Of a DNA stretch of 64,000 bases, positions 1 through 64,000 are shown in pieces (position 1 is the stretch's first letter; each line of letters opens with the position of its first letter). Made by a program: the position numbers and the translations under genes. Under the pieces are notes generated by a model that saw only the letters and a program-made list of their open reading frames with translations, was not told the DNA's origin and did no database searches. This stretch comes from Oceanospirillaceae bacterium (lineage in GTDB: Bacteria; Pseudomonadota; Gammaproteobacteria; Pseudomonadales; Oceanobacteraceae): NCBI GenBank assembly GCA_002724925.1, contig PBQA01000037.1, forward strand, positions 1 through 64,000, in the 5' to 3' direction.

Positions 1-20
1 AACCTGCTGGGGTTTTTTCT
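1..20. terminator. tail of a possible terminator at the window edge
   Basis: The window opens with CTGCTGGGG followed by a run of six T. This looks like the 3' half of a rho-independent terminator whose 5' half lies outside the window. It is weakly supported because the stem cannot be seen. Confidence 0.25.
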
Positions 21-41
21 TGCCTGAAAGAAAGCGAAAAA

Positions 42-211
42 TGTAGGAGGGGATCTTATCCCCGAAAATCTCTGCGACCCAGACGCCATCGGGAAGACGC
101 TTCCCTCCTACAGCGTCGCGCAAGCGCGATGCGGCGCTTCGACAGAAATATGTAGGAGGGGATCCTATCCCCGAAAGCCTCTGCGACCCACACGCCATCG
201 GGAAGATGCCT
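42..211. repeat. REP-like inverted-end repeat, two tandem copies
   Basis: Two copies of a repeat start with TGTAGGAGGGGATC at 42 and 151. Each continues into a shared TATCCCCGAAA, CTCTGCGACCCA and CGCCATCGGGAAGA. Copy one (42-112) ends in CCCTCCTACA, the inverse of its first ten bases, so it can fold as one long hairpin. Copy two has a decayed 3' end. The first 25 bases recur at 52911-52935 beside the integron integrase. This resembles the extragenic palindromic repeats common in Pseudomonas-like genomes. No coding capacity is credible here. Confidence 0.75.
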
Positions 212-328
212 CGCTTGGTAACTGCTTCTGGACACCGTCTGCATATACATTTGGCCTGTCTATTATGTATGCCACACTAACCGAGTCAGATTTACTGCCT
301 ACACTGTAAAAAGTAGTGGGAGGTGAGC

Positions 329-1591
329 GTGTTCCTGGTAATAGAAGATAGTTCGATCGTCCAGAAGATACTTAAACATACGTTCAAGCAGCAGCGTGTG
401 GAGCCTGTGTTGTTCGCTTCTACGATGTCGGAGGGTAAGAAGCTATATGAGGATCATAAGAGCTCTTTGGTCGCCGCTCTTGTCGATATTTCGCTTCCTG
501 ATGCACCGCGTGGAGAGATGGCTGAGTATCTCCTCGATAACGAAGTTCCGATTGTTGTTTTAACAGGAAGTGATGACCTTGAGCAGCGACAATCATTACT
601 CAAGTCGGGTGTAGCTGACTATGTAATTAAGGAGAATCGGTTTTCGTATCAATACGCCGTCCGCATGTTAGATCGCCTGGATCGTAATCGCCGTCTTAAA
701 GCACTGGTTGTTGACGATTCTTCCACTATGCGCCAGGTCGTAGCCGGTTACCTTAAACTTCAATGTTTCTCTGTTGTTGAGGCCGCGGATGGTCAAGAGG
801 GCCTTGAGATACTAGAGCTGGACTCTGACATATCACTTGTTATCACGGATTTTCATATGCCAGTGATGGACGGTTTTCATTTTGTTCAAGAAATTCGTCA
901 TCGCTTTGATAAAAGACCGCTCGCGGTCATCGGCTTATCCAGCCAGGAGGACTCGGACATATCAGTCCAGTTCATAAAAAAGGGGGCTAATGACTTTTTA
1001 CAGAAGCCCTTCCAGCAGGAAGAGTTCAGTTGCCGGGTTACTAACAATATAGAGGCGCTTGAACAGCTGATAGCTTTGAGGAAACAGGCTGATAAAGATT
1101 ACCTGACGGGGCTTAATAACCGCCGCTACTTTGTAGAGGAAGGTCAGAATCTTGTGCGCAAGATGGTCTCTGAAGGAACCGCCTTTTCCATAGCGCTCAT
1201 GGACATCGATCACTTTAAGAGCATTAATGATGAACACGGTCATGATGCAGGGGACGCTGTTCTTACTCAGCTGGCCGACCATCTGGAGAACACCTTTTCG
1301 CGCTTTCATTTGGCAAGGTATGGCGGAGAGGAGTTCGCTCTCGTGCTTCCCGGTCTGGACGTGGAAAAGGCATACGGTCTATTGGACCAGTTCCGGCGTT
1401 ATGTAGGTGAACAACTCTTCATATTACCTGATGACGACTATTTGCGGGTATCGGTCAGTACCGGACTTGCTTCTGTTACATCGCCTGTTGGTGAGACGCT
1501 GGAGGGGCTTCTATTGAAGGCGGATGAGGCATTGTATTTGGCAAAAGAAGGCGGCCGTAATCTGGTAACTTTATACGAGCCGCCTACCTGA
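329..1591 (+). CDS. Double-receiver response regulator with GGDEF output (diguanylate cyclase)
   Basis: This is a PleD-like architecture of about 420 residues. A first receiver-like domain (about 1-120, with the VDISLPD strand) is followed by a second canonical receiver (about 125-245, VVDDSS and TDFHMPVMDG with its phospho-acceptor Asp), then a GGDEF domain (about 255-415). The active-site signature is RYGGEEF, so c-di-GMP synthesis is expected. The usual RxxD inhibitory site upstream of the signature is not visible (FSRFHLAR there), which suggests no product inhibition. I prefer the GTG at 329, which sits behind GGGAGGT; an in-frame GTG at 323 overlaps that ribosome-binding site. It stands alone between repeats and the convergent pgm. 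Confidence 0.88.
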   Translation: MFLVIEDSSIVQKILKHTFKQQRVEPVLFASTMSEGKKLYEDHKSSLVAALVDISLPDAPRGEMAEYLLDNEVPIVVLTGSDDLEQRQSLLKSGVADYVIKENRFSYQYAVRMLDRLDRNRRLKALVVDDSSTMRQVVAGYLKLQCFSVVEAADGQEGLEILELDSDISLVITDFHMPVMDGFHFVQEIRHRFDKRPLAVIGLSSQEDSDISVQFIKKGANDFLQKPFQQEEFSCRVTNNIEALEQLIALRKQADKDYLTGLNNRRYFVEEGQNLVRKMVSEGTAFSIALMDIDHFKSINDEHGHDAGDAVLTQLADHLENTFSRFHLARYGGEEFALVLPGLDVEKAYGLLDQFRRYVGEQLFILPDDDYLRVSVSTGLASVTSPVGETLEGLLLKADEALYLAKEGGRNLVTLYEPPT

Positions 1592-1604
1592 GTATCTTTG
1601 TTCT

Positions 1605-3248
1605 TTAAACTCCAGCCGTTTTAAACATCGCACTGACAATGGTCTGAGCTTCGTCGATGATCTGAGCAAGATGCTCTTCACCTTTAAAACTCTCGGCGTA
1701 GATTTTATAGATTTCTTCGGTACCCGACGGACGCGCCGCAAACCAACCATTTTCAGTACTGACTTTCAGACCGCCAATCGCCGCTCCGTTACCTGATGCG
1801 TGCGTCAGTTTTTCTTGAATGTCTTCACCCGCAAGCTTGTCGGCCGTAACGTCATCCGCGCTCAGCTTTTTCAGAACAGATTTCTGTGGGCCGCTAGCCG
1901 CAGCGTCGATACGCTTGTAGACGGGGGCCGAGAATTTCTTCGTCAGCTCAATATAGTGTTCACCCGGATCTTTGCCGGTAACGGCTTTGATCTCTGCGGC
2001 TAACAAGGCGAGGATGATGCCGTCTTTATCGGTTGACCAGACGGTGCCATCGTTGCGTAGAAAGGAAGCGCCAGCACTTTCTTCACCGCCGAAGCCAAAC
2101 TTTCCGGTATACAGACCATCGACGAACCACTTAAAGCCCACAGGAACTTCAGTGAGCGTACGCCCAAGGTCGGCAGCAACCCGGTCGATCATGCTGGATG
2201 ACACCAGTGTCTTACCGATGGCGAGATCCTGTGACCACTGCGGTCGATGGGTATACAGGTAGTTTATGGCAACCGCGAGATAATGGTTCGGGTTCATCAG
2301 GCCGACAGAAGGCGTAACGATACCGTGGCGGTCGTAGTCCGGGTCGTTGCCGAGTGCGATATCGAAGTCGTCCTTCATTTCGATTAGCCCGGCCATGGCG
2401 TATGGGCTTGAGCAGTCCATACGAATCTTGCCGTCTTTATCCAGTGTCATAAACGAGAATGTCGGATCAACGCTTTCATTTACCACTGTGATATCCAGCC
2501 CGTAGGTTTCGGCAATCACGTCCCAGTAGGCGATACCCGAGCCACCTAGTGGGTCGACGCCGATTTTTACGCCAGCTTTAGCAATAGCGTCCATATCGAT
2601 GACATTTTTCAGATCATCAACGTAGGGTTTGATGTAGTCGTATTCAGTCACCAGATCAGATGCCCAGGCTTCATCAAAGCTCATGCGTATTACGTCGTTA
2701 CTGCCGTTGCTAATAATTTCGTTAGCCCGGTCCTGAATCTGTGTAGTCACGTCAGTGTCCGCTGGACCACCGTTGGGCGGGTTGTATTTAAAGCCACCGT
2801 CTTGAGGTGGGTTGTGCGAAGGGGTGATGACTATGCCATCCGCCAGCTCTGAGGTTTTACCCTGGTTGTATGTCAGAATCGCATGGGAGATCACAGGTGT
2901 TGGTGTATAGCCACGTCCTTGCTGAACACGAACACTAACTCCGTTCGCTACAAGTACTTCCACGGCGGTGATGAAAGCACATTCAGAAAGGGCATGGGTA
3001 TCCATACCAATATAGAGCGGGCCGGTAATACTCTTCTCTTTACGGTATTCAACTAACGCCTGGCATATAGAAGCAATGTGCGTTTCGTTAAAGGAACCAT
3101 TGGCTGAGCTGCCTCTGTGGCCGGAAGTACCGAAGCTTACCATCGTATCGGCGGATGGCTGACGTACGTAATATTCGGCGATCAGGCGTGGGATGTTGGC
3201 AAGATCAGAGGTGAGTGCTTTCTGACCGGCTCTTTCGTGTAGGCTCAT
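1605..3248 (-). CDS. pgm: Phosphoglucomutase (alpha-D-glucose phosphate-specific)
   Basis: This enzyme interconverts glucose 1-phosphate and glucose 6-phosphate in the cytoplasm, feeding glycogen or cell-surface sugar nucleotides. It is 547 residues, the normal length of the E. coli Pgm family. Visible signatures are [10 protein letters not shown] near the N-terminus, the phosphoserine loop [11 protein letters not shown], the metal-binding loop DPDYDRHG and the sugar-binding loop GEESAG. The start MSLHERAGQ aligns with E. coli Pgm (MAIHNRAGQ); the open frame extends a further 36 codons upstream but that part is not conserved in style. It is transcribed divergently from hinT and is convergent with the cyclase gene, with only 13 bp between their stops. 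Confidence 0.95.
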
Positions 3249-3414
3249 GCAGAGAGTTTCCTTACAAAGACGTCTGGTAATACCGGGTATTGTGCCCTCT
3301 GTGTGTGACAGCTTCCAGACACTTTCGGAAGAATGGCAACGGAACCCGCTCGCCATAGTACCGAGAGTGGTGATCAGACAGGCATTCGGTTACCCTCTCA
3401 ATACCGTTCATTAA

Positions 3415-3890
<476 letters not shown>

Positions 3891-3976
3891 AGCACCGTTA
3901 GCTGACGCTTTCGATGCGTCGTATTAAACATTTGGCTCTTTTCTGATTTTGAAATCTACTCGCTAAATTATTACCG

Positions 3977-5398
3977 ATGAACACTGAATTTAAAGAACTC
4001 CGTGCGCGTCTGCATGACGGGCGAAATCTTGTTGTTGATGACTGGTCTGTCTCTGCGGATCAGACCTGGGGCATTATCGGGACGAACGGCAGCGGTAAAA
4101 CGGTGCTGTCGCGCTTGTTTGCCGGTGATGTTCGTTTGAGTCATGGTGAGGTTTCAGGCCTGCCAGAGCACGTTGCTTTTGTATCTCTGGAAGCGCAGGC
4201 GGCGTTGATTGAGCAGGAGCGCCGCGAAGATGAGTCTGATCTGATGGATCAGCAGGATATCGGGACCTTGGTCAGTGAGTTACTGGCGCCTGTGGATGAG
4301 GTATCTGATTGGATTCAACTGCTGGGGATGGAGCACATTCTCTCGCAAGGTTTCCGTTTGTTATCCACCGGTGAGAGTCGTAAGGTGATGCTGGTGAATG
4401 CAGTGCGGCAGACCCCCGGCCTGCTGATTCTGGATGAGCCACTTGAAGGCCTGGATGCCAAGAGCCGTGAAGCGTTGGCGGACGCGTTGTTTAGACTGCA
4501 CCAAAGTGGTCAACGTCTGTTGTGGGTGGCTAACCGTTTAGATGAGCTGCCAGACTGGCTGACGCATCTGGCGTTTGTTCACGATGCTCGCTTATTAGTG
4601 CAGGGCGAACGTGAGTCGGTACTTACCTCGCCTGAAGTTCACTCTCTGCTGCATTTTGATAAACCTCTATCGGATTTTCCGGAAGCCCCCATCAAGTATG
4701 CGCTGAATACTAGCGAGCCTCTGATTCGAATCGTTAGCGGCTCAATTATCTACGGTGATCGAACCCTTTTTTCAGAGCTCAACTGGCAGGTTGAGCCGGG
4801 TCATCACTGGGCTATTACGGGACCGAACGGTTGCGGTAAAACCAGTCTGCTGCAGATGATTACTGGTGATAACCCTCAGTGCTATCGCAACGAGCTTTAT
4901 CTGTTCGGGATGAAGCGAGGCAGCGGTGAAACGATCTGGGATATCAAAAAACATATCGGTCTGGTGTCATCGTCATTGCAGTGGGAATACCGGGCGACCA
5001 CGAATGTGCTGACCACAGTGATCTCGGGCTTGTACGACAGTATTGGTCTGTATCAGGCGGCGGGCGATGACGACAGACGATTGGCTGAGCAATGGCTGGA
5101 GATGATTGGTTTACGCCACAAGGCCAACCAGAGCCTGCATCATCTGTCTTATGGAGAGCAGCGTCTGGTGTTGATCGCTCGCGCGTTGATTAAACAGCCG
5201 CCACTGTTAATTCTCGACGAGCCGTGTCAGGGGCTGGATGACCCAAGCCGTGAAATGGTGCTCGCCTTTATCCGTCGCTTATCAGAACAGAGAACCATTA
5301 CGCTTCTCTATGTGACTCACCATGCGGATGAGATCCCGGCGGAGGTAAGTCATCACTTACGGCTGGGGATTGATAATTCTTGCGGGTTTGAGATTTAA
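3977..5398 (+). CDS. modF: ModF/PhrA-like protein with two fused ABC ATPase domains
   Basis: The 473-residue protein carries two complete ABC nucleotide-binding domains and no membrane segment. Domain 1 has Walker A GTNGSGKT, signature LLSTGESRK and Walker B LLILDEP. Domain 2 has GPNGCGKT, LSYGEQR and LLILDEP. Length and arrangement match E. coli ModF (once called photorepair protein PhrA), linked by position to molybdate transport in enterobacteria. No modABC genes are present here, so a molybdate role is only inferred from the family. The gene is preceded by the long palindrome and followed by a hairpin terminator at 5512-5535. Confidence 0.8.
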   Translation: MNTEFKELRARLHDGRNLVVDDWSVSADQTWGIIGTNGSGKTVLSRLFAGDVRLSHGEVSGLPEHVAFVSLEAQAALIEQERREDESDLMDQQDIGTLVSELLAPVDEVSDWIQLLGMEHILSQGFRLLSTGESRKVMLVNAVRQTPGLLILDEPLEGLDAKSREALADALFRLHQSGQRLLWVANRLDELPDWLTHLAFVHDARLLVQGERESVLTSPEVHSLLHFDKPLSDFPEAPIKYALNTSEPLIRIVSGSIIYGDRTLFSELNWQVEPGHHWAITGPNGCGKTSLLQMITGDNPQCYRNELYLFGMKRGSGETIWDIKKHIGLVSSSLQWEYRATTNVLTTVISGLYDSIGLYQAAGDDDRRLAEQWLEMIGLRHKANQSLHHLSYGEQRLVLIARALIKQPPLLILDEPCQGLDDPSREMVLAFIRRLSEQRTITLLYVTHHADEIPAEVSHHLRLGIDNSCGFEI

Positions 5399-5511
5399 GC
5401 CTGGTACTTATGTTTCCGTTAGGCGGGTATCTGTGCCATGGATGGCACAGCTAAGCATACAGGGATGTACTTGCTGCGTCCCGGCGATGGAAATAGAAGT
5501 ACAAGGCAATA

Positions 5512-5535
5512 AAAAAGCACCCGAAGGTGCTTTTT
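5512..5535. terminator. bidirectional rho-independent terminator
   Basis: AAAAAGCACC, a short CGA loop, then GGTGCTTTTT form a clean stem with an A-tract before it and a T-tract after it. It can stop the ABC ATPase gene reading right and serA reading left. The 113 bp between the ATPase stop and this stem hold nothing recognisable. Confidence 0.85.
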
Positions 5536-5561
5536 CTTTATCTATACGTTGCATTGTCTCG

Positions 5562-5729
5562 GGAGCGTTGCCGAGGCAGCCAGAGCGAGGCAAAAACTTC
5601 TGAGGAAACGGAGCCTACTGGATGTAAGTGAGGCAGATTTTTGCTCCTGCAAAATCTGCATTTCCGCCATCCATGGCGGTCATATTCTTCAGAAGTTTTT
5701 AACAAAGCTCTGGCACCGCAGGTAGCTCC
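5562..5729. repeat. 168-bp imperfect extragenic palindrome downstream of serA
   Basis: Complementary blocks run from the ends inwards: GGAGC with GCTCC, GCCAGAGC with GCTCTGGC, AAAAACTTCTGA with TCAGAAGTTTTT, and an inner pair GCAGATTTT with AAAATCTGC. A smaller perfect palindrome CCGCCATCCATGGCGG sits at 5664-5679 in one arm. The element lies within 5 bp of the serA stop. The CATCCATG core recurs in the palindrome at 35906-35995, suggesting one repeat superfamily. Confidence 0.7.
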
Positions 5730-5733
5730 GATC

Positions 5734-6963
5734 TTAGTAAAGGACGCGGGCGCGAATGGTGCCCTCAACCTGCTTGATCTTCTCAAGCGCCAGATCAGAG
5801 GCATCCGCAGACACATCAATCACGACATATCCCACTTCCTCAACGGTCTGCAGGTACTGGCCGCAGATGTTGATGTCGTTTTCCGCGAAGATGCTGTTGA
5901 TCGCATTCATCACACCAGGCACGTTTTTGTGGATGTGCAGGATGCGGTGAACATTCGGGTTCGATGGCAGAGCAACTTCCGGGAAGTTCACAGAAGAGGT
6001 TGTCGTGCCGTTGTCACTGTAAGTGGCCAGCTTTTCGCCAACTTCTTTACCGATGTTCTCCTGAGCTTCGATGGTTGAACCACCGACGTGTGGGGTCAGG
6101 ATGACATTGTCGAATTCACGCAGTGGAGAGACGAACTCATCGTTGTTAGAGCGAGGCTCTACTGGGAACACGTCAATCGCAGCGCCCAGCAGTTTGCCGC
6201 TGCGTACAGTATCAGCCAGCGCATCGATATCGACCACAGTACCGCGAGATGCATTCAGAAGAATGGAACCTTCTTTCATCTGCTCGAATTGTTCTGGGCC
6301 CATCATCCACTTAGTGGACGGCGTTTCTGGCACGTGCAGGGATACAACGTCAGCCAGGTTAAGCAGTTCGTTCAGCGTACCAACCTGCTTGGCATTACCG
6401 ATTGGTAGCTTGGTCACTACGTCGTAGAAGTACACTTCCATGCCCATGCTTTCGGCCATGACAGAAAGCTGCGTACCGATAGAGCCATAACCGACGATAC
6501 CCAGCTTCTTGCCTCGGATTTCGTAGGAGTTAACAGCAGACTTGCTCCAGCCGCCGCGATGGCACTCGGCATTCTTTGCTGGAATGCCACGCATCAGCAT
6601 GATGATTTCGGCCAGCGACAGCTCCGCTACAGAGCGGGTGTTGGAGTACGGCGCATTGAACACCGCGATACCACGCTTAGTTGCTGCTTTCAGGTCAACC
6701 TGGTTGGTACCGATGCAGAAGCAACCCACAGCAATCAGCTTTTCGGCTGCGTCGAAGATCTCTTCGGTGAGCTGTGTACGTGAACGAATACCCACAAAGT
6801 GGGCGTCTTTGATGGCGGCTTTCAGCTCGTCATCCGGCAGCGAAGTCTTCAGATACTCGATGTTGGTGTAGCCAGCAGCCTGCAGTGTATCGAGAGCAGA
6901 CTGGTGTACGCCTTCCAACAAGAGGAACTTGATCTTGCTTTTATCCAGGGACGTTTGTGCCAT
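5734..6963 (-). CDS. serA: D-3-phosphoglycerate dehydrogenase
   Basis: SerA catalyses the NAD-dependent first step of serine synthesis, oxidising 3-phosphoglycerate to phosphohydroxypyruvate. The 409-residue protein starts MAQTSLDKSKIKFLL, aligned with E. coli SerA; 15 extra upstream codons are unsupported. The Rossmann loop is GIVGYGSIGTQL. Catalytic elements NASRGTVVD (Arg) and LTPHVGGS (His plus the Gly-Gly hinge) are visible, and a C-terminal ACT domain (about 335-409) implies serine feedback control. It is the short E. coli-like form. It is divergent from a D-2-hydroxyglutarate dehydrogenase-type gene, a pairing known to recycle the NADH-linked 2-hydroxyglutarate by-product of SerA in Pseudomonas. 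Confidence 0.95.
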   Translation of the reverse strand: MAQTSLDKSKIKFLLLEGVHQSALDTLQAAGYTNIEYLKTSLPDDELKAAIKDAHFVGIRSRTQLTEEIFDAAEKLIAVGCFCIGTNQVDLKAATKRGIAVFNAPYSNTRSVAELSLAEIIMLMRGIPAKNAECHRGGWSKSAVNSYEIRGKKLGIVGYGSIGTQLSVMAESMGMEVYFYDVVTKLPIGNAKQVGTLNELLNLADVVSLHVPETPSTKWMMGPEQFEQMKEGSILLNASRGTVVDIDALADTVRSGKLLGAAIDVFPVEPRSNNDEFVSPLREFDNVILTPHVGGSTIEAQENIGKEVGEKLATYSDNGTTTSSVNFPEVALPSNPNVHRILHIHKNVPGVMNAINSIFAENDINICGQYLQTVEEVGYVVIDVSADASDLALEKIKQVEGTIRARVLY

Positions 6964-7140
6964 GGTGGTACCTATAGTCAGTAAGTAATAGCTGTCAGGT
7001 CCCCGCACACCTTGCAGCGAGCGGGGCTGGGCGGCTTAAAACCGCTCCGAAAAATAAGGCGCGTATGCTAGCATATACCTTTATTAAAGTGAGCCTCAGA
7101 GCATGAATTCAACACGAATATTGCTCAATTCGAGGTGAAT

Positions 7141-8568
7141 ATGATTCAAACATCGGGTAACTCCATGACCACGTTGACACAAGACGCTCTGGTTGAGCAG
7201 CTTTCAGCCATCGTTGGCGCAGACAAAGTGCGCACTGATGCCGATTCTCTTGAGACCTTTGGCAAGGACTGGACGAAAATCTATCCACCAAAGCCATCCG
7301 CAATTGTCTTCCCAAAGACAACACAGCAGGTCGCAGACATAGTGAAGTTTGCGAATGCTGAAAATGTTGCTTTGGTGCCATCTGGCGGCCGTACCGGCCT
7401 CAGCGCCGGAGCCGTTGCCGCAAACGGTGAGGTTGTTGTTGCCTTTGATTATATGAATCAGATTTCTGACTTCAGCGCGACAGATCGCACCGTGAAATGC
7501 GGTGCGGGTGTCATTACAGAGCAGTTGCAGACCTTTGCTGAAGATAACGATCTGTTCTATCCGGTTGATTTTGCCTCTGCGGGCTCCAGTCAGATTGGTG
7601 GAAACATCTCAACGAATGCCGGTGGTATTAAAGTAATCCGCTGGGGTATGACCCGTGACTGGGTGGCTGGTATGACGGTCGTTACCGGCGAGGGCGAGAT
7701 CCTCGAGCTGAATAAAGACCTGATGAAAAACAACACCGGGTACGACATGCGCCAGCTCTTCATCGGCGGTGAGGGAACGTTGGGCTTTGTGACCGAGGCT
7801 ACCATGCGTCTGACCCGCACACCGAAAAACCTGACGGTACTGGTGCTGGGCATTCCGGAGCTGGACGATGTGATGAAAGTGCTGAGTCAGTTCCAGTCGA
7901 CGATGGATCTGACTGCATTTGAGTTCTTCTCTGACCAGGCGATGCAGAAAGTTCTGGCAAGCGGTGATGTGCCAGCGCCGTTCGAAACCAGCACTGATTT
8001 CTATGCATTGATTGAATTCGAAGCCGTGACCGATGCTGATATGGATCAGGCCATGGTTCAGTTCGAGAAGTGCATGGAAGAAGGCTGGGTCGTCGATGGT
8101 GTGATCAGCCAGAGCGAAACTCAGGCGGCAAACCTGTGGCGTTTGCGTGAGGATATCTCTGAGACGATCTCGGAGTGGACGCCGTACAAGAACGACATTT
8201 CTGTGGTTGTATCAAAAGTACCGCCATTCCTGCGTGATATCGATGAAATCGTGACACGGGAATATCCGGATTTCGAGATCATCTGGTTCGGCCATATAGG
8301 TGACGGTAACCTGCATCTGAATATTCTGAAGCCAGATGACCTGGCGAAAGAAGAGTTCTTCGAACGCTGCAGCAAGGTATCAACCTGGGTATTTGAGATC
8401 GTGGAAAAATATCAGGGCTCTGTATCTGCGGAACACGGCGTGGGTATGACCAAAAAACCGTATCTGGAATATACACGCTCTGCGGCAGAAATTGCTTACA
8501 TGCGTGCTGTTAAAAAGGTGTTTGACCCGAATAACATTATGAATCCGGGTAAGTTGATCGACGTCTGA
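7141..8568 (+). CDS. FAD-linked D-2-hydroxyacid (probably D-2-hydroxyglutarate) dehydrogenase
   Basis: This is a VAO/PCMH-type flavoprotein of about 475 residues. An N-terminal FAD-binding domain (about 40-215) has PSGGRTGLSAGA and STNAGG; a C-terminal FAD-oxidase cap has the metal-binding GHIGDGNLHLNI and ends NIMNPGKLI. Family members oxidise D-lactate, glycolate or D-2-hydroxyglutarate. Divergence from serA favours D-2-hydroxyglutarate, because that enzyme couples to SerA in Pseudomonas stutzeri. The start is taken as ATG 7141 behind GAGG; GTG 7135 and ATG 7165 are alternatives. The gene ends at a strong hairpin terminator. Confidence 0.87.
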   Translation: MIQTSGNSMTTLTQDALVEQLSAIVGADKVRTDADSLETFGKDWTKIYPPKPSAIVFPKTTQQVADIVKFANAENVALVPSGGRTGLSAGAVAANGEVVVAFDYMNQISDFSATDRTVKCGAGVITEQLQTFAEDNDLFYPVDFASAGSSQIGGNISTNAGGIKVIRWGMTRDWVAGMTVVTGEGEILELNKDLMKNNTGYDMRQLFIGGEGTLGFVTEATMRLTRTPKNLTVLVLGIPELDDVMKVLSQFQSTMDLTAFEFFSDQAMQKVLASGDVPAPFETSTDFYALIEFEAVTDADMDQAMVQFEKCMEEGWVVDGVISQSETQAANLWRLREDISETISEWTPYKNDISVVVSKVPPFLRDIDEIVTREYPDFEIIWFGHIGDGNLHLNILKPDDLAKEEFFERCSKVSTWVFEIVEKYQGSVSAEHGVGMTKKPYLEYTRSAAEIAYMRAVKKVFDPNNIMNPGKLIDV

Positions 8569-8585
8569 GGCGATGCGAGACAGTA

Positions 8586-8616
8586 AAAAGCCCGGCAATT
8601 GCCGGGCTTTTTTATT
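8586..8616. terminator. bidirectional rho-independent terminator
   Basis: AAAAGCCCGGC and GCCGGGCTTTTTT form a GC-rich stem flanked by A- and T-tracts. It lies between the convergent flavoprotein and penicillin-binding protein genes and should serve both. Confidence 0.92.
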
Positions 8617-8636
8617 GTAGAGTGCCTGTAACGTGG

Positions 8637-11177
8637 TCAGAAAAGTTGTTCCGGGATGACGCTGCCTCCCCTTGAGCCGGTTTCATCTTCCTGGTAGGGG
8701 ATGATGTCTTTTGTTCTGGCATATTCTGTCGGAGCTGACCCAGTCTTGAAGTATTCGAATATCGCGTCTTTCTGGCCCGGTGAAGCGAGTAGCCCACTGT
8801 CCGGATCAATTCGAACTGTGACAATCCCCTCTGGTTGTTCAAACTGCTCTTCCGGTGCGCCATCAAGAGCTTCCCTCATATAATCGACCCAGACAGGGAG
8901 TGCCGTACCGCCGCCTGATGCCCAGCGCCCCAGTGTGGTTGGCTGGTCGAAACCAATCCAGACAGTAGCAACAAGGTCGGGATTAAAGCCGGAAAACCAT
9001 GCGTCCTTCTGATCGTTCGTGGTCCCCGTTTTGCCAGCAAGATCATTTCTACCCAGCGCCAGCGCTTTTCTACCTGTACCTCTGCGAACGACATCCCGCA
9101 TCATGCTTACTGTCAGGTAGTGGTTTTCTGGAGACATTATGCGTTCTGCAAAAAGTGTAGGCTCTTCAATGTTCTCTGCTTGCTCAGAGTTATTCTCAAC
9201 CGGTGCATTGTTGTCGTTAACACCTTCGCTGATGAAGTTGCCAGTTGAATCCTCTTCTGGTGGCGCCATTGCGAGTGCCGGGTTGGCCTCGTACAGTATT
9301 TCACCTGTATCCGAGATAATACTCTGCATCACAAAGGGGCTGACCTTGTAGCCGCCATTGGCAAAAGCGCTATAGCCCGTCGCCATATCCAAAGGAGTGA
9401 CCGCTGATGCGCCTAATGCCAGTGAGAGATCTTTATTCAGTCGTGCTGGATTAAACCCAAAGTCCTGAATGTAGCGAACGGCTGTGGCTGGCCCCATCTG
9501 CTTTAGAATGCGGATTGAGACAAGGTTTTGTGAGCGATATAGCGCCTGTCTCAGACGGGTCGGTCCATAAAACTTGCCGCTGTAATTCTCTGGGCGCCAG
9601 GTGCTCTCGAGACTGGCATCTTTAAATACCACAGGCGCGTCATTAATAAGGCTGGCTGTGGTGAAACCATTGTCCAGTGCTGCGCTGTAGATAAAAGGCT
9701 TAAAAGCAGAGCCAGGCTGGCGCTCCGCTTGAGTAGCACGGTTAAATTGATTGTCTGAGTTTGAGAATCCACCGACTAAGGCCTCAATTGCACCGTTGTG
9801 AGGGTTCATAGATACCAGAGCCCCTTCAGCTTCTGGCACCTGAGCCAGTTTCAGCCCCGAGGACGTTGCTTCGAGCCAGATAAGATCACCATCACTGGCC
9901 ACATCGAGTGCATTTTCAGGGGCCTCTCCGACCGAATTTACACTCAGGTACGGCGCAGCCCACGTCATTCCCTCAAATGGTAGCCAACGTATTTGGCCGA
10001 CGCTGTATACCCAGGCTCCTTCTTCTATGGCGTTCATGACGACGGCTGGTTCGATAATGCCAAAGTCGCCGAGTTCGCGAAGCTGCTCTTCCCAGTTATT
10101 CAGAGTCTGGGGCCAGTCAACGTCTTTGGTTGGGTCGGCCTGTGCAATCCACTCTTCTAACTCCGGGGGCTCAGGAACGCTCAGGGGGATAACCGAATAA
10201 GTAGCCTGAGCTCCGCGGTAACCGTGGTCACGATCGTATTTCAGTAAACCTTTTTGAAGTGCCGCATTCGCTGCTTGTTGGCGTTTGGCGTTGATGGTGG
10301 TGTACACACTGTAGCCAGAGGTGTAGGCCTTATTACCATAGCGCCGGATCATCTCCAGGCGAATCATCTCGGCAACATACGGCGCACTGATTTCAGAGGT
10401 GGCACCGTGGTATCGAGCTGTTGCGGGCTGGCGGATACTCTGTTGGAACTCGGCTTCTGATATTTTTCCGAGGTTGTACATTCGAGCAAGCACGTAGTTA
10501 CGACGCGAAACGGCGCGCTCCGGGCTCCGTATCGGATTTGCTGCGGAGGGTGCCTGCGGCAATCCGGCGATCATCGCCAGCTCTGCCAGGTTCAGTTCAG
10601 TGATCGACTTGCCGTAATAGACCTGAGATGCGGCTTCAATACCGTATGCACGCTTACCCAGGTAGATTTTGTTGACATATAGCTCAAGAATTTCTTCCTT
10701 GGTAAGGGCTTTCTCTATTTTCAGCGCGAGTAGGATCTCTGTGAACTTACGGGTGAAGGTCTTTTCACTGCTCAGGTAATAGTTTTTAGCTACCTGCATA
10801 GTGATTGTACTCCCCCCTGATTTCTTACGACCGGTAGTCACAAGATCAAAAACCGCTCGCGCAAGGCCTTTCAGGTCTATTCCTGAGTGCTCAAAAAAGC
10901 CGTCATCTTCAGAAGCGAGAAGTGCGTCAATGAATTGAGGGGGTATTTCCTGATATGTAATAGGGGTTCGGCGCTTCTCGCCATATTCAGTTATCAGAAG
11001 GCCATCTGCGGTGTATACGCGCAGAGGGGTTTGAAGGTCTACATCTTTCAGTGTTTCTGCATCGGGAAGCGTCGGCGCTAAGTACAGGTAAACACCGGTT
11101 ATGGCCATGGTGGCTCCGGCTCCGATAGACAAAAACAGCCAGATTGTGAACTTAAGGAGCGGAGTTGCCATATTCAT
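8637..11177 (-). CDS. mrcA: Penicillin-binding protein 1A (bifunctional transglycosylase/transpeptidase)
   Basis: This is a class A PBP of 846 residues that polymerises and cross-links peptidoglycan in the periplasm. An N-terminal cytoplasmic stub and one membrane helix (about 8-32) precede the GT51 domain (catalytic Glu in EDDGFFEHSG, then GGSTITMQ). The transpeptidase domain has SxxK in PGSAFKPF, the SxN-type SQN and KTG in AGKTGTTND. Two ATG codons two residues apart can start it. Its position divergent from pilMNOPQ is the conserved Pseudomonas ponA-pilM arrangement. The 164-bp shared intergenic region carries the pil promoter. Confidence 0.95.
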   Translation of the reverse strand: MNMATPLLKFTIWLFLSIGAGATMAITGVYLYLAPTLPDAETLKDVDLQTPLRVYTADGLLITEYGEKRRTPITYQEIPPQFIDALLASEDDGFFEHSGIDLKGLARAVFDLVTTGRKKSGGSTITMQVAKNYYLSSEKTFTRKFTEILLALKIEKALTKEEILELYVNKIYLGKRAYGIEAASQVYYGKSITELNLAELAMIAGLPQAPSAANPIRSPERAVSRRNYVLARMYNLGKISEAEFQQSIRQPATARYHGATSEISAPYVAEMIRLEMIRRYGNKAYTSGYSVYTTINAKRQQAANAALQKGLLKYDRDHGYRGAQATYSVIPLSVPEPPELEEWIAQADPTKDVDWPQTLNNWEEQLRELGDFGIIEPAVVMNAIEEGAWVYSVGQIRWLPFEGMTWAAPYLSVNSVGEAPENALDVASDGDLIWLEATSSGLKLAQVPEAEGALVSMNPHNGAIEALVGGFSNSDNQFNRATQAERQPGSAFKPFIYSAALDNGFTTASLINDAPVVFKDASLESTWRPENYSGKFYGPTRLRQALYRSQNLVSIRILKQMGPATAVRYIQDFGFNPARLNKDLSLALGASAVTPLDMATGYSAFANGGYKVSPFVMQSIISDTGEILYEANPALAMAPPEEDSTGNFISEGVNDNNAPVENNSEQAENIEEPTLFAERIMSPENHYLTVSMMRDVVRRGTGRKALALGRNDLAGKTGTTNDQKDAWFSGFNPDLVATVWIGFDQPTTLGRWASGGGTALPVWVDYMREALDGAPEEQFEQPEGIVTVRIDPDSGLLASPGQKDAIFEYFKTGSAPTEYARTKDIIPYQEDETGSRGGSVIPEQLF

Positions 11178-11243
11178 ATAAAAAGATCGTTAAATTCCTG
11201 AAAAAGCCAGCTATCATGCGGGATGCGGCATTATAAGGGTTTT

Positions 11244-12405
<1,162 letters not shown>

Positions 12406-12406
<1 letters not shown>

Positions 12407-12963
12407 TGGCGAATATTAACTTATTACCCTGGCGTGAAGAGTTGCGCGAAGAGCGCAACAAGAACTTCTATGTGGTTATCGCTGGCGTTGTTACTTTGGT
12501 TGCGGCTTCTATCTTCGTAGTTTATCGCTACTACGATGATGCTGCGGTGAACCAGAACTCCCGCAATGCTTTCTTGCGCAATCAGATCTCGGCGATGGAT
12601 CAGAAAATCGTCGAAATTCAGAAGTTGAAAGAAACCAGAGCTGAGCTGGTAGAGCGGATGGAGCTGATTCAGCGCCTGCAGGGTGACCGCCCTGTCATCG
12701 TTCGGGTATTTGATGAAATTGTGCGCTCGGTTCCTGAGGATCTGTACTTCAATAAGCTTGAGGTTGAAGGAGATAAAGTTCGTATCGCCGGTGTCGCCTC
12801 AAGTAACAACCGGGTATCCGCTCTCATGCGCAACTTTGACCAGTCTGAATGGTTCAGAGATCCATCCCTCATCAAGGTAGAAGCAACCTCGGCTGGAGTG
12901 AACGAGTTTGAGGTTGTGATGACCCGAATGAACCCAAGAACAGCGGAGGATAATAATGGCTGA
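12406..12963 (+). CDS. pilN: Type IV pilus assembly protein PilN
   Basis: This is a bitopic inner-membrane protein of 185 residues. Its short cytoplasmic start, ANINLLPWRE, carries the conserved INLLPWR motif that docks into PilM. A membrane helix (about 23-42) is followed by a coiled coil and a ferredoxin-like periplasmic domain that pairs with PilO. The start overlaps the pilM stop by one base and the end overlaps pilO by 8 bp. Confidence 0.95.
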
Positions 12964-13588
12964 TTCAAATAAATCCTCCACTTCGATCGTCGAGCAGTTG
13001 CAGGGCTTTGAACTCGGTGATATCGATTGGCAGAATATGGGGTCCTGGCCCGCCATAGGAAAAATTGCCTTCTGCGTGATGCTTTTGGTAGTTGGCGTTG
13101 TCGTATCTTATCTGGCTTTATTTCAGGGGCAGTTATCATCTCTGGAATCACTCGAAAGACAGGAGCAGCAGCTAAAGCGGGACTTTGAAACGAAGGCGTT
13201 TCGTGTCGCTAATCTGGACGAATACAAAACGCAGATGGTTGAGATGGAAGCAAGCTTTGGCTCATTGCTAAAGCAGCTGCCTAAAGATACAGAAGTCCCG
13301 GGCTTGATTGATGATATCAGCGCTGCAGCATTGAACGCAGGGTTAGAGCTGAAGCGGATTGATCCTGCGGATATGAAGAAATCGGAGTTCTATAAAGAAT
13401 TGCCCATCAATATTGAAGTGTCTGGTGGATATCATGAGATGGGAGCGTTCGTATCGGGTGTCGCATCTCTACCTCGGATTGTTACTCTGCACGACTTTAA
13501 TATCGTTAAAACCAAGGGACAGGAGCGTCTGTCTATGGAAATTGAAGCGAAAACATACCAGTACGACGCGGATAGCAGGGGGCAGTAA
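12956..13588 (+). CDS. pilO: Type IV pilus assembly protein PilO
   Basis: PilO is 210 residues with one membrane helix (about 37-58), a coiled coil (about 60-100) and a C-terminal ferredoxin-like periplasmic domain. It heterodimerises with PilN and recruits PilP. Length, topology and place in the operon match the family, and the LPKDTEVPGLIDDIS segment is typical. It overlaps pilN by 8 bp and is one base from the pilP start. Confidence 0.94.
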   Translation: MADSNKSSTSIVEQLQGFELGDIDWQNMGSWPAIGKIAFCVMLLVVGVVVSYLALFQGQLSSLESLERQEQQLKRDFETKAFRVANLDEYKTQMVEMEASFGSLLKQLPKDTEVPGLIDDISAAALNAGLELKRIDPADMKKSEFYKELPINIEVSGGYHEMGAFVSGVASLPRIVTLHDFNIVKTKGQERLSMEIEAKTYQYDADSRGQ

Positions 13589-13589
13589 C

Positions 13590-14132
13590 GTGATTATATC
13601 AAGAATGCTGCTTCTTTTATGTTCGGGCATAGCTGTCGCAGCTTGTAGCTCTTCAGGTAATGTTTCTGACCTTCAGCGTTATGTCGATGACGTAAGTTCG
13701 AAGCCAAGAGGCCGTGTTGAGCCTATTCCAGAGTTCAAACCGTACGAATCTTTCAGTTACAGCGCTTCTGCTCTGAGATCACCTTTCGGCTTGCCGGCTA
13801 TTGCTGAAGAGACTGAAAAAATATCCCTTAATGGCTTTAGTGTGCGTCCAGACCCAGACCGTGCAAAAGAGTATCTGGAGCAGTTCAGTGTTGATCAGCT
13901 TGGTATGGTCGGTACTTTGCAAAAGCCGCAGGGTGATTTGTTCGCTCTTATACGAGATGGTTACGGAGGGGTTGTCAGGGTTAAAGAAGGCGAATACATG
14001 GGGCGGAACCATGGTCGCATCGTATCGATACAAGATGACCGCATCAACCTTATCGAAATCGTACCAGATGGACAGGGTGGCTGGCTTGAGCGGCCCAGAA
14101 CGTTGGCCCTCAACGGAGCGCCAGGAGAATAA
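13590..14132 (+). CDS. pilP: Type IV pilus lipoprotein PilP
   Basis: This inner-membrane lipoprotein bridges PilNO and the PilQ secretin. The product is 180 residues from GTG 13590, with a lipobox ending IAVAAC. The conserved LRSPF and the C-terminal beta-sandwich (GQGGWLERPRTLAL) that binds the secretin N0 domain are present. An ATG at 13608 is an alternative but would leave a very short signal peptide. The open frame runs far upstream inside pilO; that part is rejected. Confidence 0.92.
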   Translation: MIISRMLLLLCSGIAVAACSSSGNVSDLQRYVDDVSSKPRGRVEPIPEFKPYESFSYSASALRSPFGLPAIAEETEKISLNGFSVRPDPDRAKEYLEQFSVDQLGMVGTLQKPQGDLFALIRDGYGGVVRVKEGEYMGRNHGRIVSIQDDRINLIEIVPDGQGGWLERPRTLALNGAPGE

Positions 14133-14134
14133 TT

Positions 14135-16234
14135 ATGAAAATCATGAACAACATTCGCACTCTCGGTAGAGCTTTCGTCTGTGTGTCGGCGTTATGCTCG
14201 TTTGAGGTTATGGCGGCGACTCTGACGGATCTCAATTTTTCGACGGCTCCGGGGGATGTAACACAGCTTGAGCTGGTGTTTGATTCTACACCTCCGGAGG
14301 TCAGTGGCTACACCATTGAAAAGCCGGCACGTATTGCTTTGGATCTTCCTGGCGTAGATAGCGCTCTGGGTACTAAACGCCATAATATCGGAAATGGTAA
14401 TGCCAGAAGTGCAACCGTCGTTGAAGCGAAAGATCGCTCTCGACTTGTAATCAATCTGAATGAATTGGTTGATTACACAACGTCGGTGCAAGGCAATCGT
14501 TTATTCGTTCGGATCGGTGAATCTGATGAGAACGAGAAATTTGCTGGTAATCAGCAGGTTAATGCAATGGGTGATGTTGTTCAGCCCGGCTCTGGCGTTA
14601 AAATCGTGAATGTCGATTTTCGCCGTGGTAACCAGGGTGAAGGTCAGGTTCAGATTACACTGAGCGATGACAGTGCTGCAGCCAATATTCGTAGAGAAGG
14701 CTCGAAAATCATCGCAGATATTGACGGTGCATCGCTGCCTGATGCGTTGAGTCGTCGACTCGACGTCACCGATTTTGCGACGCCAGTCAAATACGTCGAC
14801 GCCACTGTTGAGGCGGGTAACGCGAGGATCGTAATTGAACCTTTGTCTTCAGAATTCGAATACCTCGCCTATCAAACAGACAAACTACTGTCGATCAACG
14901 TTTCTGAGCCACCAGAAAGTGAAGAGGCGGTAGCTGAAAAACAATTCCCGTTCACGGGTGAAAAGCTGTCCCTGAACTTTCAGGATATTGAGGTGCGAGC
15001 TGTTTTGCAGCTGATCGCTGACTTTACAGGTATGAACCTGGTGGCGTCAGACTCTGTCGGTGGCAACATTACTCTGCGTTTGCAAAATGTACCTTGGGAT
15101 CAGGCGCTGGATCTCGTGCTGAAAACTAAGGGGCTTGGTCAGCGTCAGATGGGGTCTGTCCTGCTCATTGCCCCAGCCGAAGAAATCGCAGCGCGAGAAA
15201 AAGTTGAACTTGAAGCTGTGCGCCAGGTTGAAGAGTTAGCTCCGCTGGTAACTGAGTACATGCAACTGAAGTACGCTAAGGCCACTGACCTGGCAGAGCT
15301 TCTGACGTCTGAACAGGGCTTGCTATCTGAGCGTGGGACCGCTGTCGTCGATAGTCGTACGAACACTTTGCTCATGAAAGACAGTTCGAAAAACCTGGAA
15401 AAAGTCAGAGAAGCCCTGCAAATGCTGGATGTGCCTGTGCGTCAGGTACTGATCGAGGCTCGTATCGTTATTGCCACAACTAATGTCGGTGAAGAGTTGG
15501 GCGTGCAGTGGGGTGGTGCAAGTTATAAGGATAACGGAGATAACTGGACTACCTTCGGCGGTACTAAAACAACATTGGAAGAGACTAATCAAATCTTGTT
15601 TGACCGGGCGACTACGGGCACCAGTGATCAGACTATCGATCTTGAAGCTTCTGATATTGTGGATTTTGGTGTAACAGATGCCTCAGCAACTACGTTCGCT
15701 TTGGGGTACCAGACTGCAGATTTCCTACTTGATCTCGAGCTTTCAGCGATCGAAACCGAGGGGCGTGCTGATATTGTATCTCAGCCTCGTGTGATTACTG
15801 CTGATGGCCAGACCGCATCAATTGAGTCGGGTACCGAGATCCCTTACCTTCAGGCGAGTTCAAGTGGTGCTGCTAACGTTGCCTTTAAGTCAGCAGTGTT
15901 ACGCCTTGAGGTGACACCACAGATCACACCTGACGATCGTATTATTATGGATCTGGTTATTAATCAGGATTCGGTTGGTGAGTTGACCGACGCAGGCCCT
16001 GCGATTGATACCAACGCGGTGGAAACTCAGGTGCTGGTTGAAAATGGTGAGACGATTGTCCTTGGTGGTATTTTCCGTTCAGAGGAGATTCGACAGGTAT
16101 CCAAGACGCCATTCTTTGGCGATCTGCCTCTCATTGGTGCGCTTTTCCGCCGTACCAGTGAGCAGGAAGAGAAGAGCGAACTTCTTGTGTTTATTACTCC
16201 TCGACTGGTTAAGGAAACGCTCTCAGCACGTTGA
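14135..16234 (+). CDS. pilQ: Type IV pilus secretin PilQ
   Basis: This is the outer-membrane channel through which the pilus leaves the cell. The 699-residue protein has a signal peptide (about 1-27, ending VMAA) and two AMIN peptidoglycan-binding domains (about 30-130 and 155-265). Next come the secretin N0/N1 domains ([18 protein letters not shown] and following), then the beta-barrel with [12 protein letters not shown] and a C-terminal PLIGALFRR. It begins 2 bp after the pilP stop and is followed at once by aroK. Confidence 0.96.
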
Positions 16235-16236
16235 AA

Positions 16237-16749
16237 ATGACACAGTCTGTATTTCTTATCGGGCCGATGGGTGCTGGAAAAAGCACCATTGGCCGCATGC
16301 TTTCACAGGAACTTAAATACGAGTTTTTTGACTCAGATAAGGTGATTGAGGAACGCTGTGGCGCGGACATTCCCTGGATCTTTGATAAAGAAGGGGAGTT
16401 GGGTTTTCGCGAGCGCGAAGAATCAGTCATTGATGAACTGACTCAGCAGAAAGGCATTGTTCTCTCCACGGGTGGTGGTGCTGTATTGCGGAGTGAAAAT
16501 CGCCAGCATCTTGCTTCCAGAGGAACAGTTATTTATCTCTGTACGTCTGTTGATCAGCAGTTGGCCAGAACTGCCCGCGACCGTAATCGTCCACTCCTCC
16601 AGACTGCCGATCCAGAAGCGGTGCTGCGCAAGCTGTTTGCAGAGCGTGATCCGCTCTATCGTTCTGTTGCCGATATTATTATTGAGACGGATCAGCGAAA
16701 CCCTCGATGGGTAATTCAGGAACTCAAAAAACGTTTAAAAGGTGAATGA
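16237..16749 (+). CDS. aroK: Shikimate kinase
   Basis: This enzyme phosphorylates shikimate in aromatic amino acid synthesis. The 170-residue protein has Walker [10 protein letters not shown], the shikimate-binding DSD, and STGGGAVLR. The RDRNRPLL lid is also visible. The start is ATG 16237, 2 bp after the pilQ stop; an upstream TTG would overlap pilQ. The stop overlaps the aroB start. The pilQ-aroK-aroB linkage is conserved in gammaproteobacteria. Confidence 0.95.
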
Positions 16750-17834
16750 TGCAGACCCTAACCGTAGATCTTGGCGATCGTAGTTACCCTATTTACATCG
16801 GCCCTGGCCTTCTGCGGAATAAAGAGCTGTATAGTCCCCATATTAAGGGTCGGCAGGTACTTATTGTCACCAATGAGACCGTCGCTCCTATCTATCTCGA
16901 TGACGTAATGTCCGCACTGACGGATTATCAGGTCGACACCGTTATTTTGCCAGATGGTGAAAAGTACAAAGATCTCGATACCCTGAATATGATTTTTGAC
17001 GAGCTGCTGGATCGTCGTCACAACAGAACAACGACTCTTATTGCGCTAGGCGGTGGAGTTATTGGTGATATGACTGGTTTTGCAGCGGCGACCTACCAGC
17101 GAGGTGTTAACTTTATTCAGGTTCCCACCACCTTGCTCTCGCAGGTTGACTCATCTGTGGGCGGCAAGACTGCCGTCAATCATGCTCTCGGTAAGAATAT
17201 GATCGGTGCTTTCCATCAGCCGCAGGCTGTGATTGCTGATACCGATACGTTAGAAACGCTGCCTCTCCGTGAAATGGCTGCAGGCATGGCCGAAGTGATT
17301 AAGTATGGGTTGATCTCCGATTCTGAATTTTATGCATGGTTGCAGGATAACGTAGCCGGCCTGATGTCTGGTGATGATGAATCGCTTGCTGAAGCCATTT
17401 ATCGATCTTGTGAGAATAAAGCGTCGGTAGTCGCTCAGGATGAGCGAGAGGGCGGAATCCGTGCAACACTCAATCTTGGGCACACCTTTGGCCATGCAAT
17501 TGAGGCGCATCAGGGATACGGTAAGTGGTTGCACGGCGAAGCCGTTGGCGCTGGGATGATGATGGCAGCAGACCTGAGCAGAAGGCTGGGTTATCTTTCT
17601 GAGAAAGATGAGCACGATCTTTTACGTTTGTTGCAAGCGGCACATCTCCCAGTGAAAGGCCCAAGAGATATGTCCTGCGATGATTACATCAGTCGCATGG
17701 CGGTCGATAAGAAAGTTCTGGATGGTGCACTCAGACTGGTCTTGCTTAAGGGGATTGGGGAGGCCTATATTACGTCTGAGGTTCCCCGGGACCTGCTTGA
17801 AGAAACCTTGATGGCGTATGGCGCGAGCCGCTGA
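16746..17834 (+). CDS. aroB: 3-dehydroquinate synthase
   Basis: AroB converts DAHP to 3-dehydroquinate with an NAD cofactor and divalent metal. The 362-residue product keeps the nucleotide site [27 protein letters not shown] and [11 protein letters not shown] with metal-binding His and Glu. The start overlaps the aroK stop by 4 bp; either of two ATGs one codon apart will do. Confidence 0.95.
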
Positions 17835-17854
17835 AAATAACCACTGGAGGAATT

Positions 17855-19351
17855 ATGGAAACGGATTTTGATCTGGATCTTTCTGGTGTGAATGTGACAC
17901 ACAACTCTTCCAGCAAAGAGGCATTCTCTATGCATAGCCTTCTTGATTCTCAGAAACGTCATGTCGAGCTCCTGTCGCACCTTGCTTCTTACAGTGAGCT
18001 GCTGGTAGCCGTCACCGGCTATGAGGGCGCAGGGAAGTCGTTTATAGCGAATAACCTCGCGGCTCAAAGAGAGGCTCCTGATGAGACTCTCCTATTAACC
18101 GCAAGCGTTATGCTAGGCATGCCCTCAATACTGTCTTCAATCGCCGCTCACTGGGATATGCCGGCTATTCACGACGATGGTGCTCAGGCTCGTGAAGCTA
18201 TTCGCAACGAGGCTATCGACAGGAGTGAGGCCGGCGGGAATCTACTGTTGATTATTGATCAGGCTGATCAGTTAGACGCGGAGAATCTGAATGACATAGC
18301 GCACTTTGCTCTGTTGGCGCCACAGGCGATTTCCGTCATCCTGTTTGGCGCTCCGGGTTATGAAAGTCATTTCCGAAATTCACCTGCACAGGCTCCGGTT
18401 CACGTACTAGCTGTTGAGCCGTTATCGGACTCTGAGATCGCGGCGCTTATGGCCAGCGTTTTTGGTGACGGAGAGGTCTGTCCGTTCGGGGATAAAGAAC
18501 TCGCAGATATCATGATGGATTCTGGATGCTTGCCGGGACCAGCCCTTCGTCAAGGCGAACAAATACTGTCTTCGGCAACGCGTGCAGTCTCCAGTTCGCC
18601 GGCGGGTGGTTTTCCTGTGCGCAATATTCTCGCTATTGCCGGTGTCGTGACTGCTATTGCAATGGTGTTTATCTACCAGTGGGGAGCCTCATCAACCGAC
18701 GATGAGCTGTCTCCAGAAATTCAGGCGCAGTTCGACTCCGCGAAAGATTTTAATTATCCCGGTGCTTCAGTTGAACCTCAGGCGCAACCCGAGGCAGACA
18801 GTAGTGATACATTGGCGCTTCCAGACAGGGCCGTTGTCGAGGCAGAAAGTCGTGTTGCAGCAAGTTCTGATGTGACGGCACTGTCGGGTTCCGATATCCA
18901 GCCGGAGGGGAGGGTCGTCTCTGGTGCGCCTGAATCGGTGCCAGATACAGGCTCTGATGCTACGCCTGTTTCCCGGGCTGAAGTTCAACCAGTTGAAGCG
19001 ACAGCAGAACCCATGAACACCTCCTCTGAGCCGGTTAAGATTGGGACTTCATCTTACACTCCTGACGAACAGGCCTTGTTGGCATCTGAGTCAGGGTATA
19101 TCGTGCAGTTACTGGGGTCGCACAGTTCCTCCGGTGCTGAAACCTTCCGTAACCAGTGGCAGAGCCAGATCACAGGGTCACTGTATCGTTACCAGACAAC
19201 CTATAAAGGTAAAGACTGGTTCGTGGTGGTGTCAGGTGTCTATTCCAGCCGTGCAGAGGCGAGAGCTGCGGTAAATGCTATGCCGGCTTCGTTGCGTAAG
19301 CAGTCGCCCTGGGTTCGTCCTTTAGGGGATGTGCAGAAGGTAATCCGGTAA
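17855..19351 (+). CDS. DamX-like membrane ATPase with C-terminal SPOR domain
   Basis: The 498-residue protein has an ExeA/GspA-like AAA ATPase domain (about 30-240; Walker A GYEGAGKS, Walker B LLIIDQAD), one membrane helix (about 254-274), a disordered acidic periplasmic linker (about 280-400) and a SPOR domain (about 408-495, GYIVQLLGSH). SPOR domains bind denuded septal glycan, so a role in cell division is likely. The aroB-damX-like-gltB neighbourhood is conserved in Pseudomonas. Unlike E. coli DamX, an N-terminal ATPase is fused. The RBS GGAGG precedes ATG 17855. Confidence 0.87.
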   Translation: METDFDLDLSGVNVTHNSSSKEAFSMHSLLDSQKRHVELLSHLASYSELLVAVTGYEGAGKSFIANNLAAQREAPDETLLLTASVMLGMPSILSSIAAHWDMPAIHDDGAQAREAIRNEAIDRSEAGGNLLLIIDQADQLDAENLNDIAHFALLAPQAISVILFGAPGYESHFRNSPAQAPVHVLAVEPLSDSEIAALMASVFGDGEVCPFGDKELADIMMDSGCLPGPALRQGEQILSSATRAVSSSPAGGFPVRNILAIAGVVTAIAMVFIYQWGASSTDDELSPEIQAQFDSAKDFNYPGASVEPQAQPEADSSDTLALPDRAVVEAESRVAASSDVTALSGSDIQPEGRVVSGAPESVPDTGSDATPVSRAEVQPVEATAEPMNTSSEPVKIGTSSYTPDEQALLASESGYIVQLLGSHSSSGAETFRNQWQSQITGSLYRYQTTYKGKDWFVVVSGVYSSRAEARAAVNAMPASLRKQSPWVRPLGDVQKVIR

Positions 19352-19526
19352 GTCTGGAGCCTGTTTTTCCCGGGTGTGTCAATCCGGGCCTTTCCTCTGT
19401 TCATTTGTGGCAACCGCCTCAGATGTGTAGAATGAGCGTCCTTTTGTCTCAAGGCCGCTTATTTTTTGATCGCATTTCGATTGTAAGCCCTTGATATTTA
19501 AACGATTTATTGGTGAGAGCTGTTCT

Positions 19527-22500
19527 ATGAGAACTGGTCTGTATACTCCAGGCGAATTTAAGGATAACTGCGGCTTCGGTCTGCTTGCCCATCTTGAAGG
19601 TGAGCCAAGCCATAAACTGCTGCAGACATCTATTGAGTCCCTGACCTGCATGACACACCGTGGCGGTATTGCTGCGGACGGTAAAACCGGCGATGGCTGC
19701 GGTCTGCTGATTCAGAAACCAGACTCATTCCTGCGCGCCGTCGCCCAGGAACAAGGCATTGATTTGCCTGAACAATATGCTGTGGGCATGCTGTTTATGG
19801 ATCTGGACGATGCGGTTTACGCGGAACAGAAAGCGGCCGTTGAAGCGGCGGTTGCGGGCCAGGGCCTGAACGTCCTGGGTTGGCGTACCGTGCCAACCAG
19901 CAATGACTGTCTGGGGCCGATGGCCATAGATTGTCTGCCTCGCTTTGAGCAGATCTTTATTGCGCCTGCTGAAACGCTGGATGATACCGACCTGTCGGTA
20001 AAACTGTTCTATGCCCGTCGCTTTGCTGAAAAAGCGCTGGAACAGTACCCTGATTTCTACATTGCCAGCTTCTCTGACCGTGTACTGTCGTACAAAGGCC
20101 TGATGATGCCGGTCGATTTGCCGAACTTCTACCTGGATCTCGGTGATGAGCGTCTGGAAACCGCTATTTGTGTTTTCCATCAGCGTTTCTCGACTAACAC
20201 CATGCCTCGCTGGCCGCTGGCTCAGCCATTCCGCATGCTGGCCCACAACGGTGAGATCAACACCATTCGTGGTAACCGCAACTGGGCTAATGCCCGTGCG
20301 AGCAAGTTTGCCAGTGAACTACTGCCAAACCTGGAAGATATCTCTCCGGTAGTGAACACCACAGGCTCCGACTCTTCCTCCATGGATAACATGCTGGAAT
20401 TGCTGGCGACGGGCGGTATGAATATCTTCCGTGCGATCCGTATGATGATTCCGCCAGCCTGGCAGAATGTCGAAACCATGGACTCTGATCTGCGTGCATT
20501 TTACGAGTACAACTCCATGCACATGGAGCCGTGGGACGGTCCTGCAGGTCTGGTAATTACTGACGGCCGTTATGCGGTATGTGGCCTCGACCGCAATGGT
20601 CTGCGCCCATCTCGTTGGGTAATCACCAAAGACAACTTTATTACTGTTGCATCGGAAGTGGGCGTATACAACTACAAGCCTGAAGATGTTGTAGCGAAAG
20701 GCCGTGTTGGCCCGGGTGACATTCTGGCGATCGATACTAAAGAAGGTAAGCTGCTGCGTACCGATGATATCGACACCATGATGAAAACCTCTCAGCCATA
20801 CAAGCAGTGGCTGAAAGAAAATGCGCTGCGTATCGAGAGCCGCTTGCACCTCGAGAAAGTCGATGGTCAGGAAGCACTGTCAGGCGACGCATTGAACACC
20901 CATCAGAAGCTGCACCTGGTGACCCGAGAAGAGCGCGATCAGGTTCTGCGTCCAATGGCCGAAGACGGTCAGGAAGCAACGGGCTCTATGGGTGACGATA
21001 CCCCGATGGCGGTTCTGTCTCAGCGTGTTCGTCACGTGGCTGACTACTTCCGTCAGATGTTTGCTCAGGTTACCAACCCACCGATCGATCCACTACGTGA
21101 GTCGATCGTGATGTCGCTGGAAACCTGTATCGGTGCAGAGAAGAATGTCTTTGAAGAGACGCCAGACCACGCTAATCGTGTGATTCTGACCTCTCCAGTG
21201 CTGTCGCCACTGAAGTTTGTTGGTCTTAAAGACACTGGCCGTGATGAATTCCGCACGAATACCTTGTCGATGGCTTACCCGGCGGGCACATCGTTGAAAG
21301 ATGCCATCGTGGCTCTGGCTGACAAAGCCGAAGCAGCGATCCGCAACGGTGACGTAATCCTGATTTTGAGTGACCGTGACGTGGCTGAAGGTCAGTCTCT
21401 GATCCCAGCGCCAATGGCGACTGGTGCGGTACACCACCGTCTGAGTCAGAAAGGCCTGCGTACCAACGGTAACATCGTGGTTGAAACCGGTTCGGCTCGT
21501 GACGCACACCACTTTGCTGTCTTGCTGGGCTTTGGTGCGACTGCTGTTTACCCATGGCTTGCGTACGACATCCTCACCGACCTGCACCGCAGCGGTGAAG
21601 TTCTGGGTGACCCACTGAAATCTCAGGCGAACTACCGCAAGGCGATTCGTAAGGGGCTGCTGAAAGTGATGTCTAAGATGGGTATCTCGACCATCACTTC
21701 ATACCGTGGCTCTCAGCTGTTTGAAGCCATTGGTCTGAGCAAAGACATCGTTGATCTGTGTTTCTGCGGCGTGACCAGCCGTATTGAAGGCGCGAGCTTC
21801 ACCGACTTTGAAGAAGACCTGATGGTCATCAACAAGGTTGCCTGGAAAGCACGTAAACAGATCGAACAAGGCGGTCTGCTGAAATATGTTCACGGTGGCG
21901 AATACCACGCGTACAACCCAGATGTGGTTAAGAACATTCAGGAAGCAGTCCAGACTAACTCGCAAGCGGCCTATGACCGTTTCGCCGAGCTGGTAAATAA
22001 GCGTCCTGTCGCAACGATCCGCGACATGCTGACCTTCCGCAAAGATATCCAGTCAATTGATATCTCTGAAGTGGAACCGGCTGAGAAAATCTTCCCTCGC
22101 TTTGATACAGCGGCGATGTCTCTGGGGGCTCTGTCTCCAGAAGCCCATGAAGCACTGGCGATGGCAATGAACGAACTGGGTGGTCGCTCGAACTCGGGTG
22201 AAGGCGGCGAAGACCCACTGCGTTACGGCACGACACGTAACTCTAAAATTAAGCAGATCGCTTCCGGTCGTTTCGGTGTGACTCCTCACTACCTGTCCAG
22301 CGCTGAAGTGCTGCAGATTAAGGTGGCTCAAGGCGCGAAGCCGGGCGAAGGTGGCCAGCTGCCAGGTGGTAAAGTTAACCAGCTGATCGCGACCCTGCGT
22401 TACTCAGTACCAGGCGTGACGCTGATTTCTCCACCACCACATCACGATATTTATTCGATCGAAGATCTGGCGCAGCTGATCTATGACCTGAAGCAGGTGA

Positions 22501-23978
22501 ACCCAACTGCACTGGTATCGGTGAAACTGGTATCTGAACCGGGTGTTGGCACGATCGCAGCGGGTGTGGCCAAGGCCTACGCCGACCTGATCACCATCTC
22601 TGGTTACGACGGTGGCACGGCAGCGTCTCCGCTGACGTCTATTAAGTACGCGGGTTCTCCTTGGGAGCTGGGTCTGTCCGAAGCGCACCAGGCGCTGCGT
22701 GGCAATGACCTGCGTGGCAACGTACGTGTTCAGACCGATGGTGGTCTGAAATCTGGTCTCGACGTGGTGAAAGCGGCGATTCTGGGTGCTGAATCCTTCG
22801 GTTTCGGCACGCTGCCAATGGTTGCTGTGGGCTGTAAATACCTGCGTATCTGTCACCTGAACAACTGTGCGACCGGTGTTGCCACGCAGAACGATGATCT
22901 GCGTGAGAAGCACTACATCGGCACCAAAGAGATGGTCGTGAATTACTTCCGCTTTGTAGCTGAAGAAGTTCGTGGCTGGATGGCAAAAGTCGGTGTTCGC
23001 TCCATGGAAGAGCTGGTAGGTCGTACAGATCTGCTGGAAGTTCTGGAAGGCAAGACCGAGAAGCAGCGTCATCTGGATCTGTCACCGCTGCTGGGCAGTG
23101 ACCTGATTCCGGCCGACAAGCCGCACACGGTGAAAGTTGAGCGCAACAAGCCTTATGACGAAGGTCTGCTGGCGGAGCGTATGGTTGAAGAAACTCTGTC
23201 TGCGATTGAAAACAAAGCAGGCGGTGAGTTCAGCTTCCACATCACCAACTGTGACCGTTCTGTTGGTGCTCGCCTGTCTGGTGAAATCGCCAAACGCCAC
23301 GGTAACCAAGGCATGGCTAACGCGCCAATCCGCCTGAACTTGACCGGTATTGCTGGACAGTCGTTCGGTGTATGGAACGCTGGCGGCCTGGAGATGGTTC
23401 TTGAAGGCGATGCGAACGACTATGTCGGTAAGGGTATGACTGGCGGTAAGCTGGTTATCCGTCCGCCTCAAGGTTCTACCTTCAAGACCAACGACACCTC
23501 TATTGTAGGTAACACCTGTCTGTACGGTGCAACCGGCGGTAAGCTGCTGGCGGCAGGCCGCGCTGGTGAGCGTTTCGGTGTGCGTAACTCCGGCGTTCAC
23601 GCCGTGGTTGAAGGTGCTGGTGACCACTGCTGTGAGTATATGACCGGCGGTATGATCTGTGTGCTTGGCGAGACTGGCTATAACTTCGGCGCGGGTATGA
23701 CGGGCGGTTTCGCTTACGTACTCGACCGCGACAATACGTTTGTTGATAAGTACAACCATGAACTGGTGGATATTCACCGCATCAGTAATGAAGAGACTGA
23801 AGGTCATCGCAACCACCTGCGTAGCGTGATTCGTGAGTTCGTGGAAGAGACCGGAAGCGAGTGGGGCCAGCAGATTCTGAATGACTTTGATGGCTTCATT
23901 GGTAAATTCTGGCTGGTTAAGCCGAAAGCGGCTGACTTACAACAACTGCTGAACAGTACCCGTGCTCGTCCTGAGTAA
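19527..23978 (+). CDS. gltB: Glutamate synthase (NADPH) large subunit
   Basis: This is the alpha subunit of GOGAT, making glutamate from glutamine and 2-oxoglutarate. From ATG 19527 it is 1,483 residues. The class II amidotransferase domain begins at NCGFGLLAH, whose Cys is the nucleophile after propeptide removal. The FMN/synthase domain contains [15 protein letters not shown] for the 3Fe-4S cluster, and the C-terminal GXGXG beta-helix is present. The open frame begins 12 codons earlier without support. The gltD start lies 30 bp downstream, so the two are cotranscribed. Confidence 0.97.
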
Positions 23979-25427
<1,449 letters not shown>

Positions 25428-25473
25428 TTCTGTACCTGCATGACATAGCCGTCGGACGTGACCGACTGCGCCA

Positions 25474-25506
25474 GAAAACGCGACTTCGGTCGCGTTTTCT
25501 TTTTTT
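25474..25506 (+). terminator. rho-independent terminator of gltBD
   Basis: GAAAACGCGAC and GTCGCGTTTTC pair around a TTCG tetraloop, and a run of T follows. This is a textbook intrinsic terminator 46 bp after gltD. Confidence 0.93.
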
Positions 25507-25589
25507 GCGCTAGAGCTAAAATGGCAAGCAGGGTATGCTGGCCAGTGATTTGATATACCTTTCTGACTGAATCCAGATGGAGCTGCACC

Positions 25590-27203
25590 ATGAGTATGTA
25601 TCGTTTTTATCTTACCGCGTTGATGGCTGGGTTGCTGGCTGGCTGTGGCGGTGGCGATCCGGTCGTACCCGCTGATGAAGAGTCCGACTCCGGCAGTGGA
25701 GATGATGGTGGGAGTGAAGTCAGTGCAGCTACTTCTTCGTACTATCCACTGCAGTTCTATATTACTGGTGAGGGCTATACGGACGAGAGTGACGTATTCG
25801 CCGGAGTGTGGTTCAGTCCTCTGATACACGGGTTTGTTATTTCTCCCGTTCACGCTGAAACGCTGGCTCCATTAGAAAATCCCGATATCACCAATTATGT
25901 GGTTACAGTTGACGGCGAACCGGTGTCTGCCGCAGAGCAAGGCCTTATGATGCAAAAGATTATCGGTCTTCCCGTTGATCTTCGTACCGCAATTGTCCTG
26001 GATACCAGTGCGAGTAATAGTGCGGCTGCAGGAGTGTCCGTCAGTGCTCTGGTAAATGAAGTAAAAGATTACATTGCAGCTGCACAGGCGAGCAGCAATC
26101 CGATCATAGCGCAACAGCAATATACACTGGTCGCGTATGCTGACGCTGGTGATGGTGTAGATGCGTTAGTTGCTGACTTCACTACCGATGCCGCCACGTT
26201 AAATGCTGCCCTTGATGCTTTGCCGGCAACCTGGGGCGACCGCGGGGCGAGTTCTGCAACGTATGAAGCAATCGTCACGGCTGTAGGTCGTTACGTCGGT
26301 ACTGGTAGTGGTGGCGTATCAGCTGATATTGATCTGTTTACAGATGACCTCGATGATCTCACTGAAGGCTATACTTATAACGGCTCCTTCTTTGGAAATA
26401 CAGCTTACCAGCTGACAGGTGTAAGGGTATCGAATGTTGTTCTGGTATCTGCCGGAGCGAACACGAACACCCAGGCATTTAATAAGGAAGATGCGTTACA
26501 GGCGCTGAATTGGCAGTCGCTTCTTCAGTTTGTAGAAGACGATGGCAGTGGAGCAACAGACGACCAGGCGGATGGAGAGACAGAAAGTCAAAACTCAGAT
26601 ACTTTGAGCATCGGTAAACCTCTGATCTACGTTTCAGTAGCCGAGTCGGGAGTTGAACCAGCGGCAGGGATCGCTGAGCTGGCTACTGAGGTTATCAGTA
26701 CTAATTCGCTGACATCGTTCGATTTCGCATCGCAAGTGATTGCGGCACAGGAAGCGGCGTTTGATGAGCGTATGTTGCTTGATAACCAGTATCTCGTTCG
26801 ATATGCCATGTTTGAGCGTGATGGTACGCATGAAGCGATCTTTCAGAGTGAGTCCGATGGCTACAACTACGCTCTTACGACAGATATCGACCTGAGCGAT
26901 GGTAGCTTTTTACTGTTTCCTGAGACTGAACCAGTGGTCGAAATTGCAGGGCCGAAAAACGGGTATATACCGGCAGGCTCAGTAAGTCTGTCTGATGTAA
27001 CCAGCCTTTACCCCGCGACTCGCTGGACTGTCGCAACCTACGAGGCGGCTGATTACAGCTGGACTGTTGGAGGTTCCCTACGAAATGCCAACGCCGACGG
27101 CTCGATCACAATTTCTTCGGGAGATATTGGTCAGGCAGTTGTGCTAACCAACGATTCACTCAGCTCAGGAACAACGGCAGCCTCATTAACTGTCGTCCAG
27201 TAA
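25590..27203 (+). CDS. Lipoprotein with a vWA-like domain, function unknown
   Basis: The 537-residue product has a lipoprotein signal (LLAGC, Cys19), then an acidic Ser/Gly-rich linker. A domain beginning RTAIVLDTSASNS at about residue 130 matches the DxSxS MIDAS motif of von Willebrand factor A domains. Later come acidic loops (DIDLFTDDLDDL) and a C-terminal beta-rich segment rich in Ser/Thr. I do not recognise a named family. It lies alone between gltD and hemE with terminators on both sides, so it is probably a monocistronic envelope or adhesion protein. The role is inference. Confidence 0.7.
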   Translation: MSMYRFYLTALMAGLLAGCGGGDPVVPADEESDSGSGDDGGSEVSAATSSYYPLQFYITGEGYTDESDVFAGVWFSPLIHGFVISPVHAETLAPLENPDITNYVVTVDGEPVSAAEQGLMMQKIIGLPVDLRTAIVLDTSASNSAAAGVSVSALVNEVKDYIAAAQASSNPIIAQQQYTLVAYADAGDGVDALVADFTTDAATLNAALDALPATWGDRGASSATYEAIVTAVGRYVGTGSGGVSADIDLFTDDLDDLTEGYTYNGSFFGNTAYQLTGVRVSNVVLVSAGANTNTQAFNKEDALQALNWQSLLQFVEDDGSGATDDQADGETESQNSDTLSIGKPLIYVSVAESGVEPAAGIAELATEVISTNSLTSFDFASQVIAAQEAAFDERMLLDNQYLVRYAMFERDGTHEAIFQSESDGYNYALTTDIDLSDGSFLLFPETEPVVEIAGPKNGYIPAGSVSLSDVTSLYPATRWTVATYEAADYSWTVGGSLRNANADGSITISSGDIGQAVVLTNDSLSSGTTAASLTVVQ

Positions 27204-27218
27204 CTGTGCTCATGTCAC

Positions 27219-27244
27219 AAACCCGGCCCTGCGCCGGGTTTTTT
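27219..27244 (+). terminator. rho-independent terminator
   Basis: AACCCGGC and GCCGGGTT form a short GC-rich stem followed by T residues, 16 bp after the lipoprotein stop. Confidence 0.88.
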
Positions 27245-27289
27245 GTTATTATTCCTGCCTGAAATTTTTTACATTACTCCGGAAGTTTT

Positions 27290-28354
27290 ATGTCTGAGCT
27301 TAAAAACGATCGTTTTCTGCGTGCCTTATTGCGTGAGCCTGTCGATCGCACTCCAATATGGATGATGCGTCAGGCAGGGCGCTACTTGCCTGAATACAAG
27401 GCGACCCGTGCTCAGGCCGGCGACTTTATGTCTCTTTGTAAAAATGCTGAGCTGGCTTGCGAAGTTACTATTCAGCCGCTGGAGCGCTTTCCGCTGGATG
27501 CTGCGATTCTGTTTTCCGATATCCTGACCATTCCGGATGCCATGGGGTTGGGTCTGTATTTTGAGACCGGCGAGGGGCCTCGCTTCAAGAAGGTCGTGCG
27601 CACAGAGCAGGATGTTGCTGACCTTCCGGTTGCAAATACAGAAGCGGACCTGGATTACGTACTGAAGGCAGTCTCTACCATTCGCAGCGAGCTGAATGGT
27701 CGCGTTCCTTTGATTGGTTTCTCAGGCAGCCCATGGACACTGGCAACCTACATGGTTGAGGGCGGATCATCAAAAGACTTCCGCCACGTAAAGGCCATGA
27801 TGTACGACACGCCAGAAGTGATGCATGAATTGCTGAATAAGTTAGCGTTATCTGTGATTGATTACCTTAACGGTCAGATTAAGGCAGGTGCGCAAGCGGT
27901 TCAGATCTTTGATACCTGGGGAGGCAGCCTCAGTGACGTTGCCTACCGCGAGTTCTCGCTCAAGTATATGAAGCAGATTGTTGATGGCCTTATTCGTGAG
28001 CACGACGGTCATAAGATCCCTGTGATTCTGTTCACTAAAGGTGGCGGTCAGTGGCTGGAGTTGATGGCCGATACGGGTGCTGATGGTCTGGGTCTCGACT
28101 GGACGACGGACATTGGCAATGCCCGCGGGCGTGTAGGTAACCGCGTTGCGCTACAAGGGAATATGGACCCATCCGTGCTGTATGCATCGCCAGCGACTAT
28201 TCGCGCAGAAGTGAAGCGGATTCTCGATAGTTATGGTCAAGGCTCGGGTCACATCTTTAACCTGGGGCACGGCATTCATCAGTTTGTTGACCCCGAGCAT
28301 GCGAAGGCCTTTGTTGAAGCTGTTGTTGAGCTGAGCCCTCAGTACCACAGTTGA
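27290..28354 (+). CDS. hemE: Uroporphyrinogen decarboxylase
   Basis: HemE decarboxylates uroporphyrinogen III to coproporphyrinogen III in haem synthesis. The 354-residue protein carries the signature [15 protein letters not shown] in the form [16 protein letters not shown] and the second signature [13 protein letters not shown]. Catalytic Asp in [14 protein letters not shown] is present. It lies between two terminators, so it is probably monocistronic. Confidence 0.96.
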
Positions 28355-28365
28355 GACCGCGGAGA

Positions 28366-28394
28366 TAAAAAGCCCTGTCAGTCGGGGTTTTTTA
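28366..28394 (+). terminator. rho-independent terminator of hemE
   Basis: AAAAAGCCC and GGGGTTTTTT form an imperfect stem with a T-tract, 12 bp after hemE. Confidence 0.75.
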
Positions 28395-28505
28395 TCGTCT
28401 ATAGTTAGTGATTCGAGCTGACAATACTTCGCAAATGGCACTTCTGTCTTAAAAGTGCGGAGCTGATACACTTATTGTACAACTGTGAGTGGAGACTCTC
28501 TGAAT

Positions 28506-31307
28506 ATGAACCTCATCTGGGTTCCTCTTCTACCCCTGCTGGGCTGCCTGGTGTCACTGTTACTCGGGCGTTACCCACGATCAACAATGGCGCTTGGCGC
28601 TGCCATTCTGCCTGCTATTGCCTTAGGTATAGTTGTCTCTCTCGCACCAGAGGTTATGTCGGGCAACAACCCTGTCGTGACGTTTGACTGGGTACCAGCG
28701 TTATCCCTGCAGATAAGCTTCATGCTTGATGGCCTGGCATTGATGTTTAGCCTGCTGATCCTTGGTATCGGTCTGCTGGTGATTCTGTACGCTCGCTACT
28801 ATTTGTCTGAAGCCGATAATGCCGGTCGTTTTTATGCCAGCCTGCTGTTATTTATGACAGCAATGCTTGGTGTTGTTCTCTCGGCAAACCTGATTCAGCT
28901 CTGGTTTTTCTGGGAGCTGACCAGTGTCAGCTCCTTTATGCTCATTAGCTATTGGTCACATCGTTCCGATGCCCGAAAGGGCGCCCGTATGGCGATGACC
29001 ATTACCGGTGCTGGTGGACTGGCCTTGCTGGCTGGCCTGATTCTGATTGGCGAAGTTGTTGGCAGTTATGACCTGCAAACTGTGTTGGCCAGCGGCAGCC
29101 TGATCGCAGAACACAGCCTGTACCCTGTCATCGTCGTTCTGGTGCTGCTGGGTGCGTTTACCAAGTCGGCGCAGTTCCCTTTCCACTCGTGGCTACCACA
29201 AGCGATGGCGGCACCTACGCCGGTCTCTGCTTATCTGCATTCTGCAACCATGGTGAAGGCGGGCATCTTTCTGATGGCTCGCTTCTACCCTGTATTGTCT
29301 GATACGCACTTGTGGTTCGCTCTGGTGAGCCTGGTTGGTCTGACGACCTTGCTGGTAGGGGCTTACACCGCTCTGTTTAAGCACGACCTTAAGGGGTTGC
29401 TGGCGTATTCGACCATCAGTCACCTGGGTCTTATTACTCTCCTTCTTGGCCTGGATACCGAGCTGGCTTCCATTGCTGCTATGTTTCACGTGATTAACCA
29501 CGCCGTTTTTAAGGCATCGTTGTTTATGGCAGCGGGGATCATTGATCACGAGTCCGGTTCGCGTGATATGCGCAAACTCAATGGTCTTTTCCGTTACATG
29601 CCGTATACCGCAACCCTGGCTATGGTGGCAGCGTCATCGATGGCAGGTGTGCCGTTGCTGAATGGCTTCTTGTCGAAGGAAATGTTGTTCGCTGAATCTC
29701 TGCATCAGGAAACCTTCGGTTCTCTATCCTGGCTGATTCCTTTGCTGGTAACGTTTGGCGGGGCTCTGGCTGTTGCCTACTCACTTCGTTTTGTTCACGA
29801 CGTATTCTTTAACGGAGAGCCGATCGGCCTGGAGAAAACACCGCACGAGCCGCCACGTTACATGCGCGTCCCCGTCGAGATTTTGGTGGTTCTATGTCTG
29901 TTGGTCGGTGTTCTGCCAGATCTGATTGTTGGTGACCTGCTGGTTGCCGTCGGTGCTTCACTGATGCCGGCAGGCGTTCCTGAGTTTAGTATTTCTATCT
30001 GGCATGGCTTCAATATTCCGCTTCTGATGAGCTTCCTCGCTGTGCTGGGCGGTGTCGCTCTTTATCGTCAGCGTCGCCATATGTTTAATTTCCAGGCTCG
30101 CTTTACCGAGGTTGACCCTAAGCTGGCCTTTGAACATATGATTCAGACGCTGGTTGAGCGCGCACGCTCGGTACAGTTGTGGCTCGACAACGGTAGCTTC
30201 CAGCGTTACGCGCTGTGGTTGTTGCTGATGGCAATCGCTGCGATGAGTGTCCCTATGGTGAACATTCCTCATGCACGCGGAAGCCTGGAAGTAACCGAAC
30301 TGGACATGGTGGCTCTGGGTGGTGCTCTGCTTATGATTGTTGCCTCTGTGGCGACGGCGATGCTTAGCCATCAACGCCTTCTGGCGCTGGTGACTATTTC
30401 AGTTGTTGGCTTGGTGGTTTCTGTCGCATTTGCCTGGTTCTCAGCCCCGGACCTCGCGCTGACGCAGCTGTCTGTTGAGGTTGCGACCATTATCCTTTTC
30501 TTGCTAGCGCTTTATTTTCTTCCGCAGAAAGTCAGCCTTAATCACCTTTCACCCGGGCGCATTGTTCGCGACATGGGTATTGCTACGGCAGCAGGTGCCA
30601 TTGTGGGAACGTTGACCTATGCCATGCTGACGCGTCCGTTTGACAGTATCAGTAGCTTCTTCACGGCCAACGCGAAAACCGGCGGTGGTGGTACCAATGT
30701 TGTTAACGTCATTCTGGTCGATTTCCGTGGCTTCGATACCTTTGGTGAAATTACCGTACTGGCGATTGCAGCGATCGGTATCTACAAATTGCTGGCGGGT
30801 GTACGCCTGTTCGTACCTGCTGCGGATATGGACGGTCGGCCATGGTCGAAAGACAGCCACCCGCTTATGTTGATGCAGATATCTCAGAGCCTGCTCCCTC
30901 TTGCTCTACTGGTGTCTGCCTATATTTTCCTGCGTGGGCATAATCTTCCCGGTGGCGGTTTCATCGCAGGTCTGATCACGGCGATTGCCCTGATTCAGCA
31001 ATATGTGGCAAACGGTGTTGTTTGGATGCGTGATCGCGGTGATCTTAAGTTTCAATGGTTTATCGTCTGGGGGCTATTTATCGCCTTCGCCTCTGGTGTC
31101 GGAAGCTGGTTCTTTGAGCGTCCGTTCCTGACATCCTGGTTTGATTATTTCTACCTGCCATTGGTAGGTAAGTTTGAGTTAGCCAGCGCAATGGCGTTTG
31201 ATCTTGGTGTTTATCTGACGGTCATTGGTGCAACGTTGTCGATTCTTGCCAACCTCGGTAAGTTGACGACGACAGACCGACCCACGCGGCCTGGAAGGAG
31301 ATCCTGA
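28506..31307 (+). CDS. mrpA: Na+/H+ antiporter subunit A fused to B (MrpAB/PhaAB)
   Basis: This is the largest subunit of the multisubunit Mrp/Pha/Sha cation/proton antiporter in the inner membrane, about 933 residues and more than 20 predicted helices. The NuoL-like part contains KSAQFPFHSWLPQAMAAPTP, KAGIFLMAR and LLAYSTISHLG, typical of proton-translocating complex I-like subunits. The C-terminal third is MrpB-like (SLLPLALLVSAYIFLRGHNLPGGGF), so A and B are fused as in Pseudomonas and Sinorhizobium. I prefer ATG 28506; a GTG at 28485 lacks an RBS. The stop overlaps the C-subunit start. It heads a six-gene operon. Confidence 0.92.
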   Translation: MNLIWVPLLPLLGCLVSLLLGRYPRSTMALGAAILPAIALGIVVSLAPEVMSGNNPVVTFDWVPALSLQISFMLDGLALMFSLLILGIGLLVILYARYYLSEADNAGRFYASLLLFMTAMLGVVLSANLIQLWFFWELTSVSSFMLISYWSHRSDARKGARMAMTITGAGGLALLAGLILIGEVVGSYDLQTVLASGSLIAEHSLYPVIVVLVLLGAFTKSAQFPFHSWLPQAMAAPTPVSAYLHSATMVKAGIFLMARFYPVLSDTHLWFALVSLVGLTTLLVGAYTALFKHDLKGLLAYSTISHLGLITLLLGLDTELASIAAMFHVINHAVFKASLFMAAGIIDHESGSRDMRKLNGLFRYMPYTATLAMVAASSMAGVPLLNGFLSKEMLFAESLHQETFGSLSWLIPLLVTFGGALAVAYSLRFVHDVFFNGEPIGLEKTPHEPPRYMRVPVEILVVLCLLVGVLPDLIVGDLLVAVGASLMPAGVPEFSISIWHGFNIPLLMSFLAVLGGVALYRQRRHMFNFQARFTEVDPKLAFEHMIQTLVERARSVQLWLDNGSFQRYALWLLLMAIAAMSVPMVNIPHARGSLEVTELDMVALGGALLMIVASVATAMLSHQRLLALVTISVVGLVVSVAFAWFSAPDLALTQLSVEVATIILFLLALYFLPQKVSLNHLSPGRIVRDMGIATAAGAIVGTLTYAMLTRPFDSISSFFTANAKTGGGGTNVVNVILVDFRGFDTFGEITVLAIAAIGIYKLLAGVRLFVPAADMDGRPWSKDSHPLMLMQISQSLLPLALLVSAYIFLRGHNLPGGGFIAGLITAIALIQQYVANGVVWMRDRGDLKFQWFIVWGLFIAFASGVGSWFFERPFLTSWFDYFYLPLVGKFELASAMAFDLGVYLTVIGATLSILANLGKLTTTDRPTRPGRRS

Positions 31308-31723
31308 TGGAGTTGATTTTTGCAGTTACTGTCGGCGTGATGGTGACTTGTTCAGTCTTTCTGATGTTGCGGGGCCACACCTTTGCGGTTGTTATTGGTC
31401 TCACACTGATGTCTTACGCTGTAAACCTGTTTTTGTTTGCAAGCGGTGGGCTCGCGCTGCATAAGCCAGCCATTCTGGCGGATGGTGCTGAATACTCAGA
31501 TCCGCTGCCACAGGCGCTCGTCCTGACTGCGATCGTTATCGGTTTTGCAATGACGGCCTTTGCTCTGATTCTTGCAATCCGTGCTCGTGCGGACCTGGGC
31601 AATGATCAGGTGGATGGTCGTGCCTTGCCGGGGGATTCTCTGGCGAACAAAGAGTCACAGGGAAAAATGCGACAAAACCCTGTCAGCAGCACTGCGAAAA
31701 ACACCGGAGGTAAGACAAGGTGA
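31307..31723 (+). CDS. mrpC: Na+/H+ antiporter subunit C (MrpC)
   Basis: This is a NuoK-like subunit of 138 residues with three membrane helices and the conserved GLTLMSYAVNLFLF region. Its C-terminal 35 residues form a polar tail. It overlaps mrpA by one base and mrpD by 4 bp, so expression is coupled. Confidence 0.92.
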   Translation: MELIFAVTVGVMVTCSVFLMLRGHTFAVVIGLTLMSYAVNLFLFASGGLALHKPAILADGAEYSDPLPQALVLTAIVIGFAMTAFALILAIRARADLGNDQVDGRALPGDSLANKESQGKMRQNPVSSTAKNTGGKTR

Positions 31724-33228
31724 TGCATTTGCCGGCACTTCCTGTGCTTCTACCATTTTTCGCGGCAATTCTGATTCTGTATCCGTGGTTTAACAAACGC
31801 CTGCATCTGCAGCGTCTGGTTGCTCAATTTGCACTCTTGATGCTGGTGGCGGTGTCTATGCTGACGCTGTTCAAGACGCTGGCAGATGGCCCTATCGGCT
31901 ATGCTATGGGTGACTGGGAAGCACCGTTTGGTATTTATCTACTCGCCGATCCGCTCGCGGCGTTTATGTTGGTGGTTACGTCTGTTCTGGCTCTCTGTAC
32001 ACATCTTTATGCGTGTGGCGGTGAGGATAAAACGGGGCGTTTTTTCCATCCTCTGTTTATGTTCCAGTTGATGGGATTGAATGGCGCCTTCCTGACGGCC
32101 GATGCCTTTAACCTCTTCGTTTTTTTCGAGATCCTTCTGATCGCCTCGTACTCTTTGTTGATACACGGAGGTGGCCGTGAAAGAACTCGTGCAGCTCAGC
32201 ATTATGTACTCTACAACCTGATAGGTTCAGCCTTCTTCCTGATCGCGTTGGCCTTGCTCTACAGAGCCTTTGGTACTCTGAATATTCCGGACATGGCATT
32301 GCGAGCGCCTGAATTGCCTGAAGAGAGTGTACCGCTCGCACAGGCTGGTGGGCTTTTATTGATGGTTGTTTTCGGCGTGAAAGCGGCACTGTTACCACTC
32401 CACTTCTGGCTACCAAGAACATACAGCACGACATCGGTGCCGGTTGCTGCTTTATTCGCCGTTATGACCAAGGTGGGCGTGTACAGCCTGTGGCGGATTC
32501 ACAGCGTTGTGTTTGGGCACGACAGCGGTGAGTTATCTGACCTTGGCGTTGTCCCGCTGTCCTGGTTGTCCGGACTGACGGTACTGGCCGGGGCCATAGG
32601 AGCACTGGCAAGTCAGACATTACGTTGGTTGATCGCTAATTTGATTATTATATCCGTCGGTACGCTGTTGATGACCGTAGCCATGGGGACGACTCAATCG
32701 GTTGCGGCAGGCCTGTACTACACCTTGCACAGTACTTTGATGAGTGGGGCGTTCTTTCTGGTGGCTGGTTTGATTCTCATGCAGCGCGGACAGGCGGAAG
32801 ATCGCTTCGTTCGTTCCCGCCCACTGCTTTATCCAATCTTCACCGGCGTTCTTTTTGCCGTCACGGCGATGGCCATGATTGGCTTGCCTCCGTTCTCGGG
32901 CTTCTTAGGTAAAGTCTTTATCCTTCAGGCTGCCATTGATAGCGGAGACGCTATCTGGGTATGGCCAATTGTACTGATCTCTGGTCTGGCGGCACTAATC
33001 GCGTTGTCACGTGCGGGAACCACTCTGTTCTGGAGAACGCAGGGTTCTGTCGTTCCAGAAGCCAAAGAGAAGCTGAGTAACGTCCACCTCGTGGCGGCTG
33101 GTCTACTGGTCGCTACTACTCTGGTCCTGGTTATTGGTGCTGGGCCTCTGACTGAATGGTCACTGCGAGCAGCCCAGGATCTGCATACGGGTGTGACGTT
33201 GAATTACCTGAATGGAGGGCAGCCATAA
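31720..33228 (+). CDS. mrpD: Na+/H+ antiporter subunit D (MrpD)
   Basis: This is a NuoN/NuoM-like proton-channel subunit of 502 residues with about 14 helices. Key segments are NLFVFFEILLIASYSL, with the membrane Glu, and VKAALLPLHFWLPRTYS, with the conserved Lys. GLPPFSGFLGK also marks the family. Start GTG 31720 or ATG 31723 lies behind GGAGG. It overlaps mrpC and mrpE. Confidence 0.93.
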   Translation: MMHLPALPVLLPFFAAILILYPWFNKRLHLQRLVAQFALLMLVAVSMLTLFKTLADGPIGYAMGDWEAPFGIYLLADPLAAFMLVVTSVLALCTHLYACGGEDKTGRFFHPLFMFQLMGLNGAFLTADAFNLFVFFEILLIASYSLLIHGGGRERTRAAQHYVLYNLIGSAFFLIALALLYRAFGTLNIPDMALRAPELPEESVPLAQAGGLLLMVVFGVKAALLPLHFWLPRTYSTTSVPVAALFAVMTKVGVYSLWRIHSVVFGHDSGELSDLGVVPLSWLSGLTVLAGAIGALASQTLRWLIANLIIISVGTLLMTVAMGTTQSVAAGLYYTLHSTLMSGAFFLVAGLILMQRGQAEDRFVRSRPLLYPIFTGVLFAVTAMAMIGLPPFSGFLGKVFILQAAIDSGDAIWVWPIVLISGLAALIALSRAGTTLFWRTQGSVVPEAKEKLSNVHLVAAGLLVATTLVLVIGAGPLTEWSLRAAQDLHTGVTLNYLNGGQP

Positions 33229-33713
33229 TGAAGCGCTTGCTGCCAATGCCATGGCACTCAGTCATGCTGATAGCCGTCTGGCTTCTATTAAATGGCTTCT
33301 CGTACGGACAGTTATTGCTGGCTGTCATCCTGGCGTTGCTGATTCCAATTATTACGTATCCATATGTTCGCGGTCATGCGCCGGTGAAAAAGCCTTTAGC
33401 AATGATGACGTACTCGCTGCGCCTGTTATATGACATCGTAGTCGCTAATCTTGATGTGGCTCGTAGGGTCGTGTTGCCGAATCGTTATCTCAAGCCCGGT
33501 TGGCTGGCTTATCCATTATCCATGACGGAGCCGTTCCCCGTGACCGTGCTGGCAAGCTCTGTGTCACTGACTCCAGGAACGGTAAGCGTCGAGTTTTCAG
33601 AAGACCGCACGTGTCTATATATCCACGTTCTCCACCTTGAGGACGAGAAAGAACTTCAGGCATTTATATTCCGCCGTTACGAACAGCCGCTGAAGGAGAT
33701 ATTCGGATGCTGA
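33228..33713 (+). CDS. mrpE: Na+/H+ antiporter subunit E (MrpE)
   Basis: MrpE is 161 residues with two N-terminal helices and a cytoplasmic domain. The family features LVVANLDVARRVV-like and SVSLTPGTVSVEF are clear. The ATG at 33228 overlaps the mrpD TAA by one base; the frame is open further upstream inside mrpD and that part is rejected. It overlaps mrpF by 7 bp. Confidence 0.92.
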   Translation: MKRLLPMPWHSVMLIAVWLLLNGFSYGQLLLAVILALLIPIITYPYVRGHAPVKKPLAMMTYSLRLLYDIVVANLDVARRVVLPNRYLKPGWLAYPLSMTEPFPVTVLASSVSLTPGTVSVEFSEDRTCLYIHVLHLEDEKELQAFIFRRYEQPLKEIFGC

Positions 33714-33976
33714 GTAATGTCATCATGATCTGTACCGGGATGATTGGACTGGCGATGCTTTTCTGCCTTTGGCGCTTGATTAAGGGGCCAGATATTACAG
33801 ACCGAATCCTTGCTTTGGATACGCTGTACATCAACAGTATTGCTCTGATTATTCTGCTGGGCCTGTACTACGGGACCGCTCTTTATTTCGAAGGTGCTCT
33901 GCTGATCGCTATGCTCGGTTTTGTCAGCACCTCGGCCGTCGCCAAATACCTGTTGCGGGGTGACATCATTGAATAA
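33707..33976 (+). CDS. mrpF: Na+/H+ antiporter subunit F (MrpF)
   Basis: This 89-residue protein has three membrane helices and the family motif RLIKGPDITDRILALD. It overlaps mrpE by 7 bp and mrpG by 8 bp. Confidence 0.92.
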   Translation: MLSNVIMICTGMIGLAMLFCLWRLIKGPDITDRILALDTLYINSIALIILLGLYYGTALYFEGALLIAMLGFVSTSAVAKYLLRGDIIE

Positions 33977-34349
33977 TCTGCCTGTATATAGTGATTATCT
34001 TGTCGCTGCACTCCTGATTGGTGGCGCGTTGTTTATGCTCGTAGGTTCGTGGGGGTTGGCAAAGCTGCCTGATTTTTACACACGCCTCCATGCACCGACA
34101 AAAGCATCTACGCTCGGCATGGGAGCGACTCTGCTCGGGTCGCTGGTTTGGTTCAGCGTGCAGGAAGAAAGCCTGCACATCCATGAGTTAGTGATCAGTA
34201 TTTTCTTATTTCTGACCGCTCCTGTGTCTGCCTATATGATGGGCAAAGCAGCGATTCATCGCCGCCGACCTATGGCAGACGGCACTCGCAATGAAGAGGA
34301 AGCAGAGCGGGCAGCAGAACGTAGAGGCATTAACGACCGGGACGACTAA
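33969..34349 (+). CDS. mrpG: Na+/H+ antiporter subunit G (MrpG)
   Basis: This is the last subunit, 126 residues from TTG 33969, which sits six bases after GGGGTG. It has three helices and the motif LAKLPDFYTRLHAPTKASTLG. The C-terminal 30 residues are highly charged. The end faces radA tail-to-tail, with 20 bp between stops. Confidence 0.9.
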   Translation: MNNLPVYSDYLVAALLIGGALFMLVGSWGLAKLPDFYTRLHAPTKASTLGMGATLLGSLVWFSVQEESLHIHELVISIFLFLTAPVSAYMMGKAAIHRRRPMADGTRNEEEAERAAERRGINDRDD

Positions 34350-34369
34350 GCCTGGGTTACGGAGTCTTC

Positions 34370-35740
34370 TTACAGGCGTTCGATGGCTTCCTGAAGTTTA
34401 TCAACGCCAATGACCTCCATCCCAGCAACCGGCTGCTTAGGCACATTCGCTTTTGGCACAATCGCCCGCGTAAAACCATGCTTCGCCGCTTCTTTAATCC
34501 GCTCCTGCCCCGAAGGAACCGGGCGGATTTCTCCGGATAAGCCGACCTCACCGAAGACAATCAGACCCTGCTCAAGAGGTTGATTGCGGAAGCTGGACAG
34601 GGCAGCTAATAACAGCGCCAGGTCTGCTCCTGTTTCGTTTACTTTTACGCCGCCAACGACATTGATATACACATCCTGATCACCAAGGTGGATACCGCCA
34701 TGGCGATGCAATGCTGCGAGCAGCAGGTTAAGACGATTCTGATCCAGACCAACCGCCACCCGCTTCGGGTGTCCGAAATGGCTGTCGTCGACTAAGGCCT
34801 GAATTTCGACCAGCAGTGGGCGTGTGCCTTCCCATATCACCATCACGACACTGCCAGCGGCAGGTTCGTCGCCGCGACTGAGAAAAATCGAGCTTGGGTT
34901 TTTAACCTCTTTCAGGCCGCGCTCCAACATGGCGAAAACACCCAGCTCGTTAATCGCGCCAAAACGATTTTTAATGCCCCGCAAAACACGATAGCGGCTG
35001 TCGCCTGAGCCTTCGAGCATGATCGAGCAGTCGATCATATGTTCCAATACTTTCGGGCCAGCCAGAGAACCGTCTTTGGTGACATGGCCGACAAGAAACA
35101 GAACTGTGCCGGTCTGTTTGGCAAACCGGGTCAGATAGGCTGCGCTTTCACGGACCTGAGAAACACTGCCTGGTGCCGACTCAATACCATCCACATGCAT
35201 CACCTGAATGGAGTCGATCACGACAATACGAGGTTTATGCTGCTGCAATACATTGGTCAGTCGTTCGACATTGGTTTCACTCAGCATCTGTAATTGATCC
35301 GTTGGCAAGCCAAGTCGGTTTGCCCGCAGCGCTACCTGTTGCAGGCTCTCTTCACCCGTAACGTAAATAGCTGGCATCTGCGTCGCCAGATAACACAGGG
35401 TCTGTAACAACAGTGTCGATTTACCCGCGCCCGGATGGCCACCAATAAGAATCGCAGAGCCTGGCACCAGGCCGCCCCCTAACACCCGGTCGAACTCCTG
35501 CATTCCGGAACTGAACCGTGGTAGTTCGGCGAGATCGACGTCGGCGAGTTTGATGACATCGCTCGTTCCGGCATCGCCGGCATAACCACTGAACCGGGTA
35601 TCTCTTGCAGCGGTTTTCGCTGAAGCTACGACAAATTCCTGCAGGGTATTCCACTGCCCGCAACCGGCACACTGGCCTTGCCATTTGCTGTGATCGGCGC
35701 CGCATTCATTGCAGACGTAGGCGGTTTTCTTTTTGGCCAT
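34370..35740 (-). CDS. radA: DNA repair protein RadA
   Basis: RadA is a RecA-like branch-migration ATPase that processes recombination intermediates. The 456-residue protein has a C4 zinc finger (CNECG and CAGCG), Walker A GGHPGAGKST, and the RadA-specific KNRFG motif. A C-terminal Lon-protease-like domain (GEVGLSGEIRPV) completes it. It appears monocistronic. Confidence 0.96.
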   Translation of the reverse strand: MAKKKTAYVCNECGADHSKWQGQCAGCGQWNTLQEFVVASAKTAARDTRFSGYAGDAGTSDVIKLADVDLAELPRFSSGMQEFDRVLGGGLVPGSAILIGGHPGAGKSTLLLQTLCYLATQMPAIYVTGEESLQQVALRANRLGLPTDQLQMLSETNVERLTNVLQQHKPRIVVIDSIQVMHVDGIESAPGSVSQVRESAAYLTRFAKQTGTVLFLVGHVTKDGSLAGPKVLEHMIDCSIMLEGSGDSRYRVLRGIKNRFGAINELGVFAMLERGLKEVKNPSSIFLSRGDEPAAGSVVMVIWEGTRPLLVEIQALVDDSHFGHPKRVAVGLDQNRLNLLLAALHRHGGIHLGDQDVYINVVGGVKVNETGADLALLLAALSSFRNQPLEQGLIVFGEVGLSGEIRPVPSGQERIKEAAKHGFTRAIVPKANVPKQPVAGMEVIGVDKLQEAIERL

Positions 35741-35905
35741 GTAGCGTTCGCTGTTTCTCGTACTGGATAGTGTTCAAAAGTGTACTCGTATTTGAGTGTA
35801 TCTTCGACATACTCGAACCAGATACCACGGTGTTGCGGTTTTAGCGAATGTATGGACTGCAGGGGACTGTCTATGGAGTAGAAATATTGCGAATGCGCTG
35901 TTAAT

Positions 35906-35995
35906 AAAAGCAGGGTTCGATGGCCCGCCGTAAATACGTCCCTGTAGGCTCGGGCACAGCATCCATGCTGTGCACGGCCCTCGCCACCTGCTTTT
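35906..35995. repeat. 90-bp extragenic palindrome
   Basis: Outer arms AAAAGCAGG (35906-35914) and CCTGCTTTT (35987-35995) flank an inner perfect stem, GCACAGCATCCATGCTGTGC (35954-35973). A CCCTGTAGGCTCGG block is also present. It fills part of the 385-bp gap (35741-36125) between radA and the membrane protein gene; the rest of that gap shows no gene. The CATCCATG centre also occurs in the palindrome at 5562-5729. Confidence 0.7.
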
Positions 35996-36125
35996 ACCAA
36001 CAACTACCCGCAGCCTCGGTGGTTACCTGTGAATCTCTAGTGATAAACGTTCTACCTGATGGGATTGATTGATACTATGTCGCCACATTTTACTGGGCTG
36101 CAGATCAGCCTATTCGGGAGGTTTC

Positions 36126-36806
36126 GTGTCGTTCGGTCAGTTTATTGCCTTAGCATCCTTCGTACTCTCAATGGGTACGATTGCGGTGACTTATTTTGTT
36201 GGAACCTCGGCGGGTACCGCAGAACTATGTAACCCGTTTTTCGATGGCTGTACGGATATAACTCATACCGGAATGAAAGGTGACGCAGGCTTTATCTTTC
36301 GTGGGGGAATGATTGCCGCATGTGCATTTTTCGTTATCTGGTGGCAGGTTTATCGTGTTTGGCTGAGCCCGTATTCCGGGCGTGTTGCGCTGGGCTCAAT
36401 GCAGTTTTTTGGTGTGTTGGCTGCGGTTGGTCTGTTGGCAGGTACGGCCGTGTTGCTGCCCGAGAAATCAGATACCCGTTGGGGGATACACGTGCGCGGT
36501 GCCAATCTGTTTTTTCAGGGGATGTTGATTGCACTTACGACCGCGTACGTTCTTACCTTTAAAGCGAGGAAAAAAGGGCTACAGGTACCGAGTTTTGCAG
36601 TGAAGACTGCAGTCATGGGCATTCTCTGGTTTATGTTTATTGCTTTCGCCGGAGTGACTGTTGGGATAGAAATGAGCCACGGTAAGCGCATCATTGAATG
36701 GTGGGCGACCCTGTTTATCGGGATTTACTTTCTGTCATCCTATTGGGACTGGAAAAGTATCCGCCTCATCAGCGAAAGTCACCCCACACATACTGGAGAA
36801 CGCTGA
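36126..36806 (+). CDS. Six-helix membrane protein, Frag1/DRAM/Sfk1-like (tentative)
   Basis: The 226-residue product has six predicted membrane helices. After helix 1 comes a loop with Cys pairs (CNPFFDGCTD), and a basic loop follows helix 4. The topology and the overall look resemble the Frag1/DRAM/Sfk1 family, but this is by impression, not alignment. The start GTG 36126 has the RBS GGGAGG five bases upstream; the open frame continues to 36069 without one. It overlaps rsmE tail-to-tail by 38 bp. Confidence 0.6.
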   Translation: MSFGQFIALASFVLSMGTIAVTYFVGTSAGTAELCNPFFDGCTDITHTGMKGDAGFIFRGGMIAACAFFVIWWQVYRVWLSPYSGRVALGSMQFFGVLAAVGLLAGTAVLLPEKSDTRWGIHVRGANLFFQGMLIALTTAYVLTFKARKKGLQVPSFAVKTAVMGILWFMFIAFAGVTVGIEMSHGKRIIEWWATLFIGIYFLSSYWDWKSIRLISESHPTHTGER

Positions 36807-37512
36807 GAGCTGTCAGCGCTGCGGTCTCGGTACGAAGTATGCGAGGCCCGAGTAGTAAACCATCAAACCCTGACTCCTGACATTGAGTCACCTCAATGTC
36901 AGAGAAACCGCCTTCGGGGCCAACCAGAAGCGCAATGCTTTGTGGAGACTGGCCGGAGGACACCTCAGATTCGAGGGGCTTCTGGTTGTGAGGGTGAAGC
37001 AGCAACTTTCTGTCGGCATCTGTGTCAGTGCTCCAGTCACTCAGCGACTTTGGTGGATGGATTACCGGAACGGTATTTCTTCCACTCTGTTCGCAGGCGG
37101 AGATGGCAACTTTCTGCCAGTGCTCGAGCTTTTTCTCCATGCGATCGCCTTTCAGGCGCACATCACAACGTTCACTCGTCAACGGCGTAATGTCAGTCAC
37201 GCCTAATTCCGTTGCCTTCTGAATAGTAAAATCCATCCGGTCACCTTTTGAGATGACCTGACCCAGATGTATCTCCAGTTTCAGCGGAGCATCCTGTCGG
37301 ATGACATGCGTCACTGATGCCGATGCGGATTTCTTGCTCTCGATGATGAGCTGTGCCTGATACTCAGAACCATCACCATTGAAGAGACGCAGATCGTCGC
37401 CCTCTTTCATACGTAAAACACGGACGAGGTGCGTTACTGCCTGGTCATCCAGTGCGACGGTCGTATTTTCAGTGAGTGGCTCGGGAGTATAAATTCGAGG
37501 GCCAGACATCAT
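36769..37512 (-). CDS. rsmE: 16S rRNA m3U1498 methyltransferase
   Basis: This SPOUT-fold enzyme methylates U1498 of 16S rRNA. The 247-residue protein has an N-terminal PUA-like domain (HLVRVLRMKEGDDL) and the SAM-binding knot with LLVGPEGGFSDIEV and LGPRILRTETAALTAL. Two ATG codons begin the frame (37512 and 37509). Its last 38 bp overlap the oppositely oriented membrane protein gene. Confidence 0.94.
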   Translation of the reverse strand: MMSGPRIYTPEPLTENTTVALDDQAVTHLVRVLRMKEGDDLRLFNGDGSEYQAQLIIESKKSASASVTHVIRQDAPLKLEIHLGQVISKGDRMDFTIQKATELGVTDITPLTSERCDVRLKGDRMEKKLEHWQKVAISACEQSGRNTVPVIHPPKSLSDWSTDTDADRKLLLHPHNQKPLESEVSSGQSPQSIALLVGPEGGFSDIEVTQCQESGFDGLLLGPRILRTETAALTALSVLQYVWGDFR

Positions 37513-37565
37513 GCGCTCTCAACAGAGTATTAGTGAATGAAGTAAGGCGCATGATAGCAGAGGGG

Positions 37566-37598
37566 AGGCCTCTTTTACTGCAGTAAATGAGGCCTTTT
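37566..37598. terminator. hairpin between rsmE and the stator operon
   Basis: GGCCTCTTTTACTG and CAGTAAATGAGGCC form a long stem with a short T-run on the plus strand. It lies downstream of the leftward pomAB-PilZ operon and upstream of rsmE. As a terminator it is imperfect because the minus strand lacks a T-tract. Confidence 0.5.
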
Positions 37599-37608
37599 GA
37601 AATGAAGT

Positions 37609-38196
37609 TCAGCAAGCCGCATCGTTCTGAGCTTCGCGCTCTGAGCGCAAGCGGCGTGATTGTAGCTGGAACAGGTGGTGAATCAGAATTTCCTGTTCTG
37701 CCTCTCTGAGACCTTCAAAATCGACTCGCACAAGATAGGGAGCATCAGGGTCTGCCGTATGCTCCACACCAACAATTGTCCCCATTAGAGTCACTGGAAT
37801 ATTGGACGGCTTAAGCTGCATCTGCAGTCGCAGATTGTCACTCTCACTGAGTGGTTCTGTGGAATGGAATGCCATGCCGCAGGCGCTCAGATTCACCCGC
37901 GTGCGCACTTCGGTTTGTGATAGTTCGGGTTTTGCGTCTGGCCCAACAGGGGAGTTCAGCAAGTTGACCTTCTGGTTCAGCAGTTCAAACAAGCGGGCAA
38001 CCGTGGGGTTCTGTGCCTGTACCTGATGCAGCACACCAGCGATGTCGCGTTCGAGTTCTGCCAGCTCATTGATGTGATCCTGATGGCGGGCTTTCCAGCG
38101 TTGCACTTCTTCTTGTGAGATGGCTTCAAAATCCAGGATGACTTCATCATCCAGGCGGAAATAACGGCGTCTCTCTTCCACTGTTCCTATTTCCAT
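37609..38196 (-). CDS. PilZ-domain protein, probable c-di-GMP receptor
   Basis: The 195-residue protein has RRYFRLDDEV near its start and VNLSACGMAF at about residue 103. Together these resemble the RxxxR and (D/N)xSxxG c-di-GMP-binding motifs of PilZ domains, here separated by a helical insert (about 25-85). It follows pomB after 14 bp and is transcribed with pomAB. The position suggests it tunes the stator or flagellar motor in response to c-di-GMP, as YcgR does elsewhere, but this is inference. Confidence 0.78.
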   Translation of the reverse strand: MEIGTVEERRRYFRLDDEVILDFEAISQEEVQRWKARHQDHINELAELERDIAGVLHQVQAQNPTVARLFELLNQKVNLLNSPVGPDAKPELSQTEVRTRVNLSACGMAFHSTEPLSESDNLRLQMQLKPSNIPVTLMGTIVGVEHTADPDAPYLVRVDFEGLREAEQEILIHHLFQLQSRRLRSEREAQNDAAC

Positions 38197-38210
38197 CGTT
38201 TCTCTCCCGA

Positions 38211-39188
38211 TCAGAATATTTCGTTGGGATTTAATTCAAAATCTTCCGGGCGGGCGGTTGCCGCGTCATCAATCTCCTGTTGCGTCGGAGTGATTTCCGG
38301 TTGATCGTCATCATCAAATTCATGTGTGCGTAAAATGACGATCTCTACCCGTCGATTGCGCGCGCGGGAAGCATCATCAATATTGGGCACTAGCGGTTTT
38401 TTGTCAGCATGGCCCACCACCTGAAACCGGTCCGAGTTCATCTCAGGAGCAATAAACAGTTCCTGCGCGAAGGCAACGGCACGGGCAGTCGATAATCCCC
38501 AGTTTGAGCGGAATGGGCCGCCTGCGAGTGGAATATCATCGGTGTGCCCCTCGACGGATATTTTGCCGGGAATATCAACGAGCACTTCCCGGATTTTGTC
38601 GATCACAGGTAAAAAACGATCCTCGATATAATCCGAACCCGAACGGAAAGCGCCTCTTTGTTGAATGCGGATAATAATTTTCTTACCTACGGTCTCAATC
38701 TCGACCTGGCCCTGTGCGATTTCGTTTTCAAGCTGAGCAGCCATTTCGACGGCCATCTCTTCGCTTTTCTTATTTTCGATATCCTCACGTGGCACGACGA
38801 CTTCGCGCGTTTGCATGCCGCGGTCGCCCTGACGTTCTTCCTGCTGCGTCACCTCATCCTGGCACAGCACTTCGAGCGAGCTTTTGGTAATGTCGCTGGT
38901 TTTTTGCCGGACTTCATTAATCGGTGTCGGCTCAGGAATCGACGGGCTGAAATGCCGGGCGATCACACTGGTCCCCTTTGGCGGATCACTGGCATTAACC
39001 ACCGTCTGCACACCAAAGGCATCTCGAAGTTCACCGGCCAGACGTTTGAACTTGCGTGCGTCCATTTCTGAAAATGACAGCAGGAGCACGAAAAAGCACA
39101 TCAACAGCGACATCAGGTCGGCAAAGGTCATTACCCAGCCGGGTATCCCATCGGGACAGGGTGGACATTCGTCTTCTTCTTCAGCCAT
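38211..39188 (-). CDS. pomB: Flagellar stator protein, PomB/MotB type
   Basis: This is a 325-residue inner-membrane stator subunit. A short acidic start (EEEDECPPCPDGIPGW) precedes one helix, MTFADLMSLLMCFFVLLLSF, whose Asp carries the ion. A plug/linker region follows, then an OmpA-like peptidoglycan-binding domain (about 200-300, VEGHTDDIPL). The N-terminal sequence closely resembles Vibrio PomB, favouring Na+ coupling. It is 6 bp downstream of pomA. Confidence 0.92.
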   Translation of the reverse strand: MAEEEDECPPCPDGIPGWVMTFADLMSLLMCFFVLLLSFSEMDARKFKRLAGELRDAFGVQTVVNASDPPKGTSVIARHFSPSIPEPTPINEVRQKTSDITKSSLEVLCQDEVTQQEERQGDRGMQTREVVVPREDIENKKSEEMAVEMAAQLENEIAQGQVEIETVGKKIIIRIQQRGAFRSGSDYIEDRFLPVIDKIREVLVDIPGKISVEGHTDDIPLAGGPFRSNWGLSTARAVAFAQELFIAPEMNSDRFQVVGHADKKPLVPNIDDASRARNRRVEIVILRTHEFDDDDQPEITPTQQEIDDAATARPEDFELNPNEIF

Positions 39189-39194
39189 GACTTA

Positions 39195-39953
39195 CTACTC
39201 GCTCGCCGCTACGCGTTTGCCTTCCTGAATGTAGGCTTGCAGCATGGATTCAATAACTCGCGGGTTCTGACCGTTCTGAATTGCCAGTAAGGCGTCAATG
39301 ATCATCGACTTAAGCCGATCTTCTTCGTTTTTTCTCAGATTCAGCTTATCTGCCATGGGCAGCGACAACATGGTTGCAACCATGGCGCCGTAGAGTGTAG
39401 TCAGGAGGGCAACCGCCATTGCCGGGCCGATGGCTTTCGGGTCATCCATGTTTGCCAGCATGGCGACCAGACCAATCAGGGTGCCGATCATCCCCATGGC
39501 GGGTGCTACATCGCCAAGTGATTTGAAAATCGTAATGCCGGTATCGTGGCGCTCACTGGCGAGTTTCATTTCTTTACTGAGAAGGGTTTTCACAACGTCG
39601 GGGTCGTGACCATCCACGAGTAGCTGAATCCCTTTACTCAGAAACTCATCGCTGACCTCTTTGCCTTCCAGAGACAACAGCCCCCCCTTACGGGCAAGCC
39701 CGGCGAGCTCGACAATTTCACCAATCAGGTCTTCAGGTTTGATCAATTTGAACGCAAATGCTTTGCCCGCGACTTTTCCGGCAGCCAGAAACTGGCCCAG
39801 CTCGAATTTCATCATTACAGCAAAGAGACTTCCGACAATAACAATCAGCAGCGACGGCACGTTAACAAACATGGTGATATCGCCACCGAGAATCATGGCG
39901 AAAATTACGATACCGAACGCGCCGACAAGGCCTACTAATGACGCGAGATCCAC
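39195..39953 (-). CDS. pomA: Flagellar stator protein, PomA/MotA type
   Basis: PomA is 252 residues with four helices and a cytoplasmic loop that touches the rotor FliG. The FGDVAPAMGMIGTLIGLV-like segment and NMDDPKAIGPAMAVALLTTLYG match Vibrio PomA. The start is GTG 39953 behind AAAGGAG; the frame stays open to 40031 without support. It is transcribed divergently from xseB. Confidence 0.93.
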   Translation of the reverse strand: MDLASLVGLVGAFGIVIFAMILGGDITMFVNVPSLLIVIVGSLFAVMMKFELGQFLAAGKVAGKAFAFKLIKPEDLIGEIVELAGLARKGGLLSLEGKEVSDEFLSKGIQLLVDGHDPDVVKTLLSKEMKLASERHDTGITIFKSLGDVAPAMGMIGTLIGLVAMLANMDDPKAIGPAMAVALLTTLYGAMVATMLSLPMADKLNLRKNEEDRLKSMIIDALLAIQNGQNPRVIESMLQAYIQEGKRVAASE

Positions 39954-40043
39954 ACTCACTCCTTTCCATACTGAGGTAGCTTCTGTAACAGAGTTTAGAC
40001 GCTTCCTGCAGTTCTTCCTGTGATCTGACAAAAAAAGCCTGTG

Positions 40044-40072
40044 TTGACCCGCTCATGCCTTGGGTTTAGTGT
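40044..40072 (+). promoter_or_regulatory. predicted sigma-70 promoter of xseB-ispA-dxs
   Basis: TTGACC at 40044-40049 and TAGTGT at 40067-40072 are spaced by 17 bp, 25 bp ahead of the xseB start. This is a sequence match only. Confidence 0.5.
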
Positions 40073-40096
40073 TCGAGCCTTACGACAGGAGTAACT

Positions 40097-40342
40097 ATGT
40101 CTGAGAAATCCTCATCCTTTGGTTTTGAGTCGGCCTTGTCTGAACTCGAAGCTCTGGTCACCCGTATGGAAAGCGGTGAGCTGACCCTTGAAGACAGCCT
40201 GGAAGCATTCGAAAAAGGTATTGGCCTCACTCGCCAGTGCCAGCAAGCATTAACGGCAGCCGAGCAGCGAGTGCAGCTTCTTATGGAGCGCAATGGTCAG
40301 AGTGACGCCCAGCCATTCCAGGGCGGAGACGCCGGCGAATGA
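40097..40342 (+). CDS. xseB: Exodeoxyribonuclease VII small subunit
   Basis: The 81-residue helical protein has FESALSELEALVTRMESGEL and LEDSLEAFEKGIGLTRQC, the family signature. With XseA it degrades single-stranded DNA. RBS CAGGAG precedes the ATG. It overlaps ispA by 4 bp in the conserved xseB-ispA-dxs order. Confidence 0.95.
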   Translation: MSEKSSSFGFESALSELEALVTRMESGELTLEDSLEAFEKGIGLTRQCQQALTAAEQRVQLLMERNGQSDAQPFQGGDAGE

Positions 40343-41214
40343 ACCTGCAGCCTTTGCAAGCCCGCGTCGCTGAGTTGGCTGAAGCCAGACTCGCGGATCT
40401 GGGCATCGCTGATCAGCGTCTGGCTGATGCTATGCATTATGGCCTGATGAATGGTGGCAAGCGTCTGAGGCCGTATCTCGTCTACGCGACCATGGATGCG
40501 CTCAATACCGAGCAGTCACTTGCAGACTGTGCCGCCGTCGCGCTTGAAATGATCCATAGCTACAGCCTCGTCCATGATGACCTCCCAGCGATGGATGATG
40601 ATGATCTGCGCCGCGGTAAGCCAACCTGTCATATAGCCTTCGATGAAGCGACTGCAATCCTTGCCGGAGACGCACTGCTCAATGGTGCCTATGAAGTGTT
40701 AGCGTCGGCGAGAGAACTATCAGAAAGGCAGCGCCTGCAGTTGGTTCAGGTGCTCGGTCGTGCTGCTGGCAGCGCAGGCATGGTGGGCGGTCAGGCGATT
40801 GATATTAATAACGTTGGTAAATCGATGGCCGTTGAACAGCTCGAACATATGCACCTGCATAAAACCGGAGCCCTGATCAGAGCGGCCGTGCAGATGGGGG
40901 CCATCTGCGCTGATAAGCACACAGATGCTTCCATTACCGAAGCCCTTGATACATACGCGATAGCCGTTGGCCTGGCCTTTCAGGTACAGGATGACATTCT
41001 TGATGTCGAAGGCGATACCGCGGTATTGGGAAAGCAGCAGGGTGCAGATGAGGCGTTGAATAAACCAACGTATCCATCATTACTTGGGCTTGAAGGCGCC
41101 CGCACGCGTGCGGAAGCCCTTGTGGATGAAGCGATTCAGGCACTCGCCAGTTTGCCCGGTGATACCTCGACACTCGAGTCGCTGGCGCGCTACATAATCG
41201 AGCGCGATCACTGA
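40339..41214 (+). CDS. ispA: Farnesyl diphosphate synthase (geranyltranstransferase)
   Basis: This 291-residue enzyme extends DMAPP with IPP to farnesyl diphosphate. The first Asp-rich motif is [14 protein letters not shown], the second [19 protein letters not shown] is the IPP-binding region. It overlaps xseB by 4 bp and supplies the same isoprenoid pathway as dxs. Confidence 0.95.
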
Positions 41215-41306
41215 CACCGCAGTGACACTACAGAGCTCACCTGTCCGTATTCGCGGGCAGGGGATTGGCGGGCAGGGGAGTTTTAACTACTCATCTTGTC
41301 TCTCAG

Positions 41307-41362
41307 CCGGTAGAATGCACCCCTTTAGTTTTCCGGCGCTGCCGGTGCACTTTTTCTACCGG
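41307..41362 (+). promoter_or_regulatory. long hairpin in the dxs leader
   Basis: CCGGTAGAATGCACC (41307-41321) pairs with GGTGCACTTTTTCTACCGG (41344-41362), only 16 bp before the dxs ATG. A competing inner stem CCGGC/GCCGG lies at 41332-41344 and shares bases with the right arm. The left arm also contains TAGAAT, a good -10 element. The structure could attenuate read-through from ispA or mask translation initiation. It could also mark an internal dxs promoter. Function is inference. Confidence 0.5.
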
Positions 41363-41377
41363 AAGCAGTTCCTTCAG

Positions 41378-43249
41378 ATGTTTACAGAGATTCCCAAACA
41401 CAGACCAGAGACGCCACTGCTGGATCAGATTGAATCCCCAGCGGACCTGCGCGAGCTGAGCCCTGCTCAGTTACAGCCTCTGTGTCGTGAGCTGCGTGAA
41501 TATCTCATTTATAGCGTTGGACAGTCGGGCGGCCATTTTGGTGCCGGTCTGGGCGTTGTTGAACTGACGGTAGCTCTGCATCACGTTTTTGATACCCCAG
41601 ACGATCGCATTGTCTGGGATGTGGGTCATCAGGCCTATCCGCACAAAATTCTGACAGGCCGGCGCGAGCAGTTGCCCAAGATCCGTTCTGCCGAAGGCCC
41701 GGCTGCGTTTCCTCTGCGTACCGAAAGTGAGTACGACACCTTTGGCGTTGGTCACTCCAGTACCTCGATCAGTGCGGCTTTGGGGATGGCGCTTGGTTTC
41801 CGTCATCGTGGCCTACCGAACAAAAGCGTTGCCGTGATTGGTGACGGCGCCATGAGTGCTGGTATGGCGTTCGAGGCTCTCAATCATGCCGGTCACGAAA
41901 AAGCCGATATGCTGGTTATTCTTAACGACAATGATATGTCGATCTCGAATAACGTTGGTGCTCTGAACAAGTACTTCACCCGTATCTGGTCGAGCCAGAC
42001 CTACTCTGCTATGCGTGAAGGCAGTAAGCGTGTTCTTGAGAATATTCCGGCCGCCTGGGAGTTCGCCAAGCGCACAGAAGAACACATGAAAGGCATGGTG
42101 GCACCAGGCACTCTGTTTGAAGAACTTGGCTTCAATTATTATGGCCCGGTCGATGGTCATGACCTGAACGAACTGGTGGCGACACTCGCGAGTCTCAAGA
42201 AACTCAAAGGTCCACGCTTTCTGCACATCGTGACCCAGAAGGGCAAAGGTTTTACTCCTGCGGAAGAAGAGCCGATTCGCTACCATGCGCTGAAGGCCCA
42301 GAAAGGCGGGCCAGCAAAAGCTTCGAAGCCAAGCTATTCCAATGTATTTGGCCGTTGGTTATGTGACGTTGCAGCTCAGGATGAGCGCCTGGTTGGTATT
42401 ACGCCGGCGATGCGTGAAGGTTCAGACCTGATTCGTTTTTCGCAGGAATTTCCTGACCGCTACTTCGATGTCGCTATTGCTGAGCAGCACGCTGTGACGC
42501 TGGCAGCGGGTATGGCCTGTGAACAGGTAAAGCCTGTCGTCGCTATTTACTCGACCTTCCTGCAGCGCGCATATGATCAGCTGATTCATGACGTCGCGCT
42601 TCAGGACCTCGATGTACTGTTCGCCATCGACCGCGCGGGGCTGGTGGGCGAAGATGGCCCAACGCACCACGGCGCGTATGACCTCAGTTACCTTCGGTGC
42701 ATTCCTAAGATGGTCATCATGACGCCATCGGATGAGAACGAATGTCGCCAGATGCTGAATACCGGTTATCTGCACGAAGGCCCGGCCGCTGTTCGCTATC
42801 CGCGAGGTTCTGGCACAGGGGCTGCCATCGATGCGCCACTTGATGTGTTGCCTCTGGGGAAAGGCGTTATTCGTCGCGAATCGCAAAGCAAGAAGGTCGC
42901 TATCCTGGCGTTTGGCGCGCCTCTATCTGCGGCGTTGAAAGTCGCTGATGTCGCTGATGCAACGGTCGCTGATATGCGCTTTGTGAAACCGATGGATGAT
43001 GCCTTGGTAGCAGAGCTGGCAGAAACGCACGACCTGTTAGTGACGGTTGAAGAGAACGCCCGCATGGGGGGAGCAGGCTCTGCTGTGCTCGAGTCGCTGG
43101 CTCAGCAGGGGCTTAAGTCGACGGTTGAAGTTCTCGGTATTCCGGATACCTACATTGAGCACGATTCACCGACCCAGCAGCATATTGTTGCGGGTATTGA
43201 TGAGTCCTCTATTCTCGCAGCGATCCGACGCCACCTCCCTCAAGACTGA
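41378..43249 (+). CDS. dxs: 1-deoxy-D-xylulose-5-phosphate synthase
   Basis: DXS condenses pyruvate and glyceraldehyde 3-phosphate, the entry step of the MEP isoprenoid pathway. The 623-residue thiamine diphosphate enzyme has the N-terminal [14 protein letters not shown] site [12 protein letters not shown] and NDNDMSIS, and the pyrimidine-domain [16 protein letters not shown]. The start [18 protein letters not shown] fits the family; 52 extra open codons upstream run through the leader hairpin and are rejected. A 163-bp gap separates it from ispA. Confidence 0.95.
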
Positions 43250-43368
43250 TTACAGTGATCGTAAACACGCTCTAAGTGTCTGATTAGTCACTCGTTATTT
43301 GCCCCTTACGGCGGGCGCTTCACAGCGAAGCTGCTTAACTGAATGAAGGTTCAGTTCCGGAGGGGTTC

Positions 43369-44367
43369 ATGCCGCTGCGACGCCAGTTTACCGCTATCTC
43401 TGCACTGATAATCGTGACTTTATGTGGTTACGCATGTTCTGCATTGTTCGGCCCCTTGTCTCCGGCAGCAAGTGCAGGGCTGGTGCTCTTTTCTGCGTTA
43501 GTTATCTGGCGTGTGTCTGCCTGGTGCCGGAGACGAGCTGAGGCGCAGATCGAAATGCAGGCTCACTCAGCTGAGCGCCTCGCCACGTTAGGTGAAGCTG
43601 CCGCTGGCATTGGTCATGAAATCAACAATCCACTCGCCTACATCCACAGCAATTTGCACGGCCTGAATGAAGATATCGAGGCCTACAACGCCTTCATCAG
43701 TGTTCTTGATAGCGCCTCTGATCACCTCGAAATCCGCAACCCGTTTTATCAGAAAGCACTGGCTGCTTATCACAACCTTGATGTCGCCGAAGTCTGTAAA
43801 GGCGCTCCGGAGCGTCTGAAAGACTGTCTCGAAGGTATCGCCCACATTGAGCGTATCGTCGCTGATATGCAGACCCTCAGTCGTCGCAGTGACGCCAGCA
43901 TGCAGGTTGCTGATATCAATACGGATCTGCAGGCCGTCTTCAATGTCATCCGAAGCAGACTTCCGGCGAATGTAAATCTTGAGTTGGAGCTGGTCTCCGC
44001 TCCGTTGATGCTTTGTCACCCTTCGCGCTTCGCCCAGGTGATCATGAATATGATGATCAATGCATTGCACGCAATTGATGTGGGGCCCGGTGTCGTCAGT
44101 ATCCGTCAGTATCACCGCGGAGATATCTTCTATACTGAAATCTCAGATACCGGGTGCGGAATGTCCCCGGAAGTACAGGCCCGTATTTTCGAGCCATTTT
44201 TTACGACTCGTGCAGAAGGTAAAGGCACGGGCATAGGTCTGGCCTTGTGCTACAAATTAATAGAAGAGCATCAGGGGACTATTTCAGTAGATAGTCGTGT
44301 GGGTGAAGGCACCCGTTTCACTCTGGCGCTACCCGTTCGCAATGGAGAGAAAGACCATGTCAATTGA
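43369..44367 (+). CDS. Membrane sensor histidine kinase
   Basis: The 332-residue kinase has two helices (about 9-28 and 35-52) with almost no periplasmic loop. A HisKA-type dimerisation helix follows, with [10 protein letters not shown] and the phospho-His near residue 79, then an HATPase domain ([28 protein letters not shown]). No PAS or HAMP domain is seen. The short input region suggests it senses a membrane or cytoplasmic partner. It overlaps the following response regulator by 11 bp, marking a cognate pair. Confidence 0.87.
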
Positions 44368-45688
44368 AACCACAGGCCGGGAGAAGAGTGGCCGGTTACT
44401 GCTGGTCGATGATGAGCAGGGTGTCTTGCAGGCCCTGAAACGACTGTTCTACCGCCACTACGACGTTGTGTTGGCAAATGGCGGTGAAGAAGCACTCAGC
44501 ATTCTCGAAACTGATTCATTCGATATGATTATTTCGGACATGCGCATGCCTGGTATGTCCGGTGCAGAGCTGCTGAAGTCCTGCTTTGAGCAATACCCGG
44601 CGATGATTCGCGTCTTGTTGACCGGGTATTCTGATCTTGATTCAGCTATCAAGGCCGTGAATGAAGGCAACATCTATCGTTATATCTCGAAACCCTGGGA
44701 CAACGACCAGCTCAGGGATATGGTTGCTGAGGCACTTGAATCCAAAGAGCTGAAGTCGGCTAATCAGCGCCTGAGCGCACACATCGTTGAGCAGAATGAT
44801 GAGCTGGCGAGACTTAACCGTGAGTTGCAGGCGAAATATGAAGCCTCCTCGGATGCGGTGGGCGAAGCCGAAGCAAAGCTCCAGGATGCGTATAAAACCC
44901 TGAGGCACGAGTTTGATGCCATGGTGCATATTCTTGTCGGCAGTATGGAAGATCGCCTTGGTATGGAAAAAGGCTCTACTGAACGTTTTGCTGAGCTGGT
45001 TCGTTCGTTCGCTAAAAATTCGGGGCTTGATGAAGCTCAGATTAACGATACCTATTACGCTGCACTTCTGAAAAATCTCGGAAAAATGTCGCTGTCAGAT
45101 TCCGTTCTGAATAAAGCCATTCCGCAGATGAGTAATGCCGAAAAACAGGAATACGCGCGTTTCACCATTAACGGTCAGACATCTTTGATGCTGCTTGAGC
45201 CACTGCAGAATGCTGCCAATATCATCCGCTCGCACATGGAGCTTTATAACGGTAAGGGCTTTCCTGATCGCCTTGCCGGAGATGCAATCCCTAAGCCCTC
45301 ACGGATACTGCGCATAGTGTGCGATTACGCAGAGTTGCAGCGCGAGAGCAACTTCCTGGGCGAGCCTCTCAGCGAGAAAGACGCCCGAGTGTATCTTCTG
45401 AAGCTGGCCGGGCAACGCTATGACCGGGAGTTGGTGGATATCTTTGCTGAAACTCTGGAAACCTACGACGGCGGTGCGATCTCCAGCATGGAACGTCTGA
45501 ATATCGCGGATGTGAAAGAAGGAATGATCCTCGCGGGCAATCTGGTCAGCCCCGGAGGTGCCGTGCTGCTCTCAACCGGGACTCAACTAACGGAGCGTCA
45601 TGTCGCCAAACTACAGGCATTGATGCGTCAGTTTGAAGGGCACGAAATCTTCGTGCACGTAAGAAAGCCGCCACAGGATGAAGAGTAG
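44357..45688 (+). CDS. Response regulator with degenerate HD-GYP output
   Basis: The 443-residue protein has a receiver domain (about 13-130; LLVDDEQ, phospho-Asp in IISDMRMPGMSG, Lys in ISKPWDN). A coiled coil (about 135-190) follows, then a region matching the HD-GYP fold (about 195-385). There the metal-binding HD of LHDIGKI is replaced by LKNLGKM, and the later signature reads HMELYNGKGFPD. Phosphodiesterase activity is therefore doubtful, although the fold may bind partners or c-di-GMP. The start ATG 44357 lies behind GGAGAGAAAG. It is coupled to the upstream kinase. Confidence 0.82.
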   Translation: MSIETTGREKSGRLLLVDDEQGVLQALKRLFYRHYDVVLANGGEEALSILETDSFDMIISDMRMPGMSGAELLKSCFEQYPAMIRVLLTGYSDLDSAIKAVNEGNIYRYISKPWDNDQLRDMVAEALESKELKSANQRLSAHIVEQNDELARLNRELQAKYEASSDAVGEAEAKLQDAYKTLRHEFDAMVHILVGSMEDRLGMEKGSTERFAELVRSFAKNSGLDEAQINDTYYAALLKNLGKMSLSDSVLNKAIPQMSNAEKQEYARFTINGQTSLMLLEPLQNAANIIRSHMELYNGKGFPDRLAGDAIPKPSRILRIVCDYAELQRESNFLGEPLSEKDARVYLLKLAGQRYDRELVDIFAETLETYDGGAISSMERLNIADVKEGMILAGNLVSPGGAVLLSTGTQLTERHVAKLQALMRQFEGHEIFVHVRKPPQDEE

Positions 45689-45705
45689 CCTGAGACGGCG
45701 AACGA

Positions 45706-46320
45706 TTATGCTTCTGGCTCGTCGTCCTGATGCGTCGAGAGGTAGTGCCCCAGCTTACTGGCTTTCGTGTTGAGATAGCCATTGTTGTGGGGGTTGCGGC
45801 CCACTTCGATGGCGACCCGCTCTTCGATGGTAACTCCGGCATCACCCAGAGCTTTCACTTTACGCGGATTGTTGGTCATCAGACGGATAGATGTGACACC
45901 AAGATGTTTCAGCATCGGTTGGCACATGCCGTAGTTTCGCATGTCAGCGCCGAAACCCAGTTGCTCGTTGGCCTCTACCGTGTCTGCGCCCTGATCTTGA
46001 AGATTATAGGCTTTCACCTTATTGAGAAGACCGATGCCACGACCTTCCTGTCGCAGGTAAAGGACAACGCCACGGCCGGCTTCCGATACCGAACGCAGAG
46101 CTTCTTCCAGTTGGTAACCGCAGTCACAACGCATGCTGAAAAGCGCATCGCCCGTCAGACATTCAGAATGGGCACGCAAGAGCACCGGCTCGCCGTCATC
46201 CAGCGTACCCATGGTCAGTGCGATGTGTTCTTTCCCTGTTTCTGCTTCCTCAAAACCATGCATGGTAAACACACCGAAAGGTGTTGGCAGCTTACATGAG
46301 GCGACGAAATTGATGTTCAA
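45706..46320 (-). CDS. ribA: GTP cyclohydrolase II
   Basis: RibA opens GTP as the first step of riboflavin synthesis. The 204-residue stand-alone form has Zn ligands in SECLTGD and [10 protein letters not shown], the catalytic RQEGRGIGL, and the GTP-binding LMTNNPRK region. It is convergent with the response regulator gene, 17 bp apart. Confidence 0.95.
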
Positions 46321-46491
46321 GGGGCTTACCCTCTGAGTAAAACAGGGCGCGTATTCTATCAGCAGGTGCTCTTATTGCCTAATCTCTGAGCGGAACAGGG
46401 TGTTTCTTTGCGTAACCCAGGTTGACGCCACGGTCGATGTAGCCGCTAATAGGCGTCGGGTGGCGTTTTCTTTACCTGCCTGTTATTCAGG

Positions 46492-48546
46492 ATGAGTATG
46501 AGATTCTATATAACTACATTATTTTCCTTGTTACTTGCGGCGCCTGTGGCCGCCTGGGCTGCGGTTGACCGTACCGCAGTTGTTTCACTGTTAGAGCGGG
46601 AATGGGGCGAACTTCAGTCAGTGGTGGCGGGGGTTCTCGGGGCCTGGGCGCTACTTATTCAAGGCATGCCGAGCGGCGAAGAACTCAGCATCATTGCGCG
46701 CACAGGGCTGCCTCTATTGCTGCTGTGGCCACTGCGATCACTGTCGCGCTGGTTGGCAGCGTGGCTGACGGGCTACCTTCGTGGGCTGCACAATCAGTTG
46801 GTGTCAGGGGACATCAAACATAAAGGTCTGCGTGCGCTGACCCGCTTTGTTACCAGTATTACTCCTCTGGTGCCCTGGTTGCTCTTTCTCTGGGTGGCGT
46901 TGCTAGTGCCTGTATTCCCCTCAGCGGAGGCCGGACCGGGCGGGGCTCTGCCACTTCTCTATGTTGTGTACGTTGTTTATGTGCTGGTGAATCTGTCTTT
47001 AGAGTGGTTTCTGCTCAGCGCATGCCAGGGGGCGGGTACCTATCTGAATGGCGAGACAACCGAGCTTTTAGAGCGACGCTCTCATTCTGTGACCTCGCTT
47101 CTGTTACTGCCATGGGTGGTCATCACCTTGTCGGAGTACCTGCTGCAAAGCACGGCAGTGAGTCACTTAATTGGAGCTTTGGTCTGGCTGTTCAGCTGGT
47201 TAATGCTGAGTTACCTGCTGCACTTCTATCGCGAGCCACTGGTTACCAACCTGAAGCGTCTCACGCCAGAACGTTTTGATCCGATTATCGAGCCGCTGGC
47301 GGCCGGACGCATTACGGTGTTCTTATTGCCTTTGCTGATTCCGCTGAATCTGGTGTTATTTTTCCGCGCATTTATGGAGCAGCTGCTGGGCGAGTTTGCC
47401 TGGTATCAACGTCTTAGTGCGCGCTGGTTCCGCATGCGTAATCAATTACAAGAAGATGCCGAAGAGTCTGACGTCGCAGAATGCACCGATGAGAATTATC
47501 TGCGCTGGTTTGAGAGTTACGGTGAGGGCGATTATCCGATTATCAACACCGGGCTCAGCGATGTTTTTCAGCGGTACTACAGTGCCTGGAATGCAGATCG
47601 CGGAGACGACAACGTACTCCTGATGACGGGTGAACCCGGCATTGGTAAAAAGTCGGCGGTAAAACGCTTCTGCAAAGAAGTTGGCGCCGCGGATCAGAGC
47701 GTTCGCATTGCAATGCTAGATATTCCTGCACGGACACTAGATGCCAATACCCTGTTTAGCTTGGTTGGCGAGCAGATTGGTGTTGATCTGACGGATGGCC
47801 CGGCTGCGCTGGCGAATGCCAATGAAACACTCGAACCGACCCTATTGGTTCTGAATAACGCCGAACACCTGTTCCTTGCTGATGTCGGTGCGTTAGATGC
47901 GTGGCAGGCACTGCTCAGCCTCACCAATGCCCGCGCAGGTAATCTTTTCTGGATGATAGTGATGAATAATCAGAGCTGGGCATATCTCTGTAATGTGTTT
48001 GGTCGCGATTATCAGATGCGTAATGTCGTTCGGGTGAAGCGCTGGACTCAGGCCGAAATCCGGTCTTTGATTTTATCGCGCAACCAGCAGAGCGGTTACC
48101 GCCTTCGTTATGATGATGTTTTGATGGATACACGGGCGCCAGCAAATAATTCATTGCGCAATGCCGAACAGAGATACTTCAGTTTGCTGTGGGATGCGAG
48201 TCGGGGTGTTCCGGTGACCGCTCTGCGTCTCTGGCAAGAGTCTGTTACAACCCGCAGGAATGAAGTGACAGTGAGAGTGCCGCGAATTCCCTCCGGGAGC
48301 AGAATCGAAAAGTCTGGCTCAAACCAGTCGTTTATTCTGGCGGCCATTGTGATACACGGCACACTGAATACCGCTGAAATTATGCGGGTTACCAACCTCT
48401 CCGAAAACGTCGTACGCTTTTCACTTAAAGCAACGTTGGAGGATGAAATCGTCGAAAAAGGAGAGGATGGGCGTTATAGAATTACAGCGCTCTGGTACCA
48501 CACCGTTGTCAGTATTCTTAACAGGATGAACATGTTGCATGAATGA
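46492..48546 (+). CDS. Polytopic membrane protein with NTPase-like and winged-helix domains
   Basis: The 684-residue protein has a probable signal segment (AWAA), then about seven membrane helices (to residue 295). A cytoplasmic P-loop-like domain follows: GEPGIGKKSA at about 380, where the usual Ser/Thr after GK is Lys, and LLVLNNAEHLF at about 450, where the Walker B Asp is Asn. A C-terminal winged-helix-like segment (about 613-665) ends it. Both nucleotide motifs are altered, so ATP hydrolysis is doubtful. I do not recognise a named family. It overlaps the MscS gene by 8 bp. Start ATG 46492 or 46498; AGGA suits the latter. Confidence 0.75.
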   Translation: MSMRFYITTLFSLLLAAPVAAWAAVDRTAVVSLLEREWGELQSVVAGVLGAWALLIQGMPSGEELSIIARTGLPLLLLWPLRSLSRWLAAWLTGYLRGLHNQLVSGDIKHKGLRALTRFVTSITPLVPWLLFLWVALLVPVFPSAEAGPGGALPLLYVVYVVYVLVNLSLEWFLLSACQGAGTYLNGETTELLERRSHSVTSLLLLPWVVITLSEYLLQSTAVSHLIGALVWLFSWLMLSYLLHFYREPLVTNLKRLTPERFDPIIEPLAAGRITVFLLPLLIPLNLVLFFRAFMEQLLGEFAWYQRLSARWFRMRNQLQEDAEESDVAECTDENYLRWFESYGEGDYPIINTGLSDVFQRYYSAWNADRGDDNVLLMTGEPGIGKKSAVKRFCKEVGAADQSVRIAMLDIPARTLDANTLFSLVGEQIGVDLTDGPAALANANETLEPTLLVLNNAEHLFLADVGALDAWQALLSLTNARAGNLFWMIVMNNQSWAYLCNVFGRDYQMRNVVRVKRWTQAEIRSLILSRNQQSGYRLRYDDVLMDTRAPANNSLRNAEQRYFSLLWDASRGVPVTALRLWQESVTTRRNEVTVRVPRIPSGSRIEKSGSNQSFILAAIVIHGTLNTAEIMRVTNLSENVVRFSLKATLEDEIVEKGEDGRYRITALWYHTVVSILNRMNMLHE

Positions 48547-49363
48547 TACCAGTGGTCTTGTTGATGGCCTGCTGAGTGTTGCAGGTATTTTTAATTTCTA
48601 CGCTATCTTCCTGTTATTTTCGGGTGGCGTTGCACTTTGGGCATTAGCCAAAACACTGAATAATGTCAGTAATCGCCTGATGGAAAAAATTCCGGCGCGG
48701 CGATTTTTTATTCTTCAGATTTCGACGCTACTGAGTTTCGCACTCTACATATTTGGTACGGTCGGTTTACTGATCGGAGTTTTGCAGCCGCCGAAAGAAT
48801 TGATATTCGCTGCAGCAGGCTCTGTCGCTGTTGCGCTGGGTTTTGCGCTGAAAGATATCGCGGCGTCGCTGGTTGCGGGTATTTTATTGCTCTTTGATCG
48901 CCCGTTCCGGGTTGGCGACCGTGTCAGCTTTGGCGACACCTACGGTGAAATTGTCTCCATCGGGTTGCGTACTGTTCGTCTGGTCACGCTGGACGATAAC
49001 CTGGTAACGATTCCTAACTCCCGCTTTATTACCGACGTCGTGTCGTCAGGTAATGCAGGCGAACTCGACATGATGGTGGTGACCGATTTTCATCTTGCGC
49101 TGGATGCTGATATCCCATGGGCACGGAAACTTCTTGAAGAAGTCGTAGTGACCAGCCGTTACGCCTACCTTAAAAAACCGGTCTCATTCGTTGTCGAAGA
49201 ACTGGAGGTTGCGCATATGCTGGCCATCCGTTTGCGAGTTAAAGCGTATGTACTGGATGTCAGGTATGAAAAAGCGTTTCAGAGTGACATTGTGCTGCGT
49301 GGCACACAGCTGCTGAATGAGCATAAAATTGCACGTCCAAAAGTCTCATCAGAGAGGGCGTGA
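48539..49363 (+). CDS. MscS-family small-conductance mechanosensitive channel
   Basis: The 274-residue channel has three N-terminal helices. The third is the pore-lining helix rich in Ala/Gly (GSVAVALGFALKDIAASLVAG), followed by FDRPFRVGDRV and the beta domain (TIPNSRF). It has the length of E. coli MscS. It is sandwiched by short overlaps between a membrane NTPase-like gene and a metallopeptidase gene, unlike usual solitary mscS genes, which hints that the three work together. Confidence 0.9.
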   Translation: MNDTSGLVDGLLSVAGIFNFYAIFLLFSGGVALWALAKTLNNVSNRLMEKIPARRFFILQISTLLSFALYIFGTVGLLIGVLQPPKELIFAAAGSVAVALGFALKDIAASLVAGILLLFDRPFRVGDRVSFGDTYGEIVSIGLRTVRLVTLDDNLVTIPNSRFITDVVSSGNAGELDMMVVTDFHLALDADIPWARKLLEEVVVTSRYAYLKKPVSFVVEELEVAHMLAIRLRVKAYVLDVRYEKAFQSDIVLRGTQLLNEHKIARPKVSSERA

Positions 49364-50040
49364 TGTTGTACCTTGTTCTCATTGTTATTGTTCTGGCTAT
49401 CATGTATCTGCCCGGTTTCTGGGTGAAGTCTGTGCTCAAAAAGCATAATCATGAGCGTAGTGATTTCCCGGGAAATGGCGCAGACATGGCCAGGCATCTA
49501 TTGCAGAAACTGAATATCGACGACGTCAAAGTAGAGGTGACTGAGCATGGTGATCACTATGATCCACAAGATAAAGCGGTACGGCTGACGAAAGATAAAT
49601 TTGAGGGACGTTCACTGACCGGCGTTGTCGTGGCAGCTCATGAGGTAGGGCACGCGATTCAGCACCACAATAATGAGAGTTTGTTTACCTTACGTGGTGG
49701 CCTCGCCCGCTTGAGCTGGATCGTCAGTAAGGCCGCCCCCGTGTTTCTGGCGGCGACGCCCTTGCTGATCTGGATTAACCCGGCGCTTTCCCGCTGGACA
49801 CTGATTGCAGCGGTTGGCTCCATGCTTATTGGCGTTCTCGTTAACCTGGTGACCTTGCCGGTCGAATGGGATGCCAGTTTCGGTAAAGCACTGCCCATGC
49901 TCGAAGAGGGCCAGTATTTCAGTCAGAGTGATATGGGCTCAGCGCGCCACATCCTGACCGCCGCAGCGATGACCTACGTTGCGGCATCCCTTGCCAGCCT
50001 ACTGAATCTGGGTGTGCTTGCGCGGTTGCTCAGGCGTTAA
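49360..50040 (+). CDS. YugP-like membrane zinc metallopeptidase
   Basis: The 226-residue protein has an N-terminal helix, a cytoplasmic domain with AAHEVGHAIQHH (HExxH zinc site), and further helices at about 120-175 and near the C-terminus. This matches the Zn_peptidase_2/YugP family, whose substrate is unknown. Start GTG 49360 or ATG 49363 overlaps the mscS stop. It closes the coupled trio. It could process the channel or its partner, but there is no direct evidence. Confidence 0.85.
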   Translation: MMLYLVLIVIVLAIMYLPGFWVKSVLKKHNHERSDFPGNGADMARHLLQKLNIDDVKVEVTEHGDHYDPQDKAVRLTKDKFEGRSLTGVVVAAHEVGHAIQHHNNESLFTLRGGLARLSWIVSKAAPVFLAATPLLIWINPALSRWTLIAAVGSMLIGVLVNLVTLPVEWDASFGKALPMLEEGQYFSQSDMGSARHILTAAAMTYVAASLASLLNLGVLARLLRR

Positions 50041-50115
50041 ACAGGCGCTCATGGACGTTGAAGCTTTAAGGTTCGGGCGTTAGTCTTACAGGTGTCTTTT
50101 ATCTATGGTGGTTTT

Positions 50116-50718
50116 ATGCAGTTTCTTCGAAATATATTAGTGCTTTCGTTTTCACTTTTCATGGGTGTTGGTGCCTTTGCGGAAGAGCTCAAGCCCGCGG
50201 ACGTTGTTCCTGTTGTGAATGGTGAGGTCTATTCACGAATCGCGCGTGTTGAAGGTGAAGAAGGCGTCACGTCATTGCAGTACATCAGGCCGAATGAAGA
50301 GTTTAAAGCATGGACCAATACGGTTATCTATGCGAACTACCGAATTGAAGACATTGGAGATGACCCACAGAAAGTGGCTGTTCGCCTTGTAGAGGGACTA
50401 CAGGCTCTGAATCCCGGTGCAAAGTATCAGCTGGTGGGGGATGAGAAAGGAAAGGTCGTACTTCTGGACTTTCTCTCATGGCCACCGAATCGCCAGTATA
50501 TGGAACTGAGCGTGTACCGTATTCAGAAAGATGAAGCAGGTGAAGGAGTATTTACTGTACAGATGTCAGTACGCATGCCTTTTTACACCGAGATGACCGA
50601 AGAACTAGCCACCAAACTAAAAACTCTGCGTGGCTCGTTGCTTCAACAGACCATCCAGTTTGATATGAAGAAAGTCATTTCATTGTTAAAATCTCAGCGC
50701 CCATCTGCTGATAACTGA
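50116..50718 (+). CDS. Small exported protein, function unknown
   Basis: From ATG 50116 the product is 200 residues with a signal peptide (about 1-24, ending GAFAEE), then a mostly beta/alpha polar domain. A conserved-looking LLDFLSWPPNRQYMELSVYR core has the look of a periplasmic domain. I do not recognise the family. It is 2 bp upstream of the ATP-grasp gene, so they are cotranscribed. The frame is open 8 codons further upstream from a GTG at 50092. Confidence 0.7.
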   Translation: MQFLRNILVLSFSLFMGVGAFAEELKPADVVPVVNGEVYSRIARVEGEEGVTSLQYIRPNEEFKAWTNTVIYANYRIEDIGDDPQKVAVRLVEGLQALNPGAKYQLVGDEKGKVVLLDFLSWPPNRQYMELSVYRIQKDEAGEGVFTVQMSVRMPFYTEMTEELATKLKTLRGSLLQQTIQFDMKKVISLLKSQRPSADN

Positions 50719-50720
50719 TC

Positions 50721-51593
50721 ATGACACAGCGCCTCGTTATCATCTCTGATGAGCCAGAAGAAGACCTGACGGAGCAGCTGATTGCAGCGGCTCACGCACA
50801 TGCGCTGGAGCCGGTTGTTATCGAGCCAGCGCTGTTTGATCACGTTGCGCCACCCGTATTGAATTACGGTGATCTTCTGTATCGGGTTGCTATTACGCAT
50901 GAGTCTTGTGTAATCGAGCAACAGCTCGTGCATCCGGGCGTAGCAACCTGTTACCGCGAAGCGTTGGGCGCATTTCTTATCTGGGATAACCAGACACTTT
51001 TCCTTGCTCGCAATGGTATAGAAACGCCTCGTACCTTCCATGCGATGACAACAGACAGGGAAGAACTGAAGCGCAGAGTTGAGGCGTTGGGCGGTCTTCC
51101 TGTTATTTTCAAAGTACCCGGAAAATCACTGGGCGTTGGTGTTGTTCGTGTGGATAACTGGCCAACCTTCTATTCAGTCGCCGATGCACTTGAGAGCGCG
51201 CACGGTCAGTACGTTCATCTGATGGCAAGTATCGAACCAGCAGGGCACTGGCGGATGCTGGTGGTCGGTGGTGAGGTCGCTGCTGCTTATCAGAACATCC
51301 CGCAAGAGGGCGATTTCAGAACATGCGTCGACGAAGACAAAAAAGAGTGTTTTACGACACCTGCTCCTGAGTCAGCGAACCAGCTCGCCATCGATGCCTG
51401 TGAAGTCCTGGGGCTGGAATTTGGTGGGGTTGATGTGCTGGTGCATAGCTCGGGCAGGGAATACGTTCTAGAAGTTAACTTCCCTTGTTACTTTGCTCAT
51501 CCGAAGCACGCAATCAACCTGGACGTTGCGGACCGCTTAGTAAGTTACCTCAAACAAAAAGGCCAGCGGCTCAAGGAGCAGCTGGCCGGTTAA
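50721..51593 (+). CDS. ATP-grasp ligase of the RimK-like superfamily
   Basis: The 290-residue protein has an N-terminal pre-ATP-grasp region and the ATP-grasp core. Visible elements are LPVIFKVPGKSLGVGVVRVDN (Lys and small loop), GHWRMLVVGGEVAAAYQN, and the metal-binding end EFGGVDVLVHSSGREYVLEVNFPC (Asp, Glu, Asn). Such enzymes join a carboxylate to an amine. The substrate is unknown. Neighbours are a secreted protein upstream and a convergent gene with a PqqD/winged-helix-like domain 13 bp downstream, which raises the idea of peptide modification. Confidence 0.82.
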   Translation: MTQRLVIISDEPEEDLTEQLIAAAHAHALEPVVIEPALFDHVAPPVLNYGDLLYRVAITHESCVIEQQLVHPGVATCYREALGAFLIWDNQTLFLARNGIETPRTFHAMTTDREELKRRVEALGGLPVIFKVPGKSLGVGVVRVDNWPTFYSVADALESAHGQYVHLMASIEPAGHWRMLVVGGEVAAAYQNIPQEGDFRTCVDEDKKECFTTPAPESANQLAIDACEVLGLEFGGVDVLVHSSGREYVLEVNFPCYFAHPKHAINLDVADRLVSYLKQKGQRLKEQLAG

Positions 51594-51606
51594 GCGCGAC
51601 AGATTC

Positions 51607-52236
51607 TTACTGCACCGCTTTGCGCTTAGATTCCTGCTGGGCCCGCTTCGCTTTTTTCTCCATCGCCGCCTCACGTTGCTGAGTCGCTTTACTGCGCTTC
51701 TCCGCGGCTTGCTTGGTCGCCTGCTTCTTGCGTTGCTCAACGACCTTCTGTTGGCCGGCTTTCTGATCCTGCTCAGAGGCCTTGCGCTTTTCGACGACTT
51801 TTCGCTGCTGCTCAGACGCTTGCTTGCGGCGTTGTTCCATCGGGCGCTTCAGCTCTGCGGCATCCGAGTCGGCTGCAGGGTTAGTTTCCAGCGAAATATC
51901 TCGATTCGCAAATACCTGTGGCGCATTCATGAGAGCGGTAGCACCGAGCGCCCCCATCATGACCTTACTCATGGCCTCACGACGATTCAGCAGCGCTGGA
52001 TGTGGAGTTGATGACGGCGGAGTCACTCGCTCAGAAAGCGCATTCTGATCTGCCAGGCGATCAAGGGCTGCCCAGCATTCCTTAACAGAAATGCCAGCAT
52101 CACTGGCCAGCGTCTCAATTGCGCGGCTGCCGTCTGCAAGACGCCACACGGAATAAGCCACCGGGTCGGCCTGTTTAAGAGAGTCTTGAGTGTCGCCGGT
52201 GACTACCGAAGCAACAGGAAATACTGATTGTGTCAT
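51607..52236 (-). CDS. Winged-helix/PqqD-like protein with twin-Arg segment and Lys/Arg/Gln-rich tail
   Basis: The 209-residue protein has three parts. Residues about 25-72 (VAYSVWRLADGSRAIETLA onward) resemble a PqqD-like or winged-helix domain. Residues about 84-112 (NRREAMSK, then a small-residue hydrophobic stretch ending FANRD) look like a twin-arginine signal placed internally. Residues about 128-209 are a charged helix rich in Lys, Arg, Gln and Glu, probably a coiled coil. I know no family with this combination. It is convergent with the ATP-grasp gene. Confidence 0.65.
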   Translation of the reverse strand: MTQSVFPVASVVTGDTQDSLKQADPVAYSVWRLADGSRAIETLASDAGISVKECWAALDRLADQNALSERVTPPSSTPHPALLNRREAMSKVMMGALGATALMNAPQVFANRDISLETNPAADSDAAELKRPMEQRRKQASEQQRKVVEKRKASEQDQKAGQQKVVEQRKKQATKQAAEKRSKATQQREAAMEKKAKRAQQESKRKAVQ

Positions 52237-52316
52237 GGGAAGTTCCTCATACCCCAGAATATGTCGTCAAAGAACATACCACTAAATGGCATCAGGATCA
52301 TGACACCTGAAGAACA

Positions 52317-52334
52317 ATCACCCGTTTGGGTGAT
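52317..52334 (-). terminator. hairpin downstream of pgpA
   Basis: ATCACCC and GGGTGAT flank a GTTT loop between pgpA and the leftward gene at 52236. It has no strong T-tract, so termination is only possible. Confidence 0.4.
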
Positions 52335-52370
52335 CAGCGTTTTATAGAATGGCCTGAAAATAGCCAGGAA

Positions 52371-52856
52371 TCAGACCAAAGCGGCTGTTAATTGCACGAC
52401 CACAAGGCCGAAGATACCGGCGATCACATCATCAATCATAATACCGAAGCCGCCATGAACCTTGGCGTCCAGCCATTTGATAGGCCACGGCTTGATGATG
52501 TCAAAGAAGCGGAACAGCGCAAACGCATAAGCCAGCCACAGCAAATCAGTGCCTAAATTGCCCGACACTGGCAGCCACAACAACGTAATCCACACCCCGA
52601 TCCACTCGTCCCAAACGATACCGCCAAAGTCATGCACGCCCATATCGCGAGACGTTATCTCGCAGATCACCACACCAAAAGCAAAGCCTGCGAGCAAAAC
52701 ACCGATATAAGGCAAGGTCGGGACACCCTGTAATAAAAACCACCATACCGGCAGCGCAGCCAACGTACCCCAAGTGCCTGGAGCCTTCTTCGCCAGACCA
52801 GAGCCCAGGCCAAACGCCAACAGGTGAATCGGGTTTTTCATATCAGGAGGTGTCAT
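52371..52856 (-). CDS. pgpA: Phosphatidylglycerophosphatase A
   Basis: PgpA dephosphorylates phosphatidylglycerol phosphate in the inner membrane. The product is about 161 residues with four helices and the motifs GSGLAKKAPGTWGTLAA, VHDFGGIVWDEWIG and GIMIDDVIAG. The start is uncertain: ATG 52856, ATG 52841 and TTG 52877 are all possible, and none has a strong RBS. Confidence 0.93.
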   Translation of the reverse strand: MTPPDMKNPIHLLAFGLGSGLAKKAPGTWGTLAALPVWWFLLQGVPTLPYIGVLLAGFAFGVVICEITSRDMGVHDFGGIVWDEWIGVWITLLWLPVSGNLGTDLLWLAYAFALFRFFDIIKPWPIKWLDAKVHGGFGIMIDDVIAGIFGLVVVQLTAALV

Positions 52857-52910
52857 AACATACTCAGCACAGATCAAAACGTACTAGAGAGTATACCGAC
52901 AAACACGCAA

Positions 52911-52935
52911 TGTAGGAGGGGATCTTATCCCCGAA
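52911..52935. repeat. partial copy of the window-start REP-like repeat
   Basis: TGTAGGAGGGGATCTTATCC continues to CCGAA, identical to 42-66. Only the first 25 bases are present. It lies between pgpA and the 3' end of the integrase gene and so marks or lies beside the outer integron boundary. Confidence 0.75.
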
Positions 52936-52939
52936 CAAC

Positions 52940-53473
52940 TTAACCCAATAAGTCTAATGGACTCGACGTCCCAGCAAAATGCTGACCGATCACATGCGTA
53001 TAAATCTGGGTCGTTGCTACATCGCTGTGACCGAGCAACTCCTGAACCGTTCGAATATCACGACCACTGCGTAGCCCTGATCCAAATAACAGTGAAAAAA
53101 TAAGACGATCCCGCTTATTACAAACGTCGAGCAGTTGCCCTACCTCACTCGTTGATAACACAGTGGGCAAGTGCCGCGGACGGCTGGCAAATGAAAAGCC
53201 GATATCCCCCAAAGGTTGGTTCAGATATTTGTTGTAAAGGAAGGCAAGGGCATTCAAGGCGACCTTCTGAGTGTTAATCGCAACATCACGCTTATTCGCC
53301 AGAAAACTCAGAAACATCACCACATGGTCGGGCCCAAGGGTCGAAGGATGCTGCAACCGATGGAAGCGGATATAGAACCTGATCCAATAGATATACGTAT
53401 GTTCAGTACGAATACTGTAGCCATGAAGGCGCATATACTCGCGCACCTCAGTCAGAAATCTACTCTTAGCCAT
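52940..53473 (-). pseudogene. intI: Integron integrase IntI with internal in-frame deletion
   Basis: The frame encodes 177 residues; integron integrases are normally about 320. The N-terminal SAM-like domain is intact ([40 protein letters not shown]). After LLFGSGLR, which keeps the first catalytic Arg, the sequence jumps directly to [26 protein letters not shown], near the C-terminus. About 140 residues are missing, including the IntI-specific insert and the HxxR box; the Tyr nucleophile remains. The join preserves frame. It should not recombine DNA. ATG 53473 follows GGAGG. It points away from the cassettes, as in classic integrons. Confidence 0.9.
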
Positions 53474-53496
53474 CCTGGCCTCCAAATGTAAAGAGA

Positions 53497-53516
53497 TACT
53501 GTTTAAATATACAGTA
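53497..53516 (-). promoter_or_regulatory. LexA (SOS) box upstream of intI
   Basis: TACTGTTTAAATATACAGTA fits the gammaproteobacterial LexA operator (CTG, ten bases, CAG, with AT-rich middle). It lies 23 bp ahead of the integrase ATG, over the likely promoter. SOS control of integron integrases by LexA is established in Vibrio and class 1 integrons. Confidence 0.85.
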
Positions 53517-53654
53517 TATTTTGCGATTTTCCAGAAAGTATGGCACGCTTTACATTCGTGCTTGCGCGGTTTGCCGGGCGATAGTACCTTAAACAGTAGA
53601 CGAATCAGATACTTACAAACTTGGTTTACAAGTTTATGTGCGCACGTATATCGA
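53517..53654. other. probable attI region
   Basis: This 138-bp non-coding stretch lies between the intI control region and the first attC-like palindrome, where attI is expected. It contains a small inverted repeat around AACTTGGTTTACAAGTT at about 53618-53634. No exact GTTRRRY core could be fixed, so the attI assignment rests on position. Confidence 0.4.
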
Positions 53655-53791
53655 AATAACAGGCGTGCGCGTTTTTCTGAAAGGGAGATTTGAGTTATGG
53701 AAGATTTCTCAATGGTGTCAATAAGTTACTGGGGAAACCTCGAAAGAGTGTTCCAGGATAAACGCGCATGCACACTAATAACCTGTTATGC
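53655..53791 (+). other. putative attC site or ORF-less first cassette end
   Basis: AATAACAGGCGTGCGCGTTT near 53656 is partly complementary to AAACGCGCATGCACAC with CCTGTTATGC near 53760-53791. The right end GTTATGC (53785-53791) is the same as in the site at 56214. The stem is less regular than the two later sites, and the interior holds only a short ATG frame. It may be a diverged attC. Confidence 0.5.
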
Positions 53792-53810
53792 GTACTCGTA
53801 GGCTGTATCC

Positions 53811-54143
53811 ATGTTGAGTAAGATCTTGATTTACATTATTTCAGCAGCGTGCTTAATTGCGTTGACTTACTGGATATATCTGTACATAACCGACGCTCCA
53901 AAAGTAGTGAGCGTTGAGCGCGGAGTAATAAGCTCACACCGTGGCGAATCAACATTTGTTGAGTTAGAAAGTGGTGCAATAATCGAAACACCGATTTATG
54001 AGAGTCAGCAAGGTTCTGAAGTGCTTGTTGTTGTGAAATCGGGTAGGAGAACGGGTAACATCTCATACCTAATATCTAAGCCTTCAAAGATCTTGATAGC
54101 AGTAGACGCTGACAGTTTCGATGAAGACGGCAATTGGAAGTAG
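53811..54143 (+). CDS. Cassette-encoded small membrane protein, unknown
   Basis: The 110-residue product has one N-terminal helix (about 5-27) and then a soluble beta-rich domain (about 33-100). It has the size and topology of many cassette-borne proteins without known function. It is oriented with the array and ends 1 bp before the attC at 54145, as cassette genes do. No clear RBS is visible. Confidence 0.65.
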   Translation: MLSKILIYIISAACLIALTYWIYLYITDAPKVVSVERGVISSHRGESTFVELESGAIIETPIYESQQGSEVLVVVKSGRRTGNISYLISKPSKILIAVDADSFDEDGNWK

Positions 54144-54144
54144 C

Positions 54145-54255
54145 GCATAACAAGGCCAGTAACAGCGAGCAATTTTTCCGTCGCTTTTTCGTGGCGGGCG
54201 CTACGCTGCCACAAAAAATCCACTCCAAAATTGCCGCGTTCTGGCGGCGTTATAT
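54145..54255 (+). other. attC recombination site (111 bp)
   Basis: The site runs from GCATAAC (54145-54151) to GTTATAT (54249-54255). The left arm ATAACAAGGCCAGTAACAGC and the arm ending GCGTTCTGGCGGCGTTAT are complementary with bulges; GCAATTTT/AAAATTGC and CGTGGC/GCCAC pair inside. This is the imperfect folded structure of an attC. It separates the small membrane protein cassette from the next one. Confidence 0.85.
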
Positions 54256-54918
54256 TTACAAATGCCCCACCTTCACATAAATCAATGCGCCATCTTCTTT
54301 CGTAAAGGGCGTATGCTGGCTCATGTGGGGGTTACGAAGCCAAGTGCCTTTGGGATATTGGCCATGCTCATCGTAAAACGTGCCTTCCAATACAAAGATT
54401 TCCTCCCCTCCCCAATGGTTGTGCGATTGAAATTGAGTGTGAGGTGACCATTTAACTAAGGCGACCTTCTCACCTTTAAACTCATGTAACGGCATCACCG
54501 TTAGCCCATCTACAAGCCCTTGGTGCCACGGGTGGTTTTGAGTGTCTATCATTTTTTGCTCTGTGTCGTCCTGATCAAATTGATGTAGCTTTACCAATAT
54601 AGTTGCACCCTCTTTACCTATATTTGGTGTGTGAGACGTACCAATTGGATTGCGCACATAGCTCCCCTTTGCGCAGTTCTGATGCTCGTCCGAAAACACA
54701 CCATCAAGCACTAAGAATTCTTCTCCACCACTATGAGAGTGTGACGAAAACGCGGTGTGTGGTGCATAACGAACGATAGAGGTCGCTCGTGCAACCTCAT
54801 CTCCAACGCGATCAAGCATCATGCGCTCAACGCCAGGCATAGGAGAATCAACCCACTTATAGTCGGCGGGTTGAATTACTACACGTTGCTTGAAATCAGC
54901 ATTGATTAAGGTAGTCAT
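54256..54918 (-). CDS. Bicupin, ChrR-like
   Basis: The 220-residue protein contains two cupin repeats with metal-binding HSHSGGEEFLVLDG and HNHWGGEEIFVLEG, each followed by a G(T/S)xxRNP strand. This resembles the cupin part of ChrR anti-sigma factors and related dioxygenase-like proteins, without the zinc anti-sigma domain. The ATG 54918 lies behind GAGGTC, 25 bp after the SDR stop; further upstream extension would overlap that gene. It reads against the array direction and ends one base after the attC. Confidence 0.85.
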   Translation of the reverse strand: MTTLINADFKQRVVIQPADYKWVDSPMPGVERMMLDRVGDEVARATSIVRYAPHTAFSSHSHSGGEEFLVLDGVFSDEHQNCAKGSYVRNPIGTSHTPNIGKEGATILVKLHQFDQDDTEQKMIDTQNHPWHQGLVDGLTVMPLHEFKGEKVALVKWSPHTQFQSHNHWGGEEIFVLEGTFYDEHGQYPKGTWLRNPHMSQHTPFTKEDGALIYVKVGHL

Positions 54919-54943
54919 ATTGACCTCTAATAAAGATTGTTGC

Positions 54944-55717
54944 CTAATTTCTGCCAGCAATAACGCCGCCGTCAACGTCCCAAATCGCGCCTGTTATCCA
55001 GCTTGCACTCTCGTTCAAAAGAAACATGATAGCGTTGGCAACGTCATCTGGTGTACCAATACGACCAATGGGATGGAAGCTGTCAAAACCTGCAAGGGCA
55101 TCGTCCATTTCTGCTGGATCGATAAAAGTTTCGTAAATTGGCGTTTTCACTACCGCAGGTGACACTGCATTTACCCTAATACTATGGTCGGCTAGTTCCA
55201 TTGCCATATGCTGCGTTAACGCGTGTAATCCTGCTTTTGCCATGGAATAAGCAGAAGAAGGGGTTGCTTTGATCGCTTGCTTTGCCCACATTGAACCAAT
55301 ATGAACAATGGAACCACCTCCATTGTTACTCATATTTTGGGATACGGCTTGGCTTATAAAAAAGGTAGCCCGATTCAGTACAGCATAAGCATCATAATCC
55401 TCTAATTCGTGTTCCAAGTATGGCTTAGGGTTGAAGTAGCCTGCCGAATTAACAAGGTATTGGATATGCCTTTCGTCCGAGTTTATCGCTTGAATCACTC
55501 TGTCAACATCTTGTTGCTCATAGAGATTGGCTTGTAATGTCTCAATATTAATATCATTGCTCGCTATTGCGGTTAACTGAGACTTGGCCGACTCCAGCTT
55601 TTCAGCGTTGTTGCCTAAGATAATAACACTGGTCCCTTGAGCGACGAGTTGTTTTGCTGTTGCCAGCCCCATTCCGCTCGAACCACCGATGATTAATGCG
55701 ATGTTTGAAGTTGTCAT
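54944..55717 (-). CDS. Short-chain dehydrogenase/reductase
   Basis: This is a classical SDR of 257 residues. The cofactor loop is GGSSGMGLA, the catalytic set is a Ser in VHIGSMW with YSMAK (YxxxK), and the NSAG motif is present. The C-terminal [15 protein letters not shown] is typical. Its substrate is unknown. It is the first gene of a leftward pair with the bicupin and is divergent from the HxlR regulator. The RBS GGAGAA precedes the ATG. Confidence 0.9.
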
Positions 55718-55775
55718 AGATTTTCTCCGATATATGTTAAGGTACGGAGAGAATTTATCGAATCACTGTGGCGTT

Positions 55776-55812
55776 AAAAAGTAAGTACAAATTGGTAAGG
55801 TAGGTACTTTTT
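55776..55812. promoter_or_regulatory. candidate operator between SDR and HxlR genes
   Basis: AAAAAGTAAGTAC and GTAGGTACTTTTT form an imperfect inverted repeat, with further GGTAC units nearby. It sits in the 106-bp divergent region just ahead of the regulator start and is a likely HxlR-family binding site. This is inferred from position and symmetry. Confidence 0.5.
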
Positions 55813-55823
55813 GGTACATCTTT

Positions 55824-56165
55824 ATGAAAGATAGAGAAAAAAAATATTTGAGAAAAACTGCACCTACTGAAAGTGCAAAGATAGTGGAGACTATTTATGG
55901 CTGTAAATGGTCTCTTACGGTTTATCAGCTCTTGGCTGATGGAATCAATCGGCCTGGTGAAATGGTGCGCAGCATTGAAGGTTTAACCACTAAAGTTCTG
56001 AACCAGTGCCTACGTAAAAATACGGAGTTTGGGATCTTGGAGCGGATTTCTTACAATGAGGTGCCACCGAGGGTGGAGTACGAAGTCACTGATTTCGGAG
56101 CCAAATTTATGAAAGTGCTTGATGAGCTTGAAAAACTACAACGTGAAATTGAAAATAAAATATAA
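55824..56165 (+). CDS. HxlR-family transcriptional regulator
   Basis: The 113-residue protein has the winged-helix core of the family: GCKWSLTVYQLLADG, RPGEMVRSIEGLTTKVLNQC and YEVTDFGAKF. Such regulators often sense reactive electrophiles or quinones, though many lack a known signal and no obvious redox Cys pair is present. It is divergent from the SDR-bicupin pair it probably controls. Its stop codon overlaps the start of the attC at 56161, as in many cassettes. Confidence 0.87.
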   Translation: MKDREKKYLRKTAPTESAKIVETIYGCKWSLTVYQLLADGINRPGEMVRSIEGLTTKVLNQCLRKNTEFGILERISYNEVPPRVEYEVTDFGAKFMKVLDELEKLQREIENKI

Positions 56166-56220
56166 CAAGCGCGTCAATTAGGACGCTCGCGAGCTCGCGC
56201 CTATTACGCGGGCGTTATGC
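56161..56220 (+). other. attC recombination site (60 bp)
   Basis: The site starts TATAACAAGCGCG and ends GCGGGCGTTATGC. Arms pair with bulged bases around a central palindrome, CGCGAGCTCGCG. The length and layout fit the classic 59-base element. It terminates the HxlR/SDR/bicupin cassette. Confidence 0.9.
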
Positions 56221-56227
56221 ACTTGGC

Positions 56228-56413
56228 TCAGTAGTGATAACGTAGTTGTGCAATAAGAATGGATTCTTGATGAATTTTATAAACTATTCGATGCTCGTCG
56301 TTAATGCGTCGAGACCAATACCCAGAAAGGGCATGTTTCAAAGGTTCAGGCTTTCCAATTCCTTCGAACGGTTCTCGTTGGATTTCTTTGATGTCAACGA
56401 ACGTGCAGAGCAA
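56228..56413 (-). pseudogene. yoeB: YoeB toxin, 5'-truncated
   Basis: The frame ends with the C-terminal half of Yoe[37 protein letters not shown] and RYHY, covering the catalytic Glu, Arg and His region. The first about 30 residues are missing: a stop lies two codons before the leading TTG and priA begins 22 bp on. No YefM antitoxin is next to it. The remnant starts 7 bp after the attC and is probably the broken last cassette of the array. Confidence 0.85.
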
Positions 56414-56435
56414 CAGGAGCTATTACCAGTACTGA

Positions 56436-58643
56436 TCAAAGTGTATCCAACGGGTCAACATCCACATGCCACCGCACTTTATTGAATCCCTTCAAGGTCT
56501 GAAGCTGTTTTAGTGCAGCATCCAGTGTCTGGTGCAGGGCTTTACGTTCGCTGCAGAACACTTGCAGCTGAAAACGATAGCGGCCATTTCGTCGCTCCAT
56601 AATCGCAGGCACAGGCCCAAGCAATGTTACCGGAGCATCTTTCTGGCCGTATTGTTTTAACCAGTGTTGGAGTATGTGGCGGGCCTGCTCAAGAAATCGC
56701 TGCGCGGTTCCTCTGTCTTCACATTCGCTACGCAGCATGGCCATGTGGGAGTAAGGCGGTAGTTGTTGATCTAAGCGCTCGCGTAATATCGACAGTGCTA
56801 ACGCGTGATAACCGTCATCTATTAACAGGTTGAGTTGCGGATGGTCGGCATACAGGGTCTGAATCCAGACATCGCCGGGGCTTTCTGCGCGCCCGGCCCG
56901 CCCTGCAACCTGCTTAATTAATTGTGCTGAGTGCTCCATGCCCCGGAAATCCGCACTGAACAATCCAGCATCGCTGTCGAGAATGACCACAAGCGTCACA
57001 TCCGGAAAATGATGCCCTTTGGCCAGCATTTGCGTGCCAACCAGAATGCATGGGTCACCGGTATGAATTTCTTCGAACAAATCATCAAATGCCTGTTTGG
57101 TGCGCACGGTATCACGGTCGACACGCTTGACCGGCGTCTGTGGAAATAATGCAGACAGGTGATCTTCAATGCGCTCTGTGCCCTGACCGATCGGTTCTAT
57201 GTCTGGCGAATGGCAGTCAGGGCACACTTTCGGCACCGGCTGCTGATAATCACAGTGGTGGCAATGCAGGTGCGGAGGATATTGGTGCAGTGTCATGCGC
57301 GCATCGCAACGTCGGCATTCTGCGTTCCAGCCGCATTGTTTGCAGGCGAGTAGTGGTGCAAATCCCCGGCGGTTTAAAAATACTAATACCTGCTTGCCCC
57401 GGTTCAGGTGTTGTTGCATCGCGCTGAGTACCGGTTCGGCGAAACCGTGAACCAGTGGTTGATGCAGAATACTGTGCAGCTTCATACCCGGCGGTCTCGC
57501 ATTGCCAGCGCGGCGGGTCAGTTTCAAATGAAGGTACTTACCCGTTAATGCGTTATGAAGTGTCTCCAGCGATGGCGTCGCCGAGCCAAGCAGAACAGGC
57601 ACTTGTGCCTGATGGGCGCGAACCAGTGCAAAGTCACGCGCCGAGTAGCGCAGACCATCCTGTTGCTTGAAAGAACCATCGTGCTCTTCGTCCAGGATAA
57701 TCAAACCCAAGTCTGGTAATGGCGTGAATACTGCTGAGCGTGTGCCAATCAGAATGCGTGCCTGGCCTTCACGCGCCTGTCGCCAGCCCTGAAGTCGTTC
57801 GCGGTCATTGAGCCCGGAATGCAGCAGGGCAACCGGAACATCAAAGCGTTCCTGAAAGCGCCGCACCGTTTGTGGTGTTAAGCCGATTTCGGGCACCAGC
57901 AGCAGTGCTTGTTTTCCCTGTTGAATCACTTGTTCGATCAGCTGGAGGTAGACTTCGGTTTTACCAGATCCTGTCACGCCCTCAAGCAGGCAGGCTTTAA
58001 ATTGCCCAAGTACGGCACTGACTTTATTTACGGCTGATGCTTGCTCTTCGTTTAACGTCAGTGCTGGTCGAACCGATTCTGGTAGTGCCGGGACAGGTAA
58101 TCGCGTCTGCTCTTCAATTAAGCCGAGTTCGGTCAGCTTACGGCACTGGGCAAGCGAGAAGCCCTGAGCTGTCAGAAACCGATGAGTAATGTATTCCTGC
58201 CGTTGAAACTGTTGCCACAACGCCTGCTGCTTACTGCCTTTGAGGGCGGGCTCGGTATCGGGCGGAGGGATACGTTGCCAGCCGCTTTCGTTGGCTTCGC
58301 TTAGCTTAGCGCCGCGCCGCAGCATGGTAGGTATCCAGTGTTCCAGCACGTCCCCGAGGCTGTGGTGATAGTAATCAGACATCCAGCGGGCAAGACTCAG
58401 GTCGCGCGGCGCGAGTAATGGTGCATCATCGAGCCGTGCTAACAGGGGTTTGAGCTTGTTTGCGGGAACTTCACTGGTGTCACGGGTGCCTAAAACAATG
58501 CCAGTGAGCAATTGTTTGCCAAAGTCTGCACGAACCCGCTGTCCGGGCTGGTAGTTTTCTCGGGCGTCACCCTCTACCGGCAGGTAGTCAAAGGTGCGTA
58601 ACAGGGGGACGGGCAGAGCGACGTCGACAACATAAAAGGACAT
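56436..58643 (-). CDS. priA: Primosomal protein N' (replication restart helicase PriA)
   Basis: PriA reloads the replisome at stalled forks. The 735-residue protein has a 3'-DNA-binding domain, Walker A GVTGSGKTEVY, the DEEH box LDEEHDGSFKQQ and an 8-Cys zinc-binding region (CKQCGWNAECRRC; CHHCDYQQPVPKVCPDC). The C-terminal end VDVDPLDTL is complete, so the integron boundary did not damage it. It is divergent from rpmE. Confidence 0.96.
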   Translation of the reverse strand: MSFYVVDVALPVPLLRTFDYLPVEGDARENYQPGQRVRADFGKQLLTGIVLGTRDTSEVPANKLKPLLARLDDAPLLAPRDLSLARWMSDYYHHSLGDVLEHWIPTMLRRGAKLSEANESGWQRIPPPDTEPALKGSKQQALWQQFQRQEYITHRFLTAQGFSLAQCRKLTELGLIEEQTRLPVPALPESVRPALTLNEEQASAVNKVSAVLGQFKACLLEGVTGSGKTEVYLQLIEQVIQQGKQALLLVPEIGLTPQTVRRFQERFDVPVALLHSGLNDRERLQGWRQAREGQARILIGTRSAVFTPLPDLGLIILDEEHDGSFKQQDGLRYSARDFALVRAHQAQVPVLLGSATPSLETLHNALTGKYLHLKLTRRAGNARPPGMKLHSILHQPLVHGFAEPVLSAMQQHLNRGKQVLVFLNRRGFAPLLACKQCGWNAECRRCDARMTLHQYPPHLHCHHCDYQQPVPKVCPDCHSPDIEPIGQGTERIEDHLSALFPQTPVKRVDRDTVRTKQAFDDLFEEIHTGDPCILVGTQMLAKGHHFPDVTLVVILDSDAGLFSADFRGMEHSAQLIKQVAGRAGRAESPGDVWIQTLYADHPQLNLLIDDGYHALALSILRERLDQQLPPYSHMAMLRSECEDRGTAQRFLEQARHILQHWLKQYGQKDAPVTLLGPVPAIMERRNGRYRFQLQVFCSERKALHQTLDAALKQLQTLKGFNKVRWHVDVDPLDTL

Positions 58644-58651
58644 GAAAAAGC

Positions 58652-58679
58652 TTGCTGATACGGAATGCTCTGGTATTAT
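58652..58679 (+). promoter_or_regulatory. predicted sigma-70 promoter of rpmE
   Basis: TTGCTG (58652-58657) and TATTAT (58674-58679) are spaced by 16 bp. The predicted transcript would have a leader of about 140 nt before the rpmE ATG, long enough for a structured control region. Confidence 0.5.
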
Positions 58680-58824
58680 GCGCGTCCTTATTGCCCTTGC
58701 AAGGGTATATTGTATCTATAACAAGCCAGTAGCGCGGTGCATACCGATATTGGGCCCGGCCTGAGAGATCAGGCGAAAAGAGTGGTCCCCGGGATGTGGC
58801 GGCGCGAAGACTGTGAGGTGATTT

Positions 58825-59040
58825 ATGAAAGACGGTATTCATCCTGAGTACGCTACCCTGGAAGCAACCTGCTCTTGCGGTAACGTAGTTAAGACTCGCT
58901 CGACCAAGCCAGGCACTATGTACCTGGACGTATGTTCTGCATGCCACCCGTTCTACACTGGTAAGCAGAAAGTTCTGGATACTGGCGGTCGTATCGACAA
59001 GTTCCAGAAGCGTTTCGGTGGCTTCGGCGGTAAGAAGTAA
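58825..59040 (+). CDS. rpmE: Ribosomal protein bL31 (zinc-binding form)
   Basis: The 71-residue protein keeps all four Cys ligands in CSCGNVV and CSACHPF, so it is the C+ zinc form. [19 protein letters not shown] is typical. RBS GAGGTG precedes the ATG. A strong terminator follows at once. Confidence 0.97.
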
Positions 59041-59053
59041 TCGACGCGTTCTG

Positions 59054-59082
59054 AAGAAGCCCGCTTTTTGCGGGCTTTTTTG
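59054..59082 (+). terminator. rho-independent terminator of rpmE
   Basis: AGCCCGC and GCGGGCT flank a TTTTT loop, followed by a T-tract. Confidence 0.92.
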
Positions 59083-59254
59083 TGCCCGTCGTTTGTGCGC
59101 TGATCATCTATCTGAAAGTGCTTACTGACCACATTGCGCTCTGGTATCGGAGCATTCTGATTTGATATTCTGACACACAGTCGGGACGGCCCGGCCAGCA
59201 CGTCGCTGAACACCACTGGACGGCCAGTCACCCTGAAACCTATGGGAGACTGAC

Positions 59255-60322
59255 ATGCAACGACGCACTACCCTCAAGAATCAAACACCCCTTCGCCAGT
59301 TTTCATCCATTCCTGTGATCGATATTTCGGGTTTGTATTCCACAGTGTCTGCTGAGCGACACGCTGTTGTGGCGGATATCCGCAATGCGGCGAGAGACGT
59401 TGGCTTTTTCTATATATCCGGACATCAGATTCCTGACGATGCCACTGATGATCTGATCGCAGCTGCTAAGCAGTACTTTGCTCAGCCTTATGAGCAGAAA
59501 ATGCAGAACTACATTGGCTTGTCACAGAATCACAGTGGCTATGTCCCGGAGGGCGAAGAAGTCTTTTATAGCCCGGACCAGAACTCTGGTTCAGACAGGC
59601 CTCGCGATCAAAAAGAGGCGTACGACATTAACTACGACCTGAGTGACCTCAGTTACCAGCGGCCCATGCTTGGCCCTACGTTGTGGCCTGATAATGACGA
59701 TTTTAAAGCGAAAGTAAGTCGTTACTACAACCACGGAACCGAGCTTGCAAAGGTTCTGTTCAGGGGTTTTGCTCTTGCACTTGGGCTGGAGGAGACCTTC
59801 TTTGATGGCAAGCTGATTCGCCCTCCTAACCAATTACGTTTAATTCATTATCCTTATGATCCCGAGGCGGAAGACGCTCAGGGTATTGGGGCGCATACGG
59901 ATTACGAGTGTTTCACCTTGCTGCTACCCACCGCCGACGGTCTTGAAGTGTTGAATGGTGAAGGGCGCTGGATTGATGCGCCGGTGATTCCAGGATGCTT
60001 CGTCGTCAACATCGGCGACATGATGGAGCTACTGAGTAACGGTCGTTTCAGAGCGACGACGCACAGGGTGCGCAAGGTGAGGGAGGAGCGCTATTCGTTT
60101 CCGCTGTTCTGCACCTGTGATTACGATACAGTCATCGAACCCGCAATAGGCGCCATCGAAAGTACCGATAAACACTATGCGCCAGTAAAGTGCGGTGATC
60201 ATTTGTACGCCCAGACCATTGATACATTCGCGTACCTTCAGAAACGGCTCAATTCAGGAAAAATAGAGCGCCCAGAGACACACCTTGATATCGGCTTTGG
60301 CCGGGAGGAGCAGGCGTTATGA
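59255..60322 (+). CDS. 2-oxoglutarate/Fe(II) dioxygenase of the isopenicillin N synthase family
   Basis: The 355-residue protein has the IPNS-like N-terminal fold (IPVIDISGL, GFFYISGH) and a core with metal-binding HTDYE (HxD), distal His in RATTHRV, and the co-substrate RYSFPLF (RxS). The substrate is unknown; relatives act on antibiotics, plant hormones or amino acid derivatives. It overlaps the next gene by 4 bp and the two are probably one functional unit. RBS GGGAGA precedes the ATG. Confidence 0.88.
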   Translation: MQRRTTLKNQTPLRQFSSIPVIDISGLYSTVSAERHAVVADIRNAARDVGFFYISGHQIPDDATDDLIAAAKQYFAQPYEQKMQNYIGLSQNHSGYVPEGEEVFYSPDQNSGSDRPRDQKEAYDINYDLSDLSYQRPMLGPTLWPDNDDFKAKVSRYYNHGTELAKVLFRGFALALGLEETFFDGKLIRPPNQLRLIHYPYDPEAEDAQGIGAHTDYECFTLLLPTADGLEVLNGEGRWIDAPVIPGCFVVNIGDMMELLSNGRFRATTHRVRKVREERYSFPLFCTCDYDTVIEPAIGAIESTDKHYAPVKCGDHLYAQTIDTFAYLQKRLNSGKIERPETHLDIGFGREEQAL

Positions 60323-61176
60323 CGCAGTGGTTGGATAGCTTATCCCGTGTTGCGAACACACAAGGCACTGTCTGGCCATCGGGCTCTGTACCTGAATGGA
60401 TGTGTGGAGCCTTCCGACGGCGCAGCATCAGCTTTGCAAACGGGTTAACCGATACTGATACTCGTGTCTTCTGGATTCAGTCGGGCGCTTTGACGATCGA
60501 TCTGCGTTTACCGCTTGAGTACGAACAAAAGGCCGAGCCCGAGAATAAGGCGGATTACGAAGGCTGGTACGCCCACAGTATCTGGCGAAATAAGCTGCTC
60601 GATTGGCAGGGCGGTGTATCTTCGCTGAGTGAAAACCGCTGGCCAGAACCTGCAGAACTGAGGCGTGTCGGTAACTGCATGATGGAGTTTGCTCCAAGCG
60701 GTGCGTATGTCGAAGACAGGCGCTTGATGAATAGCGTACCAGGCCTGTTGGCAGGTCTGGAGTTTGTTTCTGAAGAAGACTTGAACACAGGTAGTAAACG
60801 CTCTGTGCAGGGAGCACTCATTATTGCCGGTGACCACATCGGTGGCGTTCTCAAAACTTCTGAAAATGACGTTATTACCGATGTCGGTGAGTGTGTGCAG
60901 GATGATTTCATTGTCCGGCACTCCCGCGATATTCACAGGGTAGGGCAGGCCATGTTCAGTCGGCTGTTCGAGGCCGACGACGGCGAGTTCATTTTTGATG
61001 CCCGGCAACCGGATTACCTGACGCTGCTGGCTGGTCAGAAAGCCTGGCTGTTTCGTATTGATACTCTTGTTCATGACTTTCAGTTCGCCCCAAACACATC
61101 TCAGCCTGAGAGTGCAGAGCGCTGGTTTCAACAATTTCGGGCGACGCTGGGCCGGTATCTGAGACGAGTGATGTGA
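60319..61176 (+). CDS. Conserved-looking protein of unknown function coupled to the dioxygenase
   Basis: The 285-residue soluble protein has no signal peptide or membrane segment. It is rich in Trp and acidic residues. The FRRRSISFANG and VFWIQSGALTIDLRLPLE segments suggest two beta-barrel-like halves (about 20-165 and 175-275). This recalls Hri1-type folds, but the likeness is impressionistic. The ATG overlaps the dioxygenase stop (ATGA), so translation is coupled. No function is assigned. Confidence 0.65.
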   Translation: MTQWLDSLSRVANTQGTVWPSGSVPEWMCGAFRRRSISFANGLTDTDTRVFWIQSGALTIDLRLPLEYEQKAEPENKADYEGWYAHSIWRNKLLDWQGGVSSLSENRWPEPAELRRVGNCMMEFAPSGAYVEDRRLMNSVPGLLAGLEFVSEEDLNTGSKRSVQGALIIAGDHIGGVLKTSENDVITDVGECVQDDFIVRHSRDIHRVGQAMFSRLFEADDGEFIFDARQPDYLTLLAGQKAWLFRIDTLVHDFQFAPNTSQPESAERWFQQFRATLGRYLRRVM

Positions 61177-61271
61177 GCGGGGAGTGAGTTCACATAGCCC
61201 ATGGCGAGCAATTCCTCCAGTGCCTGCTATGCTTAAAAGTCAGGTAAAGCAGTTGGGTTCTGGAGCCTCCA

Positions 61272-61796
61272 ATGGAAGACGAAAAAGAGTTTGATCTCAG
61301 TGAAGGGCAGCGCATTTCTCTGCTTGAACGAACGGTGTCTTTTAATCGTAAGGTTGTGATTGTACTTGTCGTGCTCTCTGTCGTTGGACTGTCAGCGTTA
61401 TCAACCCTGGGTATTGTTTCTTTATTGAAAGAAGACGTTGCCTACGCGAAAGCCGCAGAACTGGAACTGGTGAAAAAAGAAAATGAAGCGTTGCGCATTC
61501 AGATGGCGGCGTTTGAAAAATCACTGGTGCAATACCGTATGATTATGGACACCAGTCAGGCGTCTGGCTTTAAAGAAATTCTTCTCGATCAGGAGCAGAG
61601 CTATCAGACGCATCTCAGTGCGTTAAAACAGGGGATGCGTGATCTCGCGAAAATGATGCCGGGCTCGCGTACCTGGTTGGAGATGTATGACGAACAAATG
61701 GATATCGCATTGGAAGAAAGCCGCCAGCGAGTTCAGAAACTGGCGGCTATTCAGACTTCGGAGCTCAGGAAGAAACCTGCAGCAACGTCGCCCTGA
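61272..61796 (+). CDS. Single-helix membrane protein with coiled coil, unknown
   Basis: The 174-residue protein has a cytoplasmic acidic start (about 1-25), one helix (about 27-50) and a long coiled-coil domain (about 58-165). No family is recognised. It is followed by a convergent metallo-beta-lactamase-fold gene 14 bp on. The 95-bp gap before it holds nothing recognisable. Confidence 0.7.
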   Translation: MEDEKEFDLSEGQRISLLERTVSFNRKVVIVLVVLSVVGLSALSTLGIVSLLKEDVAYAKAAELELVKKENEALRIQMAAFEKSLVQYRMIMDTSQASGFKEILLDQEQSYQTHLSALKQGMRDLAKMMPGSRTWLEMYDEQMDIALEESRQRVQKLAAIQTSELRKKPAATSP

Positions 61797-61810
61797 ATAA
61801 AGATAAGTAC

Positions 61811-62458
61811 TTAGCCGCGATGGTCAGAGACAAAAGGATTGTGCTGACGTTCGTGGCCGAAGGTTGAATTCGGGCCGTGCCCACAAATAAATTCAATATC
61901 GTCGCCCAGCGGAAACAGCTTCTCGCGGATCGACGATACCAGTTCATCAAAATTCCCTTTCGGAAAATCCGTACGGCCAATCGAACCATTAAAGATAACG
62001 TCGCCGACCAGTGCTTTTTTACCCTCTTTATCGAAAAACACCACGTGGCCCGGTGTATGTCCGGGGGTATGGATGACTTCCAGGGTAATGTCTCCCACCG
62101 TGACGGTGTCGCCATCGTTCAGCCATTGATCGGGGGTGAAGGCTTCAGCCTGTGGAAAACCGAACATCATGGATTGCTGCGGCAGAGACTGAATCCAGAA
62201 GTCATCTTCTTTGTGTGGACCAATGACAGGAACATTCAGATCACGGGCAAGGCCCGCTGTGCCCCCGGCATGATCGATATGCGCGTGAGTTAACAGAATT
62301 TTAGTGGGTTTAGCGCCCATGCGCTCAAGCTGCGCTTTGATCTTGTTCGTCTCACCGCCCGGATCGACGACCGCGGCCTCGTTGGTGTTGTCACACATGA
62401 GAACAGTGCAGTTCTGCTCAAAGGCAGTGACAGGAACAATGGCGATCTTTAATGCCAT
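61811..62458 (-). CDS. Metallo-beta-lactamase-fold hydrolase, glyoxalase II-like (YcbL type)
   Basis: The 215-residue protein has the metal motif THAHIDHAGG, HTPGHTPGHV and GDVIFNGSIGRTDFP, with a terminal GHGPNSTFGHER. These match the short YcbL-type glyoxalase II-like hydrolases. The ATG 62458 sits behind AAGGAGG. It is 10 bp downstream of the transglutaminase-like gene, so both share a transcript. Confidence 0.9.
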   Translation of the reverse strand: MALKIAIVPVTAFEQNCTVLMCDNTNEAAVVDPGGETNKIKAQLERMGAKPTKILLTHAHIDHAGGTAGLARDLNVPVIGPHKEDDFWIQSLPQQSMMFGFPQAEAFTPDQWLNDGDTVTVGDITLEVIHTPGHTPGHVVFFDKEGKKALVGDVIFNGSIGRTDFPKGNFDELVSSIREKLFPLGDDIEFICGHGPNSTFGHERQHNPFVSDHRG

Positions 62459-62468
62459 GACGGCCTCC

Positions 62469-63965
62469 TTAAAATACTTCAACAACGTCGGGTGACTGAC
62501 CCGCGAACTGCGGCATAGTCATGCCTGCACGCGCGTTAATATAGGTCGGATCAGTGACTGTGTACTGGCGGCCATTGTAAACGATTGAGTCACCGTTCAC
62601 CCGCCCGGTAAATTCGACGGCAGCGGCAACGTGTCCTGGGTAATCCAGTAAGACAACGGGCAGGCGGAGAAGGTCATGCACCAGCAGAGAGAAAAGTGCG
62701 GCTCTGTCTTCGCAGTCTGAGGCAGAATAATGCAGGGTTTCGAGCGGGAACAGGTAGTTTTCGGCGTTGAATTGCTGTTCGTCGGTCTGATACTCGAACG
62801 CGTTCTGGACAAAGTTAAGCAGGCGGTTAACCGCGACTTCTTCAGAGTGCCCCTGGAGTAATGGCTTTAGCTGCATAGTGAGCTCTGCTCGTGTCGCTGC
62901 GGGCAGATCCAGAATAGGGTAGCGTGGCAGATTAAGCTGAGGCATTGAGTTCAGATAATTAATCTGTTCAACCGGATATGTGACAACGATATCGACGACC
63001 TTGTCACCCTCCTGATAACTGAGCGTTCTTTTGCGGATAGCACCCTCGCCGTTAAAGCGTTCTGGCATTTTGAAGGCGACCGGACGAGATGCAGTTTCGT
63101 GCTGTTTGCCGTAGGTATACACCTTACCTGCAATTCTGACATCGCCATTGAGTGGCAAGGCATAGTAGCGCTCACCGCCGAGTGTGAAGTAAGTAACGCC
63201 ATAGACATCGTCGTCAGCGGGCATAAGCAGGTACAGGCGGTCGTTGTAGGCGAGGCGGGCATCGTAGCCGAGTTTTACGAGCATGAACCAGCTCAACATA
63301 ATGCGGCTGTCTGCGTTGCGAGTAACGGCCTGAGCGTAATCTGATACGAGCCGGGCAGTCGCCCAGTCACTGAGCAACAGAGAGGTTTTCGTCGCCTTAA
63401 GTTGCTCTAGCGCAGGTTTGAAGTCGCTGCGAGCCAGAGCCTCCCATGCGGTGGCAATGGCGTCGGATGACGGCTTTGATGAAAAGGCGCGCGGCATGGC
63501 CTTGTTGTAGGGTAGACGTAAAGCGTGGCCATAAAAGTCAAGATTGGCAGCCGGGCCTGTGATCTGAGGTGCAGGCCTGACTTTTCTGGGGGCAGTCTCA
63601 GGCGTTGTATTTTCTGGCAATCGTGTTGGCGTTGGCACTGGAACGGTCACGACGGGTGTAGGTTCTTTAGCCGTCGTATCGGGTGCATCGGTCGGCGTGT
63701 CTGCTGGTGGTGCTTCGGGGATCTCTGTCGGTTTTGGGGCTTTATCTTCTTCTTCGCCTGATTCTGTGTCGACTGGCTCCCAGCGCTGCTTCAGAAACCC
63801 GATAAAGGCTTTATCATTCTCGTCGAGGTAGCTTTGAAACTCTTGCTGAGTTGCCGCGCGCCAGCGCTCGTAATCGCTCATCCCCGGGTTTGCGATGACG
63901 GATAGTGCGGCTGTGCACGCTGCCAGGCCAGTGGTTATTAGCGTGAGGCGGAAAATATGTTTCAT
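62469..63965 (-). CDS. Exported transglutaminase-like protein with Pro/Thr-rich linker
   Basis: The 498-residue protein has a signal peptide (about 1-25). A Pro/Thr/Glu-rich linker (about 65-130) follows, then a region of mixed structure, and a transglutaminase-like core near the C-terminus. The Cys-His-Asp triad can be seen in SASDCEDRAALFS, DYPGHVAAAV and VTDPTYINA. Such bacterial proteins usually act as periplasmic proteases or amidases. Its role is unknown. RBS GGAG precedes ATG 63965, near the window end; any upstream partner lies outside. Confidence 0.82.
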   Translation of the reverse strand: MKHIFRLTLITTGLAACTAALSVIANPGMSDYERWRAATQQEFQSYLDENDKAFIGFLKQRWEPVDTESGEEEDKAPKPTEIPEAPPADTPTDAPDTTAKEPTPVVTVPVPTPTRLPENTTPETAPRKVRPAPQITGPAANLDFYGHALRLPYNKAMPRAFSSKPSSDAIATAWEALARSDFKPALEQLKATKTSLLLSDWATARLVSDYAQAVTRNADSRIMLSWFMLVKLGYDARLAYNDRLYLLMPADDDVYGVTYFTLGGERYYALPLNGDVRIAGKVYTYGKQHETASRPVAFKMPERFNGEGAIRKRTLSYQEGDKVVDIVVTYPVEQINYLNSMPQLNLPRYPILDLPAATRAELTMQLKPLLQGHSEEVAVNRLLNFVQNAFEYQTDEQQFNAENYLFPLETLHYSASDCEDRAALFSLLVHDLLRLPVVLLDYPGHVAAAVEFTGRVNGDSIVYNGRQYTVTDPTYINARAGMTMPQFAGQSPDVVEVF

Positions 63966-64000
63966 TGGAGCTCCCTCAAAACAAAAAACCGGTACAGAGT

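Follow-up and report, generated by a model that had tools for sequence, protein, structure and literature searches.

A broken integron integrase and dispersed attI copies point to a distributed integron in a Thalassolituus-like genome

The pgpA–priA interval of a Thalassolituus-like genome (positions 52940-56413 of the window, the whole 64-kb stretch of DNA analysed here) contains a remnant of the integron integrase gene intI, an attI site, two attC sites and a truncated third cassette. Comparison with related genomes makes it probable, in our judgement with good confidence, that this locus belongs to a distributed integron, in which one IntI would have served many attI sites in trans, and that the only integrase of the strain died recently. 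The window would represent the integrase-bearing platform, and copies of its attI and leader would occupy fixed places between chromosomal genes, with IntI from one place recombining attC cassettes into all of them. These copies would stem from duplications of attI that either included the intI 5' end or did not, G006 having kept remnants of it.

Structure of the platform between pgpA and priA

Matches to Pfam and NCBIfam bear out the flanks proposed in a preliminary description of the locus, pgpA on the left (52371..52877, minus strand; PF04608, NF008288) and priA on the right (56436..58643, minus strand; NF004067). The integron integrase and the attC-bounded cassettes placed between them are likewise confirmed, by a TIGR02249 match and by two sites found with an attC covariance model. 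The layout had been described as that of a mobile integron; we assign it instead to a chromosomal integron, as the same site carries intI in G003, G008 and G005 and a broken intI in G002. Comparison of the pgpA–priA interval among relatives located intact intI orthologues beside pgpA in G003 and G008.

The attI/leader of about 300 bp (53486..53785, plus strand), a module repeated elsewhere in the genome, adjoins intI and ends at the crossover G|TT (53785|53786), where the cassettes are inserted. The leader is alike in the window, G003 and G008 up to this point, at which the cassette begins. A palindrome at 53652-53793 was considered as a first attC and rejected; it is kept in the G003 and G008 leaders and is therefore part of attI. 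In front of intI lies a LexA-like operator, CTGT-N8-ACAG (53499..53514), with 0 mismatches. Such a box, with at most one mismatch, is present in 5/5 leaders beside intI versus 8/33 orphan leaders. A sigma-70 scan of the leader returned one site, on the intI strand, which is no more than in shuffled sequences (mean 0.9); no cassette promoter is claimed, and no terminator was found in the leader.

A 34-codon ORF with GGGAG upstream (53697..53801, plus strand) has its start codon and ribosome site in attI, stays open across the crossover and ends in cassette 1. Because this layout resembles that of ORF-11, the ORF may help the translation of cassette genes. It is present on 30 of the 35 genus attI copies examined, orphan ones included, with a GGGAG-like site upstream in window-type copies only; its variability by codon position is 4.0, 4.6 and 5.6.

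Finders that apply a strict R-box rule missed the attC sites of the window because the outer bases of the R box are not the same on both sides, and they were replaced by a looser pattern finder and a covariance model, R1, trained on 51 candidate attC sites from related genomes with the window excluded. In the R1 alignment 95.2% of cells pair versus 67.2% after shuffling, the sites having been picked by arm pairing. Over the 64 kb, R1 revealed two attC sites and no other at E<=5, at 54145..54255 (plus strand; 32.9 bits, E 2.4e-5) and 56160..56220 (plus strand; 47.4 bits, E 1.2e-8), so that palindromes of the kind first reported do score as attC at two places. Paired R and L boxes are found at both. 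The pattern finder, with a background of 0.02 matches per 64 kb at a score >=9 (100 Markov-shuffled windows), recovered the same two sites and one spurious pairing that starts at the second site and overlaps it. Rfam at gathering thresholds gave no match in the window.

Cassette 1 (53786..54249, plus strand, 464 bp) carries a gene at 53811-54143 with no Pfam or NCBIfam match at E<=0.001. Cassette 2 (54250..56214, plus strand), bounded by the two attC sites, contains three genes identified by Pfam, encoding a Cupin_7 protein (54256-54975, minus strand), an SDR oxidoreductase (54944-55717, minus strand) and an HxlR regulator (55824-56165, plus strand). The truncated cassette 3 (56215..56413, plus strand) holds the C-terminal part of a YoeB toxin (56228-56413, minus strand; TIGR02116, positions 27-80 of 80 in the profile), which ends against priA; no attC was detected for it by R1 in the window, and no antitoxin ORF precedes priA. 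The "series" of attC palindromes first reported thus amounts to two sites, followed by a third unit that is broken and lacks an attC.

Loss of the integrase

The intI remnant (52940..53485, minus strand) comprises 181 codons from a TTG at 53485, or 177 from an ATG at 53473. TIGR02249 aligns with the remnant in two stretches, of which the better covers residues 10-139, and scores 186.6 bits. This is below the curated cut-off of 265 bits because the middle of the protein is deleted; the intact orthologues at the same site score 372.9 (G003) and 373.4 (G008). Alignment to these 324-residue orthologues shows that 429 bp (143 codons) of the catalytic middle are absent in frame, with the junction at TACG (53070..53073, minus strand), and that the rest of the frame is open. 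The lost segment includes HTFRHSF and, presumably, the catalytic Lys and the IntI-specific helix, and GLR, LGH and Tyr are still present. The catalytic R-K-HxxR-H-Y set is thus incomplete for want of the HxxR segment, in line with the in-frame loss of this box noted in the preliminary description.

With the HxxR box deleted, the integrase is expected from its sequence to be dead, and its cassettes are expected to be immovable by it, as had been proposed. No second integrase was found in this genome (completeness 99.96%): a protein search (E<=0.01) and TIGR02249 (E<=1e-20) return the remnant alone. The term "fossil", used for this integron before, is right as to the broken integrase and overstates its age, given a perfect LexA-like box, an open frame and a cassette 1 that is 100% identical in another species. 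At the same place in G002, intI is broken in another way.

attI copies without an integrase gene

In the genome of the window (G000), a single intI remnant is accompanied by nine or more attI-like copies, at least eight of which are without intI, so the locus is not the isolated fossil that it had appeared to be. Among the nine copies, one match spans 123 bp and one 108 bp; the C10 attI match is 123 bp. With the window attI/leader as query, copies number 8 in G000, 7 in G008, 6 each in G003 and G006, 5 in G001, 4 in G002, 2 in G005, 1 in G007 and 0 in G004. A second attI query adds copies, for example 7 in the single-contig G006, which has one intI. G017 has nine attI matches, some of them partial, and no intI at E<=1e-20, suggesting that platforms can persist once the enzyme is gone. 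More than one intI match occurs in genomes from other genera of the family (G013, G018, G021). Oceanobacter G009, G016 and G020 gave no attI match with a query that came from another genus. G026, a complete genome from another family, has one copy of the leader plus two small partial matches, and the same leader query found nothing in five further genomes from outside the family. The motif CTGTT[AG] is kept at the expected end in 36 of 51 copies examined; the 15 that lack it include several partial matches.

In a tree of attI sequences, copies from one site do not consistently cluster together. At site B, G003 and G001 are separate from the pair formed by G000 and G008; the attI of the window is not placed with the G003 and G008 copies from site E; and the G006 copy at site A falls in the other clade. 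As G001 has attI of both clades and the window-type copies of G002 and G005 are not at their intI, a former integrase may have left some of the copies behind as relics.

attC sites downstream of the orphan copies

We searched for attC downstream of 46 integrase-less attI copies from eight genomes, counting matches at E<=1. The set comprises 33 of 42 genus matches and all orphans of G015 (4) and G017 (9). The nine genus matches left out (G003 C14 and C7, the latter with two matches; G005 C153 and C205; G007 C28 and C36; G004 C388; G001 C1) involved contig ends, short matches or low priority; orphan matches counted in G012, G014, G019, G011, G018, G013, G010 and G021 were also outside this set. 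Most genomes are drafts with contigs broken by attC repeats, G006, G015 and G017 being the only single contigs in the tested set.

attC sites were detected downstream of 33 of the 46 copies, or 31 if the two lowest-scoring cases (18.7 and 17.8 bits) are set aside, and all 84 matches lie downstream and on the cassette strand. None of 20 control regions, placed at round coordinates in three genomes and not at random, contained an attC (Fisher p 2.8e-8). In G000, seven of the eight orphan attI tested have an attC downstream, one of the seven being weak. Among the 13 copies without attC, nine are matches only ~70-175 bp long, and for two the contig ends within 2.3 kb; the long attI matches L289 (G006) and L304 (G015) had no attC in the 6 kb examined. 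These orphan platforms carry attC with no intI nearby, as CALINs do, some with a single attC.

Turnover of cassettes at conserved sites

The platforms occupy orthologous sites. Left of attI, 20 species pairs from five sites align over 564-999 bp at 73.5-97.8% identity, and their attI are 70.3-99.3% identical; right of the crossover, no alignment was found within 1 kb in any of the 20. At site D, homology returns to the right of the array. The junction between leader and flank is common to three species at site D and to three of five at site B; the cassettes differ, and no intI remnant was found in the flanks of either site. This combination suggests that cassettes turned over at sites already lacking the enzyme, and intI had probably gone from sites B and D before the three species at each split.

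Positions 53783 to 54254, which span cassette 1, are identical to the first cassette of the integrase-less site B in G003, another species. The cassette is 100% identical in the two, whereas the neighbouring attI are only 83% alike; judged by this sequence identity, the cassette on the G003 orphan must have moved recently. The first cassette of the G001 orphan C9 has counterparts on an orphan platform of G006 (96.6% identity) and on the intI platform of G019, a member of another genus (95.8% identity).

Alternative explanations

All anatomical claims made for the interval hold, which would also suit a lone dead integron with no relation to the remaining attC clusters in the genome. This is very improbable and already contradicted: other attC sites follow copies of the same attI, as at seven of the eight G000 orphans tested (one of the seven weak), and cassette 1 sits on an attI copy in another species. 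We consider it unlikely that the CALINs arose by decay, that is, from several complete integrons by independent losses of intI, the orphan attI being relics inactive since. Pieces of the intI 5' end at 3/46 orphan flanks, all in G006 (59, 77 and 262 bp), and the persistence of platforms in G017 are consistent with decay. However, no intI remnant was found in the other 43 flanks (up to 1.3 kb each), sites B and D share their junctions in three species each yet differ in cassettes, and the G003 cassette calls for recent movement.

Off-target (attG-type) insertion, by which a distant integrase puts cassettes into chance sites, is one origin of CALINs described in the accounts available (PMC8618304, PMC12444791). 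It is highly unlikely here, since the sites are attI/leader copies of up to ~300 bp that align to the crossover and not short consensus sites; attG insertion points have no attI, and these loci were found through their attI/leader copy. Such insertion may account for attC clusters at which no attI was detected, for example two in G006 (1307389-1310114 and 3119453-3123264). It is also quite improbable that the 429-bp deletion is an assembly error and that the strain has a working integrase: the junction is clean, in frame, bears a short-repeat signature and sits well inside a contig of 177,845 bp, and the different break in G002 makes a loss plausible. The finding of multiple attI is in any case independent of the deletion.

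Discussion

Sedentary chromosomal integrons of the Vibrio and Xanthomonas type have an intI facing away from the array, an attI, attC cassettes and a LexA-like box before intI. The window shares all of these features, its intI also facing away from the array. In contrast to that type, there are many dispersed attI platforms per intI here, the arrays are short, and intI is absent or broken in some genomes. The platforms resemble CALINs in being attC arrays without intI nearby, but those tested are headed by an attI copy with leader, a proper docking site.

According to the introduction of the IntegronFinder 2.0 report, integrons typically have one attI close to the integrase; attI outside class 1 goes undetected in its standard scan, so that platforms with >=2 attC are called CALINs. 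Integrase-less attC clusters have been proposed, in the accounts available, to represent integrons that were degraded or rearranged, or insertions at off-target sites (IntegronFinder 2.0; PMC8618304). The CALINs at conserved loci of Xanthomonas (PMC12444791) are similar in that integrase-less arrays recur at the same loci and the integrase is often broken; they differ in that the account available gives the activity of ancestral integrons as their source and mentions no attI at these loci. Extra, incomplete attI copies are also known from the Delta-attI gene cassettes of class 1 integrons, as outlined in PMC12901181, where they are recombined by IntI1 and lie within cassettes of mobile arrays, whereas the copies here are fixed chromosomal platforms. 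ORF-11 of attI1, as presented in PMC8876359, is likewise a small ORF with a ribosome site inside attI, a frame that stays open over the crossover and a stop codon from the first cassette; the ORF described here differs in having about 30 codons, an unrelated sequence and a place on orphan attI too.

Our literature searches returned no report of one IntI serving many attI in trans. For the family as a whole, we think it fairly likely that dispersed attI platforms, for the most part inherited vertically, are served in trans by a single SOS-controlled integrase. Many apparent CALINs would then be working satellite integrons, with intI located at different positions in different lineages and sometimes lost altogether. 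Dispersed attI copies with a shared leader would be a further, directly testable origin of integrase-less attC clusters, which standard software would miss because attI is not modelled outside class 1.

In the strain of the window, a short-repeat deletion would have removed 429 bp, and with them the HxxR box, from the only integrase. With so many other attI-like copies lacking intI, the loss of one enzyme would silence the whole set, and this platform and at least eight others would now be frozen unless an integrase returns; their cassette genes may still be expressed. One enzyme acting on many chromosomal sites would enable a cell to hold and express cassettes in numerous neighbourhoods simultaneously, and this strain, with its only integrase deleted, would be a natural knock-out for the behaviour of frozen arrays.

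An integron with a partly deleted integrase gene between pgpA and priA

The interval between pgpA (52371-52877, minus strand) and priA (56436-58643, minus strand) of the window holds a small chromosomal integron, at the position given in the preliminary description. The integrase gene remnant (53485..52940, minus strand) matches the family model TIGR02249 in two stretches, scoring 186.6 bits where the cut-off is 265. Two genomes of the same genus, G003 and G008, carry an intact intI of 324 residues in the same position adjoining pgpA. DNA alignment to these genes bears out the reported in-frame loss of the HxxR box: 429 bp (143 codons) are missing from the window gene, including the segment encoding the box, HTFRHSF. 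The G008 sequence has TACG at each edge of the deleted segment.

Elsewhere in the genus, pgpA and priA are adjacent in G006. In G002, the pgpA-linked intI (L071, 12097-12797) covers only profile positions 1-174 and 260-314 and contains one TGA, and its damage differs from that of the window gene. The corresponding interval of G001 (L079, G001:C1:19500-28000) contains a partial attI match and no intI, the intI of this genome being located on another contig. An attC-like pattern is reported in this interval by a pattern finder, with no match at E ≤ 0.1 to R1, our attC covariance model.

The alignment underlying R1 comprises 51 candidate attC sites found in arrays of related genomes, with the window excluded. 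Eleven pairs hold in 95.2% of the cells of this alignment, compared with 67.2% when shuffled and 31-40% after sliding, a statistic that is not independent because the candidates were chosen by arm pairing. Applied to the 64-kb window at E ≤ 5, R1 identifies exactly two sites, 54145-54255 and 56160-56220, both on the plus strand. The first cassette (464 bp) encodes a 110-residue protein without an assigned family, and the second (54250-56214, 1965 bp) a Cupin_7 protein, an SDR oxidoreductase, and an HxlR regulator. The presence of three genes in two orientations, with the cupin and SDR genes on the minus strand and HxlR on the plus strand, is unusual for a cassette. The series of attC sites described earlier is therefore retained as these two sites, the third unit being a C-terminal YoeB toxin fragment alone (56228-56413), which lacks an antitoxin and ends against priA. 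The truncated remnant suggests that the distal end of the array has undergone a deletion as well.

Dispersed attI copies without an integrase gene

No second intI was found in the window's own genome, G000, with a protein query (E ≤ 0.01) or the family model (E ≤ 1e-20). In this genome R1 detects 18 attC sites at E ≤ 10 and 16 at E ≤ 0.01, one being the window's. BLAST searches reveal that the attI and leader of about 300 bp, from the intI start to the first cassette, recur beside attC regions of G000 that have no intI. In the longer copies, the shared sequence begins immediately outside the ribosome site of intI and reaches the crossover CTAAyAA..CTG|TT. The window leader has eight matches in G000, seven in G008, six each in G003 and G006, five in G001, four in G002, two in G005, one in G007, and none in G004, counts that include intI-linked copies and short matches. 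A G006 query adds further copies, giving seven in this single-contig genome, one of only 90 bp; at locus C7:192971-193208 of G000 the leader is instead of the type seen in G002 and G005. With TIGR02249, a single intI locus is detected in eight of the nine genus genomes, and in G000 and G002 it is broken; the ninth, G004, is incomplete and yields none.

In other genera of the family, attI matches number nine in G017, six in G012, five each in G014, G015, G018, and G019, four in G013, three in G011, two in G010, one in G021, and none in G009, G016, and G020, the query for several of these genomes having come from another genus. In G026, which belongs to a different family, a single full copy is accompanied by two small partial matches. 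A single intI per genome is not family-wide, since two or more intI matches occur in each of G013, G018, and G021. The single-contig genome G017, of a sister genus, has no intI at E ≤ 1e-20 despite nine attI-like matches (some partial), six of which have a total of 19 attC hits downstream, and may represent a second, independent integrase loss.

We ran R1 at E ≤ 1 over 512,122 bases, comprising 46 integrase-less copies from eight genomes, as a rule with about 6 kb downstream of each, and, as controls, 20 regions of 8 kb taken from three of these genomes. All 84 matches lie in attI regions, on the cassette strand and downstream of attI. At least one attC is present at 33 of the 46 copies, two of these on weak matches (18.7 and 17.8 bits), versus 0/20 controls (Fisher p = 2.8e-8). 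By genome, the copies with attC are 7/8 in G000, 4/6 in G008, 1/2 in G003, 4/6 in G006, 3/4 in G002, 5/7 in G001, 3/4 in G015, and 6/9 in G017. The 13 remaining copies are mostly short matches or near contig ends, with the exceptions of L289 in G006 and L304 in G015. For some attC clusters of G006 no attI was detected. The array ends G000:C30:1 and G000:C27:279607, both at contig ends and in matching orientation, possibly belong to a single longer array beside cysS that the assembly has split.

Fixed sites with changing cassettes

Left flanks define five orthologous attI sites: A, beside cysS (G000, G008, G006); B (G000, G008, G003, G002, G001); C (G000, G008, G003, G005); D (G000, G008, G002); and E, beside pgpA and with intI (G000, G003, G008). 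Across 20 species pairs, left-flank alignments extend for 564-999 bp at 73.5-97.8%, and those of attI are at 70.3-99.3%. The first kilobase to the right of the crossover aligns in 0/20, with shorter sequence compared at site A for one member (873 bp) and at site E for G003 and G008 (90-96 bp), and with site C represented by the G000-G008 pair only. The leader-flank junction is common to G000, G008, and G002 at site D and to G000, G008, and G003 at site B, despite which the cassettes differ between species. No intI remnant was found at these junctions, and intI was therefore probably absent from both sites before the species split. At site D, chromosomal homology resumes to the right of the array. 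Three attI copies of G003 (L073, L205, and L219, on C21, C14, and C7), all at contig ends, run at the crossover into one shared sequence (GCTAATGAAATGGACACCCC...), which is probably an insertion sequence targeting attI.

Origin and features of the copies

Fragments of the 5' end of intI, of 59, 77, and 262 bp, are left at 3/46 orphan flanks, all in G006, which makes a duplication of attI along with a piece of intI the probable source of the copies. The 27 attI sequences placed in a tree divide into two deep clades. In one of these clades, G000 and G008 form pairs at each of sites B, C, and D, with G002 joining them at D; this is the pattern expected of vertical inheritance. The site-B copies of G003 and G001 fall outside the G000-G008 pair, the window attI stands apart from its site-E counterparts in G003 and G008, and G006 site A is of the type of the other clade. 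Judging from these misfits, conversion between copies or replacement must also have happened. A LexA-like box (at most one mismatch) is present in 5/5 intI-linked leaders versus 8/33 orphan leaders. In 30 of the 35 genus copies examined, an ORF of about 30 codons extends from attI through the crossover without interruption, the same layout as ORF-11 of attI1 as outlined in PMC8876359.

Relation to described integrons

In the open literature, no paper was found on integrons of Thalassolituus, on an integron with attC in Oceanobacter, or on an integron with multiple attI sites. Orphan attI was absent among the matches listed there, and none of those listed for additional, duplicated, or several attI concerned dispersed platforms, by title and start of abstract. 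An earlier description may exist, subscription journals lying largely outside the literature searched. Xanthomonas CALINs occupy recurrent loci, with attI unmentioned in the available text of PMC12444791, and three origins have been proposed for CALINs in that of PMC8618304. According to the description of IntegronFinder 2.0, its detection of attI does not extend beyond class 1.

Identical and near-identical cassettes on different platforms

The first cassette of the window is identical, from crossover to crossover (53783 to 54254), to the first cassette at site B of G003, while the adjoining attI sequences are 83% alike. Similarly, an orphan platform of G001 begins with a 408-bp cassette that shares 96.6% identity with one on an orphan platform in G006 and 95.8% with a cassette on the intI-bearing platform of G019, from another genus.

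The fossil integron initially proposed at 52940..56413 is real and larger than reported. The window contains a recently silenced integrase gene inside a multi-platform integron, a layout that the sequences show, with attI copies dispersed over the genome, on which IntI is inferred to act in trans. Identical and near-identical cassettes on different platforms are what such trans-recombination by one enzyme, together with transfer between species, would leave.
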